A DNA stretch of 64,000 nucleotides. It comes from Lutibacter sp. B1 (lineage in GTDB: Bacteria; Bacteroidota; Bacteroidia; Flavobacteriales; Flavobacteriaceae). A model generated the notes under the pieces. That model worked only from the letters and a program-made list of their open reading frames with translations. It did no database searches and was not told the DNA's origin. Position numbers and translations under genes: made by a program. Position 1 is the stretch's first letter. Each line of letters begins with the position of its first letter. The stretch is from contig NZ_JAAZUI010000018.1 in the NCBI RefSeq assembly GCF_012524075.1, forward strand, positions 1 to 64,000. Direction: 5' to 3'. Positions 1-64,000 of the stretch are shown here, in pieces.

Positions 1-71
1 AAAGGAACAAATTCTAAACAAAAATCATCTATAGAACAAAAAATTTGAGTAATTTTAATAGCAGAAATCAT
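1..71 (-). CDS. IS982-family-like transposase, N-terminal fragment cut by the window edge
   Basis: An open frame starts with ATG at 71-69 on the minus strand and runs off the window. It encodes 23 complete residues with the stretch KITQIFCSIDDFCLEF. From memory, transposases of the IS982 family in Bacteroidota begin with a closely similar ITEIF..xDDFC.EF segment, which is the basis of the call. Only the extreme N-terminus is visible, so no catalytic DDE residues can be checked. A strong inverted repeat (72-132) abuts the start codon. The alternative is a chance open frame, but the match in spacing and its position next to a broken gene make that less likely. Confidence 0.55.
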   Translation of the reverse strand, partial: MISAIKITQIFCSIDDFCLEFVP

Positions 72-132
72 AAGCGAAATATTTAGTTATAAAATTGAAT
101 TTCAATACTTTAATTTACTAATTATTTCGCTT
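72..132 (-). promoter_or_regulatory. Stem-loop immediately upstream of the transposase start codon
   Basis: The arms at 72-86 and 118-132 are 15 bases each and pair at 14 of 15 positions around a 31-base loop, which itself contains ATTGAA-A-TTCAAT. Base 72 is adjacent to the transposase start codon, so in any transcript that enters from the interrupted gene the stem would bury the ribosome binding region. Several insertion sequences use such a hairpin to avoid activation by read-through; its role here is inference. Confidence 0.5.
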
Positions 133-171
133 TTTTCTTGTAAATAAATCAACTTTTTTATGTCGAACTCA

Positions 172-600
172 CGTTAAATAAGATTGCCATTTAGTATATT
201 CATTTGGAAAATCTAAACGAATATCGGGCATAATAGAAGTTATTGCATTAAATAAGTTGCTTTTTTGAGCTTGTAGGTTCGCATAAAACTCGTCGCTATT
301 AATTTTTATTAATGTTTCGCCTTTAGAATATGTTGTGCCTGATTTAAAATCTTTTGTGCCATTTATTAATACACCTTGTACTTCAGAATATAATTCAATT
401 TTATTTTTAGCAATTAAATTTCCATTAGTAGTTATAACAATTGGGATAGGTTTATTTGTAACTGTTTCGGTATAAACAGTTTTAACAATTCTATTAGTTA
501 CTTGCTTCGTTTTTTTCTTATTATCTATTAAATATTTTGCCAAAAAAAATGAACCAGCTAAAAGTAATATTGATAATGCTATTCCTATTGTTTTTCTCAT
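172..600 (-). pseudogene. Truncated RND-efflux/HlyD-type membrane fusion protein
   Basis: The frame encodes 143 residues and ends in TGA at 171-169. Residues 5-25 form an N-terminal membrane anchor. The segment from about 45 to 115 matches the start of periplasmic adaptor proteins: a beta strand with PIPIVITTNGNL, then a lipoyl-like half with the ELYSEVQGVL, GTTYSKGETL and KINSDEF strings. Family members have about 350-400 residues, so the second half of the hairpin, the beta-barrel and the membrane-proximal domain are missing. The homology stops where the IS982-like sequence begins, so the gene appears to be disrupted by insertion. A good promoter (622-651) is retained. Partner RND pump genes would be expected beyond the left edge. 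The product is unlikely to function. Confidence 0.7.
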
Positions 601-621
601 CTAACATGAATTTTAATTTTG

Positions 622-651
622 CAAATATAATATTATGCTAAATATGACAAA
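622..651 (-). promoter_or_regulatory. Promoter of the membrane fusion protein gene
   Basis: On the minus strand this reads TTTG (complement of 648-651), an 18-base spacer, then TATATTTG (complement of 622-629). This fits the Bacteroidota consensus TTTG-N17-20-TAnnTTTG. The predicted transcription start lies about 15-18 bases before the ATG at 600. Confidence 0.6.
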
Positions 652-700
652 TAATTTTGGAAACGATTACAAGTTTGTTTTAAATTATTAAATATTTAAC

Positions 701-733
701 AAAAAAAAAACACTCAAAAGAGTGATTTTTTAA
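701..733 (-). terminator. Intrinsic terminator of the first LRR gene
   Basis: On the minus strand a CACTC/GAGTG stem with a TTTT loop is followed by ten T residues. It lies about 25 bases after the stop codon at 756. Confidence 0.75.
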
Positions 734-755
734 TGAATATCTTTATATAAGAATT

Positions 756-1607
756 TTATTCCGGTTTATAAGTTGCTTGTGAAACTGTAGTATTTTTTAA
801 ATTAGTTACTCCTGCATTTTTATACTCAAAATTGGTTAACAAAGGTAAATTATTAATAGAACTATCAATATTTCCAACAAATTTATTATTATTTAAAAGT
901 AAAACTTCTAAACTTGTTAATTTGCCTAGTTTGCTCGGAATTTCACCTTCAAATACATTATTTGCTAAAGCAAGTACTTTTAAATTTGATAAATCGCTTA
1001 GTTCATCAGGAATAAAACCAAACATTGAATTATCAAGCAAACTTAATACTTTTAAATTCTTTAAACTTTTTATTTCAGGAGATATGATGCCAATTAGCTT
1101 ATTACTACTTAAATGTAAAACTTCTAATTTAGCCAGATTGTAAATAGAGTTTGGTAAATTACCTGTAATATTATTGTTATACAATACTAATTTTTTCAAG
1201 TTTTTTAAAGCACCAATATTGGAAGGAATATCTCCTCCAATCTGATTCATATAAAGCTGTAATGTTTCTAAAGAGGATATAGTTGTTAATTCAGCAGGTA
1301 TTACACCGTCAATTTTATTAAATCCTAAATTTAGATGTTTTAAAGATTTTAAATTTCCAATTGATGAAGGTATTGAACCTTTTAAATTATTCATACTTAG
1401 GTTTATTCCTGTAACAGAATTATTTTCAATAGTTACACCATACCAAGAGGTAACATCTTTTTTTAAATTCCATGAAATATTCCAATTTTTACCATTGGTT
1501 GATTTGTAAAAATCTATTAAAGCAGTTTTTTCAACATCAGAAATCTGTGAAAATGAAAGTGAAGAAAATGCTATCAAAAACAAAATTAAAGCAACTGTTT
1601 TTTTCAT
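756..1607 (-). CDS. Secreted leucine-rich-repeat protein, copy 1
   Basis: This is a 283-residue protein with a signal peptide (residues 1-20, ending SFSQ). A short N-terminal cap (about 24-62) has the pattern LIDFYKSTNGKNW...W.GV seen in Bacteroidota LRR proteins. About eight 24-residue repeats of plant-like type (LxxLxxLxLxxNxLxGxIPxx) cover 63-260. The C-terminus ends without a type IX sorting domain or a membrane anchor. It is about 70% identical by eye, without gaps, to the 283-residue product of 1998-2849, so the pair is a tandem duplication. Its function is unknown; such repeats usually bind proteins or glycans. The gene has its own terminator, and its upstream region holds a conserved module shared with copy 2. 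Confidence 0.85.
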   Translation of the reverse strand: MKKTVALILFLIAFSSLSFSQISDVEKTALIDFYKSTNGKNWNISWNLKKDVTSWYGVTIENNSVTGINLSMNNLKGSIPSSIGNLKSLKHLNLGFNKIDGVIPAELTTISSLETLQLYMNQIGGDIPSNIGALKNLKKLVLYNNNITGNLPNSIYNLAKLEVLHLSSNKLIGIISPEIKSLKNLKVLSLLDNSMFGFIPDELSDLSNLKVLALANNVFEGEIPSKLGKLTSLEVLLLNNNKFVGNIDSSINNLPLLTNFEYKNAGVTNLKNTTVSQATYKPE

Positions 1608-1689
1608 CTTAATTATAGATTTTCAGGTTATAATTTTCTATGACACTTATCTAAATTAAAGAAAGATTTTCAAAAAAACAAAATATCGA

Positions 1690-1718
1690 ACCATTTATAG
1701 TGTTTTCTTAACCATTTA
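1690..1718 (-). promoter_or_regulatory. 21-bp-spaced direct repeat upstream of LRR copy 1
   Basis: TAAATGGT (minus strand) occurs at 1690-1697 and again at 1711-1718, a period of exactly 21 bases (two helical turns). The nearer copy is 83 bases upstream of the start codon. The same pair at the same spacing and nearly the same distance precedes LRR copy 2 (2934-2962). Paired direct repeats with this period are typical of LytTR-type and similar regulators, although the motif does not clearly match the AgrA/LytR consensus. Confidence 0.55.
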
Positions 1719-1768
1719 TTAATTTAAAACAGTTTTAATTTAAAATTTTAAAATCAAAAAAACACTAT

Positions 1769-1800
1769 GTTTACGGGTGCTTAACGTAACTTTAGTTACA
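1769..1800. promoter_or_regulatory. Conserved upstream block with GTAAC-N4-GTTAC palindrome (LRR copy 1)
   Basis: The block reads GTTTAC at 1769-1774 and then the palindrome GTAAC-TTTA-GTTAC at 1786-1799. The equivalent block before LRR copy 2 (3013-3044) has the same spacing, and each lies about 180-195 bases upstream of its gene. A 5-4-5 palindrome is the geometry of Crp/Fnr-family sites. The remainder of the 390-base gap between the LRR genes holds only the direct repeats (1690-1718) and the terminator of copy 2 (1944-1972). Confidence 0.5.
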
Positions 1801-1943
1801 ATATACCGGTTACTAATTATTTTTTAAGGTTTATGAAATAAATTTACAGAAAGTGCTGAATTTTAAAATAAATCATTAAATATAATGATATTTAATTAGT
1901 TTGGGTGATGATAAATTTTCTTTAGATTTTGTAAAAAATAAAT

Positions 1944-1972
1944 AAAAAAATCACTCAAAAAGAGTGATTTTT
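1944..1972 (-). terminator. Intrinsic terminator of the second LRR gene
   Basis: On the minus strand AAATCACTC pairs with GAGTGATTT around a TTTTT loop and is followed by a T run. It is the same hairpin type as at 701-733, consistent with duplication of the entire transcription unit. Confidence 0.75.
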
Positions 1973-1997
1973 AACGAAAACTTTAATTTAAATAAAA

Positions 1998-2849
1998 TTA
2001 TTCTGGTTCAAATGTGGTTTGTGTTATTGCAATATTAGTTAAACTTATTGTATTTGATTTTTTATAGTCAAAATTTGTTAAAAGTGGTAAGTTAATGATA
2101 GAATTATCTATTGATCCTACAAATTTATTATTAGTAAGTAATAAAGTTTCTAGGTTAGTTAATTTGCTCAACTCATTTGGAATTTCTCCTTCAAATACGT
2201 TGTTTGCTAAAGCAAGTTCTTTTAACTGAGTTAAATTGCTAATTTCACTTGGTATAAAACCAAACATTGAATTGTCAAATAAACTTAAAGTTTCAAGTTT
2301 ATTCAAATTTTTAATATCTGGAGATATAGTACCAATTAATTCATTACTACTTAATTGCAATACTTCTAAATTGGTTAACTCATATAAAGAATTTGGCAAA
2401 TTTCCTGTTAGCATATTATTGAATAATACTATTTTTTTTAGGTTAATTAATGCACCAATATTAGAAGGAATATCTCCTTCAAGTTGATTCATATATAACT
2501 GTAATGTTTCAAGCGATTCTATAATTGTTATTTCAGAAGGAATTTCACCATTTAATTTATTGAAACCTAAATTTAAATGTTTTAATGATTTAAGATTTCC
2601 AATAGAAGATGGTATTGTACCTCTTAAATTATTCATGCTTAGGTTCAGTTCTGTAACTGTATTGTTTTCAATAGTTACACCGTTCCAAGTACTAACATCA
2701 GTATTCAAATTCCATGAAGTATTCCAATTTTCTCCATCAGTAGATCTATATAAATCAACTAAAGCATTTTTTTCCAAATCTGAGATTTGAGAATAGCAAA
2801 GAGGGGAAATTGCTATTAAAAAAATGATTAATGAGGTTATTTTTTTCAT
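1998..2849 (-). CDS. Secreted leucine-rich-repeat protein, copy 2
   Basis: This 283-residue protein has the same plan as copy 1: a signal peptide (1-20, ending CYSQ), an N-terminal cap with LVDLYRSTDGENWNTSW, and about eight 24-residue repeats to about residue 260. The match to copy 1 is gap-free, with substitutions concentrated on variable repeat positions and in the last 20 residues. It has its own terminator and a promoter region with the duplicated control elements. The two copies probably bind different ligands or are alternatively expressed, but that is inference. No lipobox or sorting signal is visible. Confidence 0.85.
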   Translation of the reverse strand: MKKITSLIIFLIAISPLCYSQISDLEKNALVDLYRSTDGENWNTSWNLNTDVSTWNGVTIENNTVTELNLSMNNLRGTIPSSIGNLKSLKHLNLGFNKLNGEIPSEITIIESLETLQLYMNQLEGDIPSNIGALINLKKIVLFNNMLTGNLPNSLYELTNLEVLQLSSNELIGTISPDIKNLNKLETLSLFDNSMFGFIPSEISNLTQLKELALANNVFEGEIPNELSKLTNLETLLLTNNKFVGSIDNSIINLPLLTNFDYKKSNTISLTNIAITQTTFEPE

Positions 2850-2933
2850 AATGTTTTGGATTTAAGGGGTTCATGTTTTGCAAAATCCTATAGCTAAAGT
2901 AAATTATTATTTTCAATTTACCAAATAAATACT

Positions 2934-2962
2934 ACCATTTATTGTGTTTATTTTACCATTTA
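2934..2962 (-). promoter_or_regulatory. 21-bp-spaced direct repeat upstream of LRR copy 2
   Basis: TAAATGGT (minus strand) lies at 2934-2941 and 2955-2962, again 21 bases apart, with the nearer copy 85 bases before the start codon. It corresponds to 1690-1718 before copy 1. Confidence 0.55.
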
Positions 2963-3012
2963 TTAATTTTTTGTCATTTTTTAAGGTTTGGTAAAATATT
3001 TATAACGGTATA

Positions 3013-3044
3013 GTTTACAAGTGTTCTAAGTAATATAGGTTACA
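3013..3044. promoter_or_regulatory. Conserved upstream block with GTAAT-N4-GTTAC palindrome (LRR copy 2 / bshB1)
   Basis: GTTTAC at 3013-3018 is followed at 3030-3043 by GTAAT-ATAG-GTTAC, one mismatch from the palindrome at 1786-1799 and with identical internal spacing. It sits in the divergent region between LRR copy 2 and bshB1, and could act on either. Confidence 0.45.
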
Positions 3045-3056
3045 TTAAAAATGTTA

Positions 3057-3064
3057 TATATTTG
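3057..3064 (+). promoter_or_regulatory. -7 promoter element of bshB1
   Basis: TATATTTG matches TAnnTTTG and places transcription start about 20 bases before the ATG at 3091. No clear -33 TTTG is seen; the palindrome at 3030-3043 occupies that place. Confidence 0.5.
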
Positions 3065-3090
3065 TTGCAACATTTTAACAATTATTTTAT

Positions 3091-3807
3091 ATGAAACTAG
3101 ATATTTTAGCAATTGGAGCTCATCCTGATGATGTTGAATTGGGTTGTGGAGCAACAATTGCAAAAGAAATTTCGTTGGGGAAAAAAGTAGGTATTTTAGA
3201 TTTAACAAGAGGTGAATTAGGTACTAGAGGCTCAGCCGAAATAAGAGATAATGAAGCCGCTAAAGCAGGTGAAATTTTAGGAATTTCTGTTAGAGAAAAT
3301 GTAGCTTTTGCCGATGGTTTTTTTATAAATGATAAAGCACATCAAATTGAAATAATTAAAATTATTAGAAAATATAAACCCGAAATTATTTTGTGTAATG
3401 CTGTTGAGGACAGGCATATTGATCATTCTAAAGGAAGTAAATTGGTTTCTGATGCCTGTTTTTTGTCGGGTTTAATTAAAGTTGAGACCGAATTAAATGG
3501 CAGTAAGCAAGAAGCTTGGAGACCAAAACTGGTGTATCATTATATACAATGGAAGAATTTAGAACCCGATTTTGTAGTTGATATTTCTGATTTTATGGAT
3601 ATTAAATTAAAAGCCGTTAAAGCATATAGTTCTCAATTTTACGATCCTAAAAGCAAAGAGCCGGTTTCTCCAATTTCAAGTAAAAACTTTTTAGATAGTG
3701 TAACATATAGAGCACAGGATTTAGGCAGAATAATAGGAGTTGATTATGCAGAAGGCTTTAATGTTGAACGTTATGTTGCCGTGAAATCTTTAGAGAATTT
3801 AATTTAA
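3091..3807 (+). CDS. bshB1: Bacillithiol biosynthesis deacetylase BshB1 (LmbE family)
   Basis: This 238-residue protein belongs to the LmbE/PIG-L zinc deacetylase family. The zinc motif GAHPDDVELGCG is at residues 8-19 (His10, Asp12, Asp13), and the third ligand is in EDRHIDHSKG near residue 113. Length and motifs such as LTRGELGTRGSAEIR fit BshB1, which removes acetate from N-acetylglucosaminyl-malate to give the precursor of the low-molecular-weight thiol bacillithiol. The enzyme is cytoplasmic. It is transcribed divergently from LRR copy 2 with its own promoter, and no other bsh gene is in the window. LmbE paralogs with other substrates are the main alternative. Confidence 0.85.
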   Translation: MKLDILAIGAHPDDVELGCGATIAKEISLGKKVGILDLTRGELGTRGSAEIRDNEAAKAGEILGISVRENVAFADGFFINDKAHQIEIIKIIRKYKPEIILCNAVEDRHIDHSKGSKLVSDACFLSGLIKVETELNGSKQEAWRPKLVYHYIQWKNLEPDFVVDISDFMDIKLKAVKAYSSQFYDPKSKEPVSPISSKNFLDSVTYRAQDLGRIIGVDYAEGFNVERYVAVKSLENLI

Positions 3808-3859
3808 AAAAATGTTTGCAGAAAATAAGAAATGTATTACATTTGCATCCGCATTAAAT

Positions 3860-3934
3860 GGTGGTTGTAGCTCAGCTGGTTAGAGCGCCGGATTGTGGTT
3901 CCGGAGGTCGCCGGTTCGAACCCGGTCTTCCACC
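3860..3934 (+). tRNA. tRNA-His (GTG)
   Basis: The full cloverleaf can be drawn: D arm GCTC/GAGC, anticodon stem CCGGA/TCCGG with loop TTGTGGT and anticodon GTG at 3895-3897, and T arm GCCGG/CCGGT with loop TTCGAAC. G at 3860 is the extra G-1 diagnostic of tRNA-His, facing C73 at 3934. The complete CCA end is not encoded. The acceptor stem (GTGGTTG against CTTCCAC) has two adjacent T-T mismatches at pairs 5-68 and 6-67. Confidence 0.95.
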
Positions 3935-3940
3935 CAAAAT

Positions 3941-3969
3941 AAAAGGTCTGAATTTTCAGACCTTTTTTT
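3941..3969 (+). terminator. Terminator after tRNA-His
   Basis: AGGTCTGA and TCAGACCT form a perfect 8-bp stem around ATTT, followed by a run of T. Confidence 0.9.
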
Positions 3970-4092
3970 GTTTTTTAATATTTTATACAACCCTGTTTTA
4001 TTGTTAACTTATTTGTTTTAATTGAGTTAGTATCTCTAAACATTTATTGAGAACTTCATTATATTATTTTTCAAATTGCATTAAAACTTTTA

Positions 4093-4794
4093 TTAATTAA
4101 CATTAATGTTAAATAAATACCCTATTAATGCTGTAAGGCCCATAGCAACCGTTCCCCAAAATGTGATTCTAGAAATTGCTTTCCAGATGGGTGCACCTCC
4201 TATTTTTGCAGATAACCCGCCTAAAATAACAAGAAATAGAATTGCAAAACCATATTGATAGAAAATCATTTGTTTTACAGGTAAAAAATAGGAAACGAGA
4301 AAAGGTAATAATCCTCCAAATGTGAAAGAAGCTCCGGAAACAAATGCAGCTTGGAGTGGTTTTGCCTGACTAATTTCATTTATCCCTAATTCATCTATCA
4401 TATGAGCTTCTAATGCATTATGTTCAGTTAATTGTTTAGCTACTTCTAAAGCTGTTTCCTTTTTTACACCTCTTCTTTCATAAATTTTGGCAAGTTCTTT
4501 TAACTCTACTTCCGGCATTTGTTCTAATTCTTCTTTTTCTCTTTCAATGTCTGCATTCTCCACATCGGTTTGAGAGCTTACAGATACATATTCTCCGGCT
4601 GCCATTGATAATGCTCCGGCAACCAATCCTGCTAATGAGGCTAAAACAATTTGATCTCTAATATCACTTGCGGCAGCTACACCGATAGCAATACTTGCAG
4701 TTGATAAAATTCCGTCGTTTGCTCCCAATACAGCTGCTCTTAACCAATTACTTCGGTTTATAAAATGTTTTTCTAATTCTTCTATATCATCCAT
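4093..4794 (-). CDS. VIT1/CCC1-family iron/manganese transporter
   Basis: The protein has 233 residues from the ATG at 4794; an upstream ATG at 4830 would add 12. The MDDIEELEKHFINRS start is preferred because homologs begin with the HxxRSNWLRAAVLGANDG block. Membrane segments are seen near residues 25-45, 50-72, 150-172, 180-200 and 205-228. The central region (about 75-145) is a charged helical domain rich in Glu, as in the metal-binding domain of VIT1. Family members export or sequester ferrous iron and Mn; the bacterial role is probably metal efflux. It is followed upstream on the same strand by an MFS gene 156 bases away; an operon is possible but not shown. Confidence 0.8.
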   Translation of the reverse strand: MDDIEELEKHFINRSNWLRAAVLGANDGILSTASIAIGVAAASDIRDQIVLASLAGLVAGALSMAAGEYVSVSSQTDVENADIEREKEELEQMPEVELKELAKIYERRGVKKETALEVAKQLTEHNALEAHMIDELGINEISQAKPLQAAFVSGASFTFGGLLPFLVSYFLPVKQMIFYQYGFAILFLVILGGLSAKIGGAPIWKAISRITFWGTVAMGLTALIGYLFNINVN

Positions 4795-4950
4795 ATTTTT
4801 CTGATTTAGTTTTCTAATTACTTGCAACAACTTACTTTATTTTTTTAATTAAAGTAGTATATTTTACCTTTCAATATTATTGTAAAAGTTAGAATTATAC
4901 ATATCTTACTTTTCTTTGAAACTGATTAGCTATATTATTGATTACTTTGG

Positions 4951-6141
4951 TTAGGTAATATTAATTTTATTATTTTTTTTATTCCAAATTGTAAATAGAA
5001 CCATTAATAAAGTAGCAATCAATGCCATTATAGAACCAAAATAAAATGGAGCACTCGAATTTATCTTATCATATAATAATCCGGCAATTAAACTTGCAGG
5101 GAGGAGTGTAATACCAAGTATAGCGTGATAGAGTCCATAACCGGTTCCTTTTAAATCTTTACTTATTATATCTGAAATCATTGCTTTTTGACTACTGTCA
5201 GTTAATGCACTATAAAATCCATACAGCATAAATAAGAAAATAAAAATTTGGATATTATTAAACTTGCCAAAAAAGTAATACGTAATTGCATATACTAAAA
5301 ACCCAAGAGTGATTAATTTTTCACGACCAATTTTATCGGATAGTTTACCAATAGGTATTGCAATTAATACAGATATTGTGTTAAAGATCATATACATAAA
5401 AGGAATGTATGATTTATCTATGCCGGTTTCAGTTGTTTTTACGAGTAATAAAGCATCAGCAGAATTACCAAGTGTAAACACAAAAATTATAATGAGAAAA
5501 AAATAGAATTTTTTTGGTAATTGTTTTAGGGAAATTTTATTAGTTTCTCCATTTTTTTCTGACTTTACTTCTTTTATAAAAATAACAATTGTTAAAACTC
5601 CAAAAATTGCCGGAATTGTAGCGAAAAGAAAAATATTTCTATAATTTAAAGGAAAAAAATATAAAAGTAAAAATGCAATCAAAGGTCCAATAATAGCACC
5701 ACTGTTATCCATAGCTTTTTGGAATCCGAATGTTTTACCAGCCTCGTTTTTTTGTACTGAAGCACTTATAAGACTGTCGCGCGGAGCAGTTCTTAAACCT
5801 TTTCCAATACGTTCAAAAAAACGGAAAAATAAAATTTGAACAGGTATTTTTGCTAATGCATAAAAGGGTGTTATGATGGCAGTTATACCATAGCCAATAA
5901 TCATGAATGGTTTGTTTTTTCCTATTTTATCGCTCCAATATCCTGAAATTACTTTTAATAAGGATGCAGTGCTCTCTGCAATTCCTTCAATTAAGGCTAT
6001 AGTTGTTTTGGATGCTCCTATTGATAACAAAAATAAAGGCATAATACTATAGACCATTTTAGTTGATGTATCGGTAAAAAAACTTGTTAGCCCTGTAAAA
6101 AAAGCATTTTTCTCTAGTCCTAATATTTTCTCGTTTTTCAT
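4951..6141 (-). CDS. Major facilitator superfamily transporter
   Basis: This 396-residue protein has about 12 hydrophobic helices and the conserved loop 2-3 motif SGYWSDKIGKNKP near residues 66-78. The repeat of that motif at the start of the second half is GKLSDKIGREK near 265-275. The segment RIGKGLRTAPRDSLI near residue 110 is characteristic of a subfamily of uncharacterised prokaryotic MFS proteins, so the substrate cannot be assigned. The ORF lies between VIT1/CCC1 and uvrA on the minus strand, and its upstream intergenic region contains two dispersed repeats. Confidence 0.75.
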   Translation of the reverse strand: MKNEKILGLEKNAFFTGLTSFFTDTSTKMVYSIMPLFLLSIGASKTTIALIEGIAESTASLLKVISGYWSDKIGKNKPFMIIGYGITAIITPFYALAKIPVQILFFRFFERIGKGLRTAPRDSLISASVQKNEAGKTFGFQKAMDNSGAIIGPLIAFLLLYFFPLNYRNIFLFATIPAIFGVLTIVIFIKEVKSEKNGETNKISLKQLPKKFYFFLIIIFVFTLGNSADALLLVKTTETGIDKSYIPFMYMIFNTISVLIAIPIGKLSDKIGREKLITLGFLVYAITYYFFGKFNNIQIFIFLFMLYGFYSALTDSSQKAMISDIISKDLKGTGYGLYHAILGITLLPASLIAGLLYDKINSSAPFYFGSIMALIATLLMVLFTIWNKKNNKINIT

Positions 6142-6248
6142 TTTATAATATGAATGTTATGAAACGGCTACTGTAAAAGTAGTTATTATTCACTAAGTTT
6201 TTATAGTATAAAAGAAGGTGTGTTTTTTGTTCGATTTTATTTTGATTT

Positions 6249-6260
6249 CGCTCAGTAACC
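6249..6260. repeat. Fragment of REP-like repeat, copy A
   Basis: CGCTCAGTAACC here is the inverse complement of GGTTACTGAGCG at 33244-33255. Similar TGAGCGgAGtcGAAG-type repeats are widespread in intergenic DNA of Flavobacteriia. Both copies look eroded. Confidence 0.4.
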
Positions 6261-6325
6261 AGACAGAAATAATAATTTAATCTTCGGTATTTTATAACTA
6301 GAGTATTTACAAACTTACAATATAG

Positions 6326-6410
6326 TTTGCATTAGGGATTGAAGCTTTGTTTGAGCTCTTTTTGTTTAACAAAAAAGCGAGTGCGTAAAGCCCGGCCCAA
6401 AGGGAATGCC
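6326..6410 (-). repeat. Dispersed about 85-bp intergenic repeat, copy 1
   Basis: This segment shares about 75 of 85 bases with the inverse complement of 17205-17297, including the strings TTAGGGATTGAAGCTTTG and AAAAAAGCGAGTGCGTAAAG. It can fold into an imperfect long hairpin (GCTTT at 6343-6347 against AAAGC at 6387-6391, with inner TTTTTTG/CAAAAAA). It lies immediately after the uvrA stop codon, so it may also serve as a terminator; the other copy lies immediately after aroQ. Confidence 0.8.
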
Positions 6411-6417
6411 AAAGAAA

Positions 6418-9201
6418 TTAGTTTAATTTTTCAGCCAAAAAAGGTGCTGTATAAGAATCTTTACATTTTACTAACTCTTCCGGTGTTCCTTGAAAAATAA
6501 GTTCACCTCCTTGTTTTCCGCCTTCTTTTCCCAAATCGATGATGTAATCGGCGCATTTAATTAAATCGATATTGTGTTCAATTACAATAATTGAATGTCC
6601 GTTTTTGATAAGCGCATTAAAGGAGCTTAACAGTTTTTTGATATCGTGAAAATGTAAGCCGGTTGTTGGTTCGTCAAAAATGAATAACGATTTGCTTTGG
6701 CGGCTGCCTTTTACTAAAAATGAAGCTAATTTAATGCGTTGTGCCTCGCCGCCTGAAAGGGTAGAAGAGGATTGACCTAAAGTAACATACCCTAAACCAA
6801 CATCTTGCAAAGGTTTTATTTTTTTTACAATTTTAGTTTCTTTGTGTTCGGTAAAAAAGGTTATGGCATCATCAATTGTGCAGTCAAGTATATCGTTGAT
6901 CGATTTGTCATGAAATTTAACTTCTAAAATTTCTTTTTTAAATCGTTTTCCTTTACAAGCCTCACATTCTAAATGCACATCGGCCATAAATTGCATTTCT
7001 ATAGTTACTTCACCATCACCTTTACAAACTTCGCATCGACCACCTTCTACATTGAAGGAGAAGTGTTTAGCCTGATAATTTCTGATTTTTGATAATTTTT
7101 CTGAAGCGAATAAAGTTCTTATATCATCATACGCTTTTATATACGTTACCGGATTTGATCTGCTTGAACGCCCGATAGGATTTTGATTGATAAACTCGAT
7201 ATGTTCTATGGATGAAATATCGCCGGTTAACTCGGTAAACTGACCAACTTTTTCGCTATATCCATTTAATTTTTTTTGAATTGCCGGATATAATATTTTA
7301 CTTACCAATGTACTTTTACCACTGCCCGATACACCTGTAACAACAGTTAAACTGTTTAAAGGGAAGTTTACATTGATATTTTTCAGGTTATTTTCTCGAG
7401 CTCCAATAATTTGAACGAGTTTTTTAGGTTTTCTTCGTATTTTAGGAACTTCTATTTTTAATTGATGATTTAAATAGTGTGCTGTTAATGAGTTTGACTT
7501 TAAAATTTGATTGTAAGTTCCTTCAGCTACAACTTCACCACCGTAAGTACCGGCTTCCGGGCCAATATCAATAATAAAATCGGAAGCTTTCATAATGTCT
7601 TCATCATGTTCTACCACAATTACGGTATTGCCTAAATCTCTTAAATCTTTTAATACTTTTATTAAACGTTGTGTGTCTTTAGGATGAAGTCCAATACTTG
7701 GTTCATCTAAAATATACATAGAACCAACCAAACTACTGCCTAATGATGTTGCTAAATTAATTCGCTGACTTTCTCCGCCGGATAACGTATTTGAAGTTCG
7801 GTTAAGTGTAAGGTAATTTAAACCCACATCGTTTAAAAATTGTAATCTGTTTTTTATTTCAATTAAAATGCGTTTGGCAACGTTATTTTCGTATTCACTA
7901 AGTTCAAGAGTATTAAAAAACACGCTTAATTCATTCAAAGGAAGGTCAACCAGCTCGCTTATACTTTTATCTTTTATTTTTACGTTATTTGCTTCATAAC
8001 GTAATCGTTTGCCATTGCAAGTAGTACACTTTGTTTTTCCGCGATAGCGAGAAAGCATAACTCTGTACTGAATTTTATAACTTTTTTCTTCTAAATGATT
8101 AAAAAAATGGTTTAGTCCACTAAAATATTGATTTCCTTTCCAAACTAATTCTTTTTGTTCGTTAGTAAGTTCAAACCAAGGTTTGTGAATAGGAAAATCG
8201 AATTTATATGCATTGTTAATTAAATTGTCTTTATACTTTTTGAAAGAATCTGATTTCCATGGTAAAATAGCATTTTCGTAAACTGATAATGAGGAGTTTG
8301 GAATTACCAATTCTTCATCAATTCCTATTACATTTCCGTAACCTTCACAATTTGGACAAGCACCGTACGGATTGTTAAAACTGAATAAATGTGTATTAGG
8401 TTCAATAAACTGTATTCCGTCTAATTCAAATTTATTATTGAATAATGTTTGTTTGTTGGTTTTTAACTCTTCAATTAAACACTCACCCTTGCCTTCAAAA
8501 AAAGCAATTTGTACGGCATCACCTAAACGGTTATAGAAATCTTCATCATTTTTAACAACAATTCTGTCTATAACAATATAGAAATCATGGTCAATTTCTG
8601 TATCAATATCTTCAATTCTAAGTACTTCATCTTTATATTTTATTCTTGAATAACCTTGTTGCGCCAAAATTTTTAAGGTTTGCAACACACTTCTTTTAGA
8701 AGGAATATGAACTGGAGAAAGCAAAAGTAACTTTGTATCAATTTCTAAACTTTTAATAAAATTTATAACATCTGTAACCGTATGTTTTTTAACTTCTTTA
8801 CCCGAAACAGGAGAGTAAGTTTTACCAATTCTGGCAAATAGTAATTTTAAATAATCGTAAATTTCTGTTGAAGTGCCTACAGTTGATCGTGGGTTGGTTG
8901 AATTTACTTTTTGCTCAATAGCAATTGCCGGAGCAATACCTTTTATATAGTCAACTTTTGGTTTGTCTAATCTTCCTAAGAATTGACGAGCATAAGATGA
9001 TAAACTTTCAACATATCTGCGTTGCCCTTCAGCAAATAGAGTATCAAAAGCAAGACTCGATTTTCCCGAACCTGACAAACCTGTTATTACCACTAATTTA
9101 TTTCTTGGGATAGCAACATCAATATTTTTTAAATTATGAAGTTTAGCTCCTTTAATAAGGATATTTTCTTTGGGATTTAATGTTGCAATATTGTTGGTCA
9201 T
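6418..9201 (-). CDS. uvrA: Excinuclease ABC subunit UvrA
   Basis: UvrA is the damage-sensing ATPase of nucleotide excision repair. It works as a dimer with UvrB and then UvrC, both outside this window. The protein has 927 residues, normal for the family. It carries two ABC ATPase modules: Walker A GLSGSGKSS at 41-49 and GVSGSGKST near 625, with signature LSGGE motifs near 472 and 812. Zinc-binding pairs are CPNC near 277 with CTTC near 389, and CEVC near 722 with CEAC near 747. All key elements are intact. A -7 element (CAAAGATA at 9225-9232, read on the minus strand as TATCTTTG) lies about 24 bases before the start. Flavobacteria often carry a second uvrA paralog; this one appears fully functional. 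Confidence 0.95.
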   Translation of the reverse strand: MTNNIATLNPKENILIKGAKLHNLKNIDVAIPRNKLVVITGLSGSGKSSLAFDTLFAEGQRRYVESLSSYARQFLGRLDKPKVDYIKGIAPAIAIEQKVNSTNPRSTVGTSTEIYDYLKLLFARIGKTYSPVSGKEVKKHTVTDVINFIKSLEIDTKLLLLSPVHIPSKRSVLQTLKILAQQGYSRIKYKDEVLRIEDIDTEIDHDFYIVIDRIVVKNDEDFYNRLGDAVQIAFFEGKGECLIEELKTNKQTLFNNKFELDGIQFIEPNTHLFSFNNPYGACPNCEGYGNVIGIDEELVIPNSSLSVYENAILPWKSDSFKKYKDNLINNAYKFDFPIHKPWFELTNEQKELVWKGNQYFSGLNHFFNHLEEKSYKIQYRVMLSRYRGKTKCTTCNGKRLRYEANNVKIKDKSISELVDLPLNELSVFFNTLELSEYENNVAKRILIEIKNRLQFLNDVGLNYLTLNRTSNTLSGGESQRINLATSLGSSLVGSMYILDEPSIGLHPKDTQRLIKVLKDLRDLGNTVIVVEHDEDIMKASDFIIDIGPEAGTYGGEVVAEGTYNQILKSNSLTAHYLNHQLKIEVPKIRRKPKKLVQIIGARENNLKNINVNFPLNSLTVVTGVSGSGKSTLVSKILYPAIQKKLNGYSEKVGQFTELTGDISSIEHIEFINQNPIGRSSRSNPVTYIKAYDDIRTLFASEKLSKIRNYQAKHFSFNVEGGRCEVCKGDGEVTIEMQFMADVHLECEACKGKRFKKEILEVKFHDKSINDILDCTIDDAITFFTEHKETKIVKKIKPLQDVGLGYVTLGQSSSTLSGGEAQRIKLASFLVKGSRQSKSLFIFDEPTTGLHFHDIKKLLSSFNALIKNGHSIIVIEHNIDLIKCADYIIDLGKEGGKQGGELIFQGTPEELVKCKDSYTAPFLAEKLN

Positions 9202-9438
9202 TTTTTATAAAAAAGGAATAATTGCAAAGATAGCTACAATAATTGAAAGTAAAAATAAAGGGAAATATCAATTATTTTAAAAAATGACTTTTTATTAATA
9301 GGTTATTTAAAATTTGTAATTGTTAATTTTTTTTTTAATATTTGATGCATAATTCAAAAATAAAACGCTTATACAACAACTTTACTTTTTATAAAAAATA
9401 AAAATACAAACAACTAATCCCTACATTGTATTCAAATT

Positions 9439-10026
9439 ATGGAAAGTAAATCTATCTTATCTGATGGCGTTTTGGTCAGCAATTACATTAGTGGAAATGA
9501 AAAATCTTTAGAGATTTTAATTATTCGTCATAAACAACGAATATTCAGCTTTATTTTGTCTAAAGTACTAGATAAAGAAATAGCAGAAGACATTTTCCAA
9601 GATACGTTTATTAAAGTTATAAATACCTTAAAAAGAGGAGCTTATAATGAGGAAGGTAAATTTTTACCTTGGGTTATGAGAATTGCTCATAACTTGATTA
9701 TAGATCATTTCAGAAGAAATAAAAGAATACCAATATTTAATAATACTGAAGAGTTTGATATTTTTACTGTAATAAGTGATGAAGTTTTAAATGTTGAAAA
9801 ACAGCTTATTAAGTCTCAAATATTAGATGACGTTAGAGGTTTGATTTTAGAATTGCCTGAAGATCAAAAAGAAGTGTTAATTATGCGTATGTATAAAGAT
9901 ATGAGTTTTAAAGAAATTGCAGAAAATACAGGTGTAAGTATTAATACTGCATTAGGTAGAATGCGATATGCTTTAATTAATTTGAGAAAACTAATTGAAA
10001 AACATAATATTATTTTAGTAAGTTAA
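9439..10026 (+). CDS. ECF-type RNA polymerase sigma factor
   Basis: This 195-residue protein has sigma region 2 at about 25-95 (DIFQDTFIKVINTLKRG, then WVMRIAHNLIIDHFRRNKR) and region 4 at about 130-185 (LPEDQKEVLIMRMYKDMSFK and an HTH with ISINTALGRMRYAL-like residues). It is of the sigma-70 ECF type common in Bacteroidota. No anti-sigma gene follows; instead a 49-codon ORF starts 39 bases downstream. It is transcribed divergently from uvrA across 237 bases in which I see no further feature besides the uvrA -7 box. Confidence 0.85.
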   Translation: MESKSILSDGVLVSNYISGNEKSLEILIIRHKQRIFSFILSKVLDKEIAEDIFQDTFIKVINTLKRGAYNEEGKFLPWVMRIAHNLIIDHFRRNKRIPIFNNTEEFDIFTVISDEVLNVEKQLIKSQILDDVRGLILELPEDQKEVLIMRMYKDMSFKEIAENTGVSINTALGRMRYALINLRKLIEKHNIILVS

Positions 10027-10065
10027 ATAATAAAAGTAAAATTTCATCGTTCAAAATATATAAAA

Positions 10066-10215
10066 ATGATATATATGATGAAACTTTACTCACAAAAGTC
10101 TCTTATGAAAGAGCAACCTAGACCTGAAATAATTCAATATTTGCTAGACTACTCAAGGCAGTTAAGAGTAGTAAAAACCAACAAAAACAACCATATTGAA
10201 TTACATTTGAATTAA
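10066..10215 (+). CDS. Small unannotated protein (49 aa) downstream of the ECF sigma gene
   Basis: The open frame begins MIYMMKLYSQKSLMKEQP and ends NNHIELHLN; an internal ATG at 10078 would give 45 residues. It is basic, has no cysteine and no membrane segment, and contains a predicted helix around PEIIQYLLDYSRQLRVV. It lies 39 bases after the sigma factor on the same strand and is followed directly by a strong terminator, so the two are probably co-transcribed. I believe small proteins of this shape occur after similar genes in other Flavobacteriia, but I cannot verify this here. Function is unknown; a regulator of the sigma factor is one possibility. Confidence 0.6.
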   Translation: MIYMMKLYSQKSLMKEQPRPEIIQYLLDYSRQLRVVKTNKNNHIELHLN

Positions 10216-10223
10216 TGTTCTTA

Positions 10224-10258
10224 AACCCATTTTATAACCTAAAATGGGTTTTTTTATT
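10224..10258 (+). terminator. Terminator of the sigma factor/small ORF unit
   Basis: AACCCATTTTA pairs with TAAAATGGGTT around TAACC and is followed by TTTTTTT. It overlaps the end of the convergent nth gene. Confidence 0.85.
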
Positions 10259-10889
10259 TCAATAACGATTTTCTTCCTATTGTTTTAGTAATTATATCTT
10301 TTTCAATATTCCAACTTCTTGCAGGCGAATATTCTCTTCCGTAATAAATAATTTGCAAATGGAGCTTGTTCCATAATTCCTTAGGAAATAGTCTTTTAGC
10401 GTCTTTTTCGGTTTGCGTAACATTTTTACCATTACTTAATCCCCATCTATACATTAACCTGTGTATGTGCGTATCTACAGGAAAAGCAGGAATTCCAAAT
10501 GCCTGGCTCATAACAACACTTGCAGTTTTATGTCCAACAGCAGGTAAAGCTTCCAAGTCTTTATAGTTTTGAGGTACTTTACCATTGTGTTTTTCAATTA
10601 AAATTTTAGAAAGGCCATAAATTCCTTTTGATTTCATGGGTGATAAACCTACTGGTTTGATAATTTCACGTATCTCATCTACCGAAAGTTTAATCATATC
10701 GTACGGATTATCGGCTTTTGCAAATAATAGGGGTGTTATTTTGTTTACACCAACGTCGGTACTTTGAGCTGATAATAAAACGGCTATTAGTAGGGTATAA
10801 GGATCTTTATGGTTTAATGGAATTGGCGTCTCAGGATATAATTTTTCAAGGGTATCAATTACAAATTGTACTTTTTGTTGTTTTGTCAT
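10254..10889 (-). CDS. nth: Endonuclease III-type DNA glycosylase lacking the Fe-S cluster ligands
   Basis: Nth removes oxidised pyrimidines from DNA in base excision repair. The protein has 211 residues, with the helix-hairpin-helix LPAVGHKTASVV around 115-126, catalytic Lys121 and catalytic Asp139 in FPVDTHIHR. E. coli Nth ends with a four-cysteine 4Fe-4S loop. Here the equivalent segment (IIYYGREYSPARSW, 180-193) has no cysteine, and the whole protein contains none, so the cluster must be absent. The fold and active site are otherwise complete. I recall the same loss in other Flavobacteriia, suggesting a clade trait rather than damage. Confidence 0.9.
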   Translation of the reverse strand: MTKQQKVQFVIDTLEKLYPETPIPLNHKDPYTLLIAVLLSAQSTDVGVNKITPLLFAKADNPYDMIKLSVDEIREIIKPVGLSPMKSKGIYGLSKILIEKHNGKVPQNYKDLEALPAVGHKTASVVMSQAFGIPAFPVDTHIHRLMYRWGLSNGKNVTQTEKDAKRLFPKELWNKLHLQIIYYGREYSPARSWNIEKDIITKTIGRKSLLK

Positions 10890-11007
10890 TCTTTAATAAA
10901 ATTTGAAGGCGAAAGTTAAAAGTCAAAAGTTGACTGCACAAGTATTAACGTAAAAATATTTTATTTTTAATTAAAAATGGAATTAGTTTATAACTTTTAA
11001 ACTTGTT

Positions 11008-11015
11008 AACTTTGA
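11008..11015 (+). promoter_or_regulatory. -7 promoter element of bcp
   Basis: TAACTTTG matches TAnnTTTG and lies 21 bases before the bcp start codon. Confidence 0.5.
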
Positions 11016-11036
11016 ACTTTATAACAAAAATAAATT

Positions 11037-11489
11037 ATGACAACATTAAAAATAGGAGATATAGCACCAAATTTTGAATCGCTTGACCAACAAGGAAACA
11101 GTATAAAATTATCGGATTATAGAGGTAAAAAGTTAGTATTGTTTTTTTACCCAAAAGCTAGTACACCGGGTTGTACTATGGAAGCTTGTAATTTACGTGA
11201 TAATTATCAATCTTTTTTGGCTAAAGGATTTGATGTATTGGGCGTAAGTGCCGATTCTGCTAAAAGACAACAGAATTTTATAGAAAAAAATGAATTGCCT
11301 TTTCCTCTTTTAGCAGATGAAGATAAAAAGGTTATTAATGCTTTTGGCGTTTGGGGACCTAAAAAATTTATGGGACGAGAATATGACGGAATTCACCGAA
11401 CTACTTTTATTATTGATGAAAACGGAATTATTGAAGATATAATTACAAAAGTTAAAACGAAAGAACATACCAATCAAATTTTGGGTTAA
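11037..11489 (+). CDS. bcp: Thioredoxin-dependent peroxiredoxin (Bcp/PrxQ)
   Basis: This 150-residue enzyme reduces hydrogen peroxide and organic hydroperoxides with electrons from thioredoxin. The peroxidatic Cys46 and resolving Cys51 sit in TPGCTMEACNLRD, the spacing of E. coli-type Bcp (atypical two-cysteine peroxiredoxin). The rest of the AhpC/TSA fold is complete: IGDIAPNFESLDQQG at the start and GIHRTTFIIDENG near the end. It is a single gene, convergent with the following peptidase gene and divergent from nth. Confidence 0.92.
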   Translation: MTTLKIGDIAPNFESLDQQGNSIKLSDYRGKKLVLFFYPKASTPGCTMEACNLRDNYQSFLAKGFDVLGVSADSAKRQQNFIEKNELPFPLLADEDKKVINAFGVWGPKKFMGREYDGIHRTTFIIDENGIIEDIITKVKTKEHTNQILG

Positions 11490-11541
11490 TTTGTAATACC
11501 TAAATATAAGTAATATGAATGTTGTGTTTTTTTAAGTGAAA

Positions 11542-13254
11542 CTATTTTTTTCTATAAAAGGTAGCGTTTAAAGTACTTGTATTTCCAACATTATCGGTTA
11601 CAATAACTTTTAAATTGTGTTTTGCTTCACTAAAACTTTTATCGCTTAAATTATAGTTTAGAGTATTGGTTTTTATATTGTACTCCATTAAAATCCACTC
11701 GCCATCAATTTCACCTCTAAACGATTTAATACCCGATTCATTATCGAAAATTTTAACTCTTAAAGTAGAAAAATTAGTTACCCATTGTTCGTTTTTAAAA
11801 TTATGTAAATTAATTGTAGGTTCTTTATTATCAAATAATAATGTATAATTACCTAAATTTTTTGTAGAAGTATAAAATGTGTTATCTTTTTTAACTGTTG
11901 TTTGATAACTTGTCTTTCCTTTTTTGTTAATTGATGCAATGTATAAATGCTTTTGTTCTTTTTCAGTATACTTTGAAACATCAAAAGCAATAGTAAATTT
12001 TTTATGTAATGGCAGTGTAGGTGTGTGAATATGCGCTATAGAATCTGCTACCTTAAAATCGAGATAAAAGTCGTTGTAAAAAGTAAACGCTGGAAAAGTA
12101 ACAGTTACACCGTTTTCAGCATATTTTTGAAATACATTGTACTTAATAGGATAAGGAGTTTTAAGAATTTTGTCCTTCACTAAAATACTGTCTTTTTTAC
12201 CAATAACAGGAATAATTATTTTTTGTTGATTGCCTTTATAATCTTTAGCAATAATTTCGACATTATAATTTAAACTATCTTTAATTGTTAAATAACCATT
12301 ATCGATAGAATTATTATACATGCTAAGTTTATTTAAAGGTTCAATAAAGCATTTTTGAATACGTTGATTTAAATTACCGTATCTTTCATAATCAATTAAT
12401 AGATTAATATACCTAGTTTCGTAAAAAGAAAAAGTAGTAGCTTTAAACTCATGCACTTTTTCAGCATTCACAAACATTTCTAAACTGTAAAGCCCATTTT
12501 TATTGTAAGCTCCGTCTAATTGATCATAGGCATTTATTCCAAACCCAATTTTACCATAGGCAACTGTTTTATTAGCTAGTAAATCGCCATTTGCTAATTT
12601 TTTAAGAGGTATTTGAGTAGGTTTTCCTATTTGATTTATGTGTGAACTATCACCAAATGAATACCCAATTAAAGTATTTATTGTTGGTGGTTTAGAATCG
12701 TTCACATCAATACCAAAAAATAGTGGATTTATAGGTTTTTCAGTTTTAGAATCTCTAATTTCAAAATGTAAATGGGGTCCAACAAAACCACCTGTACTTC
12801 CTGTATATGCAATAACCTCGTTTTTTGAAACAGGTAACTCATTTGCTGAAGGAAAAACTTCAATTTCATAATTTTCTTTACTGTATTGTGTATTTTTCAC
12901 ATATTCTTCTATACGTTTATTAAATTTTTTTAAATGTGCATAAACGGTTGTGTATCCGTTAGGATGTGTTATGTAGATTGCTTTGCCATAACCCCATAAC
13001 GATACTTTTATTCGAGAAACATAACCTTCGGCAGCAGTATAAACATAAAAACCTTCTCTTTGTTGCGTTTTAATATCTAATCCGGCATGAAAGTGATTAG
13101 ATCTTAATTCGCCAAATGTACCTGATAAAAGTATTGGTATATCTAAAGGCTTTCTAAAATAGTTTGTAGGGTATAAATTGTTAGAAGATGTTTCTCCTTG
13201 GCTATAAACTGCAAAATAGCAGCACATTAAAATAAATAAGACTAATTTTTTCAC
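11542..13254 (-). CDS. Secreted M23 (LytM) family metallopeptidase with C-terminal beta-rich region
   Basis: The protein has 570 residues with a signal peptide (about 1-19). The peptidase domain covers about 40-175, with zinc ligands His56 and Asp60 in HFHAGLDI, His107 in VYAHLKK and His161/His163 in GPHLHFEI. These are the full set of an active LytM endopeptidase that cuts peptidoglycan cross-links. The long remainder (175-570) is beta-rich, resembling Ig-like domains, and ends with a DNVGNTSTLNATFYRK segment. It probably acts in the periplasm on cell-wall remodelling. Flanks: convergent bcp, and a divergent cell-division operon that begins 170 bases upstream. Confidence 0.88.
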   Translation of the reverse strand: MKKLVLFILMCCYFAVYSQGETSSNNLYPTNYFRKPLDIPILLSGTFGELRSNHFHAGLDIKTQQREGFYVYTAAEGYVSRIKVSLWGYGKAIYITHPNGYTTVYAHLKKFNKRIEEYVKNTQYSKENYEIEVFPSANELPVSKNEVIAYTGSTGGFVGPHLHFEIRDSKTEKPINPLFFGIDVNDSKPPTINTLIGYSFGDSSHINQIGKPTQIPLKKLANGDLLANKTVAYGKIGFGINAYDQLDGAYNKNGLYSLEMFVNAEKVHEFKATTFSFYETRYINLLIDYERYGNLNQRIQKCFIEPLNKLSMYNNSIDNGYLTIKDSLNYNVEIIAKDYKGNQQKIIIPVIGKKDSILVKDKILKTPYPIKYNVFQKYAENGVTVTFPAFTFYNDFYLDFKVADSIAHIHTPTLPLHKKFTIAFDVSKYTEKEQKHLYIASINKKGKTSYQTTVKKDNTFYTSTKNLGNYTLLFDNKEPTINLHNFKNEQWVTNFSTLRVKIFDNESGIKSFRGEIDGEWILMEYNIKTNTLNYNLSDKSFSEAKHNLKVIVTDNVGNTSTLNATFYRKK

Positions 13255-13362
13255 GAAATTTTGTTTTGGCTAAAATACTAAATATAATTTTTTTATAATG
13301 TAAATAGAGTTAGTCATTTAACATCAATATTTAATCGTTTATCATAAAATAAAAAAAAACAG

Positions 13363-13393
13363 TTGTAATATTGGCTTACTAACACTAACTTTG
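13363..13393 (+). promoter_or_regulatory. Promoter of the zapB-like/zapA operon
   Basis: TTG at 13363 and TAACTTTG at 13386-13393 are separated by 20 bases. The predicted start near 13398 lies after the first in-frame codon of the longer open frame, which is why the ATG at 13424 is chosen for the next gene. Confidence 0.6.
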
Positions 13394-13423
13394 CGTTTGA
13401 TAGTTTTGTTATCTTTAGATATT

Positions 13424-13714
13424 ATGAGTAGTATAACACAAGTTGTTAATTTAGTTGAAGATAAACTTAAAACACTTTTAGAAAATTACAAATTTTTAAA
13501 AGAAGAAAATGAGTTTTTATACGGCAAATTGGCAGTTTTAGAAAATCAAATTACTAAAGAAAAGCAAAATTTTAATGAGATAGAAAATAAATATCAGTTA
13601 TTAAAAATTGCTAAAACTATCGAGGGCAGTAAAGAAGATACAAGAGAAACAAAACTCAAAATAAATGCTTTAATTCGTGAAATTGACGCATGTATAACCC
13701 AATTAAGCGAATAG
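13424..13714 (+). CDS. ZapB-like coiled-coil protein
   Basis: From the ATG at 13424 the protein has 96 residues (MSSITQVVNLVEDKL...). A longer frame from 13391 would start upstream of the likely transcription start. Nearly the entire chain is a predicted coiled coil with heptads of Leu and Ile. There is no signal or membrane segment. It is 10 bases upstream of zapA and co-transcribed with it. By position and by the LLENYKFLKEENEFLYGKL segment it resembles the small coiled-coil partner of ZapA that stabilises the FtsZ ring, but sequence identity to E. coli ZapB is weak and the name is inference. Confidence 0.65.
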   Translation: MSSITQVVNLVEDKLKTLLENYKFLKEENEFLYGKLAVLENQITKEKQNFNEIENKYQLLKIAKTIEGSKEDTRETKLKINALIREIDACITQLSE

Positions 13715-13724
13715 GATCTTTAAA

Positions 13725-14021
13725 ATGGCAGATTCTCTAAAAATAAAGGTAACCATTGCAGGTAGAGTGTATCCACTTAGTATTAAGAATGCAAATGAAG
13801 AAGAAGGGATGCGAAAAGCTGCAAAGCAAATAAATGATTTGGTTACTAAATTTGAAAAGAACTATGCAGTTAGTGATAAGCAAGATGTATTAGCAATGTG
13901 TGCTTTACAATTTGCATCATTAATAGAAATAAATGCTATTAATAAAGAAAATGACATGAAGGAAGCGGCTGAAAAATTAAATAAATTAAATGTTTTATTA
14001 GATGAACATTTAAAAAAATAA
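13725..14021 (+). CDS. zapA: Cell division protein ZapA
   Basis: The 98-residue protein opens with KIKVTIAGRVYPLSI and is followed by a region in which EEGMRKAAKQINDL begins the long helix, the typical ZapA pattern. The C-terminal half is a coiled coil. ZapA binds FtsZ filaments and promotes bundling at the division site. The gene follows the zapB-like gene by 10 bases and is followed directly by the 6S RNA gene, an arrangement also known for ssrS in other bacteria. Confidence 0.88.
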   Translation: MADSLKIKVTIAGRVYPLSIKNANEEEGMRKAAKQINDLVTKFEKNYAVSDKQDVLAMCALQFASLIEINAINKENDMKEAAEKLNKLNVLLDEHLKK

Positions 14022-14052
14022 GTTCTTTAAATAATATTAATTAATAATACTG

Positions 14053-14213
14053 CCTACATTAGTTATTGTTTGTTAAACTCAACACTATATCTTTATAAAG
14101 GATGAGTCTTAATTGGTAAAGCAAGCCGTCTTAGAACGGATCCTTGAACAATTAGTTAGTCCTAAACTTGTTTATAAGGAGTTTACAAAAACCTCGCTAA
14201 TGTAGGTTTTTTT
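14053..14213 (+). ncRNA. ssrS: 6S RNA (6S-Flavo type)
   Basis: The closing stem pairs CCTACATTAG (14053-14062) perfectly with CTAATGTAGG (14197-14206), followed by a T run that ends the transcript. Inside lie further paired blocks (for example GTTTGTTAAACTC against GAGTTTACAA near 14180) around a large unpaired centre, as in 6S RNAs that mimic an open promoter and bind RNA polymerase. The length (about 154 nt) and location between zapA and rny agree with the flavobacterial 6S family described from comparative genomics. The assignment rests on structure and position, not on a model search. Confidence 0.75.
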
Positions 14214-14230
14214 ATATATAAATTTGAATT

Positions 14231-15799
14231 ATGATAGAAAATATAATACTGATTATTATTGGTATAGGATTTGGATTAGCTATAGGCTATATTGTTGCAA
14301 AATTGATAGAAAAAAATAAAGCAACTATACTTTTAAGAAACACAAAAAAAGAGGCTCTAACAATTATTAAAGAAGCCAAAGTTGAAGCAGAAGCTATAAA
14401 AAAAGATAAAATTTTACAAGCTAAAGAAAAGTTTATTGAATTAAAATCTGAACACGAAAAAGTTATAATAGCTCGTGATAAAAAAATAGCAGATGCCGAA
14501 AAGCGTGTTCGTGATAAAGAATCTCAAGTTTCTCAAGAGCTTGATAAAAACAAAAAATTAAATCAAGAACTTACATTTAAGATTAGCGATTACGATAAAA
14601 AAATTGATTTCTTAGAACGTAAAAACGAAGAGATTATAAAACTTCATCGCAAACAAGTTGAACATCTTGAAGCAATTTCAGGACTTTCTCCAGACGATGC
14701 AAAAAAAGAATTGGTTGCATCGTTAAAAGAAGAAGCAAAAACTGATGCTATGAGCTTTATTCAAGAAACTATTGAAGAAGCTAAATTAACTGCGCAGCAA
14801 GAGGCTCGTAAAGTAATTTTAAACACGATACAACGTGTTGGTGTTGAGCAAACTGTAGAGAACTGTGTTTCTGTATTTAATATTGAATCTGATGATGTTA
14901 AAGGTAGAATTATAGGTAGAGAAGGGCGTAATATTCGTGCTTTAGAATCTGAAACAGGTGTTGAAATTATTGTTGATGATACACCTGAAGCCATTATTTT
15001 GTCTTGTTTTGATCCGGTTCGTAGAGAAATTGCCCGATTATCATTACATAAATTGGTAACTGATGGTAGAATTCATCCTGCACGTATTGAAGAAGTTGTA
15101 AAAAAGACTGAGAAACAAATTCAACAAGAAATTATTGAAATTGGTAAAAGAACAGTGATAGATTTAGGTATTCACGGTTTGCATCCTGAACTTATAAAAA
15201 CTATTGGAAGAATGAAATATCGTTCTTCTTATGGACAAAACTTATTGCAACACTCTCGTGAAGTAGCTAACCTTTGTGGTTTAATGGCTGCTGAACTTGG
15301 ATTAAATGCAAAACTAGCTAAAAGAGCAGGATTGTTGCATGATATAGGTAAGGTTCCTGAAACTGAAAGTGAATTACCTCATGCTTTATTAGGTATGGAA
15401 TGGGCCCAAAAATTTAATGAAAATGAAGAGGTTTGCAACGCTATTGGTGCCCACCATGATGAAATAGAAATGAAATCGCTTATTGCGCCAATTGTTCAGG
15501 TTTGTGATGCTATTTCTGGAGCAAGACCGGGAGCTCGTCGTCAAGTTTTAGATTCGTATATACAACGTTTAAAAGATTTGGAAGATATTGCGTTTGGTTT
15601 TACGGGAGTTCAAAAAGCGTATGCTATTCAAGCCGGAAGAGAACTGCGTGTAATTGTTGAAAGTGAAAAAGTAAACGATGCTAAAGCTTCTGAACTTTCA
15701 TTCAACATCTCACAAAAAATTCAAAATGATATGACATATCCTGGTCAAGTTCGTGTAACTGTGATTAGAGAAACCAGAGCTGTAAATATTGCTAAGTAA
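14231..15799 (+). CDS. rny: Ribonuclease Y
   Basis: RNase Y is a membrane-anchored endonuclease that starts mRNA decay. The protein has 522 residues: an N-terminal membrane segment (about 2-22), a long coiled coil (about 30-150), a KH domain around 210-275 with [15 protein letters not shown] near 225, and an HD domain with catalytic HDIGK near 370. The C-terminal part with [10 protein letters not shown]-like residues is complete ([18 protein letters not shown]). It is normal length for the family. It follows the 6S RNA by only 18 bases, so the RNA terminator separates the two. Confidence 0.95.
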
Positions 15800-15829
15800 G
15801 TAAAAATTTAAAATTAGTAGATATTATAA

Positions 15830-15857
15830 AAAAATCCTGTTTTTACGGGATTTTTTA
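15830..15857. terminator. Bidirectional terminator between rny and xerD
   Basis: AAAATCC(T)GT pairs with AC(G)GGATTTT, with A and T runs on the flanks. It overlaps the last codon of the convergent recombinase gene. Confidence 0.7.
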
Positions 15858-16751
15858 TTTTCTGGGATGAAAAGTATTCACAACTTCTTTTAAAAAGCTT
15901 TTATCTAAGTGCATGTAAATTTCGGTAGTAGTTATGCTTTCATGTCCTAACATTTGCTGTATAGCTCTTAAATCGGCTCCACGCTCTAATAAATGAGTAG
16001 CAAATGAATGTCTAAAAGTATGCGGACTTATTTTCTTTTTGATTCCGGCTTTAATAGCCAAATTTTTTATGATAGTAAAAATCATAAATCTTGTTAAATT
16101 TTTTCCACGTCTATTTAAAAAAACGGTATCCTCAAAGCCCTTTTGTACGTCTATATGAACGCGAATGTTATTAACATATGTTGTAATAAATTGTTGTGTT
16201 TGGTAATTTATAGGTACAAACCTTTGTTTATTTCCTTTTCCAATCACACGAATAAACCCTTCATCAAAAAACAGGTCAGATAACTGTAAATCAATTAATT
16301 CCGAAACTCTTAGTCCGCAACTGTATAATGTTTCTAGAATAGTTCTGTTACGTTCGCCTTGTGGTTCGCTTAAATCAATAGTACTTATCAAAACGTCAAT
16401 TTCATCAACAGAAAGCGTGTCAGGTAATTTTCTTCCAATTTTAGGAGATTCTATTAAATCTGTCGGATTGTCTTTTCTGTATTCTTCAAAAATCAAATAA
16501 TCAAAAAAGTTTCGTAACCCTGAGATTAAACGAGCTTGTGAACGTGCATTAATTTGTTTTGAAGCTGTATAAATAAACTGCTGTATTTCTTCCTGTTTAA
16601 TTTTAATTGGAGAAACACTTATTTCATTTTCCTCTAAATAAGAAATTAGTTTTTTTACATCACGAGAATAACTGTTAATTGAGTTAACAGCCAATCCTTT
16701 TTCTATTTTTAAATAAAACTGATAATCTTGTAAAGCACTGTTCCATTTCAT
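15855..16751 (-). CDS. xerD: Site-specific tyrosine recombinase XerD
   Basis: This 298-residue recombinase has an N-terminal SAM-like core-binding domain (1-100) and a catalytic domain with the full set of residues: Arg148 in CGLRVSEL, Lys172, His244 and Arg247 in HTFRHSFATH, His270 in LGHES and nucleophile Tyr279. Xer recombinases resolve chromosome dimers at dif during division. Length and the single-copy position beside rny/aroQ suggest the chromosomal enzyme rather than an integrase of a mobile element. XerC and XerD cannot be separated with certainty by eye. Confidence 0.85.
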   Translation of the reverse strand: MKWNSALQDYQFYLKIEKGLAVNSINSYSRDVKKLISYLEENEISVSPIKIKQEEIQQFIYTASKQINARSQARLISGLRNFFDYLIFEEYRKDNPTDLIESPKIGRKLPDTLSVDEIDVLISTIDLSEPQGERNRTILETLYSCGLRVSELIDLQLSDLFFDEGFIRVIGKGNKQRFVPINYQTQQFITTYVNNIRVHIDVQKGFEDTVFLNRRGKNLTRFMIFTIIKNLAIKAGIKKKISPHTFRHSFATHLLERGADLRAIQQMLGHESITTTEIYMHLDKSFLKEVVNTFHPRK

Positions 16752-16791
16752 AAAGTAAAAATAAATATATTTACACTTAAATAATATAGAA

Positions 16792-17205
16792 ATGAAAATA
16801 ATTATAATAAACGGCCCAAACCTTAATTTACTGGGTAAAAGAGAACCTACTATTTATGGAGATTTATCTTTTGATAATTTTTTTAAAGAATTAAAGAAGA
16901 AATATGCTGATGTAGAATTGAGTTATTTTCAAAGTAATATTGAAGGCGAAATTATTGATAAAATACACGAAGTAGGCTTTAATTTTGATGGAATTATTTT
17001 AAATGCAGGCGCTTACACACACACATCAATAGCCATTGGCGATGCAATTAAAGGCATAGAAACTCCTGTGGTTGAAGTACATATTTCCAACGTACATTCT
17101 CGCGAAGATTTTCGCCATATTTCCTATATAGCTCCAAATGCAAAAGGTGTAATTGCCGGTTTCGGTTTACAAAGTTACGAGTTGGCTTTAGAAAGTTTTC
17201 TTTAG
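16792..17205 (+). CDS. aroQ: 3-dehydroquinate dehydratase, type II
   Basis: This 137-residue enzyme carries out the third step of the shikimate pathway. The family signature IINGPNLNLLGKREPTIYG lies at 5-23 with Arg17 and Tyr22 of the active site, NAGAYTHTS follows at 71-79, and the catalytic His is in VEVHISN (His97). Length is normal for the dodecameric type II enzyme. It is transcribed divergently from xerD with only 40 bases between starts. A dispersed repeat begins at its stop codon. Confidence 0.95.
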   Translation: MKIIIINGPNLNLLGKREPTIYGDLSFDNFFKELKKKYADVELSYFQSNIEGEIIDKIHEVGFNFDGIILNAGAYTHTSIAIGDAIKGIETPVVEVHISNVHSREDFRHISYIAPNAKGVIAGFGLQSYELALESFL

Positions 17206-17297
17206 GGCGTTACCCTTTCGGGTCGGGCTTTACGCACTCGCTTTTTTGTTTTTACTAACAAAAAGAGCTCAAACAAAGCTTCAATCCCTAACGCAAA
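17205..17297 (+). repeat. Dispersed about 90-bp intergenic repeat, copy 2 (inverted)
   Basis: This is the inverse complement of 6326-6410, sharing for example CTTTACGCACTCGCTTTTTTG and GCTTCAATCCCTAACGCAAA-type strings. It preserves the short hairpin CCCTTTCGGG at 17211-17220, which is eroded in copy 1. It starts at the aroQ stop codon and fills most of the gap to the next convergent gene. Confidence 0.8.
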
Positions 17298-17359
17298 ATT
17301 TAGATATTAAGTCAAGTATTTATTTTTAGGTAGTTTTTAAACATTGGTTGAATCAAAAC

Positions 17360-18124
17360 CTAAAATTTTTCAAAAACACCCAAACCAAACAAAGCAAAAT
17401 CGTATTTAACAGGGTCATTTTTATCCATTTTACGTAAATTTTTATCCAATTCCGTCAAAGCCTTCGCATCATTTTGCTTTCGGGTAAGTAAGCCTAATTT
17501 ACGAGCAACATTACCTGAATGTACATCCAACGGACACGAAAGTTGGGCAGGAGAGAGGTTATTCCAAATACCAAAGTCAACTCCGGTAGTATCATTTCTA
17601 ACCATCCAACGTAAAAACATGTTAATACGCTTAGCAGCCGAACCTTTTAATGGATCAGATACGTGTTTTTTAGTACGTTCCAAATGAGGAATTTCAAAAA
17701 ATAATTGTTTAAAGGCTGTTATTGCAGGTTGTGTAGAATTTGAAATGGCATTTTTTGAAAATACACTTTCTAACCCATTATAATTTTTATAAATATGTTG
17801 TAAAGCTGTTATAAAATATTTAAAATCAGCAGTATTAAAAGTTCGGTGTACAAAATGTTCAATGTTGTCTAAATGATAAGATTTGTGGTTTAGAACAAAA
17901 TCGTAAGGAGAATTCCCTAACAAATCCATCATTTTTTTTGCATTATTGATAATCATTTTTCGGTTTCCCCAAGCAATAGTTGAAGTTAGAAATGCTGCAA
18001 TTTCAATATCTTCTTTTAAACTGAATTGATGCGGAATTTGAATAGGATCACTTTCAATAAACTTTGGGTTGTTGTATTGAATTACTTTTTCATCTAAAAA
18101 TTCTTTGAGTTCTGTTTTATTCAA
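17360..18124 (-). CDS. TIGR02757/DUF2400 family protein
   Basis: This 254-residue cytoplasmic protein contains the family hallmarks AAFLTSTIAWGNRKMI (near 43-58), GSAAKRINMFLRWMVR and LDVHSGNVARKLGLL (near 195-215). It is all-alpha, and the Trp/Arg/His positions suggest a helix-hairpin-helix DNA-glycosylase-like fold. The biochemical function is not established. It overlaps miaA by 8 bases, so the channel gene, miaA and this gene form one translationally coupled operon. Confidence 0.8.
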   Translation of the reverse strand: MNKTELKEFLDEKVIQYNNPKFIESDPIQIPHQFSLKEDIEIAAFLTSTIAWGNRKMIINNAKKMMDLLGNSPYDFVLNHKSYHLDNIEHFVHRTFNTADFKYFITALQHIYKNYNGLESVFSKNAISNSTQPAITAFKQLFFEIPHLERTKKHVSDPLKGSAAKRINMFLRWMVRNDTTGVDFGIWNNLSPAQLSCPLDVHSGNVARKLGLLTRKQNDAKALTELDKNLRKMDKNDPVKYDFALFGLGVFEKF

Positions 18125-19028
18125 AATGGATCAGGCTTTCAATTTTCTTAATAATTTTTGAAGTATCATCTTCAAAATCAAACCAATGTATTTCAGTATC
18201 TTTTTTATTCCAGGTCACCTGTCTTTTGGCAAAACGGCGTGTATTTTTTTTAATTTCGTTAATAGCAAAATCCAAACTGTATTTGCCTTCAAAATAATTG
18301 AAAAGTTCGCGATAACCAACAGTTTGTAAGGCGTTTAGCTGTTTGTGTTCATGTAATTTTTTTGCTTCTTCAATTAAGCCATCTTCAATCATTATATCAA
18401 CTCGTTTATTTATGCGGTTGTACATAATTTCTCTATTGGCGTCCAATCCAATTTTAATGGGTTTAAAATTACGTTGAGATTTGTTTTTATTTTTAAAAGA
18501 AGAATAAGGCAAACCGCTTCCTATACAAATTTCTAAGGCTCTAATTAACCGGTGCGGATTTTCAATTTCAATGGTATTGTACGATTCTATATCTAATTGT
18601 TGTAATTGTTTTTGAAGTGCTTCAATACCTTCGTTTTCCAATTTTTCAGTTAAGTTTTTTCTTGTCTCCGGTAAAACATCAGGAAAATAATCTAATCCTT
18701 CTAATACAGCATTGGCGTATAATCCGCTTCCGCCAACCATTATAACTACATTATTTTTTAGAAATAATTCGTCTAATTTATTTAAAGCATCTTTTTCAAA
18801 TTGTCCAACACTATACTCATCAAAAATTGAAAGGTTTTGTATAAAATGATGCGGTGCTGCAGCTAGTTCTTCTGAAGTTGGAACAGCAGTGCCAATTTTC
18901 ATTTCTTTATAAAACTGACGTGAGTCGCATGAAATTATTTCAGTATTAAAATGTTGAGCTAATTTTATACTTAATGCAGTTTTACCAATTGCAGTGGCAC
19001 CAATAACGGTTATTAAATAATTATTCAT
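18117..19028 (-). CDS. miaA: tRNA dimethylallyltransferase
   Basis: MiaA adds the isopentenyl group to A37 of tRNAs that read codons starting with U. The 303-residue protein has the P-loop GATAIGKT at 10-17, ISCDSRQFYKEMKIGTA near 32-48, and the conserved VGGSGLYANAVLEG near 97-110. The C-terminal region includes TVGYRELFNYFEGKY and ends with the RFAKRQVTWNKK block. The gene overlaps both neighbours by 8 bases. Confidence 0.93.
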   Translation of the reverse strand: MNNYLITVIGATAIGKTALSIKLAQHFNTEIISCDSRQFYKEMKIGTAVPTSEELAAAPHHFIQNLSIFDEYSVGQFEKDALNKLDELFLKNNVVIMVGGSGLYANAVLEGLDYFPDVLPETRKNLTEKLENEGIEALQKQLQQLDIESYNTIEIENPHRLIRALEICIGSGLPYSSFKNKNKSQRNFKPIKIGLDANREIMYNRINKRVDIMIEDGLIEEAKKLHEHKQLNALQTVGYRELFNYFEGKYSLDFAINEIKKNTRRFAKRQVTWNKKDTEIHWFDFEDDTSKIIKKIESLIHFE

Positions 19029-19845
19029 GGTTTAATTTTTCTCCACATTGATGGCAAAAATCGGCATTATCTAAATGTTTTGAACACGAACAGTTTGGGC
19101 AAGACTGTGTATTTGTAGGTATTTTAGCATCTTGTCGTGTCATTTCAGAAGTTACAATTCCTGTTGGCACAGCAATAATTCCGTACCCTAAAATCATTAC
19201 AATACTTGCAATAAATTGACCTAATGGTGTGTGAGGCGACATATCACCATACCCAACGGTTGTTAAAGTTACTATTGCCCAATACATGCTGTGAGGAATA
19301 CTTGTAAAACCATTTTTTGGACCTTCTACAAGATACATTACAGTCCCTAAAATTATAGTTAATACAATAACGCTGAATAAAAAAACAGAAATTTTTATTC
19401 TACTGGCTTTTAAAGCAGAAAGTAGCTTAGTTGAGGCTCCTAAATAGCGTGCCAATTTTAAAATTCTAAAAACCCTTAATAATCTTAGTGCTCGTAAAGC
19501 TATTAATGCATGTGTCCCAACAAAAAATACTGATAAATATTTTGGAATAGTTGCTAAAAAGTCAATAATTCCATAAAAACTGAATATATACGATGTTGGT
19601 TTATTTATTGAAATTATACGGGCTATATATTCAACAGTAAACAATATTGTAATTATCCATTCAGCAATATTTAAAAAGTTATGAAATTTACTGTCAATGC
19701 TTTCAACACTTTCAAGCATTACAAATATAATACTTAATAATATGGTGAATATCAGTATTATATCAAACCATTTTCCTTCAGGAGTATCTGCTTCATAAAT
19801 AATCTCATGTAACCTTTCTTTCCAGTTTTTTTTGTTTTCTTTCAA
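19021..19845 (-). CDS. Voltage-gated potassium-channel-like protein with C-terminal zinc ribbon
   Basis: The protein has 274 residues. Six membrane segments are seen: S1 about 26-45, S2 59-78, S3 88-108, S4 116-134 with Arg every third residue (RALRLLRVFRILKLAR), S5 151-172 and S6 208-232. The pore loop holds the K+ filter TVGYGD at 196-201. After a short linker a cytoplasmic CxxC...CxxC zinc ribbon spans 249-267 (Cys249, 252, 264, 267). A zinc ribbon at the end of a bacterial Kv-type channel is unusual but, I believe, recurrent in Bacteroidota. The gene heads the operon with miaA. Confidence 0.85.
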   Translation of the reverse strand: MKENKKNWKERLHEIIYEADTPEGKWFDIILIFTILLSIIFVMLESVESIDSKFHNFLNIAEWIITILFTVEYIARIISINKPTSYIFSFYGIIDFLATIPKYLSVFFVGTHALIALRALRLLRVFRILKLARYLGASTKLLSALKASRIKISVFLFSVIVLTIILGTVMYLVEGPKNGFTSIPHSMYWAIVTLTTVGYGDMSPHTPLGQFIASIVMILGYGIIAVPTGIVTSEMTRQDAKIPTNTQSCPNCSCSKHLDNADFCHQCGEKLNHE

Positions 19846-19901
19846 AATTTGATAACTAAATAATATTACTAAAATAAATGTTTTATTTTAATTAGAAACA
19901 C

Positions 19902-21863
19902 TTACTTTTTTTTAAGTAGAATTGGCGTTTTTTGTTTGATAATTACTTGATTAAATAATTCTTTTAAAGTTTGATATTGAAAATCGTAAAAAAGAGGTTT
20001 GTTTATATTTAAACTGCTTATTAACTGAATTTTAGAATTATTTTCTTGTTTTGTCAAAAGATTAAAATTTCCATCTTCTTCTTTTTCTAATTTTACTTTT
20101 ATAGATTCTGGGATTGATTCAATTGAATAGTTATCAGGAATTTCTATATGAAAAAGAACAAATGATTTTCTAGGATATCCAAAATCAACGGGGTACGATC
20201 TTTCTTCTTGTTTAAAAGGGTTGATTTTATATCTTTCATCAAAAAAGGGATTTAAATAAATGGTGTTGTTATTATTTATATCTTCCATTGAGATTTCAAA
20301 CACTTCTATTAAAGGTTTTTCAATATCCAATTTATTTTCTAGGGAATAATCTATTACTTCCAAATTATTGAAATTGCTTTCAAAATCTGAGATTATTTCA
20401 TCATTCTTTTTATTCAAAATAGATTTTCTTCTGTTAATAGCATCATAACCTTTATAAAGTTTACGTAATTTACCCGATATGCTACCATTTTCGTCAAGTT
20501 TTAAATCTACAGTTAATTTTGATTGTGAGCTGTTATTTGGTGTAATATCTAACCAATAACTATCATTTTTAAAATCAAAAACTCTACCGTAGCTATTAAG
20601 GCATTTAAAAGGCACTATACTAAACGGAGTTTCTTTGTCGGTTGCATCAAGTAAATAAAAAGTATTATCAATATTAACTTTAGCTATTATATAATTGAAA
20701 TCTGATATTACAGGATGAATTTTTGTAGGAAATCCATTATCTCTAGTAGAAATTAGCATTAGTTCTGTATTTAATCCAGAAGCATTTAATGCATTAATTA
20801 AGGCAATATTTATTTCTCCAACGTTACCTGATTTATTTTTATAAGCGTCAACTACATCTATATTTTTAAATATATTATACTTACCATTCCATGCAAAATT
20901 ATTTTGAATGAAATAATAAACAGCTTTTGCTTTATCCAAATCTGATGTAATTGATTTAATATCATTTGGCAACTGTTTTTTAAAAAAGTTAGTTTTTTTA
21001 AATTGACCTCCAACATTTTTATTTTCTTTAAATTCTTTGTCAACTGCTTCCCAAGTAGTAGTATATTTTTCAATAGAACCATCAAATTGTTTCATCTCCG
21101 AAAGTTCAAATTTCATTTTTGAAATAAAATTATCCTTACTTGTCATGTATTCTTCATCATTTTTAAAAGCAGGGATGTTTTTCATTCCATAACTTACATT
21201 TTCACAATCGGCATAACCTATACCAGGTACTTCAAAACATTTCTTTGTAATTGATGAAGAATTTTTTGTTAGTTTTAAATAGCCATTTAAAGATCTGTTA
21301 TAAAAGTAGTTACCAGGAATTAGGGCCTTATAATTACTTACTAGTTTTGGTATTTCAGATTGAAATTCCCATCCTGTTAAATTAAATTTAAAAGGAGTTT
21401 CTAAAGTGTATTCAACTTCTATAATACTGCCCTCATTTATATTAGGCATTGTAAATTTTGTTTCACGCCAGTTTTCAGTAACCCTTTCCTCAAAAATATC
21501 CGATTTTTTTAAAAATGTTTTATTCAAATTATTATGAGTTACTGCTTTAATACCAATTATATTTTCTTTATTCTCTTTATTATTATAAAGTGGTATTCTA
21601 AATGTTGCATATTCAAAACCTTCTGAGTTAAAAATTTTAATTTTTTTATAAAATTTTGTATATATATAAATTCTTCTGTTTTTTAATTCGAAAAATGAAT
21701 TTCCAGATTCAAATAAAACTAATGCATTTGCAGTAGTGTCTAACTCATATCTTTTTAAATTAAGTTCTTCTTGTGAAATTTCACCAAAAGTATAATTGGT
21801 TTTATTTTGGGAATAACTATTTAAAACCAATAATAAAATGAGTAGGGTTGCAATTTTTTTCAT
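19902..21863 (-). CDS. Exported DUF3857/transglutaminase-like protein
   Basis: This 653-residue protein has a signal peptide (1-18, ending NSYSQ). A DUF3857 beta-rich region covers about 50-200 (pattern INEGSIIEVEYTLETPF near 152), and a transglutaminase-like core covers about 280-400 (KAVYYFIQNNFAWNG, then GEINIALINALNASGL where the usual nucleophilic Cys position is occupied by Glu-Ile-Asn-Ile). A further beta domain follows (410-653). The missing Cys suggests a non-enzymatic family member. It lies 15 bases downstream of the nuclease gene on the same strand, and no specific function is known. Confidence 0.75.
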   Translation of the reverse strand: MKKIATLLILLLVLNSYSQNKTNYTFGEISQEELNLKRYELDTTANALVLFESGNSFFELKNRRIYIYTKFYKKIKIFNSEGFEYATFRIPLYNNKENKENIIGIKAVTHNNLNKTFLKKSDIFEERVTENWRETKFTMPNINEGSIIEVEYTLETPFKFNLTGWEFQSEIPKLVSNYKALIPGNYFYNRSLNGYLKLTKNSSSITKKCFEVPGIGYADCENVSYGMKNIPAFKNDEEYMTSKDNFISKMKFELSEMKQFDGSIEKYTTTWEAVDKEFKENKNVGGQFKKTNFFKKQLPNDIKSITSDLDKAKAVYYFIQNNFAWNGKYNIFKNIDVVDAYKNKSGNVGEINIALINALNASGLNTELMLISTRDNGFPTKIHPVISDFNYIIAKVNIDNTFYLLDATDKETPFSIVPFKCLNSYGRVFDFKNDSYWLDITPNNSSQSKLTVDLKLDENGSISGKLRKLYKGYDAINRRKSILNKKNDEIISDFESNFNNLEVIDYSLENKLDIEKPLIEVFEISMEDINNNNTIYLNPFFDERYKINPFKQEERSYPVDFGYPRKSFVLFHIEIPDNYSIESIPESIKVKLEKEEDGNFNLLTKQENNSKIQLISSLNINKPLFYDFQYQTLKELFNQVIIKQKTPILLKKK

Positions 21864-21878
21864 TAAGCAATTATTTTT

Positions 21879-22958
21879 TTAAAAACGAATTAATTTTTCT
21901 ATATTATTTTTTTGTAAGTAATTTTTAATAATATATCTGTTATGTATTGAGTTTTCCATAGGAGAGATCAGATTTCGCAATACATCAATATTAGTTATTT
22001 GATAGCTTAAATCGGTAAAACAAAAACCCTTAAACTCATTATTTTCAATTAGAACAACCGATTTTTCACTACTGTGCCTCCCTTTATCAATTATCAATAA
22101 ATTTTCGTTATTGAGTTTTGAAACCGAGATTTTAGGCTTCTTTATATAATTGTAAATTGGTTTGTTTATTTTAACTTCTTCAACATATTTTAAATTTGCA
22201 ATCAGTTCATTACCGGTTTCTTCATAACTAACTGAAACAACTTTATCTTGTATTATTTTAGCATTTTTTGATGTACGTAAAAACAATTGATTTACAGCTT
22301 TTTTTATGTTTTTACCTTTTCCTATATATAGGATATTACTTGTACAATTATGCACATAAAACAAACCTGTTTTTGAAGGTAGTTCATCTAAAATAGAGAG
22401 TAGTTTAGGAGCTAAATTTCGTGGGTTTTCAGTTTTAACAGCATTTTTAACTATTGTTTTTGTAGTATCTTTATTTAACAATAATTTAAATAGTTGAACT
22501 GTTGCAATAGCATCGCCTTCAGCTCTGTGACGACTCGAAACAGGAATTCCTAAAGACCTGCATAATCTACCTAATTTATAAGAAGGTAAATCAGGAATTA
22601 GTTTTTTACTTAATTCAACGGTACAGAGTGTTTTTCGTTCAAAATCATAACCTAATCGTCTAAATTCAGTGGCTAAAATTCTACTGTCAAAATTGGCATT
22701 ATGTGCAACTATAACACAATCTGTTGTAATTTCAATAATACGTTTAGCAACTTCAAAAAACTTTGGGGCATTTTTTAACATTCCGTTGTTTATTCCGGTT
22801 AAGTTTACTACAAACGGTTGTATTTCTCGTTCCGGATTTATTAAGCTAACAAATTGATCAACAATATCGTGTCCATCAAATTTATAGATTGCTATTTCGG
22901 TAATACCTTCTTCATTGTATTTACCTCCTGTGGTTTCTATGTCTAATATTGCGTACAA
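21879..22958 (-). CDS. DnaQ-type 3'-5' exonuclease fused to a GIY-YIG nuclease domain
   Basis: I choose a TTG start at 22958-22956, one base after the yggS stop codon. This gives 359 residues beginning YAILDIETTGG, the natural start of the exonuclease fold, while the upstream ATG at 23045 would overlap yggS by 86 bases. The DEDDh residues are Asp6 and Glu8, the Asp in NANFDSRILATEF (near 85), and His/Asp in RHRAEGDA (near 145-151). Residues about 205-285 form a GIY-YIG domain (GLFYVHN...ILYIGKGKNIKKA, later NELIANLKYVEEVKINKPIYN), with Lys instead of the usual catalytic Arg after the YIG strand. The architecture resembles epsilon-like/Cho-type repair proteins. The role is probably DNA repair or proofreading. 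Confidence 0.8.
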   Translation of the reverse strand: MYAILDIETTGGKYNEEGITEIAIYKFDGHDIVDQFVSLINPEREIQPFVVNLTGINNGMLKNAPKFFEVAKRIIEITTDCVIVAHNANFDSRILATEFRRLGYDFERKTLCTVELSKKLIPDLPSYKLGRLCRSLGIPVSSRHRAEGDAIATVQLFKLLLNKDTTKTIVKNAVKTENPRNLAPKLLSILDELPSKTGLFYVHNCTSNILYIGKGKNIKKAVNQLFLRTSKNAKIIQDKVVSVSYEETGNELIANLKYVEEVKINKPIYNYIKKPKISVSKLNNENLLIIDKGRHSSEKSVVLIENNEFKGFCFTDLSYQITNIDVLRNLISPMENSIHNRYIIKNYLQKNNIEKLIRF

Positions 22959-22959
22959 A

Positions 22960-23628
22960 TTAATTATAGTTTCTTTCTCCAAAAATAGCACTTCCAACTC
23001 TAACCATATTGCTACCTTCTTCAATAGCAATTTGATAATCTCCACTCATTCCCATAGATAATTTAGTAGGTGTGAAATTAAACGATTTATATTTTTTTAA
23101 TGAGTTAAAAATGTTTTTTAGTGTTTTAAATTCGTTTTTAATAATATTTAGGTCATCAGTAAAACTTGCCATTCCCATGAATCCTAATATATGGATATTT
23201 TTTAAACTTTTTAATTCTTCTGAAGTTATAAAATTTTCAGCTTCTAAGGCAGATAATCCAAATTTTGTTTCTTCACGGGCAATTTTAATTTGAAGTAAAC
23301 AGTTTATAATTCTTTTATGTTTTATGGCTTGTTTGTTAATTTCTTTTAATGTTTTAAAACTATCTACACCATGTATTAAATGTACAAAATGTGCCATATA
23401 CTTTACCTTATTACTTTGTAAATGGCCAATCATATGCCACTCAATGTCTTTAGGCAAATCTTCATATTTTTGAACCATTTCCTGAATTTTATTTTCACCA
23501 AAAGCTCTTTGTCCGGCATTATAGGCTTCTAAAATATCAGAAACTGGTTTTGTTTTAGATACCGCAATTAATGTAACGTTTGCGGGAATTGTGTTTTTTA
23601 TTTTTTGTAGACTTTCTGCTATACTCAT
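22960..23628 (-). CDS. yggS: PLP homeostasis protein (YggS/PLPBP family)
   Basis: From the ATG at 23628 the protein has 222 residues; the longer frame from 23652 adds a non-conserved extension. The fold is the alanine-racemase-like single barrel that binds pyridoxal phosphate, with Lys25 in LIAVSKTKP, WHMIGHLQSNKVKY near 75-88, and SMGMSGDYQIAIEEGSNMVR near the end. The family buffers PLP and affects amino-acid metabolism rather than catalysing a known reaction. It is followed after one base by the nuclease gene and preceded by the DUF1015 gene on the same strand. Confidence 0.9.
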   Translation of the reverse strand: MSIAESLQKIKNTIPANVTLIAVSKTKPVSDILEAYNAGQRAFGENKIQEMVQKYEDLPKDIEWHMIGHLQSNKVKYMAHFVHLIHGVDSFKTLKEINKQAIKHKRIINCLLQIKIAREETKFGLSALEAENFITSEELKSLKNIHILGFMGMASFTDDLNIIKNEFKTLKNIFNSLKKYKSFNFTPTKLSMGMSGDYQIAIEEGSNMVRVGSAIFGERNYN

Positions 23629-23669
23629 TATAATTGTTAAAATAAAGTACAAATGTAATTGAAATATAA

Positions 23670-24911
23670 TTAATCATTTATTTCAAATATGGTTAATCCA
23701 CTTCTTAATTTAGGTTCAATATAAGTGCTTTTTGGAGGCATTTTTAAATTTTCATTTACTACGGCCTTTAATTGTTCTACTGTTATAGGAAACATTCCAA
23801 AACCAACTTTGTAATTTTCAGAATCTACAATTTTTTTTAATTGTTTTTTGTTGTAAACTGCAGGAATACATTTAATTCGGGAATCGGTTTTTAAATTTTT
23901 AATTCCTAAAATAGGTTTTAATATAGTTTTATATATAATATGTGTATCTAAATCTGAAAGTGCGTTGTTTATTTTATAGTTTGTATTTTTTAAATATAGA
24001 GAATAATAATCTCCGTCTAAATACATATTAAAATGATGCTTTTTTGTTGGTTTATAAAATTTTTGACCTCTATTTTTTACTGTATAAAATTCACTTAGTT
24101 TATCTAAAAAATCTTCTTTAGTTAATCCATTTAAATCTTTTATAAATCGGTTAAATTCAGAAATTTTCAAGTTAGAATCTGAAATCAAATAGCTCATAAA
24201 ATAATTATAACCTTCATTTCCGGTATGATTTTTATTGAGTTTCTTGTACTTTTTTGCTAAATAGTTTGAAGATGCTGTTCTGTGATGCCCATCAGCAATA
24301 TAAAGAGCGTTCATTTTAGAAAATTCTTTTTCGATAAGTTCAATATCAATATCATTATCAATAATCCAGAGTTTATGCAATCTTTTTGTATGTGTTGAAA
24401 ACTCGTATTCTGAACGCTTTTTGGAATACTTTTTATAAATAGTATTTAAAATTGTATTTTCAGGATACGTGAGTAGTACCGGCTCTGCATTAAATCTTGT
24501 AATGCCTAAATAATTTCCAAACAATTCCTCACGTTTTTTTAAAGTATCCTCGTGTTTTTTTATTATGTTATTTTGATAATCGTTAACGTGTGCTATAGCA
24601 ATTATTCCCCAAAAAACATCATTTTCGAAAGATTTTTGATGTAGGTAATAACAAGGTTTTTTATCTTTTGTATAAATATTGGCATATTTAAAATCTTCAT
24701 AGGTTTTATAAACCATTTTGAAGCGTTCTTTTCCAGTAATTCTTTGATGTAAATTGTAACCGGGTTCAATTATATGTAAAAACGAAAAAGGGTTGTATTT
24801 TAATTGAGTTTTAAGCTCTTTTTTTGAATATTCATCATAAGATCTTGATGTTGCTAATGCAGCTTTATCTCTTGTAGGCCTTATTGCTTTGAATGGTTTG
24901 ATTATAGCCAT
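23670..24911 (-). CDS. DUF1015 family protein
   Basis: The 413-residue protein starts with IIKPFKAIRPTRDKA and has the family motif YIADGHHRTASSNYLAKKY near residue 205, plus FGMFPITVEQLKAVV and PPKSTYIEPKLRSG near the C-terminus. These match the HDGHHR-type conserved block of DUF1015 (SpoT-like unknown) proteins. In Bacteroidota this gene often lies beside serA and serC, as here, which suggests a role near serine metabolism. Its biochemical function is unknown. A terminator for serA separates the two (24970-24996). Confidence 0.85.
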   Translation of the reverse strand: MAIIKPFKAIRPTRDKAALATSRSYDEYSKKELKTQLKYNPFSFLHIIEPGYNLHQRITGKERFKMVYKTYEDFKYANIYTKDKKPCYYLHQKSFENDVFWGIIAIAHVNDYQNNIIKKHEDTLKKREELFGNYLGITRFNAEPVLLTYPENTILNTIYKKYSKKRSEYEFSTHTKRLHKLWIIDNDIDIELIEKEFSKMNALYIADGHHRTASSNYLAKKYKKLNKNHTGNEGYNYFMSYLISDSNLKISEFNRFIKDLNGLTKEDFLDKLSEFYTVKNRGQKFYKPTKKHHFNMYLDGDYYSLYLKNTNYKINNALSDLDTHIIYKTILKPILGIKNLKTDSRIKCIPAVYNKKQLKKIVDSENYKVGFGMFPITVEQLKAVVNENLKMPPKSTYIEPKLRSGLTIFEIND

Positions 24912-24969
24912 AATTTAGTTTAAATAATAAGCTAAATCAAAGTTACAATTTTTAGAAGTTTTAAACTAA

Positions 24970-24996
24970 AAAAGGCTGTTAAAACAACAGCCTTTT
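24970..24996 (-). terminator. Terminator of the serC-serA operon
   Basis: On the minus strand AAGGCTGTT pairs with AACAGCCTT and is followed by a T run, directly after the serA stop codon at 25020. Confidence 0.85.
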
Positions 24997-25019
24997 AAGG
25001 ATTTATTTTATTGTGAAAA

Positions 25020-25970
25020 TTATTTTAATATTTCAATAATTTGTTCAGCTAATTCTGTACCAATTCTATTTTGAGCTTCGCCTGTTGCAGCTCCAATATG
25101 AGGTGTAAGTGACAGATTAGGGTTCATTAACAATTGAATTTCAGGTGTTGGCTCTTTTTCAAACACGTCAAGTGCAGCTTTTGAAACTTTGCCACTTTCA
25201 ATGGCTTTTATCAGTTCAATTTCATTAATTACACCACCACGAGCTGCATTTACAATAAATACACCATCTTTCATTAATTTAAATTCTTTTTCAGAAATCA
25301 CGTACTCTTTTTGTGCCGGAACATGTAATGAAATAAAGTCGGACTGTTTTAAAACTTCTTCTTTAGAAATTGTATTGATTTGGAAAAAAACTGCTTGATG
25401 ATCAAAAAATTCTATTTCAAGATTTACCTGTTCAATAAAAGGATCATACGCTACAACTTTCATTCCTAAACCAAGGGCAATTTTTGCTGTTGCTTGTCCA
25501 ATTCTACCAAAACCGATAATACCAATTGTTTTTCCTTTTAACTCTACACCTTTAGCATAAGATTTTTTTAAAGTATTGAACTTTGAATCACCCTCTAATG
25601 GCATATTTCTGTTAGATTCATGTAAAAAACGAACCATACCAAATAAATGAGCAAACACTAATTCTGCAACAGAATGAGAAGATGCAGCAGGTGTATTTAT
25701 TACATTCAGTCCTTTTTCACGCGCATACTCAACATCTATATTGTCCATTCCAACACCACCACGACCAATAATTTTAAGTGAAGGGCAGTTATCTATTATA
25801 TCTTTTCTAACTTTTGTAGCGCTTCTTACAAGTAATACAGATATCTCATTTTTATTAATATAATCTACCAGTTGTTCTTGAGCTACTTTTGCCAGGTCTA
25901 CTTTAAATCCGGCTTGTTCTAATGCAATAACGCCACTAGTTGCTATTCCGTCATTTGCTAATACTTTCAT
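25020..25970 (-). CDS. serA: D-3-phosphoglycerate dehydrogenase (short form)
   Basis: The enzyme oxidises 3-phosphoglycerate to phosphohydroxypyruvate, the first step of serine synthesis. The 316 residues contain the D-2-hydroxyacid dehydrogenase pattern: GRGGVGMDNID near 73-83, Rossmann GFGRIGQATA near 150-159, catalytic Arg in NAARGGV, Glu in DVFEKEPTP, and His in TPHIGAATGE. There is no C-terminal ACT domain, so serine feedback through that domain is absent. It overlaps serC by 20 bases and is co-transcribed with it. Confidence 0.9.
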   Translation of the reverse strand: MKVLANDGIATSGVIALEQAGFKVDLAKVAQEQLVDYINKNEISVLLVRSATKVRKDIIDNCPSLKIIGRGGVGMDNIDVEYAREKGLNVINTPAASSHSVAELVFAHLFGMVRFLHESNRNMPLEGDSKFNTLKKSYAKGVELKGKTIGIIGFGRIGQATAKIALGLGMKVVAYDPFIEQVNLEIEFFDHQAVFFQINTISKEEVLKQSDFISLHVPAQKEYVISEKEFKLMKDGVFIVNAARGGVINEIELIKAIESGKVSKAALDVFEKEPTPEIQLLMNPNLSLTPHIGAATGEAQNRIGTELAEQIIEILK

Positions 25971-27054
25971 CTTTTTGATTTTTTGTTTTATAGTTTTTTT
26001 CTAGTTGTTGCATTACATCAACTAATACTTGGATGCTTTCTATTGGCATAGCATTATAAATACTGGCTCTATATCCTCCAACCGAACGATGACCTTTTAA
26101 CCCACTTATTCCGGCATCATTCCAAAGTTTGTCAAAAGCTTCTTTATAAGCTTCATCTATAAGGTTAAAAGTAACATTCATTAACGAGCGGTCTTCTTTT
26201 TCAGCAAAACCAATAAATAGAGAATTTCTATCTATTTCATTATAAAGTAAAGTTGCTTTTTCTTGGTTTATTTTTTCGATAGCAGAAATTCCTCCTAAAT
26301 CTTTTAGCCATTGTAATGTTAACATTGAAACATAAACCGCAAAAACAGGAGGCGTGTTAAACATACTGTCTTTACTAATATGAACTTGGTAATCTAACAT
26401 TGAAGGGATGGTACGGCCTGTTTTTCCTAAAATTTCATCTTTCACAACAACTAAAGTTGTACCTGCAGGGCCCATGTTTTTTTGAGCACCGGCATAAATT
26501 AAATCGAATTTGTTAAAGTCTAATTGACGTGAAAATATATCAGAACTCATATCACAAACCAGTAAGCTGTCAGTTTTAGGAAATTCTTTTAGTTGAGTTC
26601 CAAAAATTGTATTGTTAGATGTACAATGTACATAATCAACATCAGTTGGTACGGTATAATTTTTAGGAATATAATTATAGCTTTGGTCTTTCGAGGAGGC
26701 AAATACTTCAACTTCGCCTAACAATTTTGCTTCTTTAATTGCTTTTGAACTCCAAGTACCTGTATCTAAGTACCCGGCTTTTCCGCCAACTTTTAAAAGA
26801 TTGTAGGCAGCCATTAAAAATTCTAAACTGGCACCACCTTGTAAAAACAAAACGGAGTAACCTTCAGGAAGGTTTAAAAGTTCTTTAACTAAATTACGAG
26901 CATTTTCCATAACCTCAATAAACTCTTTGCTTCTATGCGATATTTCGATTAAAGATAAATCGATACCATTAAAATTTACTACCGCTTCAGATGCTTTTTT
27001 TAAGACTTCTTGAGGTAAAATGCAAGGACCTGCACTAAAATTATGTTTTTTCAT
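25951..27054 (-). CDS. serC: Phosphoserine aminotransferase
   Basis: SerC makes phosphoserine from phosphohydroxypyruvate and glutamate. The start at 27054 (MKKHNFSAGPCILP) is preferred over the frame start at 27084, since family members begin with this NFSAGP block; this gives 367 residues. The PLP lysine lies in YAGAQKNMGPAG near 195-206 and a substrate-binding segment GHRSVGGYRASIYNAMP near 325. The gene precedes and overlaps serA, forming a two-gene serine operon. Confidence 0.93.
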   Translation of the reverse strand: MKKHNFSAGPCILPQEVLKKASEAVVNFNGIDLSLIEISHRSKEFIEVMENARNLVKELLNLPEGYSVLFLQGGASLEFLMAAYNLLKVGGKAGYLDTGTWSSKAIKEAKLLGEVEVFASSKDQSYNYIPKNYTVPTDVDYVHCTSNNTIFGTQLKEFPKTDSLLVCDMSSDIFSRQLDFNKFDLIYAGAQKNMGPAGTTLVVVKDEILGKTGRTIPSMLDYQVHISKDSMFNTPPVFAVYVSMLTLQWLKDLGGISAIEKINQEKATLLYNEIDRNSLFIGFAEKEDRSLMNVTFNLIDEAYKEAFDKLWNDAGISGLKGHRSVGGYRASIYNAMPIESIQVLVDVMQQLEKNYKTKNQKDESISK

Positions 27055-27134
27055 TTTATGAAGTATGAAATTAATATAAAACAAATTTCGTTAAAAAAAG
27101 GTAAAAAAGGCTATATATTTTTACAAAAAAAAGA

Positions 27135-28196
27135 TTAAATTCTTAACAAAAAATCAACAGTATCAACATTATCCGCATAATTCCATAATTCAGGTTGCTG
27201 AGTTTTTCCAAACTTCACAAAATCGAAAACGTTTTCGTTACATGCAACACATTGAATGGCTGACTGTTCGCTATTTAGCCTTTGTGTTAAGTTGTTAAAT
27301 GACGTATAATACTCGTAAAACAGAGTTGCAATAGGAGAGGAGTAGCTAGTATCTTCTTTTAGCATTATAAAACCATTTTCTCTAAGTTTATATAAACTCA
27401 TTAAATAAACTGCTTTGTTATAATCGTAGTTATTTTCGTATTTTTTGTAGTTTATAATATCTTTGAATTTATACAAGGCATTAAAAAGTAAATCGAAATT
27501 ATAATTTGGGGGAACAAATATTTTTGAAACGCTTCGGCAACCTAATCCAAAATATTGAAAAATATCTTCACCTAAAGCTTCTAATTCTTCTTTAGTTTCT
27601 TTACCGGTTATAATTGCAACTGAATTTCTGTTTTTTCTAATTATGTTTGGAAATTTCCCAAAATAATGCTCAAAATAGCGTGCTGTATTATTGCTTCCTG
27701 TTGCAATAACAGCATCAAAATCAGTTAATTTATCTTCAGTAAAAGTTATTTTATTTTTAAAGGAAGGATTGTAATATTCTAAAAATTTTGCGATTAGCGG
27801 TAAAAAATGTTTATCGTTTGACGATAGTTTTACCATAGCATTATGTCCACATATTAATACGGATAAAAAATCGTGAAAGCCAACTAAAGGAATATTACCG
27901 GCCATAATAATGGCAACATTTTTGGGCTGTTTCAGTTCGTTAAAATTATAGGTAGAAGTCCATTTTTGTAGATTTTCATTAGTTAGCGTTTCACTCCAAC
28001 TTTCAAATGCTTTTAAAACGTTATCTTTTGTAAACCAACCGTTGTATTCTTGTGCTCTTTCAATTTGCATTTTAAATACATCAAAAAATAGATCATTAAA
28101 TTCTGATATTTCTTTTTTTTCTATTCCTTTGGTTGTGAATTGCTTAAAAAAACGACCTAATTCTGTAAATGCTTCAATTCGCTGGTTTAAATTCAT
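27135..28196 (-). CDS. LuxC-family acyl-CoA reductase-like protein
   Basis: This 353-residue cytoplasmic protein fits the LuxC/acyl-CoA reductase family of the aldehyde dehydrogenase superfamily: VAIIMAGNIPLVGFHDFLSV near 93-112, then GSNNTARYFEHYFG near 172-185, and the candidate catalytic Cys in FGLGCRSVSKIFVPP near 220. Typical aldehyde dehydrogenase NAD motifs are reduced. In Flavobacteriia this gene commonly sits beside the ferredoxin gene that is divergent here. Its physiological substrate is unknown. A CAAAATTA -7 element at 28234-28241 (read on the minus strand) lies about 38 bases upstream. Confidence 0.75.
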   Translation of the reverse strand: MNLNQRIEAFTELGRFFKQFTTKGIEKKEISEFNDLFFDVFKMQIERAQEYNGWFTKDNVLKAFESWSETLTNENLQKWTSTYNFNELKQPKNVAIIMAGNIPLVGFHDFLSVLICGHNAMVKLSSNDKHFLPLIAKFLEYYNPSFKNKITFTEDKLTDFDAVIATGSNNTARYFEHYFGKFPNIIRKNRNSVAIITGKETKEELEALGEDIFQYFGLGCRSVSKIFVPPNYNFDLLFNALYKFKDIINYKKYENNYDYNKAVYLMSLYKLRENGFIMLKEDTSYSSPIATLFYEYYTSFNNLTQRLNSEQSAIQCVACNENVFDFVKFGKTQQPELWNYADNVDTVDFLLRI

Positions 28197-28233
28197 TAAT
28201 GATAATCTTAAAATTAAAGTTTTATATTTACTG

Positions 28234-28241
28234 CAAAATTA
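28234..28241 (-). promoter_or_regulatory. -7 promoter element of the LuxC-like gene
   Basis: On the minus strand this reads TAATTTTG, matching TAnnTTTG, in the divergent region shared with the ferredoxin gene. Confidence 0.45.
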
Positions 28242-28255
28242 ATCTAAATAAAATT

Positions 28256-28606
28256 ATGGCAATAAAAATAACTGATGAATGTATAAATTGTGGGGCTTGT
28301 GAGCCGGAATGCCCAAATAACGCTATTTATGAAGCAGCTGAAGATTGGAGATTCTCTGACGGAACTTCACTTTCAGGAAAAATAATATTACCTAATGGTG
28401 GTGAATTTGATGCTGATGAATCGCAAGAACCGAAAAGTGATGAATATTATTTTATAGTGACCGATAAATGTACTGAGTGTAAAGGATTTCATGATGAGCC
28501 GCAATGTGCAGCTGTTTGTCCGGTAGATTGTTGTGTGCCCGATGAAGATAATGAAGAAACAGAAGAAGAATTACTTTCTAAACAACGTTTTTTACATGAC
28601 GAATAG
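28256..28606 (+). CDS. 2[4Fe-4S]-type ferredoxin
   Basis: From the ATG at 28256 (MAIKITDE) the protein has 116 residues; the longer open frame from 28169 overlaps the divergent gene and is not conserved in character. Two cysteine clusters are present: CINCGACEPECP near 9-20, and CTECKGFHDEPQCAAVCPVDCC near 73-94. They are separated by an acidic insert, and the tail is Glu/Asp-rich. It is a low-potential electron carrier; the partner enzyme is not evident. It is followed by its own terminator. Confidence 0.9.
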   Translation: MAIKITDECINCGACEPECPNNAIYEAAEDWRFSDGTSLSGKIILPNGGEFDADESQEPKSDEYYFIVTDKCTECKGFHDEPQCAAVCPVDCCVPDEDNEETEEELLSKQRFLHDE

Positions 28607-28624
28607 CTAATGCTAATAAATTAC

Positions 28625-28653
28625 AAAAAACTCCAAATTATTGGAGTTTTTTT
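28625..28653 (+). terminator. Terminator of the ferredoxin gene
   Basis: AAAACTCCAA pairs with TTGGAGTTTT around ATTA and is followed by T. Confidence 0.85.
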
Positions 28654-28661
28654 GTTTTAAA

Positions 28662-28671
28662 GTGAGTTCGA
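28662..28671 (+). repeat. Possible solo copy of the IS982-like tip
   Basis: GTGAGTTCGA here equals the presumed outer end of the insertion sequence at the left edge (minus strand, 164-173). The match is 10 bases and could be chance; it lies between the ferredoxin terminator and the FucP-like gene. Confidence 0.25.
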
Positions 28672-28723
28672 TTAATTAAAAAATTTAATTAATTTCAGAT
28701 ATTTTTAAACCAAACTTACTTTT

Positions 28724-30037
28724 TTACCCTTTTTGTTCTATATATGAATTACTTTTTTTAGCAAAATAAAAGATATAGAAGTAACATAAAATCATAACTA
28801 ATAAAGCTGGTTTAAAATCAAACTTATCAGTAAAAAAGCCATATAAAGGAGGTATAATTGCCCCACCTGCAATGGCAGTACAAAGTATTCCTGAGGCTTG
28901 TGGTTTGTACTCACCTAAACCGGTTAATGATAATGTAAAAATTGTTGGAAACATAATTGAGTTAAATAACCCAACCAATAAAATACTCCACATTGCAACA
29001 AAACCATTAGTATTCATTGAAATTGCCAATAAGGTAATGGCCATAATTGCAAATATTGCCAATATTTTTGAAGGAGCTACAATTCGTGTTAAATAGGCTC
29101 CAATAAATCTGCCAACCATTGCACCAGACCAGTAAAAAATTACAAATGCTCCAACAATAGCTTTATTATCTACACTTTCAAGATTTTTATTCAATACAAA
29201 TTCAGAAATTTTAGACATAAATTCACTATTTCTAATCAATTCAGGCATATTCATATTTAAAAAATAGTTTACTAAGTAACTTCCAATTGCAACTTCAGCA
29301 CCAACATATAAAAAAATGCCAACAGCACCCATTTTTAGTATGTTGTGTTTTAATGCATTTTTGTATCCAAAACCTTCTTTTTTCTTTAAAATATTAGGAA
29401 GTTTTATAAATGAAATTATAAATGCGAGTAATAATAAGGAACCTGCCAATACTAAAAATGGATTTTGAACAGCAGATGCTTCTCCAATTAAATATGTTTC
29501 TTTTTCTGCAGGTAATAAATTATTTATTTCTTCACTATTTTTTATGGAGTCGCTTAATATAAACATTGCTCCAAAAGCCGGTGCAATTGCAGTTCCTAAT
29601 GAGTTAAATGCTTGTGATAAATTTAAACGGCTTGATGCTGTTTCTTCGGGTCCTAAAACTGCAACATAAGGATTTGCAGCTACTTGTAATACGGTCATTC
29701 CGCCTGCTAAAACAAAATAGCCAAGCATAAAAAGAGGAAATATTCGATATGAAGCTGCCGGATAGAATAATAAACATCCTATACCCATAACAGATAATCC
29801 TAAGAGAATACCTTTTTTATAGCCTATTTTTGATAAAATAAAACCAGAAGGTATAGAGAGTAAACCATAAGCCATAAAAAAAGCGAATTGTACTAATCCT
29901 GCCTGAAAATAAGTAAGCTCAAAAACTTCTTTAAGCCTTGGAATAAGAGAATCTACTAATACAGTAATAAATCCCCACATAAAAAAAAGCGAGGTTAATA
30001 AAGCAAATGCTTTATTGTAATTTTTGGAAGAATTCAA
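28724..30037 (-). CDS. FucP-type sugar:proton symporter (MFS)
   Basis: The 437-residue protein has about 12 membrane helices and the features of the fucose/glucose/galactose permease family: FFMWGFITVLVDSLIPRLKEVF near 17-38, then LVQFAFFMAYGLLSIPSG near 48-65, and QVAANPYVAVLGPEETASSRLNL-type residues near 115-140. The second half includes GAMVGRFIGAYLTR. The family imports sugars with protons; the sugar is not predictable by eye. It stands alone, divergent from ychF. Confidence 0.85.
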   Translation of the reverse strand: MNSSKNYNKAFALLTSLFFMWGFITVLVDSLIPRLKEVFELTYFQAGLVQFAFFMAYGLLSIPSGFILSKIGYKKGILLGLSVMGIGCLLFYPAASYRIFPLFMLGYFVLAGGMTVLQVAANPYVAVLGPEETASSRLNLSQAFNSLGTAIAPAFGAMFILSDSIKNSEEINNLLPAEKETYLIGEASAVQNPFLVLAGSLLLLAFIISFIKLPNILKKKEGFGYKNALKHNILKMGAVGIFLYVGAEVAIGSYLVNYFLNMNMPELIRNSEFMSKISEFVLNKNLESVDNKAIVGAFVIFYWSGAMVGRFIGAYLTRIVAPSKILAIFAIMAITLLAISMNTNGFVAMWSILLVGLFNSIMFPTIFTLSLTGLGEYKPQASGILCTAIAGGAIIPPLYGFFTDKFDFKPALLVMILCYFYIFYFAKKSNSYIEQKG

Positions 30038-30131
30038 AAGAAAATATTTTATTTATTAGAAGAAATAAAGATAAAAAATATATGCTAATTAGTATTCTAA
30101 AAATCAAATTTAAATAACCAAAACTTAATAC

Positions 30132-30139
30132 TATATTTG
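30132..30139 (+). promoter_or_regulatory. -7 promoter element of ychF
   Basis: TATATTTG matches TAnnTTTG and lies 19 bases before the ychF start codon. Confidence 0.55.
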
Positions 30140-30158
30140 TAGCATTAAAAATATTTAG

Positions 30159-31253
30159 ATGAAAGCAGGAATTGTTGGATTACCAAACGTAGGTAAATCT
30201 ACTTTATTTAATTGTTTGTCGAATGCAAAAGCACAAAGCGCAAACTTTCCATTTTGTACTATTGAGCCAAATATAGGTGTGGTAAATGTACCCGATAATC
30301 GATTAACCAAACTTGAAGAATTGGTAAAACCGGAGCGTGTTTTACCTGCAACAGTTGATATAGTTGATATAGCAGGATTGGTAAAAGGTGCAAGTAAAGG
30401 CGAAGGATTAGGGAATAAATTTTTGGCAAATATCAGAGAAACAGATGCTATCATTCACGTGTTGCGTTGTTTTGATAATGATAATATAGTTCACGTTGAC
30501 ACAACTGTAGATCCTGTTAGAGATAAAGAAACAATTGATATTGAGTTACAGTTAAAAGACCTTGAAACTTTAGATAAAAGATTAGAACGTGTTAGAAAAA
30601 CGGCGAGAACTGGTAACAAAGAAGCGCAAAAAGAATTAGAGGTTTTAGAAAAAGTTAAAGTTGGATTAGAAGCGGCAATTTCAGTTAGAGCAATAGATTT
30701 AACAGATAAAGAAAGAGAAGAATACATAAAGCCTATTCAGTTTATTACAGATAAGCCGGTATTGTACGTTTGTAATGTTGATGAAAATTCAGCAGTTACC
30801 GGTAATAGTTATGTTGATGCGGTAAAAGACGCTGTAAAAAATGAAAATGCTGAAGTTATTATTTTAGCTGTAGGTACTGAAGCCGATATTACAGAATTGG
30901 AAACTTATGAAGAACGTAAGTTATTTTTAGAAGATTTAGGTTTAGAAGAACCCGGAGCATCGGTTTTAATTAGAGCGGCTTATAAATTATTAAATTTACA
31001 AACCTATTTTACAGCCGGTGTTAAAGAAGTTAGAGCCTGGACTATACATATTGGTGATACTGCACCTCAAGCAGCAGGTGTAATTCACAGTGATTTTGAG
31101 AAAGGTTTTATTAGAGCTGAAGTTATTAGCTATACTGATTTTGTTAATTACGGAAGCGAATTAAAAGTAAAAGAAGCCGGAAGAATGCGTGTTGAAGGTA
31201 AAGAATACGTTGTACACGATGGAGATGTTATGCATTTTAGATTCAATGTTTAA
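30159..31253 (+). CDS. ychF: Ribosome-binding ATPase YchF
   Basis: This is a 364-residue Obg-family P-loop protein. The G1 motif [12 protein letters not shown] is at 6-17, switch [12 protein letters not shown] near 30-41, G3 [16 protein letters not shown] near 66-81, a coiled-coil insert around 130-180, and a C-terminal TGS domain ([21 protein letters not shown] near 300-320). YchF uses ATP rather than GTP and associates with ribosomes, with links to oxidative stress response. All key parts are intact. Confidence 0.95.
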
Positions 31254-31280
31254 ACAATTTTTTAGATAAAAATTCTTTTG

Positions 31281-31316
31281 AAAGTCTGTTAATAACTAAA
31301 TTAGCAGACTTTTTTA
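31281..31316 (+). terminator. Terminator of ychF
   Basis: AAAGTCTG (31281-31288) pairs with CAGACTTT (31305-31312), with inner TAAT/ATTA pairing, and is followed by T. Confidence 0.8.
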
Positions 31317-31369
31317 TTTTTTGAGGCAAAATAGTACTTTAGCATTTCTTCAAGAATTTTACTATATAA

Positions 31370-33223
31370 ATGGCAGAACAAACAACGTATACAGAGGATA
31401 ATATCCGTTCACTCGATTGGAAAGAACATATTAGAATGCGTCCCGGAATGTATATCGGTAAATTAGGTGATGGATCATCTCCTGATGATGGTATTTACAT
31501 TCTTATTAAGGAGGTATTAGATAATTCTATTGACGAATATGTAATGGGAGCTGGAAAAACCATTGAAGTTTCGGTAAAAGAAGAAATAGTTACCATTAGA
31601 GATTATGGAAGAGGCATTCCTTTAGGAAAAGTAGTAGATGTGGTTTCTAAAATGAATACTGGTGGTAAATACGATTCTCGTGCGTTTAAAAAATCAGTAG
31701 GGCTTAATGGTGTTGGTACAAAAGCTGTTAATGCGTTGTCGTCTTATTTTAAAGTACAATCAATTCGTGATGGTCAAACAGTTTTTGCCGAATTTTCCGC
31801 AGGAGATTTAACTCTTGAAGAAAAAGTTCAAGAGTCTTCACTACGTAAAGGAACCAAAGTAACCTTTGTTCCCGATAAAACTATTTTCCCCAAATTTAAA
31901 TTCAGAAGTGAATATATTGTAAAAATGATTAAGAATTATGTGTATCTAAATACAGGATTAACCATAATTTTTAATGGAGAAAAATATTATTCTGAAAATG
32001 GTTTAAAAGATTTATTAGAAGAAAATATAGCAGATGAATTTATGTTATTTCCTATAATTCATTTAAAAGGTGAAGATATTGAAGTGGCATTAACCTACAG
32101 TAAAGCACAATATAGTGAAGAATATCATTCATTTGTAAATGGACAACATACTACACAAGGAGGTACTCATCAAAATGCATTTAGAGAAGCTATTGTTAAA
32201 ACTATAAGAGAGTTTTTTGGAAAAAATTACGATGCTTCAGATATACGAAAATCGATAGTTTCAGCTATTAGTGTAAAGGTAATGGAACCTGTTTTTGAAA
32301 GTCAAACAAAAACAAAATTAGGTTCTACAGAAATGGGAGGAGGTTTACCTACTGTTAGAACTTTTATTACTGATTTTGTTAAAACTAATTTGGATAACTA
32401 TCTCCATAAAAATCCTAATGCTGCAGAAAAAATTCAGAGAAAAATTTTACAAGCAGAAAAGGAACGTAAAGATTTATCCGGTATTCGAAAATTAGCTCGT
32501 GAACGCGCAAAAAAAGCAAGTTTACACAATAAAAAATTACGCGACTGCCGTATTCATTTAAACGATTTAAAAAAAGACGATCGTTTAGAAAGCACTTTGT
32601 TTATAACTGAGGGAGATTCGGCAAGTGGCTCAATTACAAAATCGAGAAACGTAAATACACAAGCAGTTTTTAGTTTACGTGGAAAACCGTTGAATTCATA
32701 TAATATGAGTAAAAAAATTGTGTATGAAAACGAGGAGTTTAATTTATTGCAAGCGGCTTTAGATATTGAAGACGGATTGGAGAATTTACGTTATAATAAT
32801 ATTGTAATAGCTACCGATGCCGATGTTGATGGTATGCATATTCGTTTATTACTGATCACTTTCTTTTTGCAGTTTTTTCCTGAATTGATTAAAGAAGGAC
32901 ATTTGTATATTTTAGATACACCTTTATTTAGAGTTAGAGATAAAAAACAAACATTTTATTGTTATTCTCCGGAAGAAAAACAAGACGCTATTAATAAATT
33001 AAAAGGAAAACCTGAAATTACTCGATTTAAAGGATTAGGAGAAATTTCACCGGATGAATTTGTTCATTTTATTGGGAATGATATTCGTTTAGATCCTGTA
33101 ATGTTAGATAAAGAAATGTCTATAGATAAATTGTTGGAATTTTATATGGGTAAAAACACTCCCGATCGTCAAAAATTTATTATAAATAATTTAAAAGTTG
33201 AATTAGACTTAGTAGAAGAATAA
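31370..33223 (+). CDS. parE: DNA topoisomerase IV subunit B (GyrB/ParE family)
   Basis: This ATPase subunit has 617 residues: a GHKL ATPase domain (1-220) with EVLDNSIDE near 46-54 and [14 protein letters not shown] near 116-129, a transducer domain with QTKTKLG near 310, and a Toprim domain with Glu in TEGDSASGS near 413 and DADVDGMH near 482. The C-terminal block [12 protein letters not shown] is complete. It pairs with parC, which starts 139 bases downstream. Assignment as ParE rather than GyrB follows from short length and from adjacency to the ParC-like gene. Confidence 0.9.
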
Positions 33224-33243
33224 GAATTTTACGTAATAAAATA

Positions 33244-33264
33244 GGTTACTGAGCGGAGATGAAG
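33244..33264. repeat. Fragment of REP-like repeat, copy B
   Basis: GGTTACTGAGCGGAGATGAAG lies in the parE-parC gap. Its first 12 bases are the inverse complement of 6249-6260. It is followed at about 33331-33346 by a second common flavobacterial string, CCTTCCCTTTGGGAAG, that can form a hairpin. Confidence 0.4.
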
Positions 33265-33362
33265 TAATGGCAAAGGATTTTTTCATTATAAAAAATGAAT
33301 AATAATAAAAAAGAATAATAAGTTTCCTTCCCTTTGGGAAGAATTAAGGTTGGGAATATAAT

Positions 33363-35975
33363 ATGCAAGAAGAAAACAACGAGCATTTAAACGAAGAATT
33401 TGGAAATCAGGAAACCATTACCAAAGTTACAGGAATGTATAAAGATTGGTTTTTGGATTATGCTTCGTACGTTATTTTAGAAAGAGCAGTACCTGCAATT
33501 AAAGATGGTTTTAAACCGGTACAGCGTAGAATTATGCATTCAATGAAAGATTTGGATGATGGACGCTATAATAAAGTAGCCAATATTGTGGGGCATACAA
33601 TGCAATACCATCCGCATGGTGATGCTTCTATTGCCGATGCAATGGTGCAATTAGGGCAAAAAGAATTATTGATTGATATGCAGGGTAACTGGGGTAATAT
33701 TTTAACTGGAGACGGTGCCGCAGCCTCACGTTATATTGAAGCTCGTTTATCCAAATTTGCATTAGATGTTGTTTTCAATCCTAAAACTACCGAATGGCAA
33801 GCTTCTTACGATGGTAGAAAAAAAGAACCCGTAGATTTACCTGTTAAATTTCCAATGTTGTTGGCTCAAGGTGCTGAAGGTATTGCTGTTGGTCTTTCAA
33901 CCAAAATTTTACCGCATAATTTTAACGAATTGATTGATGCTTCCATAAAACATTTAAAAGGGCGTAGTTTTACATTAGTTCCAGATTTTTTAACAGGAGG
34001 TATTGCTGATGTATCTAACTATAGCGATGGAAAACGCGGAGGTAAAATTAGAGTAAGAGCTAAAATATCTCAACTTGATAAAAAAACGTTGGTTATTACT
34101 GAGATTCCTTTTGGAACAACAACAACTTCATTAATTGATTCAATATTAAAAGCAAACGATAAAGGAACCATTAAAATTAGACAAATAGAAGATAATACAG
34201 CTGCTAATGTTGAAATTTTAGTGCATTTGCCTAATGGAATTTCACCCGATAAAACCATTGATGCATTATATGCATTTACAAATTGCGAAAATTCAATTTC
34301 TCCTTTAGGTTGTGTTATTGATGATAATAAACCGGTATTTATTGGTGTGTCAGAAATGTTAAGACGCTCAACAGATCATACAGTAGAATTATTAAAAGAA
34401 GAATTAGAAATTCAATTAAATGAACTGGAAGAGCAATGGCATTTTGCATCATTAGAACGTATTTTTATTGAAAATAGAATCTATCGTGATATTGAAGAAG
34501 AAGAAACGTGGGAAGGTGTTATAAAAGCTATTGATGAAGGATTGAAACCTCATATAAAACATTTAAAAAGAGCGATTACTGAAGAAGATATTATTCGATT
34601 AACCGAAATCAGAATTAAAAAAATATCAAAATTTGATATAGATAAAGCAAAACAATTTATTGAAAGCTTAGAAGATAAAATTGCTGAAGTAAAAAATTAT
34701 TTAGCCAATTTAATTGATTTTGCAGTTGAGTATTTTAAAAACTTAAAAACTAAATACGGTAAAGGTAAAGAGCGTAAAACCGAATTGCGTTTATTTGATG
34801 ATATTGTTGCAACTAAAGTTGTAATGAGAAATACAAAACTGTATGTAAATAAAGAAGAAGGTTTTGTAGGAACTTCACTTAAACGAGACGAATATGTTGA
34901 TGATTGTGCTGATATTGATGATGTTATAGTTTTTAGAAGAGATGGCGTTATGATGGTTACAAAAGTTGATGCTAAAACTTTTGTAGGAAAAGATATTATT
35001 CATGTTGCAGTATTTAAAAAGAACGACAAACGTACGGTTTATAACATGATTTATCGTGATGGTAAAAGTGGGCCAAGTTATATGAAGCGTTTTAATGTAA
35101 CAGGTGTAACACGCGATAAAGAATATGATTTAACTGCAGGAAATAAAGCATCAATTGTACACTATTTTACGGCTAATCCAAACGGTGAAGCTGAAACAGT
35201 TACCATAAATTTACGTGCAGTAGGAAGTATTAAAAAACTTAAATGGGATATAGATTTTTCTGAATTAGCAATTAAAGGACGAGGTGTAAAAGGAAATTTA
35301 GTAACAAAATATGCTATTAAAAAAATTGAGTTAAAATCGGAAGGAGTTTCTACTTTAAAACCTCGAAAAATTTGGTTTGATGATGTTGTGCAGAGATTAA
35401 ATGTTGATGGAAGAGGTGAGTTGTTAGGTGAATTTAAAGCTGAAGACAGATTGCTGATTATTACTCAAAAAGGTATAGTTAAAACAATTAAACCGGAGTT
35501 AACTACGCATTTTGAAAATGATATGATTGTTTTGGAAAAATGGATTCCTGAAAAACCAATTTCAGCAATTTATTTTGATGGTGAAAAGGAAAAATACTTT
35601 GTAAAACGATTTATGATTGACAATCCTAATAAAGAAGAAATATTTATATCAGAACATCAAAAATCTCAATTAGAAATTGTTGCTACAGATTACAGACCAA
35701 TGGTTGAAGTTGTGTTTTCAAAAAGAAGTTTAGAAAATATAACTGTTGATTTAGAGGAATTTATTGCTATAAAAGGTATTAAAGCGTTAGGAAATCAATT
35801 GACTGCTGATAAAATTAAGCAAGTTAATTTGTTAGAACCATTACCTTATGAAGCTCCTGTAGTAAATGAAGTGGAAGTAAATGAAGAAGAAATTTTTGAC
35901 AATTCTAAAAAAGATGACAATGAGGATAAAGAAAATAATAAAAATAAAGACGATGGGCAAACAACACTATTTTAA
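33363..35975 (+). CDS. parC: DNA topoisomerase IV subunit A (ParC)
   Basis: The 870-residue DNA-cleaving subunit has AVPAIKDGFKPVQRR at 42-56, the DNA gate with catalytic Tyr124 in SRYIEARL, a tower and coiled-coil region (about 330-480), and a C-terminal beta-pinwheel (about 500-800). It ends in a highly charged Glu/Asp/Lys/Asn tail of about 35 residues. At the quinolone-contact site the residue equivalent to Ser83 of E. coli GyrA is Ala88 (HPHGDASIAD). It is co-oriented with parE and probably co-transcribed. Confidence 0.9.
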   Translation: MQEENNEHLNEEFGNQETITKVTGMYKDWFLDYASYVILERAVPAIKDGFKPVQRRIMHSMKDLDDGRYNKVANIVGHTMQYHPHGDASIADAMVQLGQKELLIDMQGNWGNILTGDGAAASRYIEARLSKFALDVVFNPKTTEWQASYDGRKKEPVDLPVKFPMLLAQGAEGIAVGLSTKILPHNFNELIDASIKHLKGRSFTLVPDFLTGGIADVSNYSDGKRGGKIRVRAKISQLDKKTLVITEIPFGTTTTSLIDSILKANDKGTIKIRQIEDNTAANVEILVHLPNGISPDKTIDALYAFTNCENSISPLGCVIDDNKPVFIGVSEMLRRSTDHTVELLKEELEIQLNELEEQWHFASLERIFIENRIYRDIEEEETWEGVIKAIDEGLKPHIKHLKRAITEEDIIRLTEIRIKKISKFDIDKAKQFIESLEDKIAEVKNYLANLIDFAVEYFKNLKTKYGKGKERKTELRLFDDIVATKVVMRNTKLYVNKEEGFVGTSLKRDEYVDDCADIDDVIVFRRDGVMMVTKVDAKTFVGKDIIHVAVFKKNDKRTVYNMIYRDGKSGPSYMKRFNVTGVTRDKEYDLTAGNKASIVHYFTANPNGEAETVTINLRAVGSIKKLKWDIDFSELAIKGRGVKGNLVTKYAIKKIELKSEGVSTLKPRKIWFDDVVQRLNVDGRGELLGEFKAEDRLLIITQKGIVKTIKPELTTHFENDMIVLEKWIPEKPISAIYFDGEKEKYFVKRFMIDNPNKEEIFISEHQKSQLEIVATDYRPMVEVVFSKRSLENITVDLEEFIAIKGIKALGNQLTADKIKQVNLLEPLPYEAPVVNEVEVNEEEIFDNSKKDDNEDKENNKNKDDGQTTLF

Positions 35976-35980
35976 TACTT

Positions 35981-36559
35981 TTATTTATTTTCGAAACCTA
36001 ATTTTTCTATTTTTTTCAACCATTTTATTCTAAACTCATTTTTAGATAATCTGACAGGTCCTATGGCTGTTATTTTAACTTTTTGAATACCTACAAATTG
36101 CAGTGTTAGCTTTTTCATTGCTTTGTGGCTTGGTGCTCCATAAAACCATTTGTAATACCAAACGGGAGCATCCATAGTACATATTAACCGAGCAGTTTTA
36201 CCGGTTAAACATTTATCCCACCAATGTGAATTTTCTCTGTACTTGAAGGCAAAACCTGGAATAAATGTTCTGTCTATAAAACCTTTCATTATAGCCGGTA
36301 TTGATCCCCACCAAACAGGATAAATCCATACTATATGTTGTGCCCACTTAATTTTTTCTTGTGATTCAATTAGATCAGGTTCAAGTTCGGTCCTTGTTCT
36401 GTAACCGGCTTTTAAATTAGGATCGAAATTTAACTCTCCAATATTTATTTCTTTCAGTTGAGAGCCAGAACTAATAACTCCAGTTTTATATGCTTCAGAA
36501 ATAGAATAGTTAAAACTTTCTTTATCAGGATGTCCGTTAATAATGAGAATTTTTTTCAT
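35981..36559 (-). CDS. Flavodoxin-fold NAD(P)H oxidoreductase (quinone reductase/KefF family)
   Basis: This 192-residue protein begins with ILIINGHPDKESFNYSI, the phosphate-binding loop for FMN/FAD of the NQO1/KefF/MdaB family. It continues with VWIYPVWWGSIPAIMKGFIDR near 77-97 and ends with a short helix. It is a cytoplasmic enzyme that probably reduces quinones with NAD(P)H. The gene is convergent with parC with 5 bases between them, and lies 29 bases downstream of a small unknown gene on the same strand. Confidence 0.85.
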   Translation of the reverse strand: MKKILIINGHPDKESFNYSISEAYKTGVISSGSQLKEINIGELNFDPNLKAGYRTRTELEPDLIESQEKIKWAQHIVWIYPVWWGSIPAIMKGFIDRTFIPGFAFKYRENSHWWDKCLTGKTARLICTMDAPVWYYKWFYGAPSHKAMKKLTLQFVGIQKVKITAIGPVRLSKNEFRIKWLKKIEKLGFENK

Positions 36560-36588
36560 TTTCTCAAAATTTGTTTATAATAAAAGAC

Positions 36589-36963
36589 TTAATGTAAAAC
36601 CCACTCAATAGCTGCTTCCATACTACTAAATGGGCTAGATTCGTAACCATCATCTTTAGTTTTAACTAAAATAGGTATTACAACATCTTTAGGATTATCA
36701 GTAACAATGCCTATTTTATAATTTCTAAAAATTTCAATATGTTTTTTATAAAAATCAGCTATTGCTGTATGTTCATCAGGTTTCATGTCAAGAGTTGCAT
36801 TTGTATAATCTAATACAAAACCTTTTGTATCTTTCGGAATTAAATTGTTTTTAAATGCATATTCCCAAGAAGACTCAATATCATTAATGGTAATATGGCC
36901 ATAATAATATTTAAATAAAATTTTTAATGAATTGTTGAAATGGTATTTAAATTTATTATTCAT
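36589..36963 (-). CDS. Small conserved-looking protein, SpoIIAA/STAS-like
   Basis: I do not recognise this 124-residue protein with certainty. It has no signal peptide or membrane segment. The pattern FKYYYGHITINDIESSWEYAF, then GFVLDYTNATLDM, then YKIGIVTDNPKDVVIPILV resembles the alternating strand-helix order of SpoIIAA-like/STAS proteins seen in Bacteroidota. It precedes the flavin oxidoreductase on the minus strand and follows the BtuF-like gene after 37 bases; the three could be one transcript. No function can be assigned. Confidence 0.6.
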   Translation of the reverse strand: MNNKFKYHFNNSLKILFKYYYGHITINDIESSWEYAFKNNLIPKDTKGFVLDYTNATLDMKPDEHTAIADFYKKHIEIFRNYKIGIVTDNPKDVVIPILVKTKDDGYESSPFSSMEAAIEWVLH

Positions 36964-37000
36964 AATTTATTGCGTCATCTTTATAAAGATAATAAAAAAA

Positions 37001-38140
37001 TCAATATAATTTTTGATAAAATGTAAAATTATAATCTTCAAGTAGTTCAGGATGAGCAATTTTTATAATATCTTTTAAAACCAAATCAGGTCTTGAAGGA
37101 GCTAATTCAAAATAAATAATTCCGCCTTTTTCACCTTGATTATTTACAAAAGAGTAGATGTTTTTATTTTTAAACGCTTTGAATTTCGGATAAATATCGT
37201 TTGCGTTTTCAAGTTGTTTTAAAGAGGTATAAAAACTTGGAGATAACCAAATATCAGCATCTTTTCCTTTTTCAAAAACATTTTCGATATTTAATGACAG
37301 GCTTCCTTTTCCATTGGAGTTTTTCCATAGATAATTTGTATTGGCATCATTTAAAAAAGCAGCTTCAAAACTATCTCCGGCAGGCAAATTCCATATATCT
37401 TTAAATAGTCCACCCGAAATAACAGTAGGTTTATTTGTTGCTTTTAAGGCAATATTTTTTGCTTCAAAATAATTTTTTTCAATAGCATTAAAAATACTGT
37501 CAGCTTCTTTTTCTTTATTAAAAAGAATACCAAAAAATTTAATCCATTCTGCTCTGCCTAAAGGAGTTTCTTCTAACCAATCACCATTATAAATTACAGG
37601 TATTCCTAATTTATCAATGTTTTCAAGCATTTTATTATTGCTATTAATTGAAAAACCAATAACAGTATCAGGTTGTAAGTTTAATAGAACTTCAGTATTT
37701 ATATTTTCTTCATTTCCAAGCTCCATAATTTTACCCGAATTTATCAACTCACGTGTTTTTTTGGATGAAATATAATCGGTATTTGGATATCCAACCAACT
37801 TATTTTCAACGTGTAATAGTTCAAGCATTGGAATATGAGTGGTGCTGGTAACAACAATTGAATTGATGGGAGTTTTAATAATTTTTCGACTTTTATCAAT
37901 AACTGAATCAGAATTTGTTAAAATATACTCAAAAGTGTTTTCAGCGTTTTGATAAGGAGTTTTGATGATTAGTTTTTTATAATCCTCATTGTATTGAATA
38001 TCAAAACCTTTTGCATATTTTATTGCACTTTCTTTAGATGAAAAAGTATTAAATAAATGTTTCTCTTTTTCATTTTTACATGAAAAAAATGAAAGAAAAA
38101 GTAATGTTAATACTACAATTTTTGTGCTTAGTGTATCCAT
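37001..38140 (-). CDS. Periplasmic-binding lipoprotein for cobalamin/iron-type ABC import (BtuF/FecB-like)
   Basis: The 379-residue protein has a lipoprotein signal (LLFLSFFSC, Cys at about residue 21). It carries the two-lobe fold of Peripla_BP_2: NSIVVTSTTHIPMLELLHV near 93-111, TEVLLNLQPDTVIGFSI near 150-166 and KAFKNKNIYSFVNNQ near 325. It lies divergent from a TonB receptor under a cobalamin riboswitch, so delivery of vitamin B12 or a related corrinoid to an inner-membrane permease is the best guess; siderophore binding is the alternative. Permease and ATPase genes are not adjacent. Its -7 box is at 38156-38163 (minus strand). Confidence 0.8.
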   Translation of the reverse strand: MDTLSTKIVVLTLLFLSFFSCKNEKEKHLFNTFSSKESAIKYAKGFDIQYNEDYKKLIIKTPYQNAENTFEYILTNSDSVIDKSRKIIKTPINSIVVTSTTHIPMLELLHVENKLVGYPNTDYISSKKTRELINSGKIMELGNEENINTEVLLNLQPDTVIGFSINSNNKMLENIDKLGIPVIYNGDWLEETPLGRAEWIKFFGILFNKEKEADSIFNAIEKNYFEAKNIALKATNKPTVISGGLFKDIWNLPAGDSFEAAFLNDANTNYLWKNSNGKGSLSLNIENVFEKGKDADIWLSPSFYTSLKQLENANDIYPKFKAFKNKNIYSFVNNQGEKGGIIYFELAPSRPDLVLKDIIKIAHPELLEDYNFTFYQKLY

Positions 38141-38205
38141 CTAAAAAATTTATGACAAATGTAATATTTTAGAATTTTAATAGTACTTATTACTCTTAAA
38201 TTAAT

Positions 38206-38213
38206 TACTTTTG
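38206..38213 (+). promoter_or_regulatory. -7 promoter element of the riboswitch-btuB transcript
   Basis: TACTTTTG matches TAnnTTTG and predicts transcription start near 38219, exactly where the riboswitch begins. Confidence 0.6.
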
Positions 38214-38219
38214 TTTTCA

Positions 38220-38410
38220 GATTATGGTTCTTATTTATACTTCGTGTAAATAAGTGAAAAGGGAATTCGGTTAAAATCCGAAGCTGTTCCCGCAACTGTA
38301 AGCTAAGCCAATTTTTTGGTGGTTGTTATTTAAACTTTTAACCACTGTTCTAATAGAATGGGAAGGTAAATAACAATACGCAAGCCAGGAGACCTGCCAC
38401 AATCAATATA
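38220..38410 (+). promoter_or_regulatory. Cobalamin (AdoCbl) riboswitch
   Basis: The aptamer carries the conserved cobalamin-riboswitch strings: AGTGAAAAGGGAATTCGGTT at 38252, AAAATCCGAAGCTGTTCCCG and CAACTGTAAGC, then GCAAGCCAGGAGACCTGCC near 38379-38398. Length (about 190 nt) and order fit the class. It precedes the TonB receptor gene by about 90 bases. The 359-base gap between the divergent genes is otherwise occupied by the two promoters and the hairpins at 38413-38454. Confidence 0.95.
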
Positions 38411-38412
38411 GT

Positions 38413-38454
38413 TCAAACTTTCGGGCGAAAGGTTTGAGTATGGTTTTCTATACT
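38413..38454 (+). promoter_or_regulatory. Post-aptamer hairpins, candidate expression platform
   Basis: TCAAAC-TTTC pairs with GAAA-G-GTTTGA around GGGC (38413-38437, one bulge), and an AGTAT/ATACT mini-hairpin follows (38437-38454). No strong T run follows the first stem, so control of translation or a weak terminator are both possible. Confidence 0.5.
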
Positions 38455-38499
38455 TAAAAATTTACCTGATTTATTTTATTAATTAAATCATATTAAAAA

Positions 38500-40404
38500 A
38501 TGAAAAAAAATTCATTTTATCTGGGTATTTTATGTTTATTATTTGCGCAAAATACTGTAAAAGCTCAAGAAAAAAATAGTATTGAGCAGTTAAACGAAGT
38601 TGTAGTTACGGCAACTAAATTTGCGATTAGAAAAGAACAAGTAGGTAAGCTTGTTTATCAAATTTCACCTGAAGAAATTAATAATTTTAAAGGGCAAACC
38701 ATTGTAGATGTGTTAAATACTATTGCCGGAATTGAAATTAATGGTACAAATAGTGCTGCCGGAAAAAACAAAAGTATGTATGTTAGAGGAGGTAGAAACC
38801 GCCAAGTTTTAGTTTTGATTGATGGTGTTCCTGTAAGTGATCCGTCAGGAGTTACTACAACCTACGATTTGCGTTTGCTCACTTTAAGTCAGGTTGAATC
38901 AATTGAGGTTATGAAAGGTGCATCAAGTACGTTGTATGGTTCTGGTGCAGCAACGGCCGTTATCAACATTAAATTAAAAAAATCATCAAAAAAGTCTATT
39001 TCAGTTAATTATCAAGTGTCTTTAGGTACTAATAATTCTGAAGATAATTCTGATATCAATTTAAATGATGCAAATCAAAATATTGCGCTTACAGGTACCG
39101 TAAATAAATTCAATTATTTAGCTTCGTTTAATGCAACTAATACTAACGGTTTGTCTGAAGCAAGTGATAAAGATAGTTCTGTAAAATTTGAAAGTGATAA
39201 GTTTACCGCAACTAATTCTTTTATTCGTTTTGGTTATGAATTTAGCCATAAATTAAATGTGCAATTATTTAGCAATTTTGATAAAAATAAGTATGATTAT
39301 GATGCTGGTGCTTTTGCAGATTCTGATATCAATAATGGGGAAAACGAGCAGCTTAGATTTGGTGTGTCTTCAAATTTTATCTATGCAAAAGGAAGTTTAG
39401 CTTTGGTGGCTTCATATAATAAAATAGACAGAACATTTGATAGTTTTAATAGTTGGACAAATACTGTTGATGGATATAAATATAAAGGAGTAACTTACGA
39501 TGTAGATTTGGTAAATAACTATAAATTATCAGATCAAATTCAATTTATAACAGGAATTAATTATCAGCAACAAAAAAACAACACAAACACACCTTATGGC
39601 AATATAAGTGATGCTATTGCTAAGTATGATATTGTTGATCCGTATGTTTCTGTGGTTTACAATACTTCTTTCGGATTTAATATTACAGCAGGTACACGTT
39701 TAAACAATCATAGCGAATACGGAAATCATTGGGTATACAATATCAATCCTTCTTATAATTTTTCTGATAATTTCAGGATAATTTCTTCCTACAGTACAGC
39801 ATTTATAGCACCAAGTGCTTACCAGTTATTTTCACAATACGGAAATGTTGATTTAGAACCAGAAGAAAATAATACAGTTGAAGCCGGATTTGTTTTTTCG
39901 CAGGATAAGCAATTTGAAATAAATTCAGTTTTCTTTTACAGAGAAGAAGATAACGCTATTATTTTACCTGATTACGTAACGTATGTAAATTCTGAAGAAA
40001 CTCTTAATGCAAAAGGTGTAGAAACAGAAGTTCAAATAGATATTTTAAAAGATTTTACTTTTAGATTAGGACATACATACACTCACAAAAGCTCAGATTT
40101 AGATTATATTCCAAAAAATAAATTTACAGCTTTGTTGGAAACAAATAGTATCAAAAACACCTACCTGTCATTATTGTTTAAAAATATTTCAAAAAGAACT
40201 TATTTTGATCAGTGGGGCACAGGCTCAACAATAAATTTAGATGCATATAATTTAGTAGATTTTAATGCAAATCATACTTTGATAAAAGATAAACTAACCG
40301 TTTTTGTAAATGTGACTAATATTTTTAATGAAGATTACGTAGAAACTATAGGTTATACAACAAAAGGTAGAAATTTTAAAGTGGGATTAGATTTTACATT
40401 TTAA
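38500..40404 (+). CDS. btuB: TonB-dependent vitamin B12 receptor (BtuB-like)
   Basis: The 634-residue outer-membrane receptor has a signal peptide (1-22, ending VKAQ), a TonB-box-like NEVVVTATKF near 31-40, a plug domain (about 45-165, with MKGASSTLYGSGAATAVINI near 138-157) and a 22-strand barrel to the terminal Phe (KVGLDFTF). Control by the upstream cobalamin riboswitch and the divergent BtuF-like gene make vitamin B12 or corrinoids the expected ligand. A terminator follows. Confidence 0.92.
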   Translation: MKKNSFYLGILCLLFAQNTVKAQEKNSIEQLNEVVVTATKFAIRKEQVGKLVYQISPEEINNFKGQTIVDVLNTIAGIEINGTNSAAGKNKSMYVRGGRNRQVLVLIDGVPVSDPSGVTTTYDLRLLTLSQVESIEVMKGASSTLYGSGAATAVINIKLKKSSKKSISVNYQVSLGTNNSEDNSDINLNDANQNIALTGTVNKFNYLASFNATNTNGLSEASDKDSSVKFESDKFTATNSFIRFGYEFSHKLNVQLFSNFDKNKYDYDAGAFADSDINNGENEQLRFGVSSNFIYAKGSLALVASYNKIDRTFDSFNSWTNTVDGYKYKGVTYDVDLVNNYKLSDQIQFITGINYQQQKNNTNTPYGNISDAIAKYDIVDPYVSVVYNTSFGFNITAGTRLNNHSEYGNHWVYNINPSYNFSDNFRIISSYSTAFIAPSAYQLFSQYGNVDLEPEENNTVEAGFVFSQDKQFEINSVFFYREEDNAIILPDYVTYVNSEETLNAKGVETEVQIDILKDFTFRLGHTYTHKSSDLDYIPKNKFTALLETNSIKNTYLSLLFKNISKRTYFDQWGTGSTINLDAYNLVDFNANHTLIKDKLTVFVNVTNIFNEDYVETIGYTTKGRNFKVGLDFTF

Positions 40405-40411
40405 GAAAATA

Positions 40412-40479
40412 GAAAAAGGTTAATTAAAAACATAATTTATTTGTCATTACAATGACAGTTTTTAATTAATCTTTTTTTA
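40412..40479. terminator. Long bidirectional terminator between btuB and the next gene
   Basis: The arms around 40412-40432 (AAAAGGTTAATTAAAAAC) and 40457-40479 (GTTTTTAATTAATCTTTTTT) pair almost fully, and the inner TGTCATT/AATGACA pairing caps the structure. T runs occur on both strands. Confidence 0.75.
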
Positions 40480-40998
40480 TATGAAGTTTCTTACTTCATC
40501 TTTTATAAAAGCTAAAGCTGTGGTTGAAGGAGGAGAACTGTTAAGCATTCTTTTTAATATCGCTTCTCGTAGTTCTTGCGCATTGGTAATCAGTTCATCT
40601 TCAGAAGTTTTTTTTATAATATGTATAGTAGAATTTTTTGATGCTATAATAACATTCCAACACTTTTCAGAAATATAAATTTGTTGAGCTATATTATGTT
40701 CAAACTCTTGCTCAATAGTGTTTATAAGGCTTTGTGTGTAAGCAAATTTATCATTATTAACAGATGTAACCCTTAACAAAAGGTTTGAAGGGTTTATCCG
40801 TTCCAAAAATAATGTCATACGCTCGTATGCCTGAAGTTTTATAGGAAATGTGTGTTTACTATTTTCTTTAAGTATGTTCAACTGCATCTTACGTTCTTCA
40901 TTTTTGGTATGATTTACAAAAAAATAATAAGCAACTAATCCGGTTATAATTGATGGTATTGTGTAACTTAATAAATCTATAATTTTTTCTATGTCCAT
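40477..40998 (-). CDS. Membrane-anchored protein of unknown function (173 aa)
   Basis: The ATG at 40998 is preferred to the one at 41046 because a promoter (41016-41046) lies between them; this gives 173 residues. A membrane segment at about 9-30 (LSYTIPSIITGLVAYYFFV) anchors a mostly helical cytoplasmic domain (35-173) with the string FPIKLQAYERMTLFLERINP, and PSTTALAFIKDEVRNFI at the end. I recall similar uncharacterised proteins in many Flavobacteriia, but no function is known. It is convergent with btuB and divergent from the FadL-family gene. Confidence 0.7.
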   Translation of the reverse strand: MDIEKIIDLLSYTIPSIITGLVAYYFFVNHTKNEERKMQLNILKENSKHTFPIKLQAYERMTLFLERINPSNLLLRVTSVNNDKFAYTQSLINTIEQEFEHNIAQQIYISEKCWNVIIASKNSTIHIIKKTSEDELITNAQELREAILKRMLNSSPPSTTALAFIKDEVRNFI

Positions 40999-41015
40999 AA
41001 ATAACTTATTTCGTT

Positions 41016-41046
41016 CAAAAATATATTTTGTAAAATTAACACACAA
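41016..41046 (-). promoter_or_regulatory. Promoter of the 173-aa membrane-anchored protein
   Basis: On the minus strand TTG (complement of 41044-41046), a 20-base spacer and TATTTTTG (complement of 41016-41023) match the Bacteroidota consensus, about 18 bases before the chosen start codon. Confidence 0.6.
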
Positions 41047-41120
41047 TTTATAATTAAATTTTATTGAAAATATAATTATTTAAACTTTTATTAGTAAAAT
41101 AAAATTTTGTTCCTTTTATT

Positions 41121-41136
41121 TGTAACCTATGTTACA
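41121..41136 (+). promoter_or_regulatory. Palindrome TGTAAC-CTAT-GTTACA upstream of the FadL-family gene
   Basis: This perfect 6-4-6 palindrome shares the core GTAAC-N4-GTTAC with 1786-1799 and (one mismatch) 3030-3043. Its centre lies 32 bases upstream of the next palindrome, about three helical turns. Confidence 0.5.
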
Positions 41137-41153
41137 TTTGTAAAACCTAATTC

Positions 41154-41197
41154 CTGACAATTGTCAGTTATTCTATGTATTAAACAAATTATTTTTG
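41154..41197 (+). promoter_or_regulatory. Promoter of the FadL-family gene with operator CTGACAATTGTCAG
   Basis: A perfect 14-bp palindrome at 41154-41167 is centred 36.5 bases before the last base of the -7 box TATTTTTG (41190-41197), which places it at about -41.5. This is the standard position for an activator of the Crp/Fnr type. No -33 TTTG is visible. Confidence 0.5.
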
Positions 41198-41268
41198 TCA
41201 ATGAAAAACAGATAAAAATATCCGTAATTCAAATATAAATAACAAAATATTAAATGAAAATTAAGATT

Positions 41269-42613
41269 ATGAAAAAATTACTACAATTAGCAGTATTGTT
41301 TTTAACAACAGTAACTTTTGCTCAAGTTGGCCATGTTATGCAGGGTATTGGATCTGTAAATATGTCAATGGGTGGAGCTGCAACTGCGCAACCATTAGAT
41401 ATAAGTGGTGCTTTACAATGGAATCCTGCAGCGATTTCAGTTTTTGATGATAAAATAATAAATTTTGATATTGGGTTATTCTTTTCATCGCCGGAATTAA
41501 GCGCTAGTTTACCTGCCGGAATGATGGGAGAAGGTTCTCCCGCAGTTTCAGGTATTACAAAAGATGATAAAGGAGTTTCACCAATGCCTGCTTTAGCCAT
41601 GGTTTGGGGAAAAGAAGACAGCAAACACACGTTTGGTGTTTCAGTATTTGGTATTAGTGGTTTTGGAGTTACATTTCCTGAAGAGAAAAACAATCCAATG
41701 AGTCCTACTTTCAATCCTACACTGAATTCAAACCCTATAAGCTATGCACAAAATATGGGAGGCTTTGGGCATTTTGAATCAAACTATATGCTATTACAAG
41801 TTGGAGTAACGTGGGCGTATGAGATAACAGAAAAATTTTCAATTGGTATTCAACCAACTATTAATTATGGAGCTTTAAAAATGGAACCAAACCCAATAGC
41901 ATCTCCAGGTGCTGCCGGTTATCCAAAAAGTGATAATGCATCTGCAATAGGTTTTGGAGGACAAATAGGTTTATTTTATGATTCAAAAGAAGGAGTTAAA
42001 ATTGGAGCTTCTTATAAAACAGAACAAGAATTTGGTGATTTAGAATTTGATAACAAATATTTAGATGGTACTGAAGCTCCGGGAGCTGATTTTAAAATGA
42101 ATTATCCTTCAATTTTATCATTTGGTTTGGGATATTCTATAGAAGATTTTGATTTTGCTGTTGACTATAGATTGATTGATTATGAAAATACAGATGGTTT
42201 TATTAAAAAGGGTTGGACTCAAACAGGTTCTGTAAAAGGATTTGGTTGGAAAAATGTAAACGTATTATCGGCTGGTATTCAATATAAAGGAATTGAAAGA
42301 CTACCTTTAAGAGTTGGTTATACTTACTAGTAGTAATCCTATTGATGAAGAATTAGCATTCTTTTCAATGCCTGCAACTGCTGTTATTAAAAATGCCATG
42401 CAATTTGGATTTAGCTATATCATAAATGATAACTTTACATTAAATGGAGTATACCACCATGGAGATAGTGGAGACAAAACAGAAGGTCCTATGCTAAACC
42501 CAATGATGGCTTCACCTCAAAACCCTTATGGAGCAATGCCTGGAACTAAAGTAGGTTATGAAATGACTACCGATATGGCAATGGTAGGTGTAACTTATAC
42601 TTTTAGTAAATAA
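41269..42613 (+). pseudogene. OmpP1/FadL-family outer-membrane transporter interrupted by a one-base frameshift
   Basis: Two frames join into one 447-residue protein if the T at 42328 is skipped: 41269-42327 encodes residues 1-353 (signal peptide MKKLLQLAVLFLTTVTFAQ, then GHVMQGIGSVNMSMGGAATA), and 42329-42613 encodes the last 94 residues ending in VGVTYTFSK. At the junction the first frame reads Tyr-stop (TAC TAG TAG), while skipping one T gives TAC-AGT-AGT-AAT (YSSN), which continues the barrel sequence LPLRVGYTY-SSNPIDEE. FadL-family proteins carry long-chain fatty acids or hydrophobic compounds across the outer membrane. Either the gene is damaged in this strain or the assembly contains an error. 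The start at 41269 is preferred over 41254 by the signal peptide. Confidence 0.8.
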
Positions 42614-42636
42614 GTTTAAAAGAAAAAAAACTAAAA

Positions 42637-42668
42637 AAACGGCTTCAATTCGAAGCCGTTTTTTTGTT
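42637..42668 (+). terminator. Terminator of the FadL-family gene
   Basis: ACGGCTTC pairs with GAAGCCGT around AATTC and is followed by TTTTTTT. Confidence 0.9.
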
Positions 42669-42713
42669 TTAAGCCGAAAAAATAACGTGTAAAAACATTG
42701 TCAATAACTTTTA

Positions 42714-42744
42714 TTGCTTAACTTAATTTGTAATAGTACTTTTG
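42714..42744 (+). promoter_or_regulatory. Promoter of the pcrA/uvrD helicase gene
   Basis: TTG at 42714-42716, a 20-base spacer and TACTTTTG at 42737-42744 fit the Bacteroidota consensus. Transcription would begin about 14 bases before the GTG start codon. Confidence 0.6.
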
Positions 42745-42762
42745 AATTTTTAAAGAATTCCT

Positions 42763-45090
42763 GTGACTAGTTACTTAAAAAACCTTAATGAATCTCAACG
42801 AGAAGCCGTTTTACATAAAGATGGCCCCATGATAATTATTGCCGGTGCCGGTTCAGGAAAAACACGCGTATTAACGTATAGAATAGCCCATTTAATGAAT
42901 CAAAATGTTGATCCGTTCAATATTTTAGCATTAACTTTTACCAATAAAGCAGCACGTGAAATGAAAGATCGTATAGCGGGTGTTGTAGGTTCTTCTGAAG
43001 CAAAAAATTTATGGATGGGTACTTTTCACTCGGTTTTTGCTCGTATTTTACGATCAGAAGGTGATAAATTAGGTTTTCCTTCAAATTTTACTATTTACGA
43101 TACGCAAGATGCTGTTAGGTTGTTAACTTCCATTATAAAAGAAATGGAGTTGGATAAGGAAAAGTACAAGCCAAAACAAGTTTTAAGCAGAATTTCTTCC
43201 TTTAAAAACAGTTTAATTACCGTTAAAGCTTATTACGCTAATCCGGAATTAATTGAGGCTGATAAAATGGCACAACGTCCAAAAATGGGTGAAATATACC
43301 ATCAATATGTTGAGCGTTGTTTTAAAGCTGGAGCAATGGATTTTGATGATTTATTATTAAGAACCAACGAGCTTTTAACTCGTTTTCCACAAGTATTAGC
43401 AAAATATCAAGATCGATTTAAATATATTTTGGTTGATGAGTATCAGGATACCAATCATTCGCAATATTTAATTGTTCGTGCATTGGCCGACAGATTTCAA
43501 AATATTTGTGTAGTAGGTGATGATTCTCAAAGTATTTATGGGTTTAGAGGAGCAAATATTCAAAATATATTAAACTTTCAGCGCGATTACGAAAATGTAA
43601 ATATTTTTAAATTGGAACAAAATTACCGTTCTACTAAAAATATTGTTGAAGCGGCAAATAGTGTTATTGAAAAAAATAAAACAAAACTTGATAAGCAAAT
43701 TTGGACTGAGAACACTGCAGGATCTAAAGTAAAAGTAATGAGAACTTTTACGGAAGCCGATGAGGGTAGATTTATTGCAAATTCTATTTTTGATAATAAA
43801 ATGAATTTGCAACTTAAAAATGATGAATTTGCAATTTTATATCGTACAAATGCACAATCGAGAGCTATTGAAGATGCGCTTCGAAAAAAAGATATAAAGT
43901 ATAAAATTTATGGGGGTTTGTCTTTTTATCAACGGAAAGAAATCAAAGACATTCTAGCGTATTTACGTTTGCTTATCAATCCGAAAGATGAAGAAGCATT
44001 AAAACGTGTTATAAATTATCCAATGCGTGGTATTGGAGCTTCAACTGTTGATAAGCTTACAGTTGCAGCAAATCATTATAAAAAATCAATTTTTGAACTG
44101 CTTTTAAATCTTGACAAAGTTAATCTGAATTTGAATTCAGGCACTAAAATAAAGTTAAACAACTTTGTAACCATGATACAACACTTTCAAATTGAAGCAC
44201 AAACTAAAAATGCGTTTGAAGTTGCAGAATTTGTAGTGAAGCAAACACGGTTAATTAAAGATTTAGAAAAAGATGGAACACCAGAAGGAGTTAGTAGAGT
44301 AGAAAATGTGCAAGAATTACTGAATGGAATTAAGGATTTTATAGAAATACAAAAGCAAAAAGAAGAAGATGATTCTTTAGCATTTTTTTTAGAGGATGTA
44401 GCCTTAGCAACCGATTTTGATAGTGAAAAGAAAGATGATGAGCCAAGAGTTTCGTTAATGACAATTCACTTAGCAAAAGGTTTGGAATTCCCTTATGTTT
44501 ATATTGTTGGCTTAGAAGAAAACCTATTTCCTTCAGCAATGAGTATGAATACACGAAGCGAATTAGAAGAAGAGCGTCGTTTATTTTATGTGGCTTTAAC
44601 AAGAGCTGAACAACAAGCTTATTTAACGTATGCGCAAACCAGATATCGTTGGGGAAAATTAATAGACTGTGAGCCAAGCAGATTTTTAGAAGAAATAGAT
44701 GAGAAATACTTAGAAAATTTAACTGAGAAAATGGTACAACCAAAACAAAGTAAATTTATAAATGAAGATATTTTTGGAAGTGTACCACAAAATAAAATAA
44801 GATTTAAAAAACCAATACCTCGAACACCAGTTAAGAAAAAGGAAGAACCAAAAATAACATTTCAGCCACCAAAAAAATTTAAAAAAGTACCAAATATTCC
44901 AACTAAAAATTCAAACTTATTCGATATAAATTTGACAGTTGGAAATATTGTTGAGCATAAAAAGTTTGGTAAAGGTGAAGTTTTAAATTTAGAAGGTACA
45001 GGAGTTAACCAAAAAGCTGAAATTAAATTTGAAACTGTAGGTGTTAAAAAGTTATTATTACAATTTGCAAAACTTACAATTATAAGCTGA
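42763..45090 (+). CDS. ATP-dependent 3'-5' DNA helicase, UvrD/PcrA family
   Basis: The helicase has 775 residues from a GTG start (GTG-ACT-AGT), with no better ATG upstream. The motifs of superfamily 1A are in order: motif I IIAGAGSGKTRVL near 25-37, motif Ia LALTFTNKAAREM near 55, motif II LVDEYQDTNHSQY near 225, motif III GDDSQSIYGFRGA near 250, motif IV LEQNYRST near 285, motif V SLMTIHLAKGLEFPYV near 565, and motif VI RRLFYVALTRAEQQAYL near 607. The C-terminus (about 710-775) is a Tudor-like domain that can bind RNA polymerase in PcrA/UvrD. Role: repair and removal of stalled complexes. Confidence 0.92.
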   Translation: MTSYLKNLNESQREAVLHKDGPMIIIAGAGSGKTRVLTYRIAHLMNQNVDPFNILALTFTNKAAREMKDRIAGVVGSSEAKNLWMGTFHSVFARILRSEGDKLGFPSNFTIYDTQDAVRLLTSIIKEMELDKEKYKPKQVLSRISSFKNSLITVKAYYANPELIEADKMAQRPKMGEIYHQYVERCFKAGAMDFDDLLLRTNELLTRFPQVLAKYQDRFKYILVDEYQDTNHSQYLIVRALADRFQNICVVGDDSQSIYGFRGANIQNILNFQRDYENVNIFKLEQNYRSTKNIVEAANSVIEKNKTKLDKQIWTENTAGSKVKVMRTFTEADEGRFIANSIFDNKMNLQLKNDEFAILYRTNAQSRAIEDALRKKDIKYKIYGGLSFYQRKEIKDILAYLRLLINPKDEEALKRVINYPMRGIGASTVDKLTVAANHYKKSIFELLLNLDKVNLNLNSGTKIKLNNFVTMIQHFQIEAQTKNAFEVAEFVVKQTRLIKDLEKDGTPEGVSRVENVQELLNGIKDFIEIQKQKEEDDSLAFFLEDVALATDFDSEKKDDEPRVSLMTIHLAKGLEFPYVYIVGLEENLFPSAMSMNTRSELEEERRLFYVALTRAEQQAYLTYAQTRYRWGKLIDCEPSRFLEEIDEKYLENLTEKMVQPKQSKFINEDIFGSVPQNKIRFKKPIPRTPVKKKEEPKITFQPPKKFKKVPNIPTKNSNLFDINLTVGNIVEHKKFGKGEVLNLEGTGVNQKAEIKFETVGVKKLLLQFAKLTIIS

Positions 45091-45154
45091 AATAAGATTG
45101 TAAAACCAATATTTTAGTTGTAATTTGCATAAAATAAAAGAGAAGAACAGATAC

Positions 45155-45769
45155 ATGGAATTTGATTTAGAATACAATTCGGAAAGACCTCATTTAATTA
45201 TCCCGGAATACGGTCGTCATATACAAAAATTAGTCAATCATTGCGTAGCTTTACAAGATATTGAAGAGCGCAATAAAATGGCAAAAGCAATTGTTGATGT
45301 TATGGGAAATTTGCAGCCTCATTTACGTGATGTGCCCGATTTTAAGCATAAATTATGGGATCAATTATTTATTATGTCTGATTTTAGATTAGATGTAGAG
45401 TCACCTTACGAAAAACCGGAAAAAGAAGTATTACAAGCAAAACCGGAGCCCTTGGCATATCCGAGAGCATCTTCAAAATATAAATTTTACGGTAGAAATA
45501 TTCAAACTATGATTGATACTGCTTTAACTTGGGAAGAAGGAGAAGCACGAGAAGCATTGTATTATGTTATTGCAAATCACATGAAAAAATGTTATTTGAA
45601 TTGGAATAAAGATACCGTTGAAGATCAAATTATTTTTAACCACCTTTCTGAACTTTCTAACGGAAAAATTGATTTAACAAAAAAAGAAGAATCTTTATCA
45701 GAAGTTAAAGACTTAATGAGGAAAAGAAAACCAACAGGAAATAAGCCTCGTCAAAAGAAAAAAAAATAA
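45155..45769 (+). CDS. DUF4290 family protein
   Basis: The ATG at 45155 (MEFDLEYNSERPHLIIPEYG) is preferred because the conserved family start begins there; the frame from 45125 adds ten residues. The 204-residue protein is cytoplasmic, with LRDVPDFKHKLWDQLFIMSDF near 65-85, YGRNIQTMIDTALTWEEG near 117-134, and a very basic tail (RKRKPTGNKPRQKKKK) that suggests contact with nucleic acid. The family occurs in Bacteroidota immediately before murA, as here (20 bases). Function is unknown; its constant link to murA suggests the cell envelope or its control. Confidence 0.8.
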   Translation: MEFDLEYNSERPHLIIPEYGRHIQKLVNHCVALQDIEERNKMAKAIVDVMGNLQPHLRDVPDFKHKLWDQLFIMSDFRLDVESPYEKPEKEVLQAKPEPLAYPRASSKYKFYGRNIQTMIDTALTWEEGEAREALYYVIANHMKKCYLNWNKDTVEDQIIFNHLSELSNGKIDLTKKEESLSEVKDLMRKRKPTGNKPRQKKKK

Positions 45770-45789
45770 TCAACTATAATTAATATATA

Positions 45790-47097
45790 ATGGCAACATT
45801 TGTAATTGAAGGAGGCCATAAATTAAGTGGAGAAATTATTCCTCAAGGAGCTAAAAATGAGGCACTACAAGTCATTTGCGCAGTCTTATTAACAGCAAAA
45901 AAAGTTACAATTAGTAATATACCTGATATAAGAGACGTTAATAAACTGATTTTTATTTTAGGAGAATTAGGAGTAAAAATAACTAAAGTAAACGAAGATA
46001 CTTATACTTTTCAGGCAGATGATTTAGATTTAGAATATTTAGAATCTGAAAAGTTTAAAATAGATGGTAGTTCTTTACGAGGTTCAATAATGATAGTTGG
46101 GCCATTGTTAGCGCGTTTTGGAAAAGGTTATATTCCGCGTCCGGGAGGTGATAAAATAGGAAGAAGAAGGTTAGATACTCATTTTGATGGTTTTATAAAA
46201 TTAGGAGCTAATTTTAGATACAATAAAGATGAAAGGTTTTATGGTGTAGAAGCAGAACAGCTAACAGGAACAAAAATGTTGTTAGATGAGGCCTCTGTTA
46301 CCGGAACAGCAAATATTATTATGGCAGCTGTTATGGCCAAAGGTATTACAAGTATTTACAATGCTGCTTGCGAACCATATATTCAACAATTATGTAAAAT
46401 GTTGAATAGTATGGGAGCAAAAATTAATGGAGTTGGCTCTAATTTATTAATTATTGAAGGTGTTAGTGAGTTGAAAGGTTGCTCTCATAGAATTTTACCT
46501 GACATGATTGAAATAGGTAGCTGGGTTGGGATGGCTGCTATGACAAAATCTTCATTAACTATAAAAAATGTAAGTTGGGACGATTTAGGTTTAATTCCTC
46601 GTGTTTTTCAAAAATTAGGTATAAACTTAGAAAGAAAAGGTGATGATATTTTTGTGCCGGAACAAGACAGCTACGAAATACAAAACTTTATTGACGGCTC
46701 AATATTAACCATATCAGATGCTCCTTGGCCGGGTTTTACTCCAGATTTGCTAAGTATTGTTTTGGTAGTTGCTACTCAAGCAAAAGGAAGTGTTTTGATT
46801 CATCAAAAAATGTTTGAAAGTCGTTTATTCTTTGTTGATAAATTGATTGATATGGGCGCAAAAGTAATTCTATGTGATCCTCACAGAGCAACTGTAATAG
46901 GTATGAACCACGAATCGAGCTTAAAAGCTACAACTATGACTTCACCTGATATTAGAGCCGGAATATCATTGCTAATAGCGGCACTCTCAGCTAAAGGTAC
47001 AAGTACAATTCATAACATTGAGCAAATCGATAGAGGATATCAGCATATTGATAAAAGATTGCAGGCAATTGGTGCTAAAATTACGAGAGTTGAGTAA
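45790..47097 (+). CDS. murA: UDP-N-acetylglucosamine 1-carboxyvinyltransferase (MurA) with Asp in place of the catalytic Cys
   Basis: MurA starts peptidoglycan synthesis by adding enolpyruvate to UDP-GlcNAc. The 435-residue protein has the two-domain EPSP synthase fold, with GAKNEALQVICAVLLT near 20-35 and DIRAGISLLIAALSAKG near 385. The active-site loop, PGGCAIG in E. coli with Cys115, here reads RPGGDKIGRRRLD with Asp121. This Cys-to-Asp change is known to keep activity but to give intrinsic fosfomycin resistance in other bacteria. It is co-transcribed with the DUF4290 gene and followed by a terminator. Confidence 0.93.
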   Translation: MATFVIEGGHKLSGEIIPQGAKNEALQVICAVLLTAKKVTISNIPDIRDVNKLIFILGELGVKITKVNEDTYTFQADDLDLEYLESEKFKIDGSSLRGSIMIVGPLLARFGKGYIPRPGGDKIGRRRLDTHFDGFIKLGANFRYNKDERFYGVEAEQLTGTKMLLDEASVTGTANIIMAAVMAKGITSIYNAACEPYIQQLCKMLNSMGAKINGVGSNLLIIEGVSELKGCSHRILPDMIEIGSWVGMAAMTKSSLTIKNVSWDDLGLIPRVFQKLGINLERKGDDIFVPEQDSYEIQNFIDGSILTISDAPWPGFTPDLLSIVLVVATQAKGSVLIHQKMFESRLFFVDKLIDMGAKVILCDPHRATVIGMNHESSLKATTMTSPDIRAGISLLIAALSAKGTSTIHNIEQIDRGYQHIDKRLQAIGAKITRVE

Positions 47098-47116
47098 AAT
47101 ATTTATATAATTATGG

Positions 47117-47141
47117 AATCCCGCATTAAGCGGGATTTTTT
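47117..47141 (+). terminator. Terminator of murA
   Basis: AATCCCGC pairs perfectly with GCGGGATT around ATTAA and is followed by T. Confidence 0.9.
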
Positions 47142-47154
47142 ATATAGTGTCATA

Positions 47155-47186
47155 TTGGCATATTTCAAAAAATGGCAATACTTTTG
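47155..47186 (+). promoter_or_regulatory. Promoter of grpE-dnaJ
   Basis: TTGG at 47155-47158 and TACTTTTG at 47179-47186 are spaced by 20 bases, matching the housekeeping sigma consensus of Bacteroidota. I see no CIRCE element. Confidence 0.55.
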
Positions 47187-47222
47187 CTAACTATTATTAT
47201 GAAATTTTTTTAATGAAAAATT

Positions 47223-47747
47223 ATGAGCAAAAAGAAGGAAAGTAAAAAAGAAGAAGTAAAAGATCAGGAAGTAAAACAAGAGGAAATTCAGGAAGTAAAC
47301 GTTGAACAGGAGTTACAAAAAGAGTTAGCACAAGAAAAAGATAGGTTTTTACGTTTGTTTGCTGAATTTGAAAATTATAAAAAACGTACTTCGAGAGAGC
47401 GTATTGAACTATTTAAAACTGCCAATGAGGAATTAATGACAGTTTTATTGCCAATTTTAGATGATTTTGACAGAGGTTTAAATGAAATAAAAAAAGCGAA
47501 GGACAAAGAGTTGTTAAAAGGAATGGAATTAATTAATAATAAATTAAAAAATTCTTTAACACAAAAAGGTCTAAACCATATAAAAGTTGATCAGGGAGAC
47601 GCTTTTGATGTTGAGTTGCACGAAGCAATTACACAAATTCCTGCACCATCAGATGATTTAAAGGGGAAAATTATTGATGTTATAGAACAAGGCTATAAGT
47701 TAGGCGAAAAAATAATAAGATATCCTAAAGTGGTTGTAGGACAATAA
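47223..47747 (+). CDS. grpE: Nucleotide exchange factor GrpE
   Basis: GrpE frees ADP from DnaK. The 174-residue protein has a charged, Lys/Glu-rich N-terminus (1-50) that becomes a long coiled coil, then [20 protein letters not shown] near 40-60, a four-helix part with [12 protein letters not shown] near 77-88, and a C-terminal beta domain ending [14 protein letters not shown]. It is in an operon with dnaJ (17 bases apart); dnaK is not in the window. Confidence 0.93.
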
Positions 47748-47764
47748 GAATAAGCAATAAAAAA

Positions 47765-48892
47765 ATGAAGCAAGATTATTACGAAATATTGGGCATTTCT
47801 AAAAATGCTACACCTGCCGAAATAAAAAAAGCCTATCGAAAGATGGCTATAAAATATCATCCTGATAAAAATCCCGGAGATAAAGAAGCAGAAGAAAATT
47901 TCAAAAAAGCTGCAGAAGCTTATGAAGTTTTAAGCGATGAAAACAAAAAAGCGAGATATGATCAATATGGTCATGCAGCTTTTGAAGGTGCAGGCGCTGG
48001 AGGCTTTGGTGGCGGAGGTATGAATATGGAGGATATCTTTAGCCAATTTGGAGATATATTTGGTAGTGCATTTGGTGGTGGTGGCTTTGGCGGCTTTGGC
48101 GGCGGCTCAAGAGGAAGAACTCGTGTTAAAGGCAGTAATTTACGTATTAGAGTAAAATTAACTCTTGAAGAGATAGCTAATGGTGTAGAAAAGAAAGTAA
48201 AAGTTCGTAGAAAGGTAAAGGCAGCAGGTGTTACATATAAAACATGTTCGAGTTGTAACGGAACAGGTCAGGTTATGCGTGTAACTAATACTATTCTAGG
48301 CCGTATGCAATCAGCTTCTACATGTCCAACGTGTCATGGTGCGGGAGAAGTTATAGACAGAAAACCAAAAGGAGCAGATAGTGATGGTCTTGAAATAAAA
48401 GAAGAAACCGTTTCAATTAAAATACCGGCAGGTGTAACAGAAGGGGTTCAACTAAAGGTAAATGGGAAAGGTAATGCTGCACCGGGTAATAATTCTTTAG
48501 ATGGCGATTTATTAGTTGTAATCTCAGAAGTTGAACATAGTACGTTAAAAAGAGAAGGAACAAATTTACATTACGATTTATACATTAATTTTTCAGAAGC
48601 TGTTTTAGGTGCTGCAAAAAATATTGATACAGTTTCCGGAAAAGTTAAAATTAAGATTGATCCGGGTACACAATCAGGAAAAATTCTACGATTAAGAGGT
48701 AAAGGATTGCCAAGTATAGATCATTATGGAAATGGTGATTTATTAGTTCATGTAAATGTTTGGACACCACAAAATTTATCGAAGACTCAAAAAGAGTTTT
48801 TTGAAATGATGAAAAATGATGAAAATTTTAAACCGAACCCTTCAAAATTTGATAAATCATTTTTTGAAAAAGTAAAAGATATGTTTACGTAA
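47765..48892 (+). CDS. dnaJ: Chaperone DnaJ with reduced zinc-finger domain
   Basis: The 375-residue co-chaperone has the J domain (1-70) with HPD at 32-34, a Gly/Phe-rich linker (72-118) and C-terminal substrate-binding domains (120-150 and 205-375). The usual cysteine-rich domain has four CxxCxGxG motifs. Here only two are present, CSSCNGTG (161-168) and CPTCHGAG (187-194), so one zinc site (motifs 2 and 3) remains and the other is lost. I recall this form from other Flavobacteriia, so it is probably a lineage trait and not damage. It acts with DnaK and GrpE. Confidence 0.93.
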
Positions 48893-48945
48893 AAAAAAAG
48901 TTAAAATATTTTTTAAATAAATATAATTAACTTATTTTTGTTCAA

Positions 48946-49022
48946 GTTATTAGAAATATCTGATAACACTTTTTCTTTTTCATAGCAATTTTCCCACTCA
49001 ATTTTTTGAGTGGGTTTTTTTA
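48946..49022 (+). ncRNA. Candidate small RNA between dnaJ and rnpB
   Basis: TATTTTTG at 48933-48940 matches the -7 consensus. The predicted transcript starts near 48946 with a hairpin (GTTAT-AGA/TCT-ATAAC) and ends about 75 bases later in the strong terminator CCCACTCA/TGAGTGGG plus T run (48993-49022). This terminator lies 100 bases after dnaJ, which could also simply end the dnaJ transcript. No -33 box is seen. Evidence for an independent RNA is modest. Confidence 0.3.
48993..49022 (+). terminator. Strong intrinsic terminator before rnpB
   Basis: CCCACTCA pairs with TGAGTGGG around a T-rich loop and is followed by eight T. Confidence 0.9.
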
Positions 49023-49053
49023 TACAGAATTATTAGCTTATTTTTGGAAAATT

Positions 49054-49348
49054 AAGTAGGTCGTCTTATCGCTTCATAAGAAGAGGAAAGTCCGGACACC
49101 ACAGAGTAGCATAACGGATAACATCCGTCCGGTGAAAATCGAGGACAAGTGCAACAGAAAGCAAGTACAGTTCGGCTGTAGTGAAAACAGGTAAACTCTA
49201 TGCGGTGCAATGCCATGTATATTGAAATTTTAGAGTTACTCGCTCTATTTCAAGGGGTAGGCAGATTGAGCTATAAAGTAATTTATAGCCTAGATAAATG
49301 ATAAGAATTTACTTCGGTAAATACAAAATCCGGCTTACAGACCTGCTT
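49054..49348 (+). ncRNA. rnpB: RNase P RNA (class A)
   Basis: The ends AAGTAGGTC (49054-49062) and GACCTGCTT (49340-49348) pair as helix P1. Hallmark sequences are GAGGAAAGTCCGGACACCAC (CR-I, 49083-49102), AACAGAAAGC and GGTAAACTCTATGCGG (CR-III to CR-IV), AAGGGGTAGGCAGATTGAG and the 3' segment AAATCCGGCTTACAGACC. The RNA is the catalytic part of RNase P, which matures the 5' ends of tRNAs. It is followed by T-rich sequence acting as a terminator. The 185 bases between it and the aconitase gene hold nothing else that I recognise. Confidence 0.95.
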
Positions 49349-49533
49349 AATTTTTATCATATTCTTAATATTTACAACGTTTTCGCTAGCTTTATTTGTG
49401 TTTTTAAAAAAAATAGTTGTCAATCACATTTATATATTTAAAAATACATTTGATAGGGTATTGTATGCTAGTTAAAAACTTCATTTTTTGTAACTTCGCT
49501 AAATTAAAATAACTAAAAAAAAATTATATAGAT

Positions 49534-51798
49534 ATGGCTTTTGATATTGAAATAATTAAAGAGGTGTATAACAGAATGGCAGATAGAGTAGATGCTGCAA
49601 AAGCTGTTGTTGGTAAACCTTTAACTTTAGCTGAAAAAATATTATACAATCATTTATGGGACGGAAAAGCAAAAACTGCCTTTGTAAGAGGTAAAGATTA
49701 TGTTGATTTTGCGCCTGATAGAATTGCTTGTCAAGATGCAACTGCACAAATGGCTTTATTGCAATTTATGCAAGCGGGTAAATCAAAAGTAGCTGTTCCT
49801 ACAACTGTACACTGTGATCACTTGATCCAAGCTAAAATAGGTGCTGATAAAGATTTACAAAATGCGCTAAATAACAGTAGTGAGGTTTTTAATTTTTTAG
49901 CATCTGTGTCTAATAAATATGGAATTGGTTTTTGGAAACCGGGTGCAGGAATTATTCATCAAGTAGTATTGGAAAATTATGCTTTTCCAGGAGGAATGAT
50001 GATTGGAACGGATTCACATACCGTAAATGCAGGTGGCTTAGGAATGGTAGCAATAGGTGTTGGTGGTGCTGATGCTGTTGATGTTATGGCTGGGATGCCT
50101 TGGGAACTAAAATTTCCTAAACTGATAGGTGTTAAATTAACCGGTAAACTTTCTGGTTGGACTGCTCCTAAAGATGTTATTTTAAAAGTTGCAGATATTT
50201 TAACTGTAAAAGGCGGAACCGGTGCTATTGTAGAATATTTTGGAGAAGGAGCAAAATCTATGTCGGCAACAGGTAAAGGTACTATTTGTAATATGGGAGC
50301 AGAGATAGGTGCTACAACTTCAACTTTTGGGTATGATGAATCTATGGAGCGTTATTTACGTGCCACAGGTAGAAATGAAGTTGCTGAAGAGGCAAATAAA
50401 ATAGCTTCCTATTTAACTGGAGATGATGAAGTATACGCAAATCCTGAAAAATATTTTGATCAGGTTATTGAAATTAATTTATCGGAATTAAAGCCTCATT
50501 TAAACGGACCTTTTACACCTGATTTAGCTACGCCGGTTGGAGAAATGACTGAAAAAGCTACAAAAAATGATTGGCCATTAAAAGTAGAATGGGGATTAAT
50601 AGGTTCTTGTACTAACTCTTCTTATGAAGATTTATCAAGGGCAGCTTCAGTAGCAAAACAAGCGGTTGATAAAAAATTAACAGCAAAAGCTGAATTTGGA
50701 ATTAATCCAGGTTCAGAACAGGTTAGGTATACTGCAGAACGAGATGGTCTTTTAGAAATATTTGAAGATTTAGATGCTAAAATATTTACTAATGCATGTG
50801 GACCTTGTATAGGACAATGGGCCAGAGAAGGAGCAGATAAACAAGAAAAGAATACAATTATCCACTCATTTAACCGTAACTTCTCAAAAAGAGCTGATGG
50901 TAATCCAAATACACACGCATTTGTAGCTTCACCTGAAATGGTTGCGGCTATAGCAATTGCAGGAAGGTTAGATTTTAATCCAATAACGGATAAATTAATA
51001 AATGAAAATGGAGAAGAAGTAATGTTAGAAGAACCTACTGGTTTTGAGTTACCACCTAAAGGATTTGATGTAGAAGACGCAGGGTACGATGCCCCTGTTG
51101 AAGATGGATCTGGAGTAGAAGTAATTGTAAGTCCTGAATCTGAAAGATTACAGTTATTAACACCATTTACACCTATTGGTAATGAAATAAAAGGAGCTAA
51201 ACTACTAATTAAAGCTTATGGTAAATGTACTACCGACCATATTTCAATGGCAGGACCTTGGTTACGTTTTCGAGGTCATTTAGACAATATTTCCAACAAC
51301 TGTTTAATTGGTGCTGTTAACGCCTTTGGTAAAGAAACTAATAAAGTTAAAAATCAATTAACAGGAGAGTTTGGTGCTGTACCGGATACTGCAAGAGCTT
51401 ATAAAGCAGCAGGGATTTATTCAATTGTTGTTGGTGATCATAATTATGGAGAAGGTTCTTCACGTGAGCATGCTGCAATGGAACCACGTCATTTAGGAGT
51501 TGCTGCCGTAATTGTAAAATCATTTGCACGTATTCACGAAACAAATCTTAAAAAACAAGGAATGTTAGGTTTAACATTTGCTAATGAAGCAGATTATGAT
51601 TTAATTTTAGAAGACGATACTTTTAACTTCTTGGATTTAAATGAATTTGCACCGGGTAAGCAATTAACTCTAGAAATTGTTCATGCTGATGGTTCAAAGG
51701 ACATCATTAAATTAAATCACACATATAATCAAAGTCAAATAGATTGGTTTAATGAAGGTTCGGCATTAAATTTAATTAAAAAGGAAAATGTTTCTTAA
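49534..51798 (+). CDS. acn: Aconitate hydratase (mitochondrial-type aconitase)
   Basis: Aconitase interconverts citrate and isocitrate in the TCA cycle. The 754-residue protein has HCDHLIQA near 90, [22 protein letters not shown] near 150-172, and the 4Fe-4S ligands in GSCTNSS (about Cys359) and [10 protein letters not shown] (about Cys422 and Cys425). The swivelling domain 4 carries [11 protein letters not shown] near 640. The length and motifs agree with the mitochondrial-like family common in Bacteroidota rather than AcnB. It ends at a strong terminator. Confidence 0.93.
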
Positions 51799-51820
51799 TA
51801 TTTTAAAATATAATTTATTA

Positions 51821-51850
51821 AAACTCACAATTCTTATTGTGAGTTTTTTT
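51821..51850 (+). terminator. Terminator of the aconitase gene
   Basis: AAACTCACAA pairs with TTGTGAGTTT and is followed by T. Confidence 0.9.
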
Positions 51851-51873
51851 ATTTTTATACAAAAGATTTTTTT

Positions 51874-52539
51874 ATGAGTAGTATTTGGTATCTAGAGAGT
51901 GTAAATCTTTTTAAGATTTTATGTCCGCATAAATTTTCGGAATATAAAGCTACTCATGCTTTTAACACCTATAATAAAACTGATTATATTTACTTTACTG
52001 ATGATACAGCTAATAAAGTATACTTAATTAATGAAGGAAAAGTTAAATTGGGTTACTATACTGAAAGTGGAGAAGAAATTGTAAAAGCAATACTTTCTAA
52101 AGGAGAAGTTTTTGGAGAAAAAGCAATTTTAGGAGAGGTAAAACGGAACGAGTTTGCACAATCTATAAATAACAACACTTCTATTTGTCCAATTGATTCA
52201 AACACATTGCAGAATTTAATTTTAGATAATAAAAAATTTGCTCTTGGTTTTTATAAGTTTATTAATTTTCGAATAAAAAAGCTAGAACGCCAGTTACAAT
52301 TATTATTATTTAAAGATACTAAGACACGTTTTTTAGAGTTTATCAATGAATTAAGTGAAGAATTTGGAATAACACCAAATAAAACGAACTACATACTTAT
52401 TCAACATCCTTACACACAGAAAGATATGTCTACTTTAATAGGTACCTCTAGACCAACTTTAAACATTATTATGAATGAGTTAAAAGAAGATGGAATCATT
52501 GATTTTGATAGAAAGAGTATCAAACTTTTTAAAAAATAA
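51874..52539 (+). CDS. Crp/Fnr-family transcriptional regulator
   Basis: The 221-residue regulator has an N-terminal cyclic-nucleotide-binding-like beta barrel (about 20-120; NEGKVKLGYYTESGEEIV, then GEVFGEKAILGE). A long dimer helix follows (125-160), then a winged helix with recognition helix GTSRPTLNIIMNELKEDG near 190-207. It has no Fnr-like Cys cluster and no clear cAMP-binding RT/S pattern, so its signal is unknown. A 16-bp palindrome of Crp/Fnr geometry lies directly after it in front of the next gene (52547-52562), so it may control that gene. Confidence 0.85.
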   Translation: MSSIWYLESVNLFKILCPHKFSEYKATHAFNTYNKTDYIYFTDDTANKVYLINEGKVKLGYYTESGEEIVKAILSKGEVFGEKAILGEVKRNEFAQSINNNTSICPIDSNTLQNLILDNKKFALGFYKFINFRIKKLERQLQLLLFKDTKTRFLEFINELSEEFGITPNKTNYILIQHPYTQKDMSTLIGTSRPTLNIIMNELKEDGIIDFDRKSIKLFKK

Positions 52540-52546
52540 TTTGAAG

Positions 52547-52591
52547 TGTTAGCTTCCTAACATTTTCTGCATATTGTCAACTTTATATTTG
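52547..52591 (+). promoter_or_regulatory. Promoter of the 310-aa lipoprotein gene with operator TGTTAG-CTTC-CTAACA
   Basis: A perfect 6-4-6 palindrome at 52547-52562 is centred 36.5 bases before the last base of the -7 box TATATTTG (52584-52591), giving about -41.5. The geometry is identical to the FadL-gene promoter at 41154-41197, although the half-sites differ. The adjacent Crp/Fnr-family gene is the natural candidate activator. Confidence 0.55.
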
Positions 52592-52619
52592 TCGTAATAT
52601 TAATTTTAAAATTATAATT

Positions 52620-53552
52620 ATGAAGAAAAAAGTTTATTTATTTGCAGTGTTTACTTTAGGTTTTTTTACAGTTTCGTGTAATGAAGATGATAATCCAAGA
52701 AATTTACCGTTGAATCCTGATACTGCTGAAAGAGCCAGTATTGATAGATTTAGTTCTAGCTCAGGAACATTAATGGTTAGAACAAGTTCAAATGGATTGC
52801 CAGAAGAAAATCAGCCTATTGATTATGATAGTGGTGAACCTTTTATAACTCAAGGTTTTTCACCTGATGGTTCTGTAGTTCAATATTACAACTTTGACGT
52901 ACAAACCACAACTCCAGCACCTATTTTCTTGTTTATTGATAGTGATGGTAATAGTGTTGAAGGTCAGATAAATGTGGTTAATGTTATTCCGGGTGATGTT
53001 GGGTATAATGATTTTTGGCAAGTAAACATGGTTACAGTTCCAGAGAAATATGTGCCTAATACCATCACCAGTATGGATGATATTATATCTTCTGGCTATT
53101 TGGTAGAAACTACAACAACAATTGTAAATTGTCCAATTGTTCCAGAAGGATCTATTGCTTTAAAAAGACTAGGTACTGAAAGTAATGAATTGAATAGAGG
53201 TTGGTACAAAGATAAAGTTGTATTTTACTTTTCATTCTTTGAAAAAATATTAGAAGCCAATAATGGTATGACTCCGATTTCTCCAATTTTTGTAAGTTTT
53301 AATGTGAATCCTGACGATAATAATGCAAATAGTGGGCCAGCTTCTGGCTTTATGACTGAAATGGGAACAGCTCAAACACATAATGTTATTGCATCGGTAC
53401 CGGTAGATGATTTCTATTCACCTTTATGGTCGGTGAATGTTTATGATAATGCTGACTTTAATAATGTAAATGATTTATCTTCGGCTACTTCGTCAAATAT
53501 TTTAGCAAGTGGTATAGCAACAGTTAATTGTCCTGTAGTATTTATGCAATAA
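52620..53552 (+). CDS. Lipoprotein of unknown function
   Basis: The 310-residue protein has a lipoprotein signal (FAVFTLGFFTVSC, Cys at residue 20) followed by the acidic NEDDNPR, consistent with export to the outer surface in Bacteroidota. The mature part is beta-rich with strings such as YYNFDVQTTTPAPIFLFIDSDG-like and FWQVNMVTVPEKYVP segments and two Cys in the repeated setting IVNCPIVPEGS and TVNCPVVF. I do not recognise a family. It stands alone behind a promoter with a Crp/Fnr-type palindrome. Confidence 0.75.
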   Translation: MKKKVYLFAVFTLGFFTVSCNEDDNPRNLPLNPDTAERASIDRFSSSSGTLMVRTSSNGLPEENQPIDYDSGEPFITQGFSPDGSVVQYYNFDVQTTTPAPIFLFIDSDGNSVEGQINVVNVIPGDVGYNDFWQVNMVTVPEKYVPNTITSMDDIISSGYLVETTTTIVNCPIVPEGSIALKRLGTESNELNRGWYKDKVVFYFSFFEKILEANNGMTPISPIFVSFNVNPDDNNANSGPASGFMTEMGTAQTHNVIASVPVDDFYSPLWSVNVYDNADFNNVNDLSSATSSNILASGIATVNCPVVFMQ

Positions 53553-53695
53553 AAAAATAGATAATTATAAAATAAGGCTGTTGGGTTTATTTAGATGTTG
53601 AATAAAAAGTGTTTAGAAATAAAAAGCTAAAAACATAGATAATTTTAATTAAGAATATTATTTTTTTATTTTGAGATACTGAAAATTAGAATGTT

Positions 53696-53731
53696 AAAAA
53701 AGAGGAGTTATTTAAAGCTCCTCTTTTTTTT
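53696..53731 (+). terminator. Terminator of the lipoprotein gene
   Basis: AAAAAAGAGGAG pairs with CTCCTCTTTTTT and a T run follows. It lies 144 bases after the stop codon; I see nothing else in the intervening sequence. Confidence 0.85.
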
Positions 53732-53774
53732 GAAACATATTCAAGCATTGCTATTTTATTGGGAATTAACAGAA

Positions 53775-53815
53775 ATTTAAACGTTTAAATCATAAGATTT
53801 ATGAATTATTTTTTG
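53775..53815 (+). promoter_or_regulatory. Promoter region of the glycogen operon with palindrome ATTTAAACGTTTAAAT
   Basis: A perfect 16-bp palindrome with central AAACGTTT (53775-53790) has the central CG of LacI-family operators. It overlaps the expected -33 region of a near-consensus -7 element (TA then TTTTTTG at 53807-53815). This would suit a repressor; the regulator gene is not in the window. Confidence 0.5.
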
Positions 53816-53840
53816 TAAATTTCTATTTAAATAAAAAACC

Positions 53841-55250
53841 ATGAAAATACTTCATATTAGTGCAGAATGTTACCCTGTTGCAAAGGTTGGAGGATTGGCT
53901 GATGTTGTAGGTTCTTTACCTAAATATCAAAATAATCTAAATTGCTTAGCTCAGGTTATAATGCCTTTTTATGATAATAAATTTACACGTAATAACGAAT
54001 TTTCGGTAGTATTTGAATCATCCTTAAATTTAGGAAAAACAACCTATGATTTTCGAATTGTAAACTATAAAGCTTCATCGTTAGGATTCGATTTATTTTT
54101 AGTTGATGTACCGCAACTATTATTTAAAAATTATGTGTACTCTTCTGATGATACAGATCGATTTTTAGCATTTCAAATTGCTGTATTAGATTGGATATTG
54201 ACTTGGGAAGACAAACCAACGGTAGTTCATTGCCATGATCATCATACAGGGCTTATACCTTTTATGATGCAAGAGGCATATAAATATAATGCATTAAAAA
54301 AGGTATCATCTGTTTTAACTATTCATAATGCACAATATCAGGGCTGGTTCTCACATGATAAGGTGTATATGGTTCCTGAATTTAATTTTAATAATGTAGG
54401 TTTGTTAGATTGGGGAGGAGTTATAAATCCGTTAGCTGCAGCTATAAAATGCGCATGGAGAGTTACAACAGTTTCTCCAACTTATATGGAAGAATTGAAA
54501 AGTTCGGCCAATGGTTTAGAAGTTTTACTTAGCCATGAAAGCGCAAAATGTGTTGGTATTTTAAATGGTATTGATAGTGAAATTTGGAATCCGGAAACAG
54601 ATAGTTTTTTGATAGATAATTTTAATGCAGATGATGTATTTCAAGGGCACTTAAATAATAAAAAATGGTTGTGTGATAAATTTGATTTGGAGTTTGATAA
54701 ACCTCTGTTTACTTTTATTGGAAGATTAGTTGGAGAAAAAGGAGTTGATAAATTACCGGAATCATTTAAAAAAACATTACAAAAGAATGAGTGTGCTATC
54801 CTTTTGTTAGGGTCTGGTTTAGAAATTATTGAAAATCAATTGAATGAACTTTGCATTCAATATAAAGGAACATACAATTCATTTATTGGGTATGATGAAG
54901 AATTGGCTCATGTAGTTTACGGAGGTGCAGATTTTTTATTAATGCCATCTCGTGTTGAGCCATGCGGTTTAAATCAGATGTATGCTTTGAGATATGGAAC
55001 AATTCCTGTTGTAAGAAGTATAGGCGGTTTAAAAGATACAGTTATTGATATTTCGGAAGAAAATGGTTATGGAATTTGTTTTGATAGTGTAACTGTTTCA
55101 GATATAACTCATGCAATTGAAAGAGCGGTAGAACTTTATCAAGATCAATCAAAATTTAAAGAACTAAGAAAATATATAATGGGTTTAGACCATTCATGGA
55201 ATAAATCTGCTCAAGAATACATTAATTTATACAAAACAATAAATTCATAA
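53841..55250 (+). CDS. glgA: Glycogen synthase (ADP-glucose type)
   Basis: GlgA extends alpha-1,4-glucan chains from ADP-glucose. The 469-residue GT5 enzyme has the nucleotide-binding KVGG at 15-18 within AKVGGLADVVGSLPK, HCHDHHTGLIP near 130-140, FIGRLVGEKGVDKL near 290, and the GT-B motif PSRVEPCGLNQMYALRYGTIP near 370-390 with the catalytic Glu. It is the first gene of a tight operon; glgC follows after 2 bases. Confidence 0.92.
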   Translation: MKILHISAECYPVAKVGGLADVVGSLPKYQNNLNCLAQVIMPFYDNKFTRNNEFSVVFESSLNLGKTTYDFRIVNYKASSLGFDLFLVDVPQLLFKNYVYSSDDTDRFLAFQIAVLDWILTWEDKPTVVHCHDHHTGLIPFMMQEAYKYNALKKVSSVLTIHNAQYQGWFSHDKVYMVPEFNFNNVGLLDWGGVINPLAAAIKCAWRVTTVSPTYMEELKSSANGLEVLLSHESAKCVGILNGIDSEIWNPETDSFLIDNFNADDVFQGHLNNKKWLCDKFDLEFDKPLFTFIGRLVGEKGVDKLPESFKKTLQKNECAILLLGSGLEIIENQLNELCIQYKGTYNSFIGYDEELAHVVYGGADFLLMPSRVEPCGLNQMYALRYGTIPVVRSIGGLKDTVIDISEENGYGICFDSVTVSDITHAIERAVELYQDQSKFKELRKYIMGLDHSWNKSAQEYINLYKTINS

Positions 55251-55252
55251 TT

Positions 55253-56515
55253 ATGGTTAACAATAACGTTCTGGCAATAATATTAGGAGGTGGACAAGGA
55301 TCAAGATTATACCCGCTAACACAGGCAAGATCTAAGCCTGCCGTTGCAATTGCCGGGAAATACAGATTAGTAGACATACCAATTTCGAACTGTTTAAATT
55401 CGGATATTAAGCGTATGTTTGTTTTAACACAATTTAATTCAGCCTCCTTAAATCGTCATATTAAAAATACATATCACTTTAGTTTTTTTAGTTCAGCATT
55501 TGTAGATGTTCTTGCAGCAGAACAAACACCGGGAAATCACACTTGGTTTCAAGGTACTGCAGACGCAGTTCGTCAAAGTATGCATCATTTTTCACGTTAT
55601 AATTTTGAGTATGCGTTAATTTTATCAGGAGATCAATTGTATCAAATGGATTATAATGAAATGATTGAAGCTCATATTGAAAGTAAAGCGGATATTACTT
55701 TAGCTACAATTCCTGTAAATGCAAAAGACGCTACATCATTTGGTATTTTAAAAAGTAATGAAGATAATGTAATTACTTCTTTTATCGAAAAACCTTCGAG
55801 TGATTTATTACCCGACTGGACATCTGAAGTTAGTGATGAAATGAAAGCTGAAAACAGAAATTATTTGGGGTCTATGGGAATTTATATTTTTAATAGAGAT
55901 TTATTAATTGAATTAATGAATGACCCAAATACTATCGATTTTGGAAAAGAAATAATTCCACAATCAATAAATAAGCATCGTGTTGTAAGTTATCAATATG
56001 AAGGTTATTGGACAGATATAGGAACTATTCATTCATTTTTTGAAGCAAATATTGGTTTAACAGATGATATTCCAAAGTTTGATTTGTATAGTAGAGATAA
56101 GCGAATTTATACAAGAGCTCGTATGTTAGCCACTACAAAAATAGAGGGCACTTTATTGGAAAAAACTGTGATTGCTGAAGGTTGTATAATTAATGCAGCC
56201 GAAATTGTACGCTCTGTTATTGGAATCCGCTCTAGAATTGGTAAAGATTCAAAAGTATTTAATACCTATATGATGGGAGCAGATTTTTATCAAAAATTAG
56301 AACAAGTTATAGATGAAAATATAATACCAATTGGAATTGGGTCTCGTTGTTTTATAAAAAATGCTATTTTAGATAAAAATTGCTGCATAGGAGATGATGT
56401 TAAAATTCATGGTGGAAAACATTTAAAAGATATTGATACCGATACATATACAGTTAGAGACGGTATTGTAATAATTAAAAAAGGAGCCGTAATCCCAGAT
56501 GGGTTTATGATATAA
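55253..56515 (+). CDS. glgC: Glucose-1-phosphate adenylyltransferase
   Basis: GlgC makes ADP-glucose, the committed step of glycogen synthesis. The 420-residue enzyme begins with ILGGGQGSRLYPLTQARSKP at 9-28, has GSMGIYIFNRDLL near 202-214 and GYWTDIGTIHSFFEAN near 250-265, and a left-handed beta-helix C-terminal domain (about 290-420). It starts 2 bases after glgA and is followed after 3 bases by glgB. Confidence 0.93.
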   Translation: MVNNNVLAIILGGGQGSRLYPLTQARSKPAVAIAGKYRLVDIPISNCLNSDIKRMFVLTQFNSASLNRHIKNTYHFSFFSSAFVDVLAAEQTPGNHTWFQGTADAVRQSMHHFSRYNFEYALILSGDQLYQMDYNEMIEAHIESKADITLATIPVNAKDATSFGILKSNEDNVITSFIEKPSSDLLPDWTSEVSDEMKAENRNYLGSMGIYIFNRDLLIELMNDPNTIDFGKEIIPQSINKHRVVSYQYEGYWTDIGTIHSFFEANIGLTDDIPKFDLYSRDKRIYTRARMLATTKIEGTLLEKTVIAEGCIINAAEIVRSVIGIRSRIGKDSKVFNTYMMGADFYQKLEQVIDENIIPIGIGSRCFIKNAILDKNCCIGDDVKIHGGKHLKDIDTDTYTVRDGIVIIKKGAVIPDGFMI

Positions 56516-56518
56516 TAT

Positions 56519-58426
56519 ATGACGAAAGTAAAAGTTTACAGTCTGTTTACAGACTTTGATATAAACCTATTTAAATCAGGAAAACATTTTAGACTTTATG
56601 AAAAGTTTGGAGCACACATTATTACATTAGATGGTGTAAAAGGTACTTATTTTTCAGTTTGGGCTCCAAGCGCCAAATCAGTTTCTGTAATAGGAGACTT
56701 TAATTATTGGACAGAAGGTGAACATGTGCTAAATGTTAGGTGGGATGAAAGTGGTATTTGGGAAGGTTTTATTCCAAATGTTGGAAAAGGAACACATTAC
56801 AAATATAAAATTCAAAGTTTTCATGATAATATAGTTACTGAAAAAGCTGATCCTTTTGCCCGAAGATCTGAACATCCGCCCAAAACTGCATCTGTTGTTT
56901 GGGAAGATGATTATGAGTGGGAAGATTCAAATTGGATGAAAAACAGAAAGAAGAATAATGCACTTGACGCTCCTTATTCTGTTTATGAAGTACATTTGGG
57001 TTCATGGAAAAGAAAGATTGAAGAAAATAGATTTTTATCTTATTTAGAACTTGCTGATGAGTTAGTTAGCTATGTGAAGGAAATGAATTTTACTCATGTA
57101 GAATTAATGCCTGTTATGGAATTTCCTTACGATCCTTCTTGGGGATATCAAATTACAGGATATTTTGCTCCAACATCTCGTTTTGGCTATCCACATGAAT
57201 TTAAATATCTAGTAGATAAATTGCATCAAAATGGTATAGGTATAATTTTAGACTGGGTACCATCGCATTTTCCTGAAGATGTACATGGTTTAGGGTTATT
57301 TGACGGCTCTTATTTATATGAACATCCCGATTCTAGAAAAGGTTATCATCCTGATTGGAAAAGTTTGATTTTTAATTACAGTAGAAATGAAGTACGTGCT
57401 TTTTTAATAAGTAATGCAATATTTTGGTTAGACCAATTTCATGCTGATGGTTTACGGGTTGATGCGGTAGCATCTATGTTGTTTTTAGATTATTCAAGAG
57501 AAGAAGGCGAGTGGGAGCCAAATCAGTATGGAGGAAACGAGAATTTAGATGCTGTTTCTTTTTTAAAAGAATTAAACGAAGAAGTTTATAAATCATTTCC
57601 TGATGTTCAAACTATTGCTGAAGAATCAACAGCATTTCCAATGGTTTCAAAGCCAACTTTTATTGGGGGACTGGGTTTTGGAATGAAATGGATGATGGGA
57701 TGGATGCACGATGTTTTACAATATTTTTCAAAAGACCCAATTTACAGAAAGCACCATCAAAACGATATTACGTTTAGTTTAGCTTATGCTTTTACTGAAA
57801 ATTTTATGTTGCCACTTTCACACGATGAAGTAGTTTATGGCAAAAGATCAATTTTAAGTAAAATGCCGGGTGATGAATGGCAGCGATTTGCTAATTTAAG
57901 GTTGCTTTATGGGTTTATGTATACACATCCCGGTACCAAACTTTTATTTATGGGAGGTGAATTTGGGCAATATGAAGAATGGAATTTTCAAAAAAGTTTA
58001 GATTGGAATTTATTAGATTTTTATCCGCATAAAAACACACAAAATTATTTTAAAGAATTAAATAAATTTTATAGAAATACTCCGGCACTTTATGAAAAAG
58101 GCTTTAGTGGAAATGGATTTGAATGGATTAGTTTTGAAGACTACAATAACTCTGTAATTTCCTATATAAGAAAAGGATATGATGAAAAAGAAGATGTAGT
58201 TGTTGTTTGTAATTTTACGCCATCAACACATCAAAAATATAAAATAGGACTTCCTAAAAAAGGTAAATTAATTGAGGTATTTAATAGTGATAATAAGAAA
58301 TTTGGAGGTACAGGAGTATTGAATACAGGTGAAATAACTATTAAAAAGAAAAGTTGGAATTATAAGCAGTACTCAGCAGATATAATATTGCCACCATTGG
58401 GAGTCACAGTTCTTAAATTTAAATAG
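56519..58426 (+). CDS. glgB: 1,4-alpha-glucan branching enzyme (GH13)
   Basis: GlgB adds alpha-1,6 branches to glycogen. The 635-residue protein has a CBM48 domain (about 40-115; YFSVWAPSAKSVSVIGDFNYW) and a GH13 barrel. Catalytic residues are Asp near 313 in GLRVDAVASM, Glu near 366 in TIAEEST and the transition-state Asp in LSHDEVVYGK near 433. YKYKIQS and GYFAPTSRFG motifs are also as expected. It is the third gene of the glg operon, with 3 bases between glgC and glgB. Confidence 0.93.
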   Translation: MTKVKVYSLFTDFDINLFKSGKHFRLYEKFGAHIITLDGVKGTYFSVWAPSAKSVSVIGDFNYWTEGEHVLNVRWDESGIWEGFIPNVGKGTHYKYKIQSFHDNIVTEKADPFARRSEHPPKTASVVWEDDYEWEDSNWMKNRKKNNALDAPYSVYEVHLGSWKRKIEENRFLSYLELADELVSYVKEMNFTHVELMPVMEFPYDPSWGYQITGYFAPTSRFGYPHEFKYLVDKLHQNGIGIILDWVPSHFPEDVHGLGLFDGSYLYEHPDSRKGYHPDWKSLIFNYSRNEVRAFLISNAIFWLDQFHADGLRVDAVASMLFLDYSREEGEWEPNQYGGNENLDAVSFLKELNEEVYKSFPDVQTIAEESTAFPMVSKPTFIGGLGFGMKWMMGWMHDVLQYFSKDPIYRKHHQNDITFSLAYAFTENFMLPLSHDEVVYGKRSILSKMPGDEWQRFANLRLLYGFMYTHPGTKLLFMGGEFGQYEEWNFQKSLDWNLLDFYPHKNTQNYFKELNKFYRNTPALYEKGFSGNGFEWISFEDYNNSVISYIRKGYDEKEDVVVVCNFTPSTHQKYKIGLPKKGKLIEVFNSDNKKFGGTGVLNTGEITIKKKSWNYKQYSADIILPPLGVTVLKFK

Positions 58427-58518
58427 AAAAAAATAAATTTTATTTAAAAATTCATCTAAAATTTTATATTTAATTTATTTCATATCAAGTTTATATTTTT
58501 TAATAAAAAATTAAAGTA

Positions 58519-58544
58519 TTGAGTTTATAAATTTAGTAGGTTTG
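58519..58544 (+). promoter_or_regulatory. Candidate promoter of the GH31 gene
   Basis: TAGGTTTG at 58537-58544 matches TAnnTTTG, with TTG at 58519-58521 a somewhat short 15 bases upstream. The GH31 gene may thus be expressed from this site as well as by read-through from glgB. Confidence 0.4.
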
Positions 58545-58565
58545 CTCTTATTAAATTAGATATTT

Positions 58566-60965
58566 ATGATTTTAAGTACTGAATTAGAATACAAAGGAAA
58601 TTTATTTCCATCAAAAATAATATCATGTAGAAAAGATGTAGACACATTTTATTTTACAAGCGAAAATAATGTTGTACTTCAAATAACTATAGAAAGAGAC
58701 AGTATACTTAGGTTTAGGTATACAACTACTTCTATTTTTGAAAAAGACTTTTCATACGCTATAACCAGATATGCAAGTAAAGGTTTTAACCATCTTGAAG
58801 CTGTTGATGGACAAGATAAATATATAATCACAACATCTAAATTAATTTGTCACATATCAAAAAAAGATATGAGAACATCAATTTACGATGCTCTGGATAA
58901 TACGTTGTTGTGTGAAGATGAATTAGGTTTTCACTGGGAAGAGAGTTATGAGTTTGGTGGTGACATTGTTAAAATGTCTAAAATAGCACAAAGCAGTGAA
59001 AGCTATTACGGTTTAGGAGATAAGCCTGTAGATATAAACCTTAAAGGCAAACGTTTTGAAAATTGGGTTACAGATTCGTATGCTTATGGAAAAAATACAG
59101 ATCCTATTTATAAAGCTATTCCTTTTTATATAGGTTTACATCACCAAAAAGCTTACGGAATATTTTTCGACAATACGTTTCGTTCATACTTTGATTTTTG
59201 TCAAGAGAGAAGAAATATTACAAGTTTTTGGGCACAAGGTGGTGAAATGAATTATTATTTTATTTATGGGCCTGAAGTATCTGAAGTGGTTTCGAACTAT
59301 ACAGATTTAACAGGAAAACCACATCAATTACCGGCTTTATGGACTTTAGGATATCATCAATGTAAATGGAGTTATTATCCTGAATCAAAAGTTAAAGAAG
59401 TTGCAAGTAAATTTAGAGAGTTAAAAATACCATGTGATGCAATTTACTTAGATATTGATTATATGGATGGATTTAGATGTTTTACTTGGAATAGTGAATA
59501 TTTTCCAGATCCAAAAAGAATGGTTAAAGAATTAGCTGATGATGGTTTTAAAACTATTGCTATTATTGACCCGGGAATTAAAATTGATAACAATTATTCA
59601 ATTTTTAAAGAAGGTTTAGAGAACGATTATTTTTGCAAAAGAGCAGATGGGCCTTATATGAAAGGTAAAGTTTGGCCGGGTGAATGTTATTTTCCTGATT
59701 TTACAAATCCTGAAGTACGAGACTGGTGGTCTGAATTGTTTAAAGAATTGATTGAAGTTATTGGTGTTAAAGGAGTTTGGAATGATATGAATGAACCTGC
59801 AATTATGGATGTTCCCGGAAAAACATTTCCTAACGATGTAAGACATAATTATGATGGAAACTATTGTAGTCATAGAAAAGCACATAATATTTATGGAATG
59901 CAAATGGCTAGAGCCACATATCATGGACTTAAAAAGTTTTCGTTTCCTAAAAGACCTTTTGTTATTACCAGATCGGCATATTCGGGTACGCAGCGTTATA
60001 CGTCAACATGGACAGGAGATAATGTAGCTTCGTGGGAACATTTATCAATAGCAAATATTCAGGTACAACGTATGTGTATGTCGGGATTTTCTTTTGTAGG
60101 ATCGGATATTGGAGGTTTTGCTGAGCAACCAAGTGGAGAGTTATTTGTCCGTTGGATTCAATTAGGAGTTTTTCACCCATTTTGCAGAACTCATTCTTCC
60201 GGTGATCATGGAGATCAAGAACCTTGGGCTTTTGATAATAATGTTACAAATATTGTTAGAAAATTTATTGAAATCAGATACCAATTATTACCTTACTTAT
60301 ACACTGCTTTTTGGAAATATTCGGATGAAGGTATTCCAATATTAAAATCATTGGTAATATTTGATCAAAATGATACACATACACATTACAGAAATGATGA
60401 ATTTATTTTTGGTGAAAAAATATTGATATGTCCAATTTTAGAACCAAATGCTAAAGGAAGAAGAATGTATTTTCCAAGAGGGAATTGGTATAATTTCTGG
60501 GATAGTTCTATAATAGAAGGAGGTCAGGAACTATGGGTAGATGCTGATTTGGACAGTATGCCAATATTTGTAAAAGAAGGGGCAATAATTCCAAAATACC
60601 CTATTCAACAATATGTTGGAGAAAAAGAAATTGAAGAATTAAAGTTGGATGTTTATTTTAAGTTTGGTAAAGAAATATCAGTAGTATATGAAGATGATCA
60701 AGATGGTTACGATTATAGAAAAGGAAGATTTTGTTTAAGAAACTTTACATTAATAGGTAAAGAAGATTCATTAACTATACAACAATTTAAATCGGGTAAG
60801 TATGAAACCTCATACGAAACCATTAAAATAAAATTACATGGTTTACCTTTTACAGTAGGTAAAGTTGAAATTGATAATGAAGAAGTTGATTTAATAATAA
60901 CTGATAATGAACTAGTGGTTACTAAAGAATTTACAGAACTACATATTACCGGAGTTTCAAAATAA
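58566..60965 (+). CDS. GH31 alpha-glucosidase, probably cytoplasmic
   Basis: This 799-residue protein belongs to glycoside hydrolase family 31. It has an N-terminal beta domain (about 25-225), a TIM barrel with nucleophile Asp near 407 in GVWNDMNEPA and acid/base Asp near 484 in WTGDNVASW, and C-terminal beta domains (about 600-799). There is no signal peptide, so it acts in the cytoplasm, probably removing glucose from malto-oligosaccharides released from glycogen. Its position 140 bases after glgB with no terminator between fits this. Other alpha-linked substrates are possible. Confidence 0.9.
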   Translation: MILSTELEYKGNLFPSKIISCRKDVDTFYFTSENNVVLQITIERDSILRFRYTTTSIFEKDFSYAITRYASKGFNHLEAVDGQDKYIITTSKLICHISKKDMRTSIYDALDNTLLCEDELGFHWEESYEFGGDIVKMSKIAQSSESYYGLGDKPVDINLKGKRFENWVTDSYAYGKNTDPIYKAIPFYIGLHHQKAYGIFFDNTFRSYFDFCQERRNITSFWAQGGEMNYYFIYGPEVSEVVSNYTDLTGKPHQLPALWTLGYHQCKWSYYPESKVKEVASKFRELKIPCDAIYLDIDYMDGFRCFTWNSEYFPDPKRMVKELADDGFKTIAIIDPGIKIDNNYSIFKEGLENDYFCKRADGPYMKGKVWPGECYFPDFTNPEVRDWWSELFKELIEVIGVKGVWNDMNEPAIMDVPGKTFPNDVRHNYDGNYCSHRKAHNIYGMQMARATYHGLKKFSFPKRPFVITRSAYSGTQRYTSTWTGDNVASWEHLSIANIQVQRMCMSGFSFVGSDIGGFAEQPSGELFVRWIQLGVFHPFCRTHSSGDHGDQEPWAFDNNVTNIVRKFIEIRYQLLPYLYTAFWKYSDEGIPILKSLVIFDQNDTHTHYRNDEFIFGEKILICPILEPNAKGRRMYFPRGNWYNFWDSSIIEGGQELWVDADLDSMPIFVKEGAIIPKYPIQQYVGEKEIEELKLDVYFKFGKEISVVYEDDQDGYDYRKGRFCLRNFTLIGKEDSLTIQQFKSGKYETSYETIKIKLHGLPFTVGKVEIDNEEVDLIITDNELVVTKEFTELHITGVSK

Positions 60966-60984
60966 GAAAAGTATTTTAAAAACT

Positions 60985-61016
60985 AAAAAAGCTCCTTAAA
61001 TTTAAGGAGCTTTTTT
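60985..61016. terminator. Bidirectional terminator between the GH31 gene and the TonB receptor
   Basis: A perfect 32-bp palindrome, AAAAAAGCTCCTTAAA followed by its inverse complement, has A and T runs on both sides. It serves both convergent genes. Confidence 0.92.
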
Positions 61017-61032
61017 AATAAAAGGATATTTG

Positions 61033-63876
61033 TTATAAGTTTAGCATAAGTCGGGCAAATAAAAATCTACCGTTTGCTCCAAATTGCTGTGATCTTCTTG
61101 AATATAAAAAACGACCGCTACTTTGATTTGCTTCAATGGCTTTATCAGGATATATATCTAATAAATTATTAGCACCTAAAGTAATATTAAAGTTATCAGA
61201 AATATTATATCCAAAACTTAAATCTGTTACAATTTTACCTTCATATTCTTGTTGATTGTCAATGTTGTTTGTGGCTTCATTAACTGAACCAAAATATACA
61301 TTTCTTAAAAATACATTCCATTTATTAATATTGTATAAAAATGTTAAATTTAATTTTGTTCTAGGTACTGCAGATTCAAGATATATACGAGAAGTTTCAT
61401 CAAAATAAGTGTCTAGTTGACTTTGAAGTGCGTCAGAAGCATGGATATCTCCAACTCTTTTTGTTTTAGAAAAAGTCGCTGCTAAATCACTTTGCAGCTT
61501 ACCGTTTCCTAATGTTGATGTGTTGGTTATTACCACGTCTAATCCTTTTGTTTCAGTATCAATAGCATTGGCAAAAAAGGTAGCTCCTGTTGCATTTGCT
61601 CTATTAAATAGCGATTGTAATTCCGCATCATCACCAGGTGTAAATTGGCCTGTTAAAACAACTCTATCATCAATTCCTACAAAATAGCCATCAACAGTAA
61701 TTTTTAAATTGGCATTTGGAATGTTTGATGTAAATCCTAAACTTACACTTTTTGAAGTCTCCTCTTTCAATTTAGGAATTCCTAAAATTTTAGCAATTCT
61801 ACTGTCATTAGAAAAAGTACCAACTTCATTAGGAATACCATCAACAAATAATGTAGAAACCGAATTGTAATACATTTGGTGTAATGAAGGAGCTCTAAAC
61901 CCCGTACTTGCAGCCGCTCTTATGTTCATATTTTCTCCGGCTTTAATTCTTGAAGATAATTTAAAATTTATAGTAGAGCCAAAATCTGAATAATCTTCAA
62001 ATCTAGTAGCAAAACTTGCTAAAAAAGATTCAGAAAAATCAGCTTCAACATCAAAGTACCCGGCTACACTATTTCTGTATTTTGAAAGTTCATTAGATGG
62101 TTTAAATCCCGGAAAAACTTGGGCACCTCCCGGACGAGAACTTCCAAAGAAATCTGTAGGGATAATGCTTTCAGAATCAGTTGGGTCATGTACATTGCCA
62201 TTGGTATTGTACTGTGCATAAGAATTTTCATTACCGGCAACAATTTCATAGTTTTCTAAACGATACTCTGCTCCAAAGGCAATATTTAAACCAGACATAA
62301 TATCATCAAAATATCTTGTAACATCAAAATTAGTAGTATTTTGCATAAAGGCAAAACCACCCGCATCAAAACTGGTAGGAGTAGAGTTTTGTAGCGTTGC
62401 ATTTGAAGAGTTAGCTACTGTATAATCAAAGCTGTTTTTACCCCATGCATTGCTAAAATCAACATCCCAATCTCCAATTTTTCCTTTAATTCCAATAGCA
62501 GCAGACTTATCTACAATATCAGAATGTATTTCAGGTAGAAACCCGTTCATATTAACAGGCGTATAGGCTCTTGATTGATTAGGTAATCTGTAAAAACCAG
62601 CCGCTTCACCATTTCTGTAACTAATTCCTCCAAACGAATAAATTTCGGCATTTTCTCCTATTGGTATAATTAAGTTGGCAAAAAATTTACCGCCTCTTAA
62701 TTTAGATTGCCCAACTCTCATATTAAAATCACTGCGTTCCATACCTCTGGCAGCTAATTCAGCTTCGGTTACATCAGCACTTAAAACACTTTGTAATTCT
62801 TCTTTGGTAGAAGCCCCGTTTAGGTTAATACCTGCCATTTCTGCATAATGAATTACATCATCAACATCATCATCTAATAAATTAGTGATATCATAACCAT
62901 CGTCAGATGCAACTCTTTCCACAGAATTATAGGCATTAAAAATAGTTCCTCCCCATTCCTTCATTCTATTAGTATAATCTCTAACATCAAAATCACCTGT
63001 AAAATTAATTACACCACCTTTTTCACCTAACGGTAAGCCGTAATTTAAAGCTATATTAGTGGTTGCACCATCAACATCATCTTCAGAATTTTTTGAAAAA
63101 TGGGCTCCTGTTGTAACAGAAGTTGATAATTTATTATAAGATTTTTTTAAAACAAGGTTTATAACACCTGCAATAGCATCTGAGCCATATTGTGCTGCAG
63201 CTCCATCTCTTAGTACTTCAATACGTTCAATTGCTGCTGAAGGAATTGCATTTAAATCGGTTCCAACACTACCACGACCAAAAGTACCGTTTACGTTAAC
63301 CAAAGAAGATGAGTGTCTTCGTTTACCGTTAATTAATACCAATACTTGATCGGGTCCTAAACCTCTTAAAGAAGCAGGGTCAATATGGTCTGTACCATCT
63401 GATATCGTTTGGGTATTAGAAGAAAATGACGGAGCAACATAATTTAATAACTGATTTAAATTAACCTGTGGACCGGCAGAAGTTAATTCAGTTATATTAA
63501 TTATATCTACAGGAACCGGCGTGTCAACAGCCGTTCTATTTGGGTTTCTTGTTCCAACTATTAAAACTTCATTTAGAGCAATACCAGAAACCAAAACTAC
63601 ATTGAACACTTTGGTTCCATCCATTTGTATTCTTTTATTTTCAAAACCCACATACGAAAAAATAAGATTTTCACTTATGTTAACATTAATAATATAATTA
63701 CCTTCAAAATCTGTTGTAGTTCCTCTTGAAGTACCTTCAATAGTAACAGATACTCCAGGTAATGGTTGTTGATCAACATCAGTAACTTTTCCTGTTACTT
63801 GATAAGATTGTTGTGCATAGTTTATCATTGAAAAAAATGATAAAAAAGCTAACATAAAAAGTTGTTTATTTTTCAT
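61033..63876 (-). CDS. TonB-dependent receptor with N-terminal carboxypeptidase-regulatory-like domain
   Basis: The 947-residue outer-membrane protein has a signal peptide (1-21, ending NYAQ) and a CarboxypepD_reg-like beta-sandwich (about 25-100; [18 protein letters not shown]). A plug domain follows (about 110-240; [19 protein letters not shown], then [20 protein letters not shown]), and a large barrel (250-947) ends in [10 protein letters not shown]. It lacks the SusC-specific length and there is no SusD partner, so it is a general TonB receptor. The ligand is unknown; location beside glycogen genes is not evidence of a glycan substrate. I see no feature in the 124 bases upstream to the window edge. 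Confidence 0.88.
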
Positions 63877-64000
63877 ACGCTATTGGCATTTAATTAATAA
63901 TATTAGCTAAATTAATATAATAATATAAATATTTAAGAATATTAATGTAATTTTTATTACATTTTAAGAGATTTGATAAAATAAATATAATTTAAATAAA

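Follow-up and report, generated by a model that had tools for sequence, protein, structure and literature searches.

The window analysed here, 64,000 nt of the marine bacterium Lutibacter sp. B1, carries two leucine-rich-repeat (LRR) genes in tandem on the reverse strand, and the question is how this pair is controlled. LRR1 (positions 756-1607) and its paralogue LRR2 (1998-2849) are ORFs matching Pfam LRR families, each encoding 283 aa. Their products were 70% identical in a gap-free alignment and are probably secreted, as judged by eye from signal peptide-like N-termini; the first-pass annotation had described them in the same way. LRR2 was matched in 29 of 38 genus genomes. Two separate regulatory DNA sites had also been proposed before each gene. 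Our analysis instead suggests a two-layer control system, with the second layer possible at one of the two genes, resembling the Staphylococcus virulence switch. The reading that we favour, with a probability of roughly 70%, is a LytTR regulon of Lutibacter with its own base-pairing small RNA (sRNA), similar to agr/RNAIII.

The nearer of the two proposed sites, a 21-bp-spaced repeat 83-85 bases upstream, was found. Pairs of TAAATGGT with a 21-bp period precede both genes, and the proximal copies end 82 bp (LRR1) and 84 bp (LRR2) before the ATG. The LRR1 repeat is AATAAATGGT-N11-TATAAATGGT, complement ACCATTTAT-N12-ACCATTTAT (1690-1720, reverse strand), and the LRR2 repeat is AATAAATGGT-N11-AATAAATGGT (2934-2964, reverse strand). 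Read on the reverse strand, this array has the LytTR-type form ACCRTTTRT-N12-ACCRTTTRT, a direct repeat of ~9 bp with a 12-bp spacer resembling LytTR half-sites. LytTR sites have a general consensus. A published example, the BrsR site, is ACCACTTAT-12 bp-ACCGCTTAT (available portion of PMC6193735). Conservation was followed in 28 LRR promoters from 27 genomes (30 loci, with the partial genes L163 and L164 omitted). The repeat pair lay 80-84 bp from the ATG in all of them, and half-site columns held 1.51 bits, compared with 0.31 in the 60 columns upstream.

The array lies directly upstream of predicted promoter boxes, for which we take TTTG/TAnnTTTG to be the Bacteroidota consensus. For LRR2 (2894-2925, reverse strand), these are TTTG at 2922-2925 and TACTTTAG at 2894-2901, at offsets of 8 and 32 from the array end. 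For LRR1 (1651-1682, reverse strand), they are TTTG at 1679-1682 and TAATTTAG at 1651-1658, at offsets of 7 and 31. Across the 28 promoters, TTTG was found 7-9 bp past the array in 26 and a TAnnTTWG box 31-33 bp past it in 25. By our estimate of the start point, the array centre would lie near -60.

The second proposed site fared differently. The letters GTTTAC-N11-GTAAC/T-N4-GTTAC do occur 162-194 bp upstream of the genes (1769-1799 before LRR1 and 3013-3043 before LRR2, both reverse strand). Between the paralogues, 21 of 31 letters were the same, a level reached by 22 of 300 resampled in-register pairs; the best 31-mer at any offset shared 22 letters, which was reached by 12 of 60. The block was not found in any of 26 orthologous promoters, where the best scores (9-12 of 16 letters) were at shuffle level. 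It sits within a stretch of general residual similarity, with 12-15 of 23 letters identical per segment. The first-pass annotation had named absence of the motifs from orthologous LRR promoters as evidence against its proposal; this was the outcome for the GTTTAC block (26/26), while the repeat was present in 28/28. Its claim of conserved spacing in diverged DNA stands for the repeat pair and falls for the block, and with it the claim of two regulatory DNA sites. Near chance in the paralogues and missing from the orthologues, the block was rejected as a second site, and shared duplication history is its best account.

The first-pass annotation had suggested searching the genome and its relatives for the repeat, and it recurred across the genus. 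A 20-letter motif with up to 2 mismatches gave 10 matches in the own genome against 0 for the control. This longer motif was fixed after the own-genome matches had been seen and then tested on other genomes: at ≤2 mismatches, 18 same-genus genomes gave 108 matches against 23 for the reversed pattern, and 12 genomes of other families in the order gave 7 against 5. There was no enrichment for the motif at 3 mismatches (20 vs 15 control) or for the loose form AATGGT-N15-AATGGT at 1 mismatch (72 vs 92 control). Outside the core, the motif was enriched over control in G439 (15 vs 1), G363 (11 vs 4) and G334 (8 vs 2), hardly above it in G333 (7 vs 4), and not above it in G233 (8 vs 10) and G124 (11 vs 10). 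By these counts, the array motif is the mark of a putative genus-wide Lutibacter regulon.

Nine LytTR proteins are encoded in the own genome. The likely regulator, chosen by synteny and conservation, is a LytTR response regulator encoded outside the window (C129:16935-17669) and followed by a histidine kinase with 7TMR-DISM and His_kinase domains. Among the 38 genus genomes, counting the own one, 36 had an orthologue of at least 88% identity; it was missing in G004 (86% complete, 0 motif matches) and G016 (62% complete, 2 motif matches). Beside this LytTR-kinase operon, an array was found 71-72 bp before GTCAAGAGGGG in 19/19 loci covering the place (L277 counted; L282 dropped from 20 since its range missed the place). 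The own-genome copy had 2 mismatches under the relaxed consensus. The half-sites and spacing matching published LytTR sites, the array abutting the -33 box, the genus-wide motif and the array at this locus all agree with the suggestion of a LytTR-like direct-repeat binder. That the LRR-promoter array is a LytTR-like direct-repeat site is well supported at this sequence level, which makes it the putative target of a LytTR-family regulator.

Just downstream of the operon lies a candidate sRNA of ~120 nt (C129:19544-19661). It was found in the same 19/19 loci, and L106, L113 and L384 add three more genomes. It has its own promoter-like box (TAT[A/C]TTT, 20 bp before GTCAAG in 19/19 loci), an intrinsic terminator, a conserved fold and no conserved ORF. 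GGGG stood in predicted hairpin loops in 19/19 loci, with two such loops in Lutibacter. Four pairs of the fold were changed on both sides, a count that 0 of 500 shuffles reached; three of the four lie in the terminator. Across genera, the loop-2 stem had no doubly changed pairs and its 3' arm hardly varied, so covariation gives no support there; the near-invariant arm is consistent with a pairing role. A small ORF was considered and rejected: ORFs of at least 12 codons occurred in 14/19 loci with varying length and frame, and none in the other 5. Four loci and the own locus matched no Rfam 15 family (own best 17 bits, gathering score 70). Among the open-access titles and abstract openings listed, none pointed to this sRNA or to a Bacteroidota LytTR-linked sRNA; the words LytTR, sRNA and Flavobacteri occurred in PMC5395568 and PMC10057207. 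The small RNA is apparently undescribed.

A second conserved element, C-rich and a possible counterpart of the G-rich loops, was found in the leaders, at about -22 to -8 before the start codon; the first-pass annotation had not named it. In LRR2 it is AACCCCT (2865-2871, reverse strand), with 7 nt of complementarity to the sRNA; LRR1 has no CCC run in its leader. CCCC occurred within -45 to -1 in 21/28 LRR leaders against 7/273 non-regulon leaders (Fisher 1e-20, kinship uncorrected); it was missing from the other 7, and 17/28 core leaders had two C runs. As controls, we used ORFs of at least 150 codons in the fetched loci and the window, with the first ATG as start; 273 were left after regulon families had been removed by name pattern, and some may be mutual orthologues.

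Complementarity beyond background was strong for the CAP-domain lipoprotein and weak for LRR2 alone. All 10 CAP leaders (L127 added for the final count) had CCCC within -60 to -1. Six of them held exact sRNA complements of 12-18 nt, compared with 0/273 controls (maximum 11), and these reached both hairpins; the 8 CAP leaders that could be compared with the sRNA of the genome they came from gave the same outcome. Complements of 9 nt were found in 13/28 LRR leaders and 28/273 controls. The energy of the LRR2 duplex (-17.8) did not improve on that of its shuffled versions (-18.1), with 7 nt as the longest exact complement. Over the 28 LRR leaders, the gain over shuffles was modest (-19.0 vs -16.3); part of the signal therefore stems from C content. 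The decamer CHACCCCWAA was not enriched genome-wide (G000, 20 vs 17 control). Leaders without CCCC also occurred among other site-bearing genes: lpd (5/5), the IPEVAL family (3/3), the 49-aa protein (3/4), the M4 protease (1/2) and a small lipoprotein (1/2).

Other genera offered a further view of loops and leaders. A first sRNA model (R1) with strict filters matched only the own genome and G233 among 296 genomes of the order, and a broader model (R2) was therefore built. For non-core LRR loci, the upstream regions of L217-L231 were examined, with L227 (a fragment) and L229 (core Lutibacter) omitted, leaving 13; the set ends before the more distant LRR proteins L232-L273. In a held-out test outside the core, R2 found the sRNA in 8/8 genomes where the LRR leader carries a C run, and in 0/2 Maribacter genomes (2 of 5 searched), both also without the C run. 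It had no match in 10 genomes of genus g14, which may be Flavobacterium, or in G124, which has the LytTR gene and arrays. The eight genomes had one GGGG loop, and 7/8 of their LRR leaders one C run; several carried two copies of the one-loop RNA. No array (≤3 mismatches) was found upstream of some sRNA copies (G014, both of G333, G334, G473 and one of G439). In G233, loop and leader differ together from Lutibacter, in this one other genus: the loop AAUCUUUUGGGGUG is matched by the leader sequences CACCCCAAAAGATT over 14 nt and CCACCCCAAAA over 11 nt, and either one fits the Lutibacter loop over only 8 nt.

Sites, promoter-like boxes, conservation, synteny, predicted structure, complementarity and co-occurrence are read directly from the DNA. 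From them we infer that the C129 LytTR protein binds the arrays, that the sRNA is transcribed and pairs directly with leaders, and what sign both effects have (activation by the regulator, repression by the sRNA). In the proposed circuit, LRR1 and LRR2 would belong to a Lutibacter regulon run by a LytTR two-component system. The C129 regulator would bind the arrays by the -33 box and activate the LRR genes and other targets, several of them surface or secreted (CAP-domain lipoprotein, M4 metalloprotease, 49-aa protein). The same regulator would drive the sRNA from its array at a fixed distance. The sRNA, whose GGGG stands in two hairpin loops here and in a single loop in most other genera read, may pair with ACCCC/CCCCAAAG elements directly before the start codon in leaders of many regulon targets. 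Such pairing would most likely block translation initiation, giving an incoherent feed-forward loop. LRR2 would retain both control layers, and LRR1 the DNA site without the C run.

It is unlikely that only the DNA layer is real, with the C-rich leaders being family features linked to translation initiation or the promoter and the conserved RNA having other targets or another role. The modest duplex gain for LRR leaders and its absence for LRR2, the unenriched decamers and the site-bearing families lacking the C element all fit such a view. The long exact CAP complements to both hairpins against none in the controls speak against it, as do the joint change of loop and leader in G233 and the 10 non-core genomes tested, each of which has both sRNA and C run or neither. 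Binding of the arrays by another LytTR protein, such as that of the kinase-Hpt-LytTR locus L032, would make the sRNA-side operon a target or bystander. The nine LytTR proteins in the genome and the CAP-lipoprotein paralogue following the L032 gene speak for this; against it, there was no CCCC within 200 bp upstream of that paralogue, and the sRNA-linked LytTR is kept across the genus (at least 88% identity in 36/38 genomes) with an array at fixed spacing in its locus. We consider it distinctly improbable.

The conserved RNA could also act in cis, as a leader (attenuator) for the gene that follows it, recO or porZ; in Lutibacter this gene comes after the terminator in the same orientation. Yet in 9 of 13 other genomes the next listed ORF is on the opposite strand, 4 of the 13 have two tandem RNA copies with a terminator on each, and recO/porZ have a preceding TATATTTG box of their own in 5 aligned Lutibacter loci, which leaves this reading little chance. 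Likeness of the paralogous promoters through recent duplication alone could draw on the residual similarity of the distal upstream DNA. For the array, we reject it almost outright: the array keeps its position in 26 other Lutibacter genomes, and the flanks are not conserved.

The favoured circuit, a LytTR regulon with its own sRNA, is closest to agr/RNAIII of Staphylococcus aureus; the systems compared here are described from parts of the cited papers. Shared traits are a LytTR response regulator, direct repeats near -60 (AgrA repeats are centred there; PMC4227749), a regulatory RNA by the two-component genes, and hairpin loops of one letter type directed at translation-initiation regions on mRNAs for surface and secreted proteins (PMC2837412). 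Unlike RNAIII, the Lutibacter RNA is ~120 nt with G-rich loops and C-rich targets, the reverse of the staphylococcal arrangement. The kinase is of the 7TMR-DISM type, regulator sites also stand at many RNA targets, and the phylum differs. The agr system itself comprises the peptide pheromone genes agrB and agrD and an AgrC-type kinase. We lean slightly towards flavobacteria having independently built such a two-tier circuit, in which one two-component system turns on surface-protein genes and a G-loop sRNA docking on a C-rich leader tag of these very genes; GGGG loop count may mirror C-run count, and a duplicate gene copy would escape by tag loss. If true, the LytTR-plus-RNA design of the agr type extends beyond Firmicutes. 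Little is known of post-transcriptional control in Bacteroidota, and a conserved sRNA, a candidate regulator, a short target tag and natural cases of loss and covariation make up a directly testable circuit. It would also place the LRR, CAP-lipoprotein and metalloprotease genes of Lutibacter in a proposed regulon.

HdrRM and BrsRM of Streptococcus mutans likewise have 9-bp direct repeats with a 12-bp spacer directly upstream of the -35. They use a membrane inhibitor protein, whereas the Lutibacter locus has a histidine kinase, and a linked sRNA, predicted in Lutibacter, is not mentioned in the available part of that paper (PMC6193735). Rfp18 of Flavobacterium psychrophilum, likened here by description, is a structured sRNA in the same bacterial family; its predicted targets, reached through one stem-loop, include metalloproteases and an adhesin, its deletion lowered two target mRNAs, and LytTR is not mentioned in the main text (PMC9723704). 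GibS of Bacteroides thetaiotaomicron, also a Bacteroidota sRNA, pairs near start codons; its seed is the unstructured 5' part (PMC7366714, in part), whereas the Lutibacter sRNA would use hairpin loops.

The two paralogous leucine-rich-repeat genes of the window, LRR1 (756..1607, -) and LRR2 (1998..2849, -), were ~70% identical, and each was preceded by a 21-bp-spaced TAAATGGT pair, both as described in the first-pass annotation. Two loose versions of this predicted LytTR-type site were not enriched in the own genome (72 matches vs 92 in the control, and 20 vs 15), an assembly of 3.42 Mb in 194 contigs. The 20-letter motif AATAAAYGGT-N11-AATAAAYGGT, with up to two mismatches allowed, gave 10 matches there, vs 0 in the control. 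At the same threshold, summed counts were 108 vs 23 across 18 genomes of the genus, and 7 vs 5 across 12 genomes from other families of the order.

In all 28 LRR promoters, from 27 genomes, the pair departed from the relaxed consensus WAYAAAYGGT by 0-2 mismatches and ended 80-84 bp before the ATG. Mean information was 1.51 bits in the half-site columns, vs 0.33 in the spacer and 0.31 in 60 upstream columns. TTTG lay 7-9 bp past the array in 26/28 promoters and TAnnTTWG 31-33 bp past it in 25/28; the departures from this placement were found in genomes G002, G008, G011 and G017. Transcription is estimated to start ~45 bp past the array, which puts the array centre near -60; about -60 is given for AgrA in PMC4227749. 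On the opposite strand the site reads ACCRTTTRT-N12-ACCRTTTRT, which closely resembles the BrsR repeats cited in PMC6193735. Some loci had extended arrays of three or four good copies in 21-bp steps (four at locus L126).

A second conserved upstream site, the block GTTTAC-N11-GTAAC/T-N4-GTTAC, had also been proposed, and this was not borne out. Its LRR1 and LRR2 copies shared 21/31 letters, near chance: 22/300 resampled upstream pairs equalled this in register, and the best 31-mer at any offset (22) was matched by 12/60. In the 26 other LRR promoters, the best hits had 9-12 of the 16 specified letters, as in shuffled sequence. The block is best read as a leftover of the duplication. Near the contig start, a 143-aa ORF (window 169-600, -) with an early end, possibly truncated, resembled by eye the N-terminal part of an efflux adaptor; a Pfam search gave no match.

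Besides LRR genes, arrays preceded genes for a CAP-domain lipoprotein, a small lipoprotein, a 49-aa protein, a GEVED-domain M4 metalloprotease, dihydrolipoyl dehydrogenase and members of a few further families, each in at least one genome read, among 43 array loci chosen from the larger number found. The 49-aa family was conserved and had multi-copy arrays (L040:3928-4077, L116:2059-2208, L117:1678-1827, L126:2112-2261). Its own-genome member had no Pfam match, and the promoter faced a gene resembling, by eye, a PAS-type regulator.

Nine LytTR proteins were found in the own genome. One, a response regulator plus LytTR encoded ahead of a 7TMR-DISM histidine kinase at 16935-17669 of contig C129, is the likely regulator of the arrays. 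It was the one of the nine traced across the genus, and was kept at ≥88% identity in 36/38 genus genomes; it was missing from G004 (86% complete) and G016 (62% complete). Past the kinase gene, all 19 loci covering the place had at least one array (up to two mismatches). These arrays ended 71-72 bp before a conserved GTCAAGAGGGG, with an extra copy 21 bp nearer to it in three loci, and read ACCRTTTRT on the sRNA strand, an orientation opposite to that of the LRR arrays. A second LytTR locus (L032:1075-2402; kinase, Hpt-like, LytTR) was followed by a CAP-lipoprotein paralogue, whose leader (the bases before the ATG) was without CCCC.

The predicted sRNA beside the kinase gene was a stretch of 117-129 nt, strongly conserved in 19/19 loci (mean column identity 88%). 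Its parts were, in order, a TATATTTG-like box, hairpin 1 (loop GGGG), hairpin 2 (loop UUUGGGGUU) and a terminator with a T-run. Four pairs (13 cells) were changed on both sides, a level reached by 0/500 shuffles, which take no account of relatedness; three of them sit in the terminator. Further pair types were not exceptional (71/500 shuffles), and no Rfam family matched. ORFs of at least 12 codons, varying in length and frame, lay within the sRNA in 14/19 loci. Other genera had the same kind of RNA at their counterpart of the LytTR-kinase locus: G334 had a two-loop form, the remaining ones read a one-loop form, and G439, G470, G472 and G474 had tandem pairs. The conserved RNA might instead be a cis leader of the next gene, a reading disfavoured because the next listed ORF was on the opposite strand in 9/13 non-Lutibacter or non-core genomes. 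Between kinase and sRNA, some Lutibacter and several other genomes had a small ORF of ~80-106 codons with similar letters by eye (L274, L113, L388, L391, L392, L394-L398).

CCCC was present in -45..-1 of 21/28 LRR leaders vs 7/273 non-regulon leaders (Fisher 1e-20, too strong a value since the LRR leaders are related). It occurred, up to three times, in -60..-1 of 10/10 CAP-lipoprotein leaders listed, whose longest exact sRNA complements were 18, 15, 14, 13, 12, 12, 10, 9, 9 and 7 nt (one of the two 12-nt complements being AT-rich), vs a maximum of 11 nt across 273 controls, each 60 nt long. Among the CAP complements, CCAAAACCCCTC matched hairpin 1 and AAATAAATCAACCCCAAA hairpin 2. Eight of the ten CAP leaders were also compared with their own genome's sRNA, and the result was the same. 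Complementarity was weaker in the LRR leaders, where exact complements reached 9 nt in 13/28 vs 28/273 controls. Mean predicted duplex energy was -19.0 in the LRR set, -16.3 once these leaders were shuffled and -12.2 in the 273 others. The LRR2 leader had a longest exact complement of only 7 nt and an energy of -17.8, no better than its own shuffles (-18.1); the LRR1 leader had no CCC run and an energy of -10.6. CCCC was absent from the leaders of lpd (5/5), IPEVAL proteins (3/3), the 49-aa protein (3/4), the M4 protease (1/2) and the small lipoprotein (1/2), and the decamer CHACCCCWAA was not enriched genome-wide. Leaders of the LytTR gene itself had ACCC within 60 bases of the ATG in 13/20 loci (L274-L293) and CCCC in one; the sRNA may feed back on the gene here.

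The most economical account of these sequences is a LytTR regulon in which one regulator controls both the target genes and its own sRNA, and the sRNA in turn acts on many of those targets through their leaders. It would pair with the C element in the leader and hinder translation initiation. Blocked initiation is the likeliest effect because the C element lies at about -21 to -8; activation is possible (deletion of the sRNA Rfp18 lowered its targets, according to PMC9723704). If this account is true, both LRR1 and LRR2 would be LytTR-switched, and only LRR2 would respond to the RNA.

Outside the core Lutibacter group, 13 LRR orthologues (two from MAGs labelled Lutibacter) had 38-50% identity with the start region kept. 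Eight of these had the pair (up to two mismatches; five genes), a weaker pair (two) or a single copy (one), and their leaders had CCCC directly before the ATG in seven cases and CCC in one. R2, a broader sRNA search model, found the RNA in 8/8 of these genomes (E 1e-8 to 4e-7), none of which was in the training set. The five Maribacter orthologues lacked both the C run and a coding-strand pair, and R2 found no RNA in the two Maribacter genomes searched. Overall, R2 matched in 19/40 genomes, 13 of the 19 outside the model-building set; the 21 without a match were G004, G016, ten of genus g14, G124, six others of the family and the two Maribacter.

In G233 the sRNA loop was AAUCUUUUGGGGUG. The leader of an array-bearing 51-aa ORF, CACCCCAAAAGATT, was a 14-nt exact complement to this loop, and that of a kinase gene of the locus, CCACCCCAAAA, an 11-nt complement; against the Lutibacter loop, each matched over just 8 nt, in a small sample of two leaders from one genome. 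A C run was absent from the LRR leader of G233, and the DNA motif was no more frequent in this genome than in the control.

Elsewhere in the own genome, at L041:3070-3300 (C129:187069 onward), ~130 nt without a listed ORF followed an array and a promoter-like box. This stretch, which contains the element CAACCCTAAAG and a strong repeat of terminator-like form, may represent another small RNA, possibly one that acts as a sponge for the G-loop RNA.
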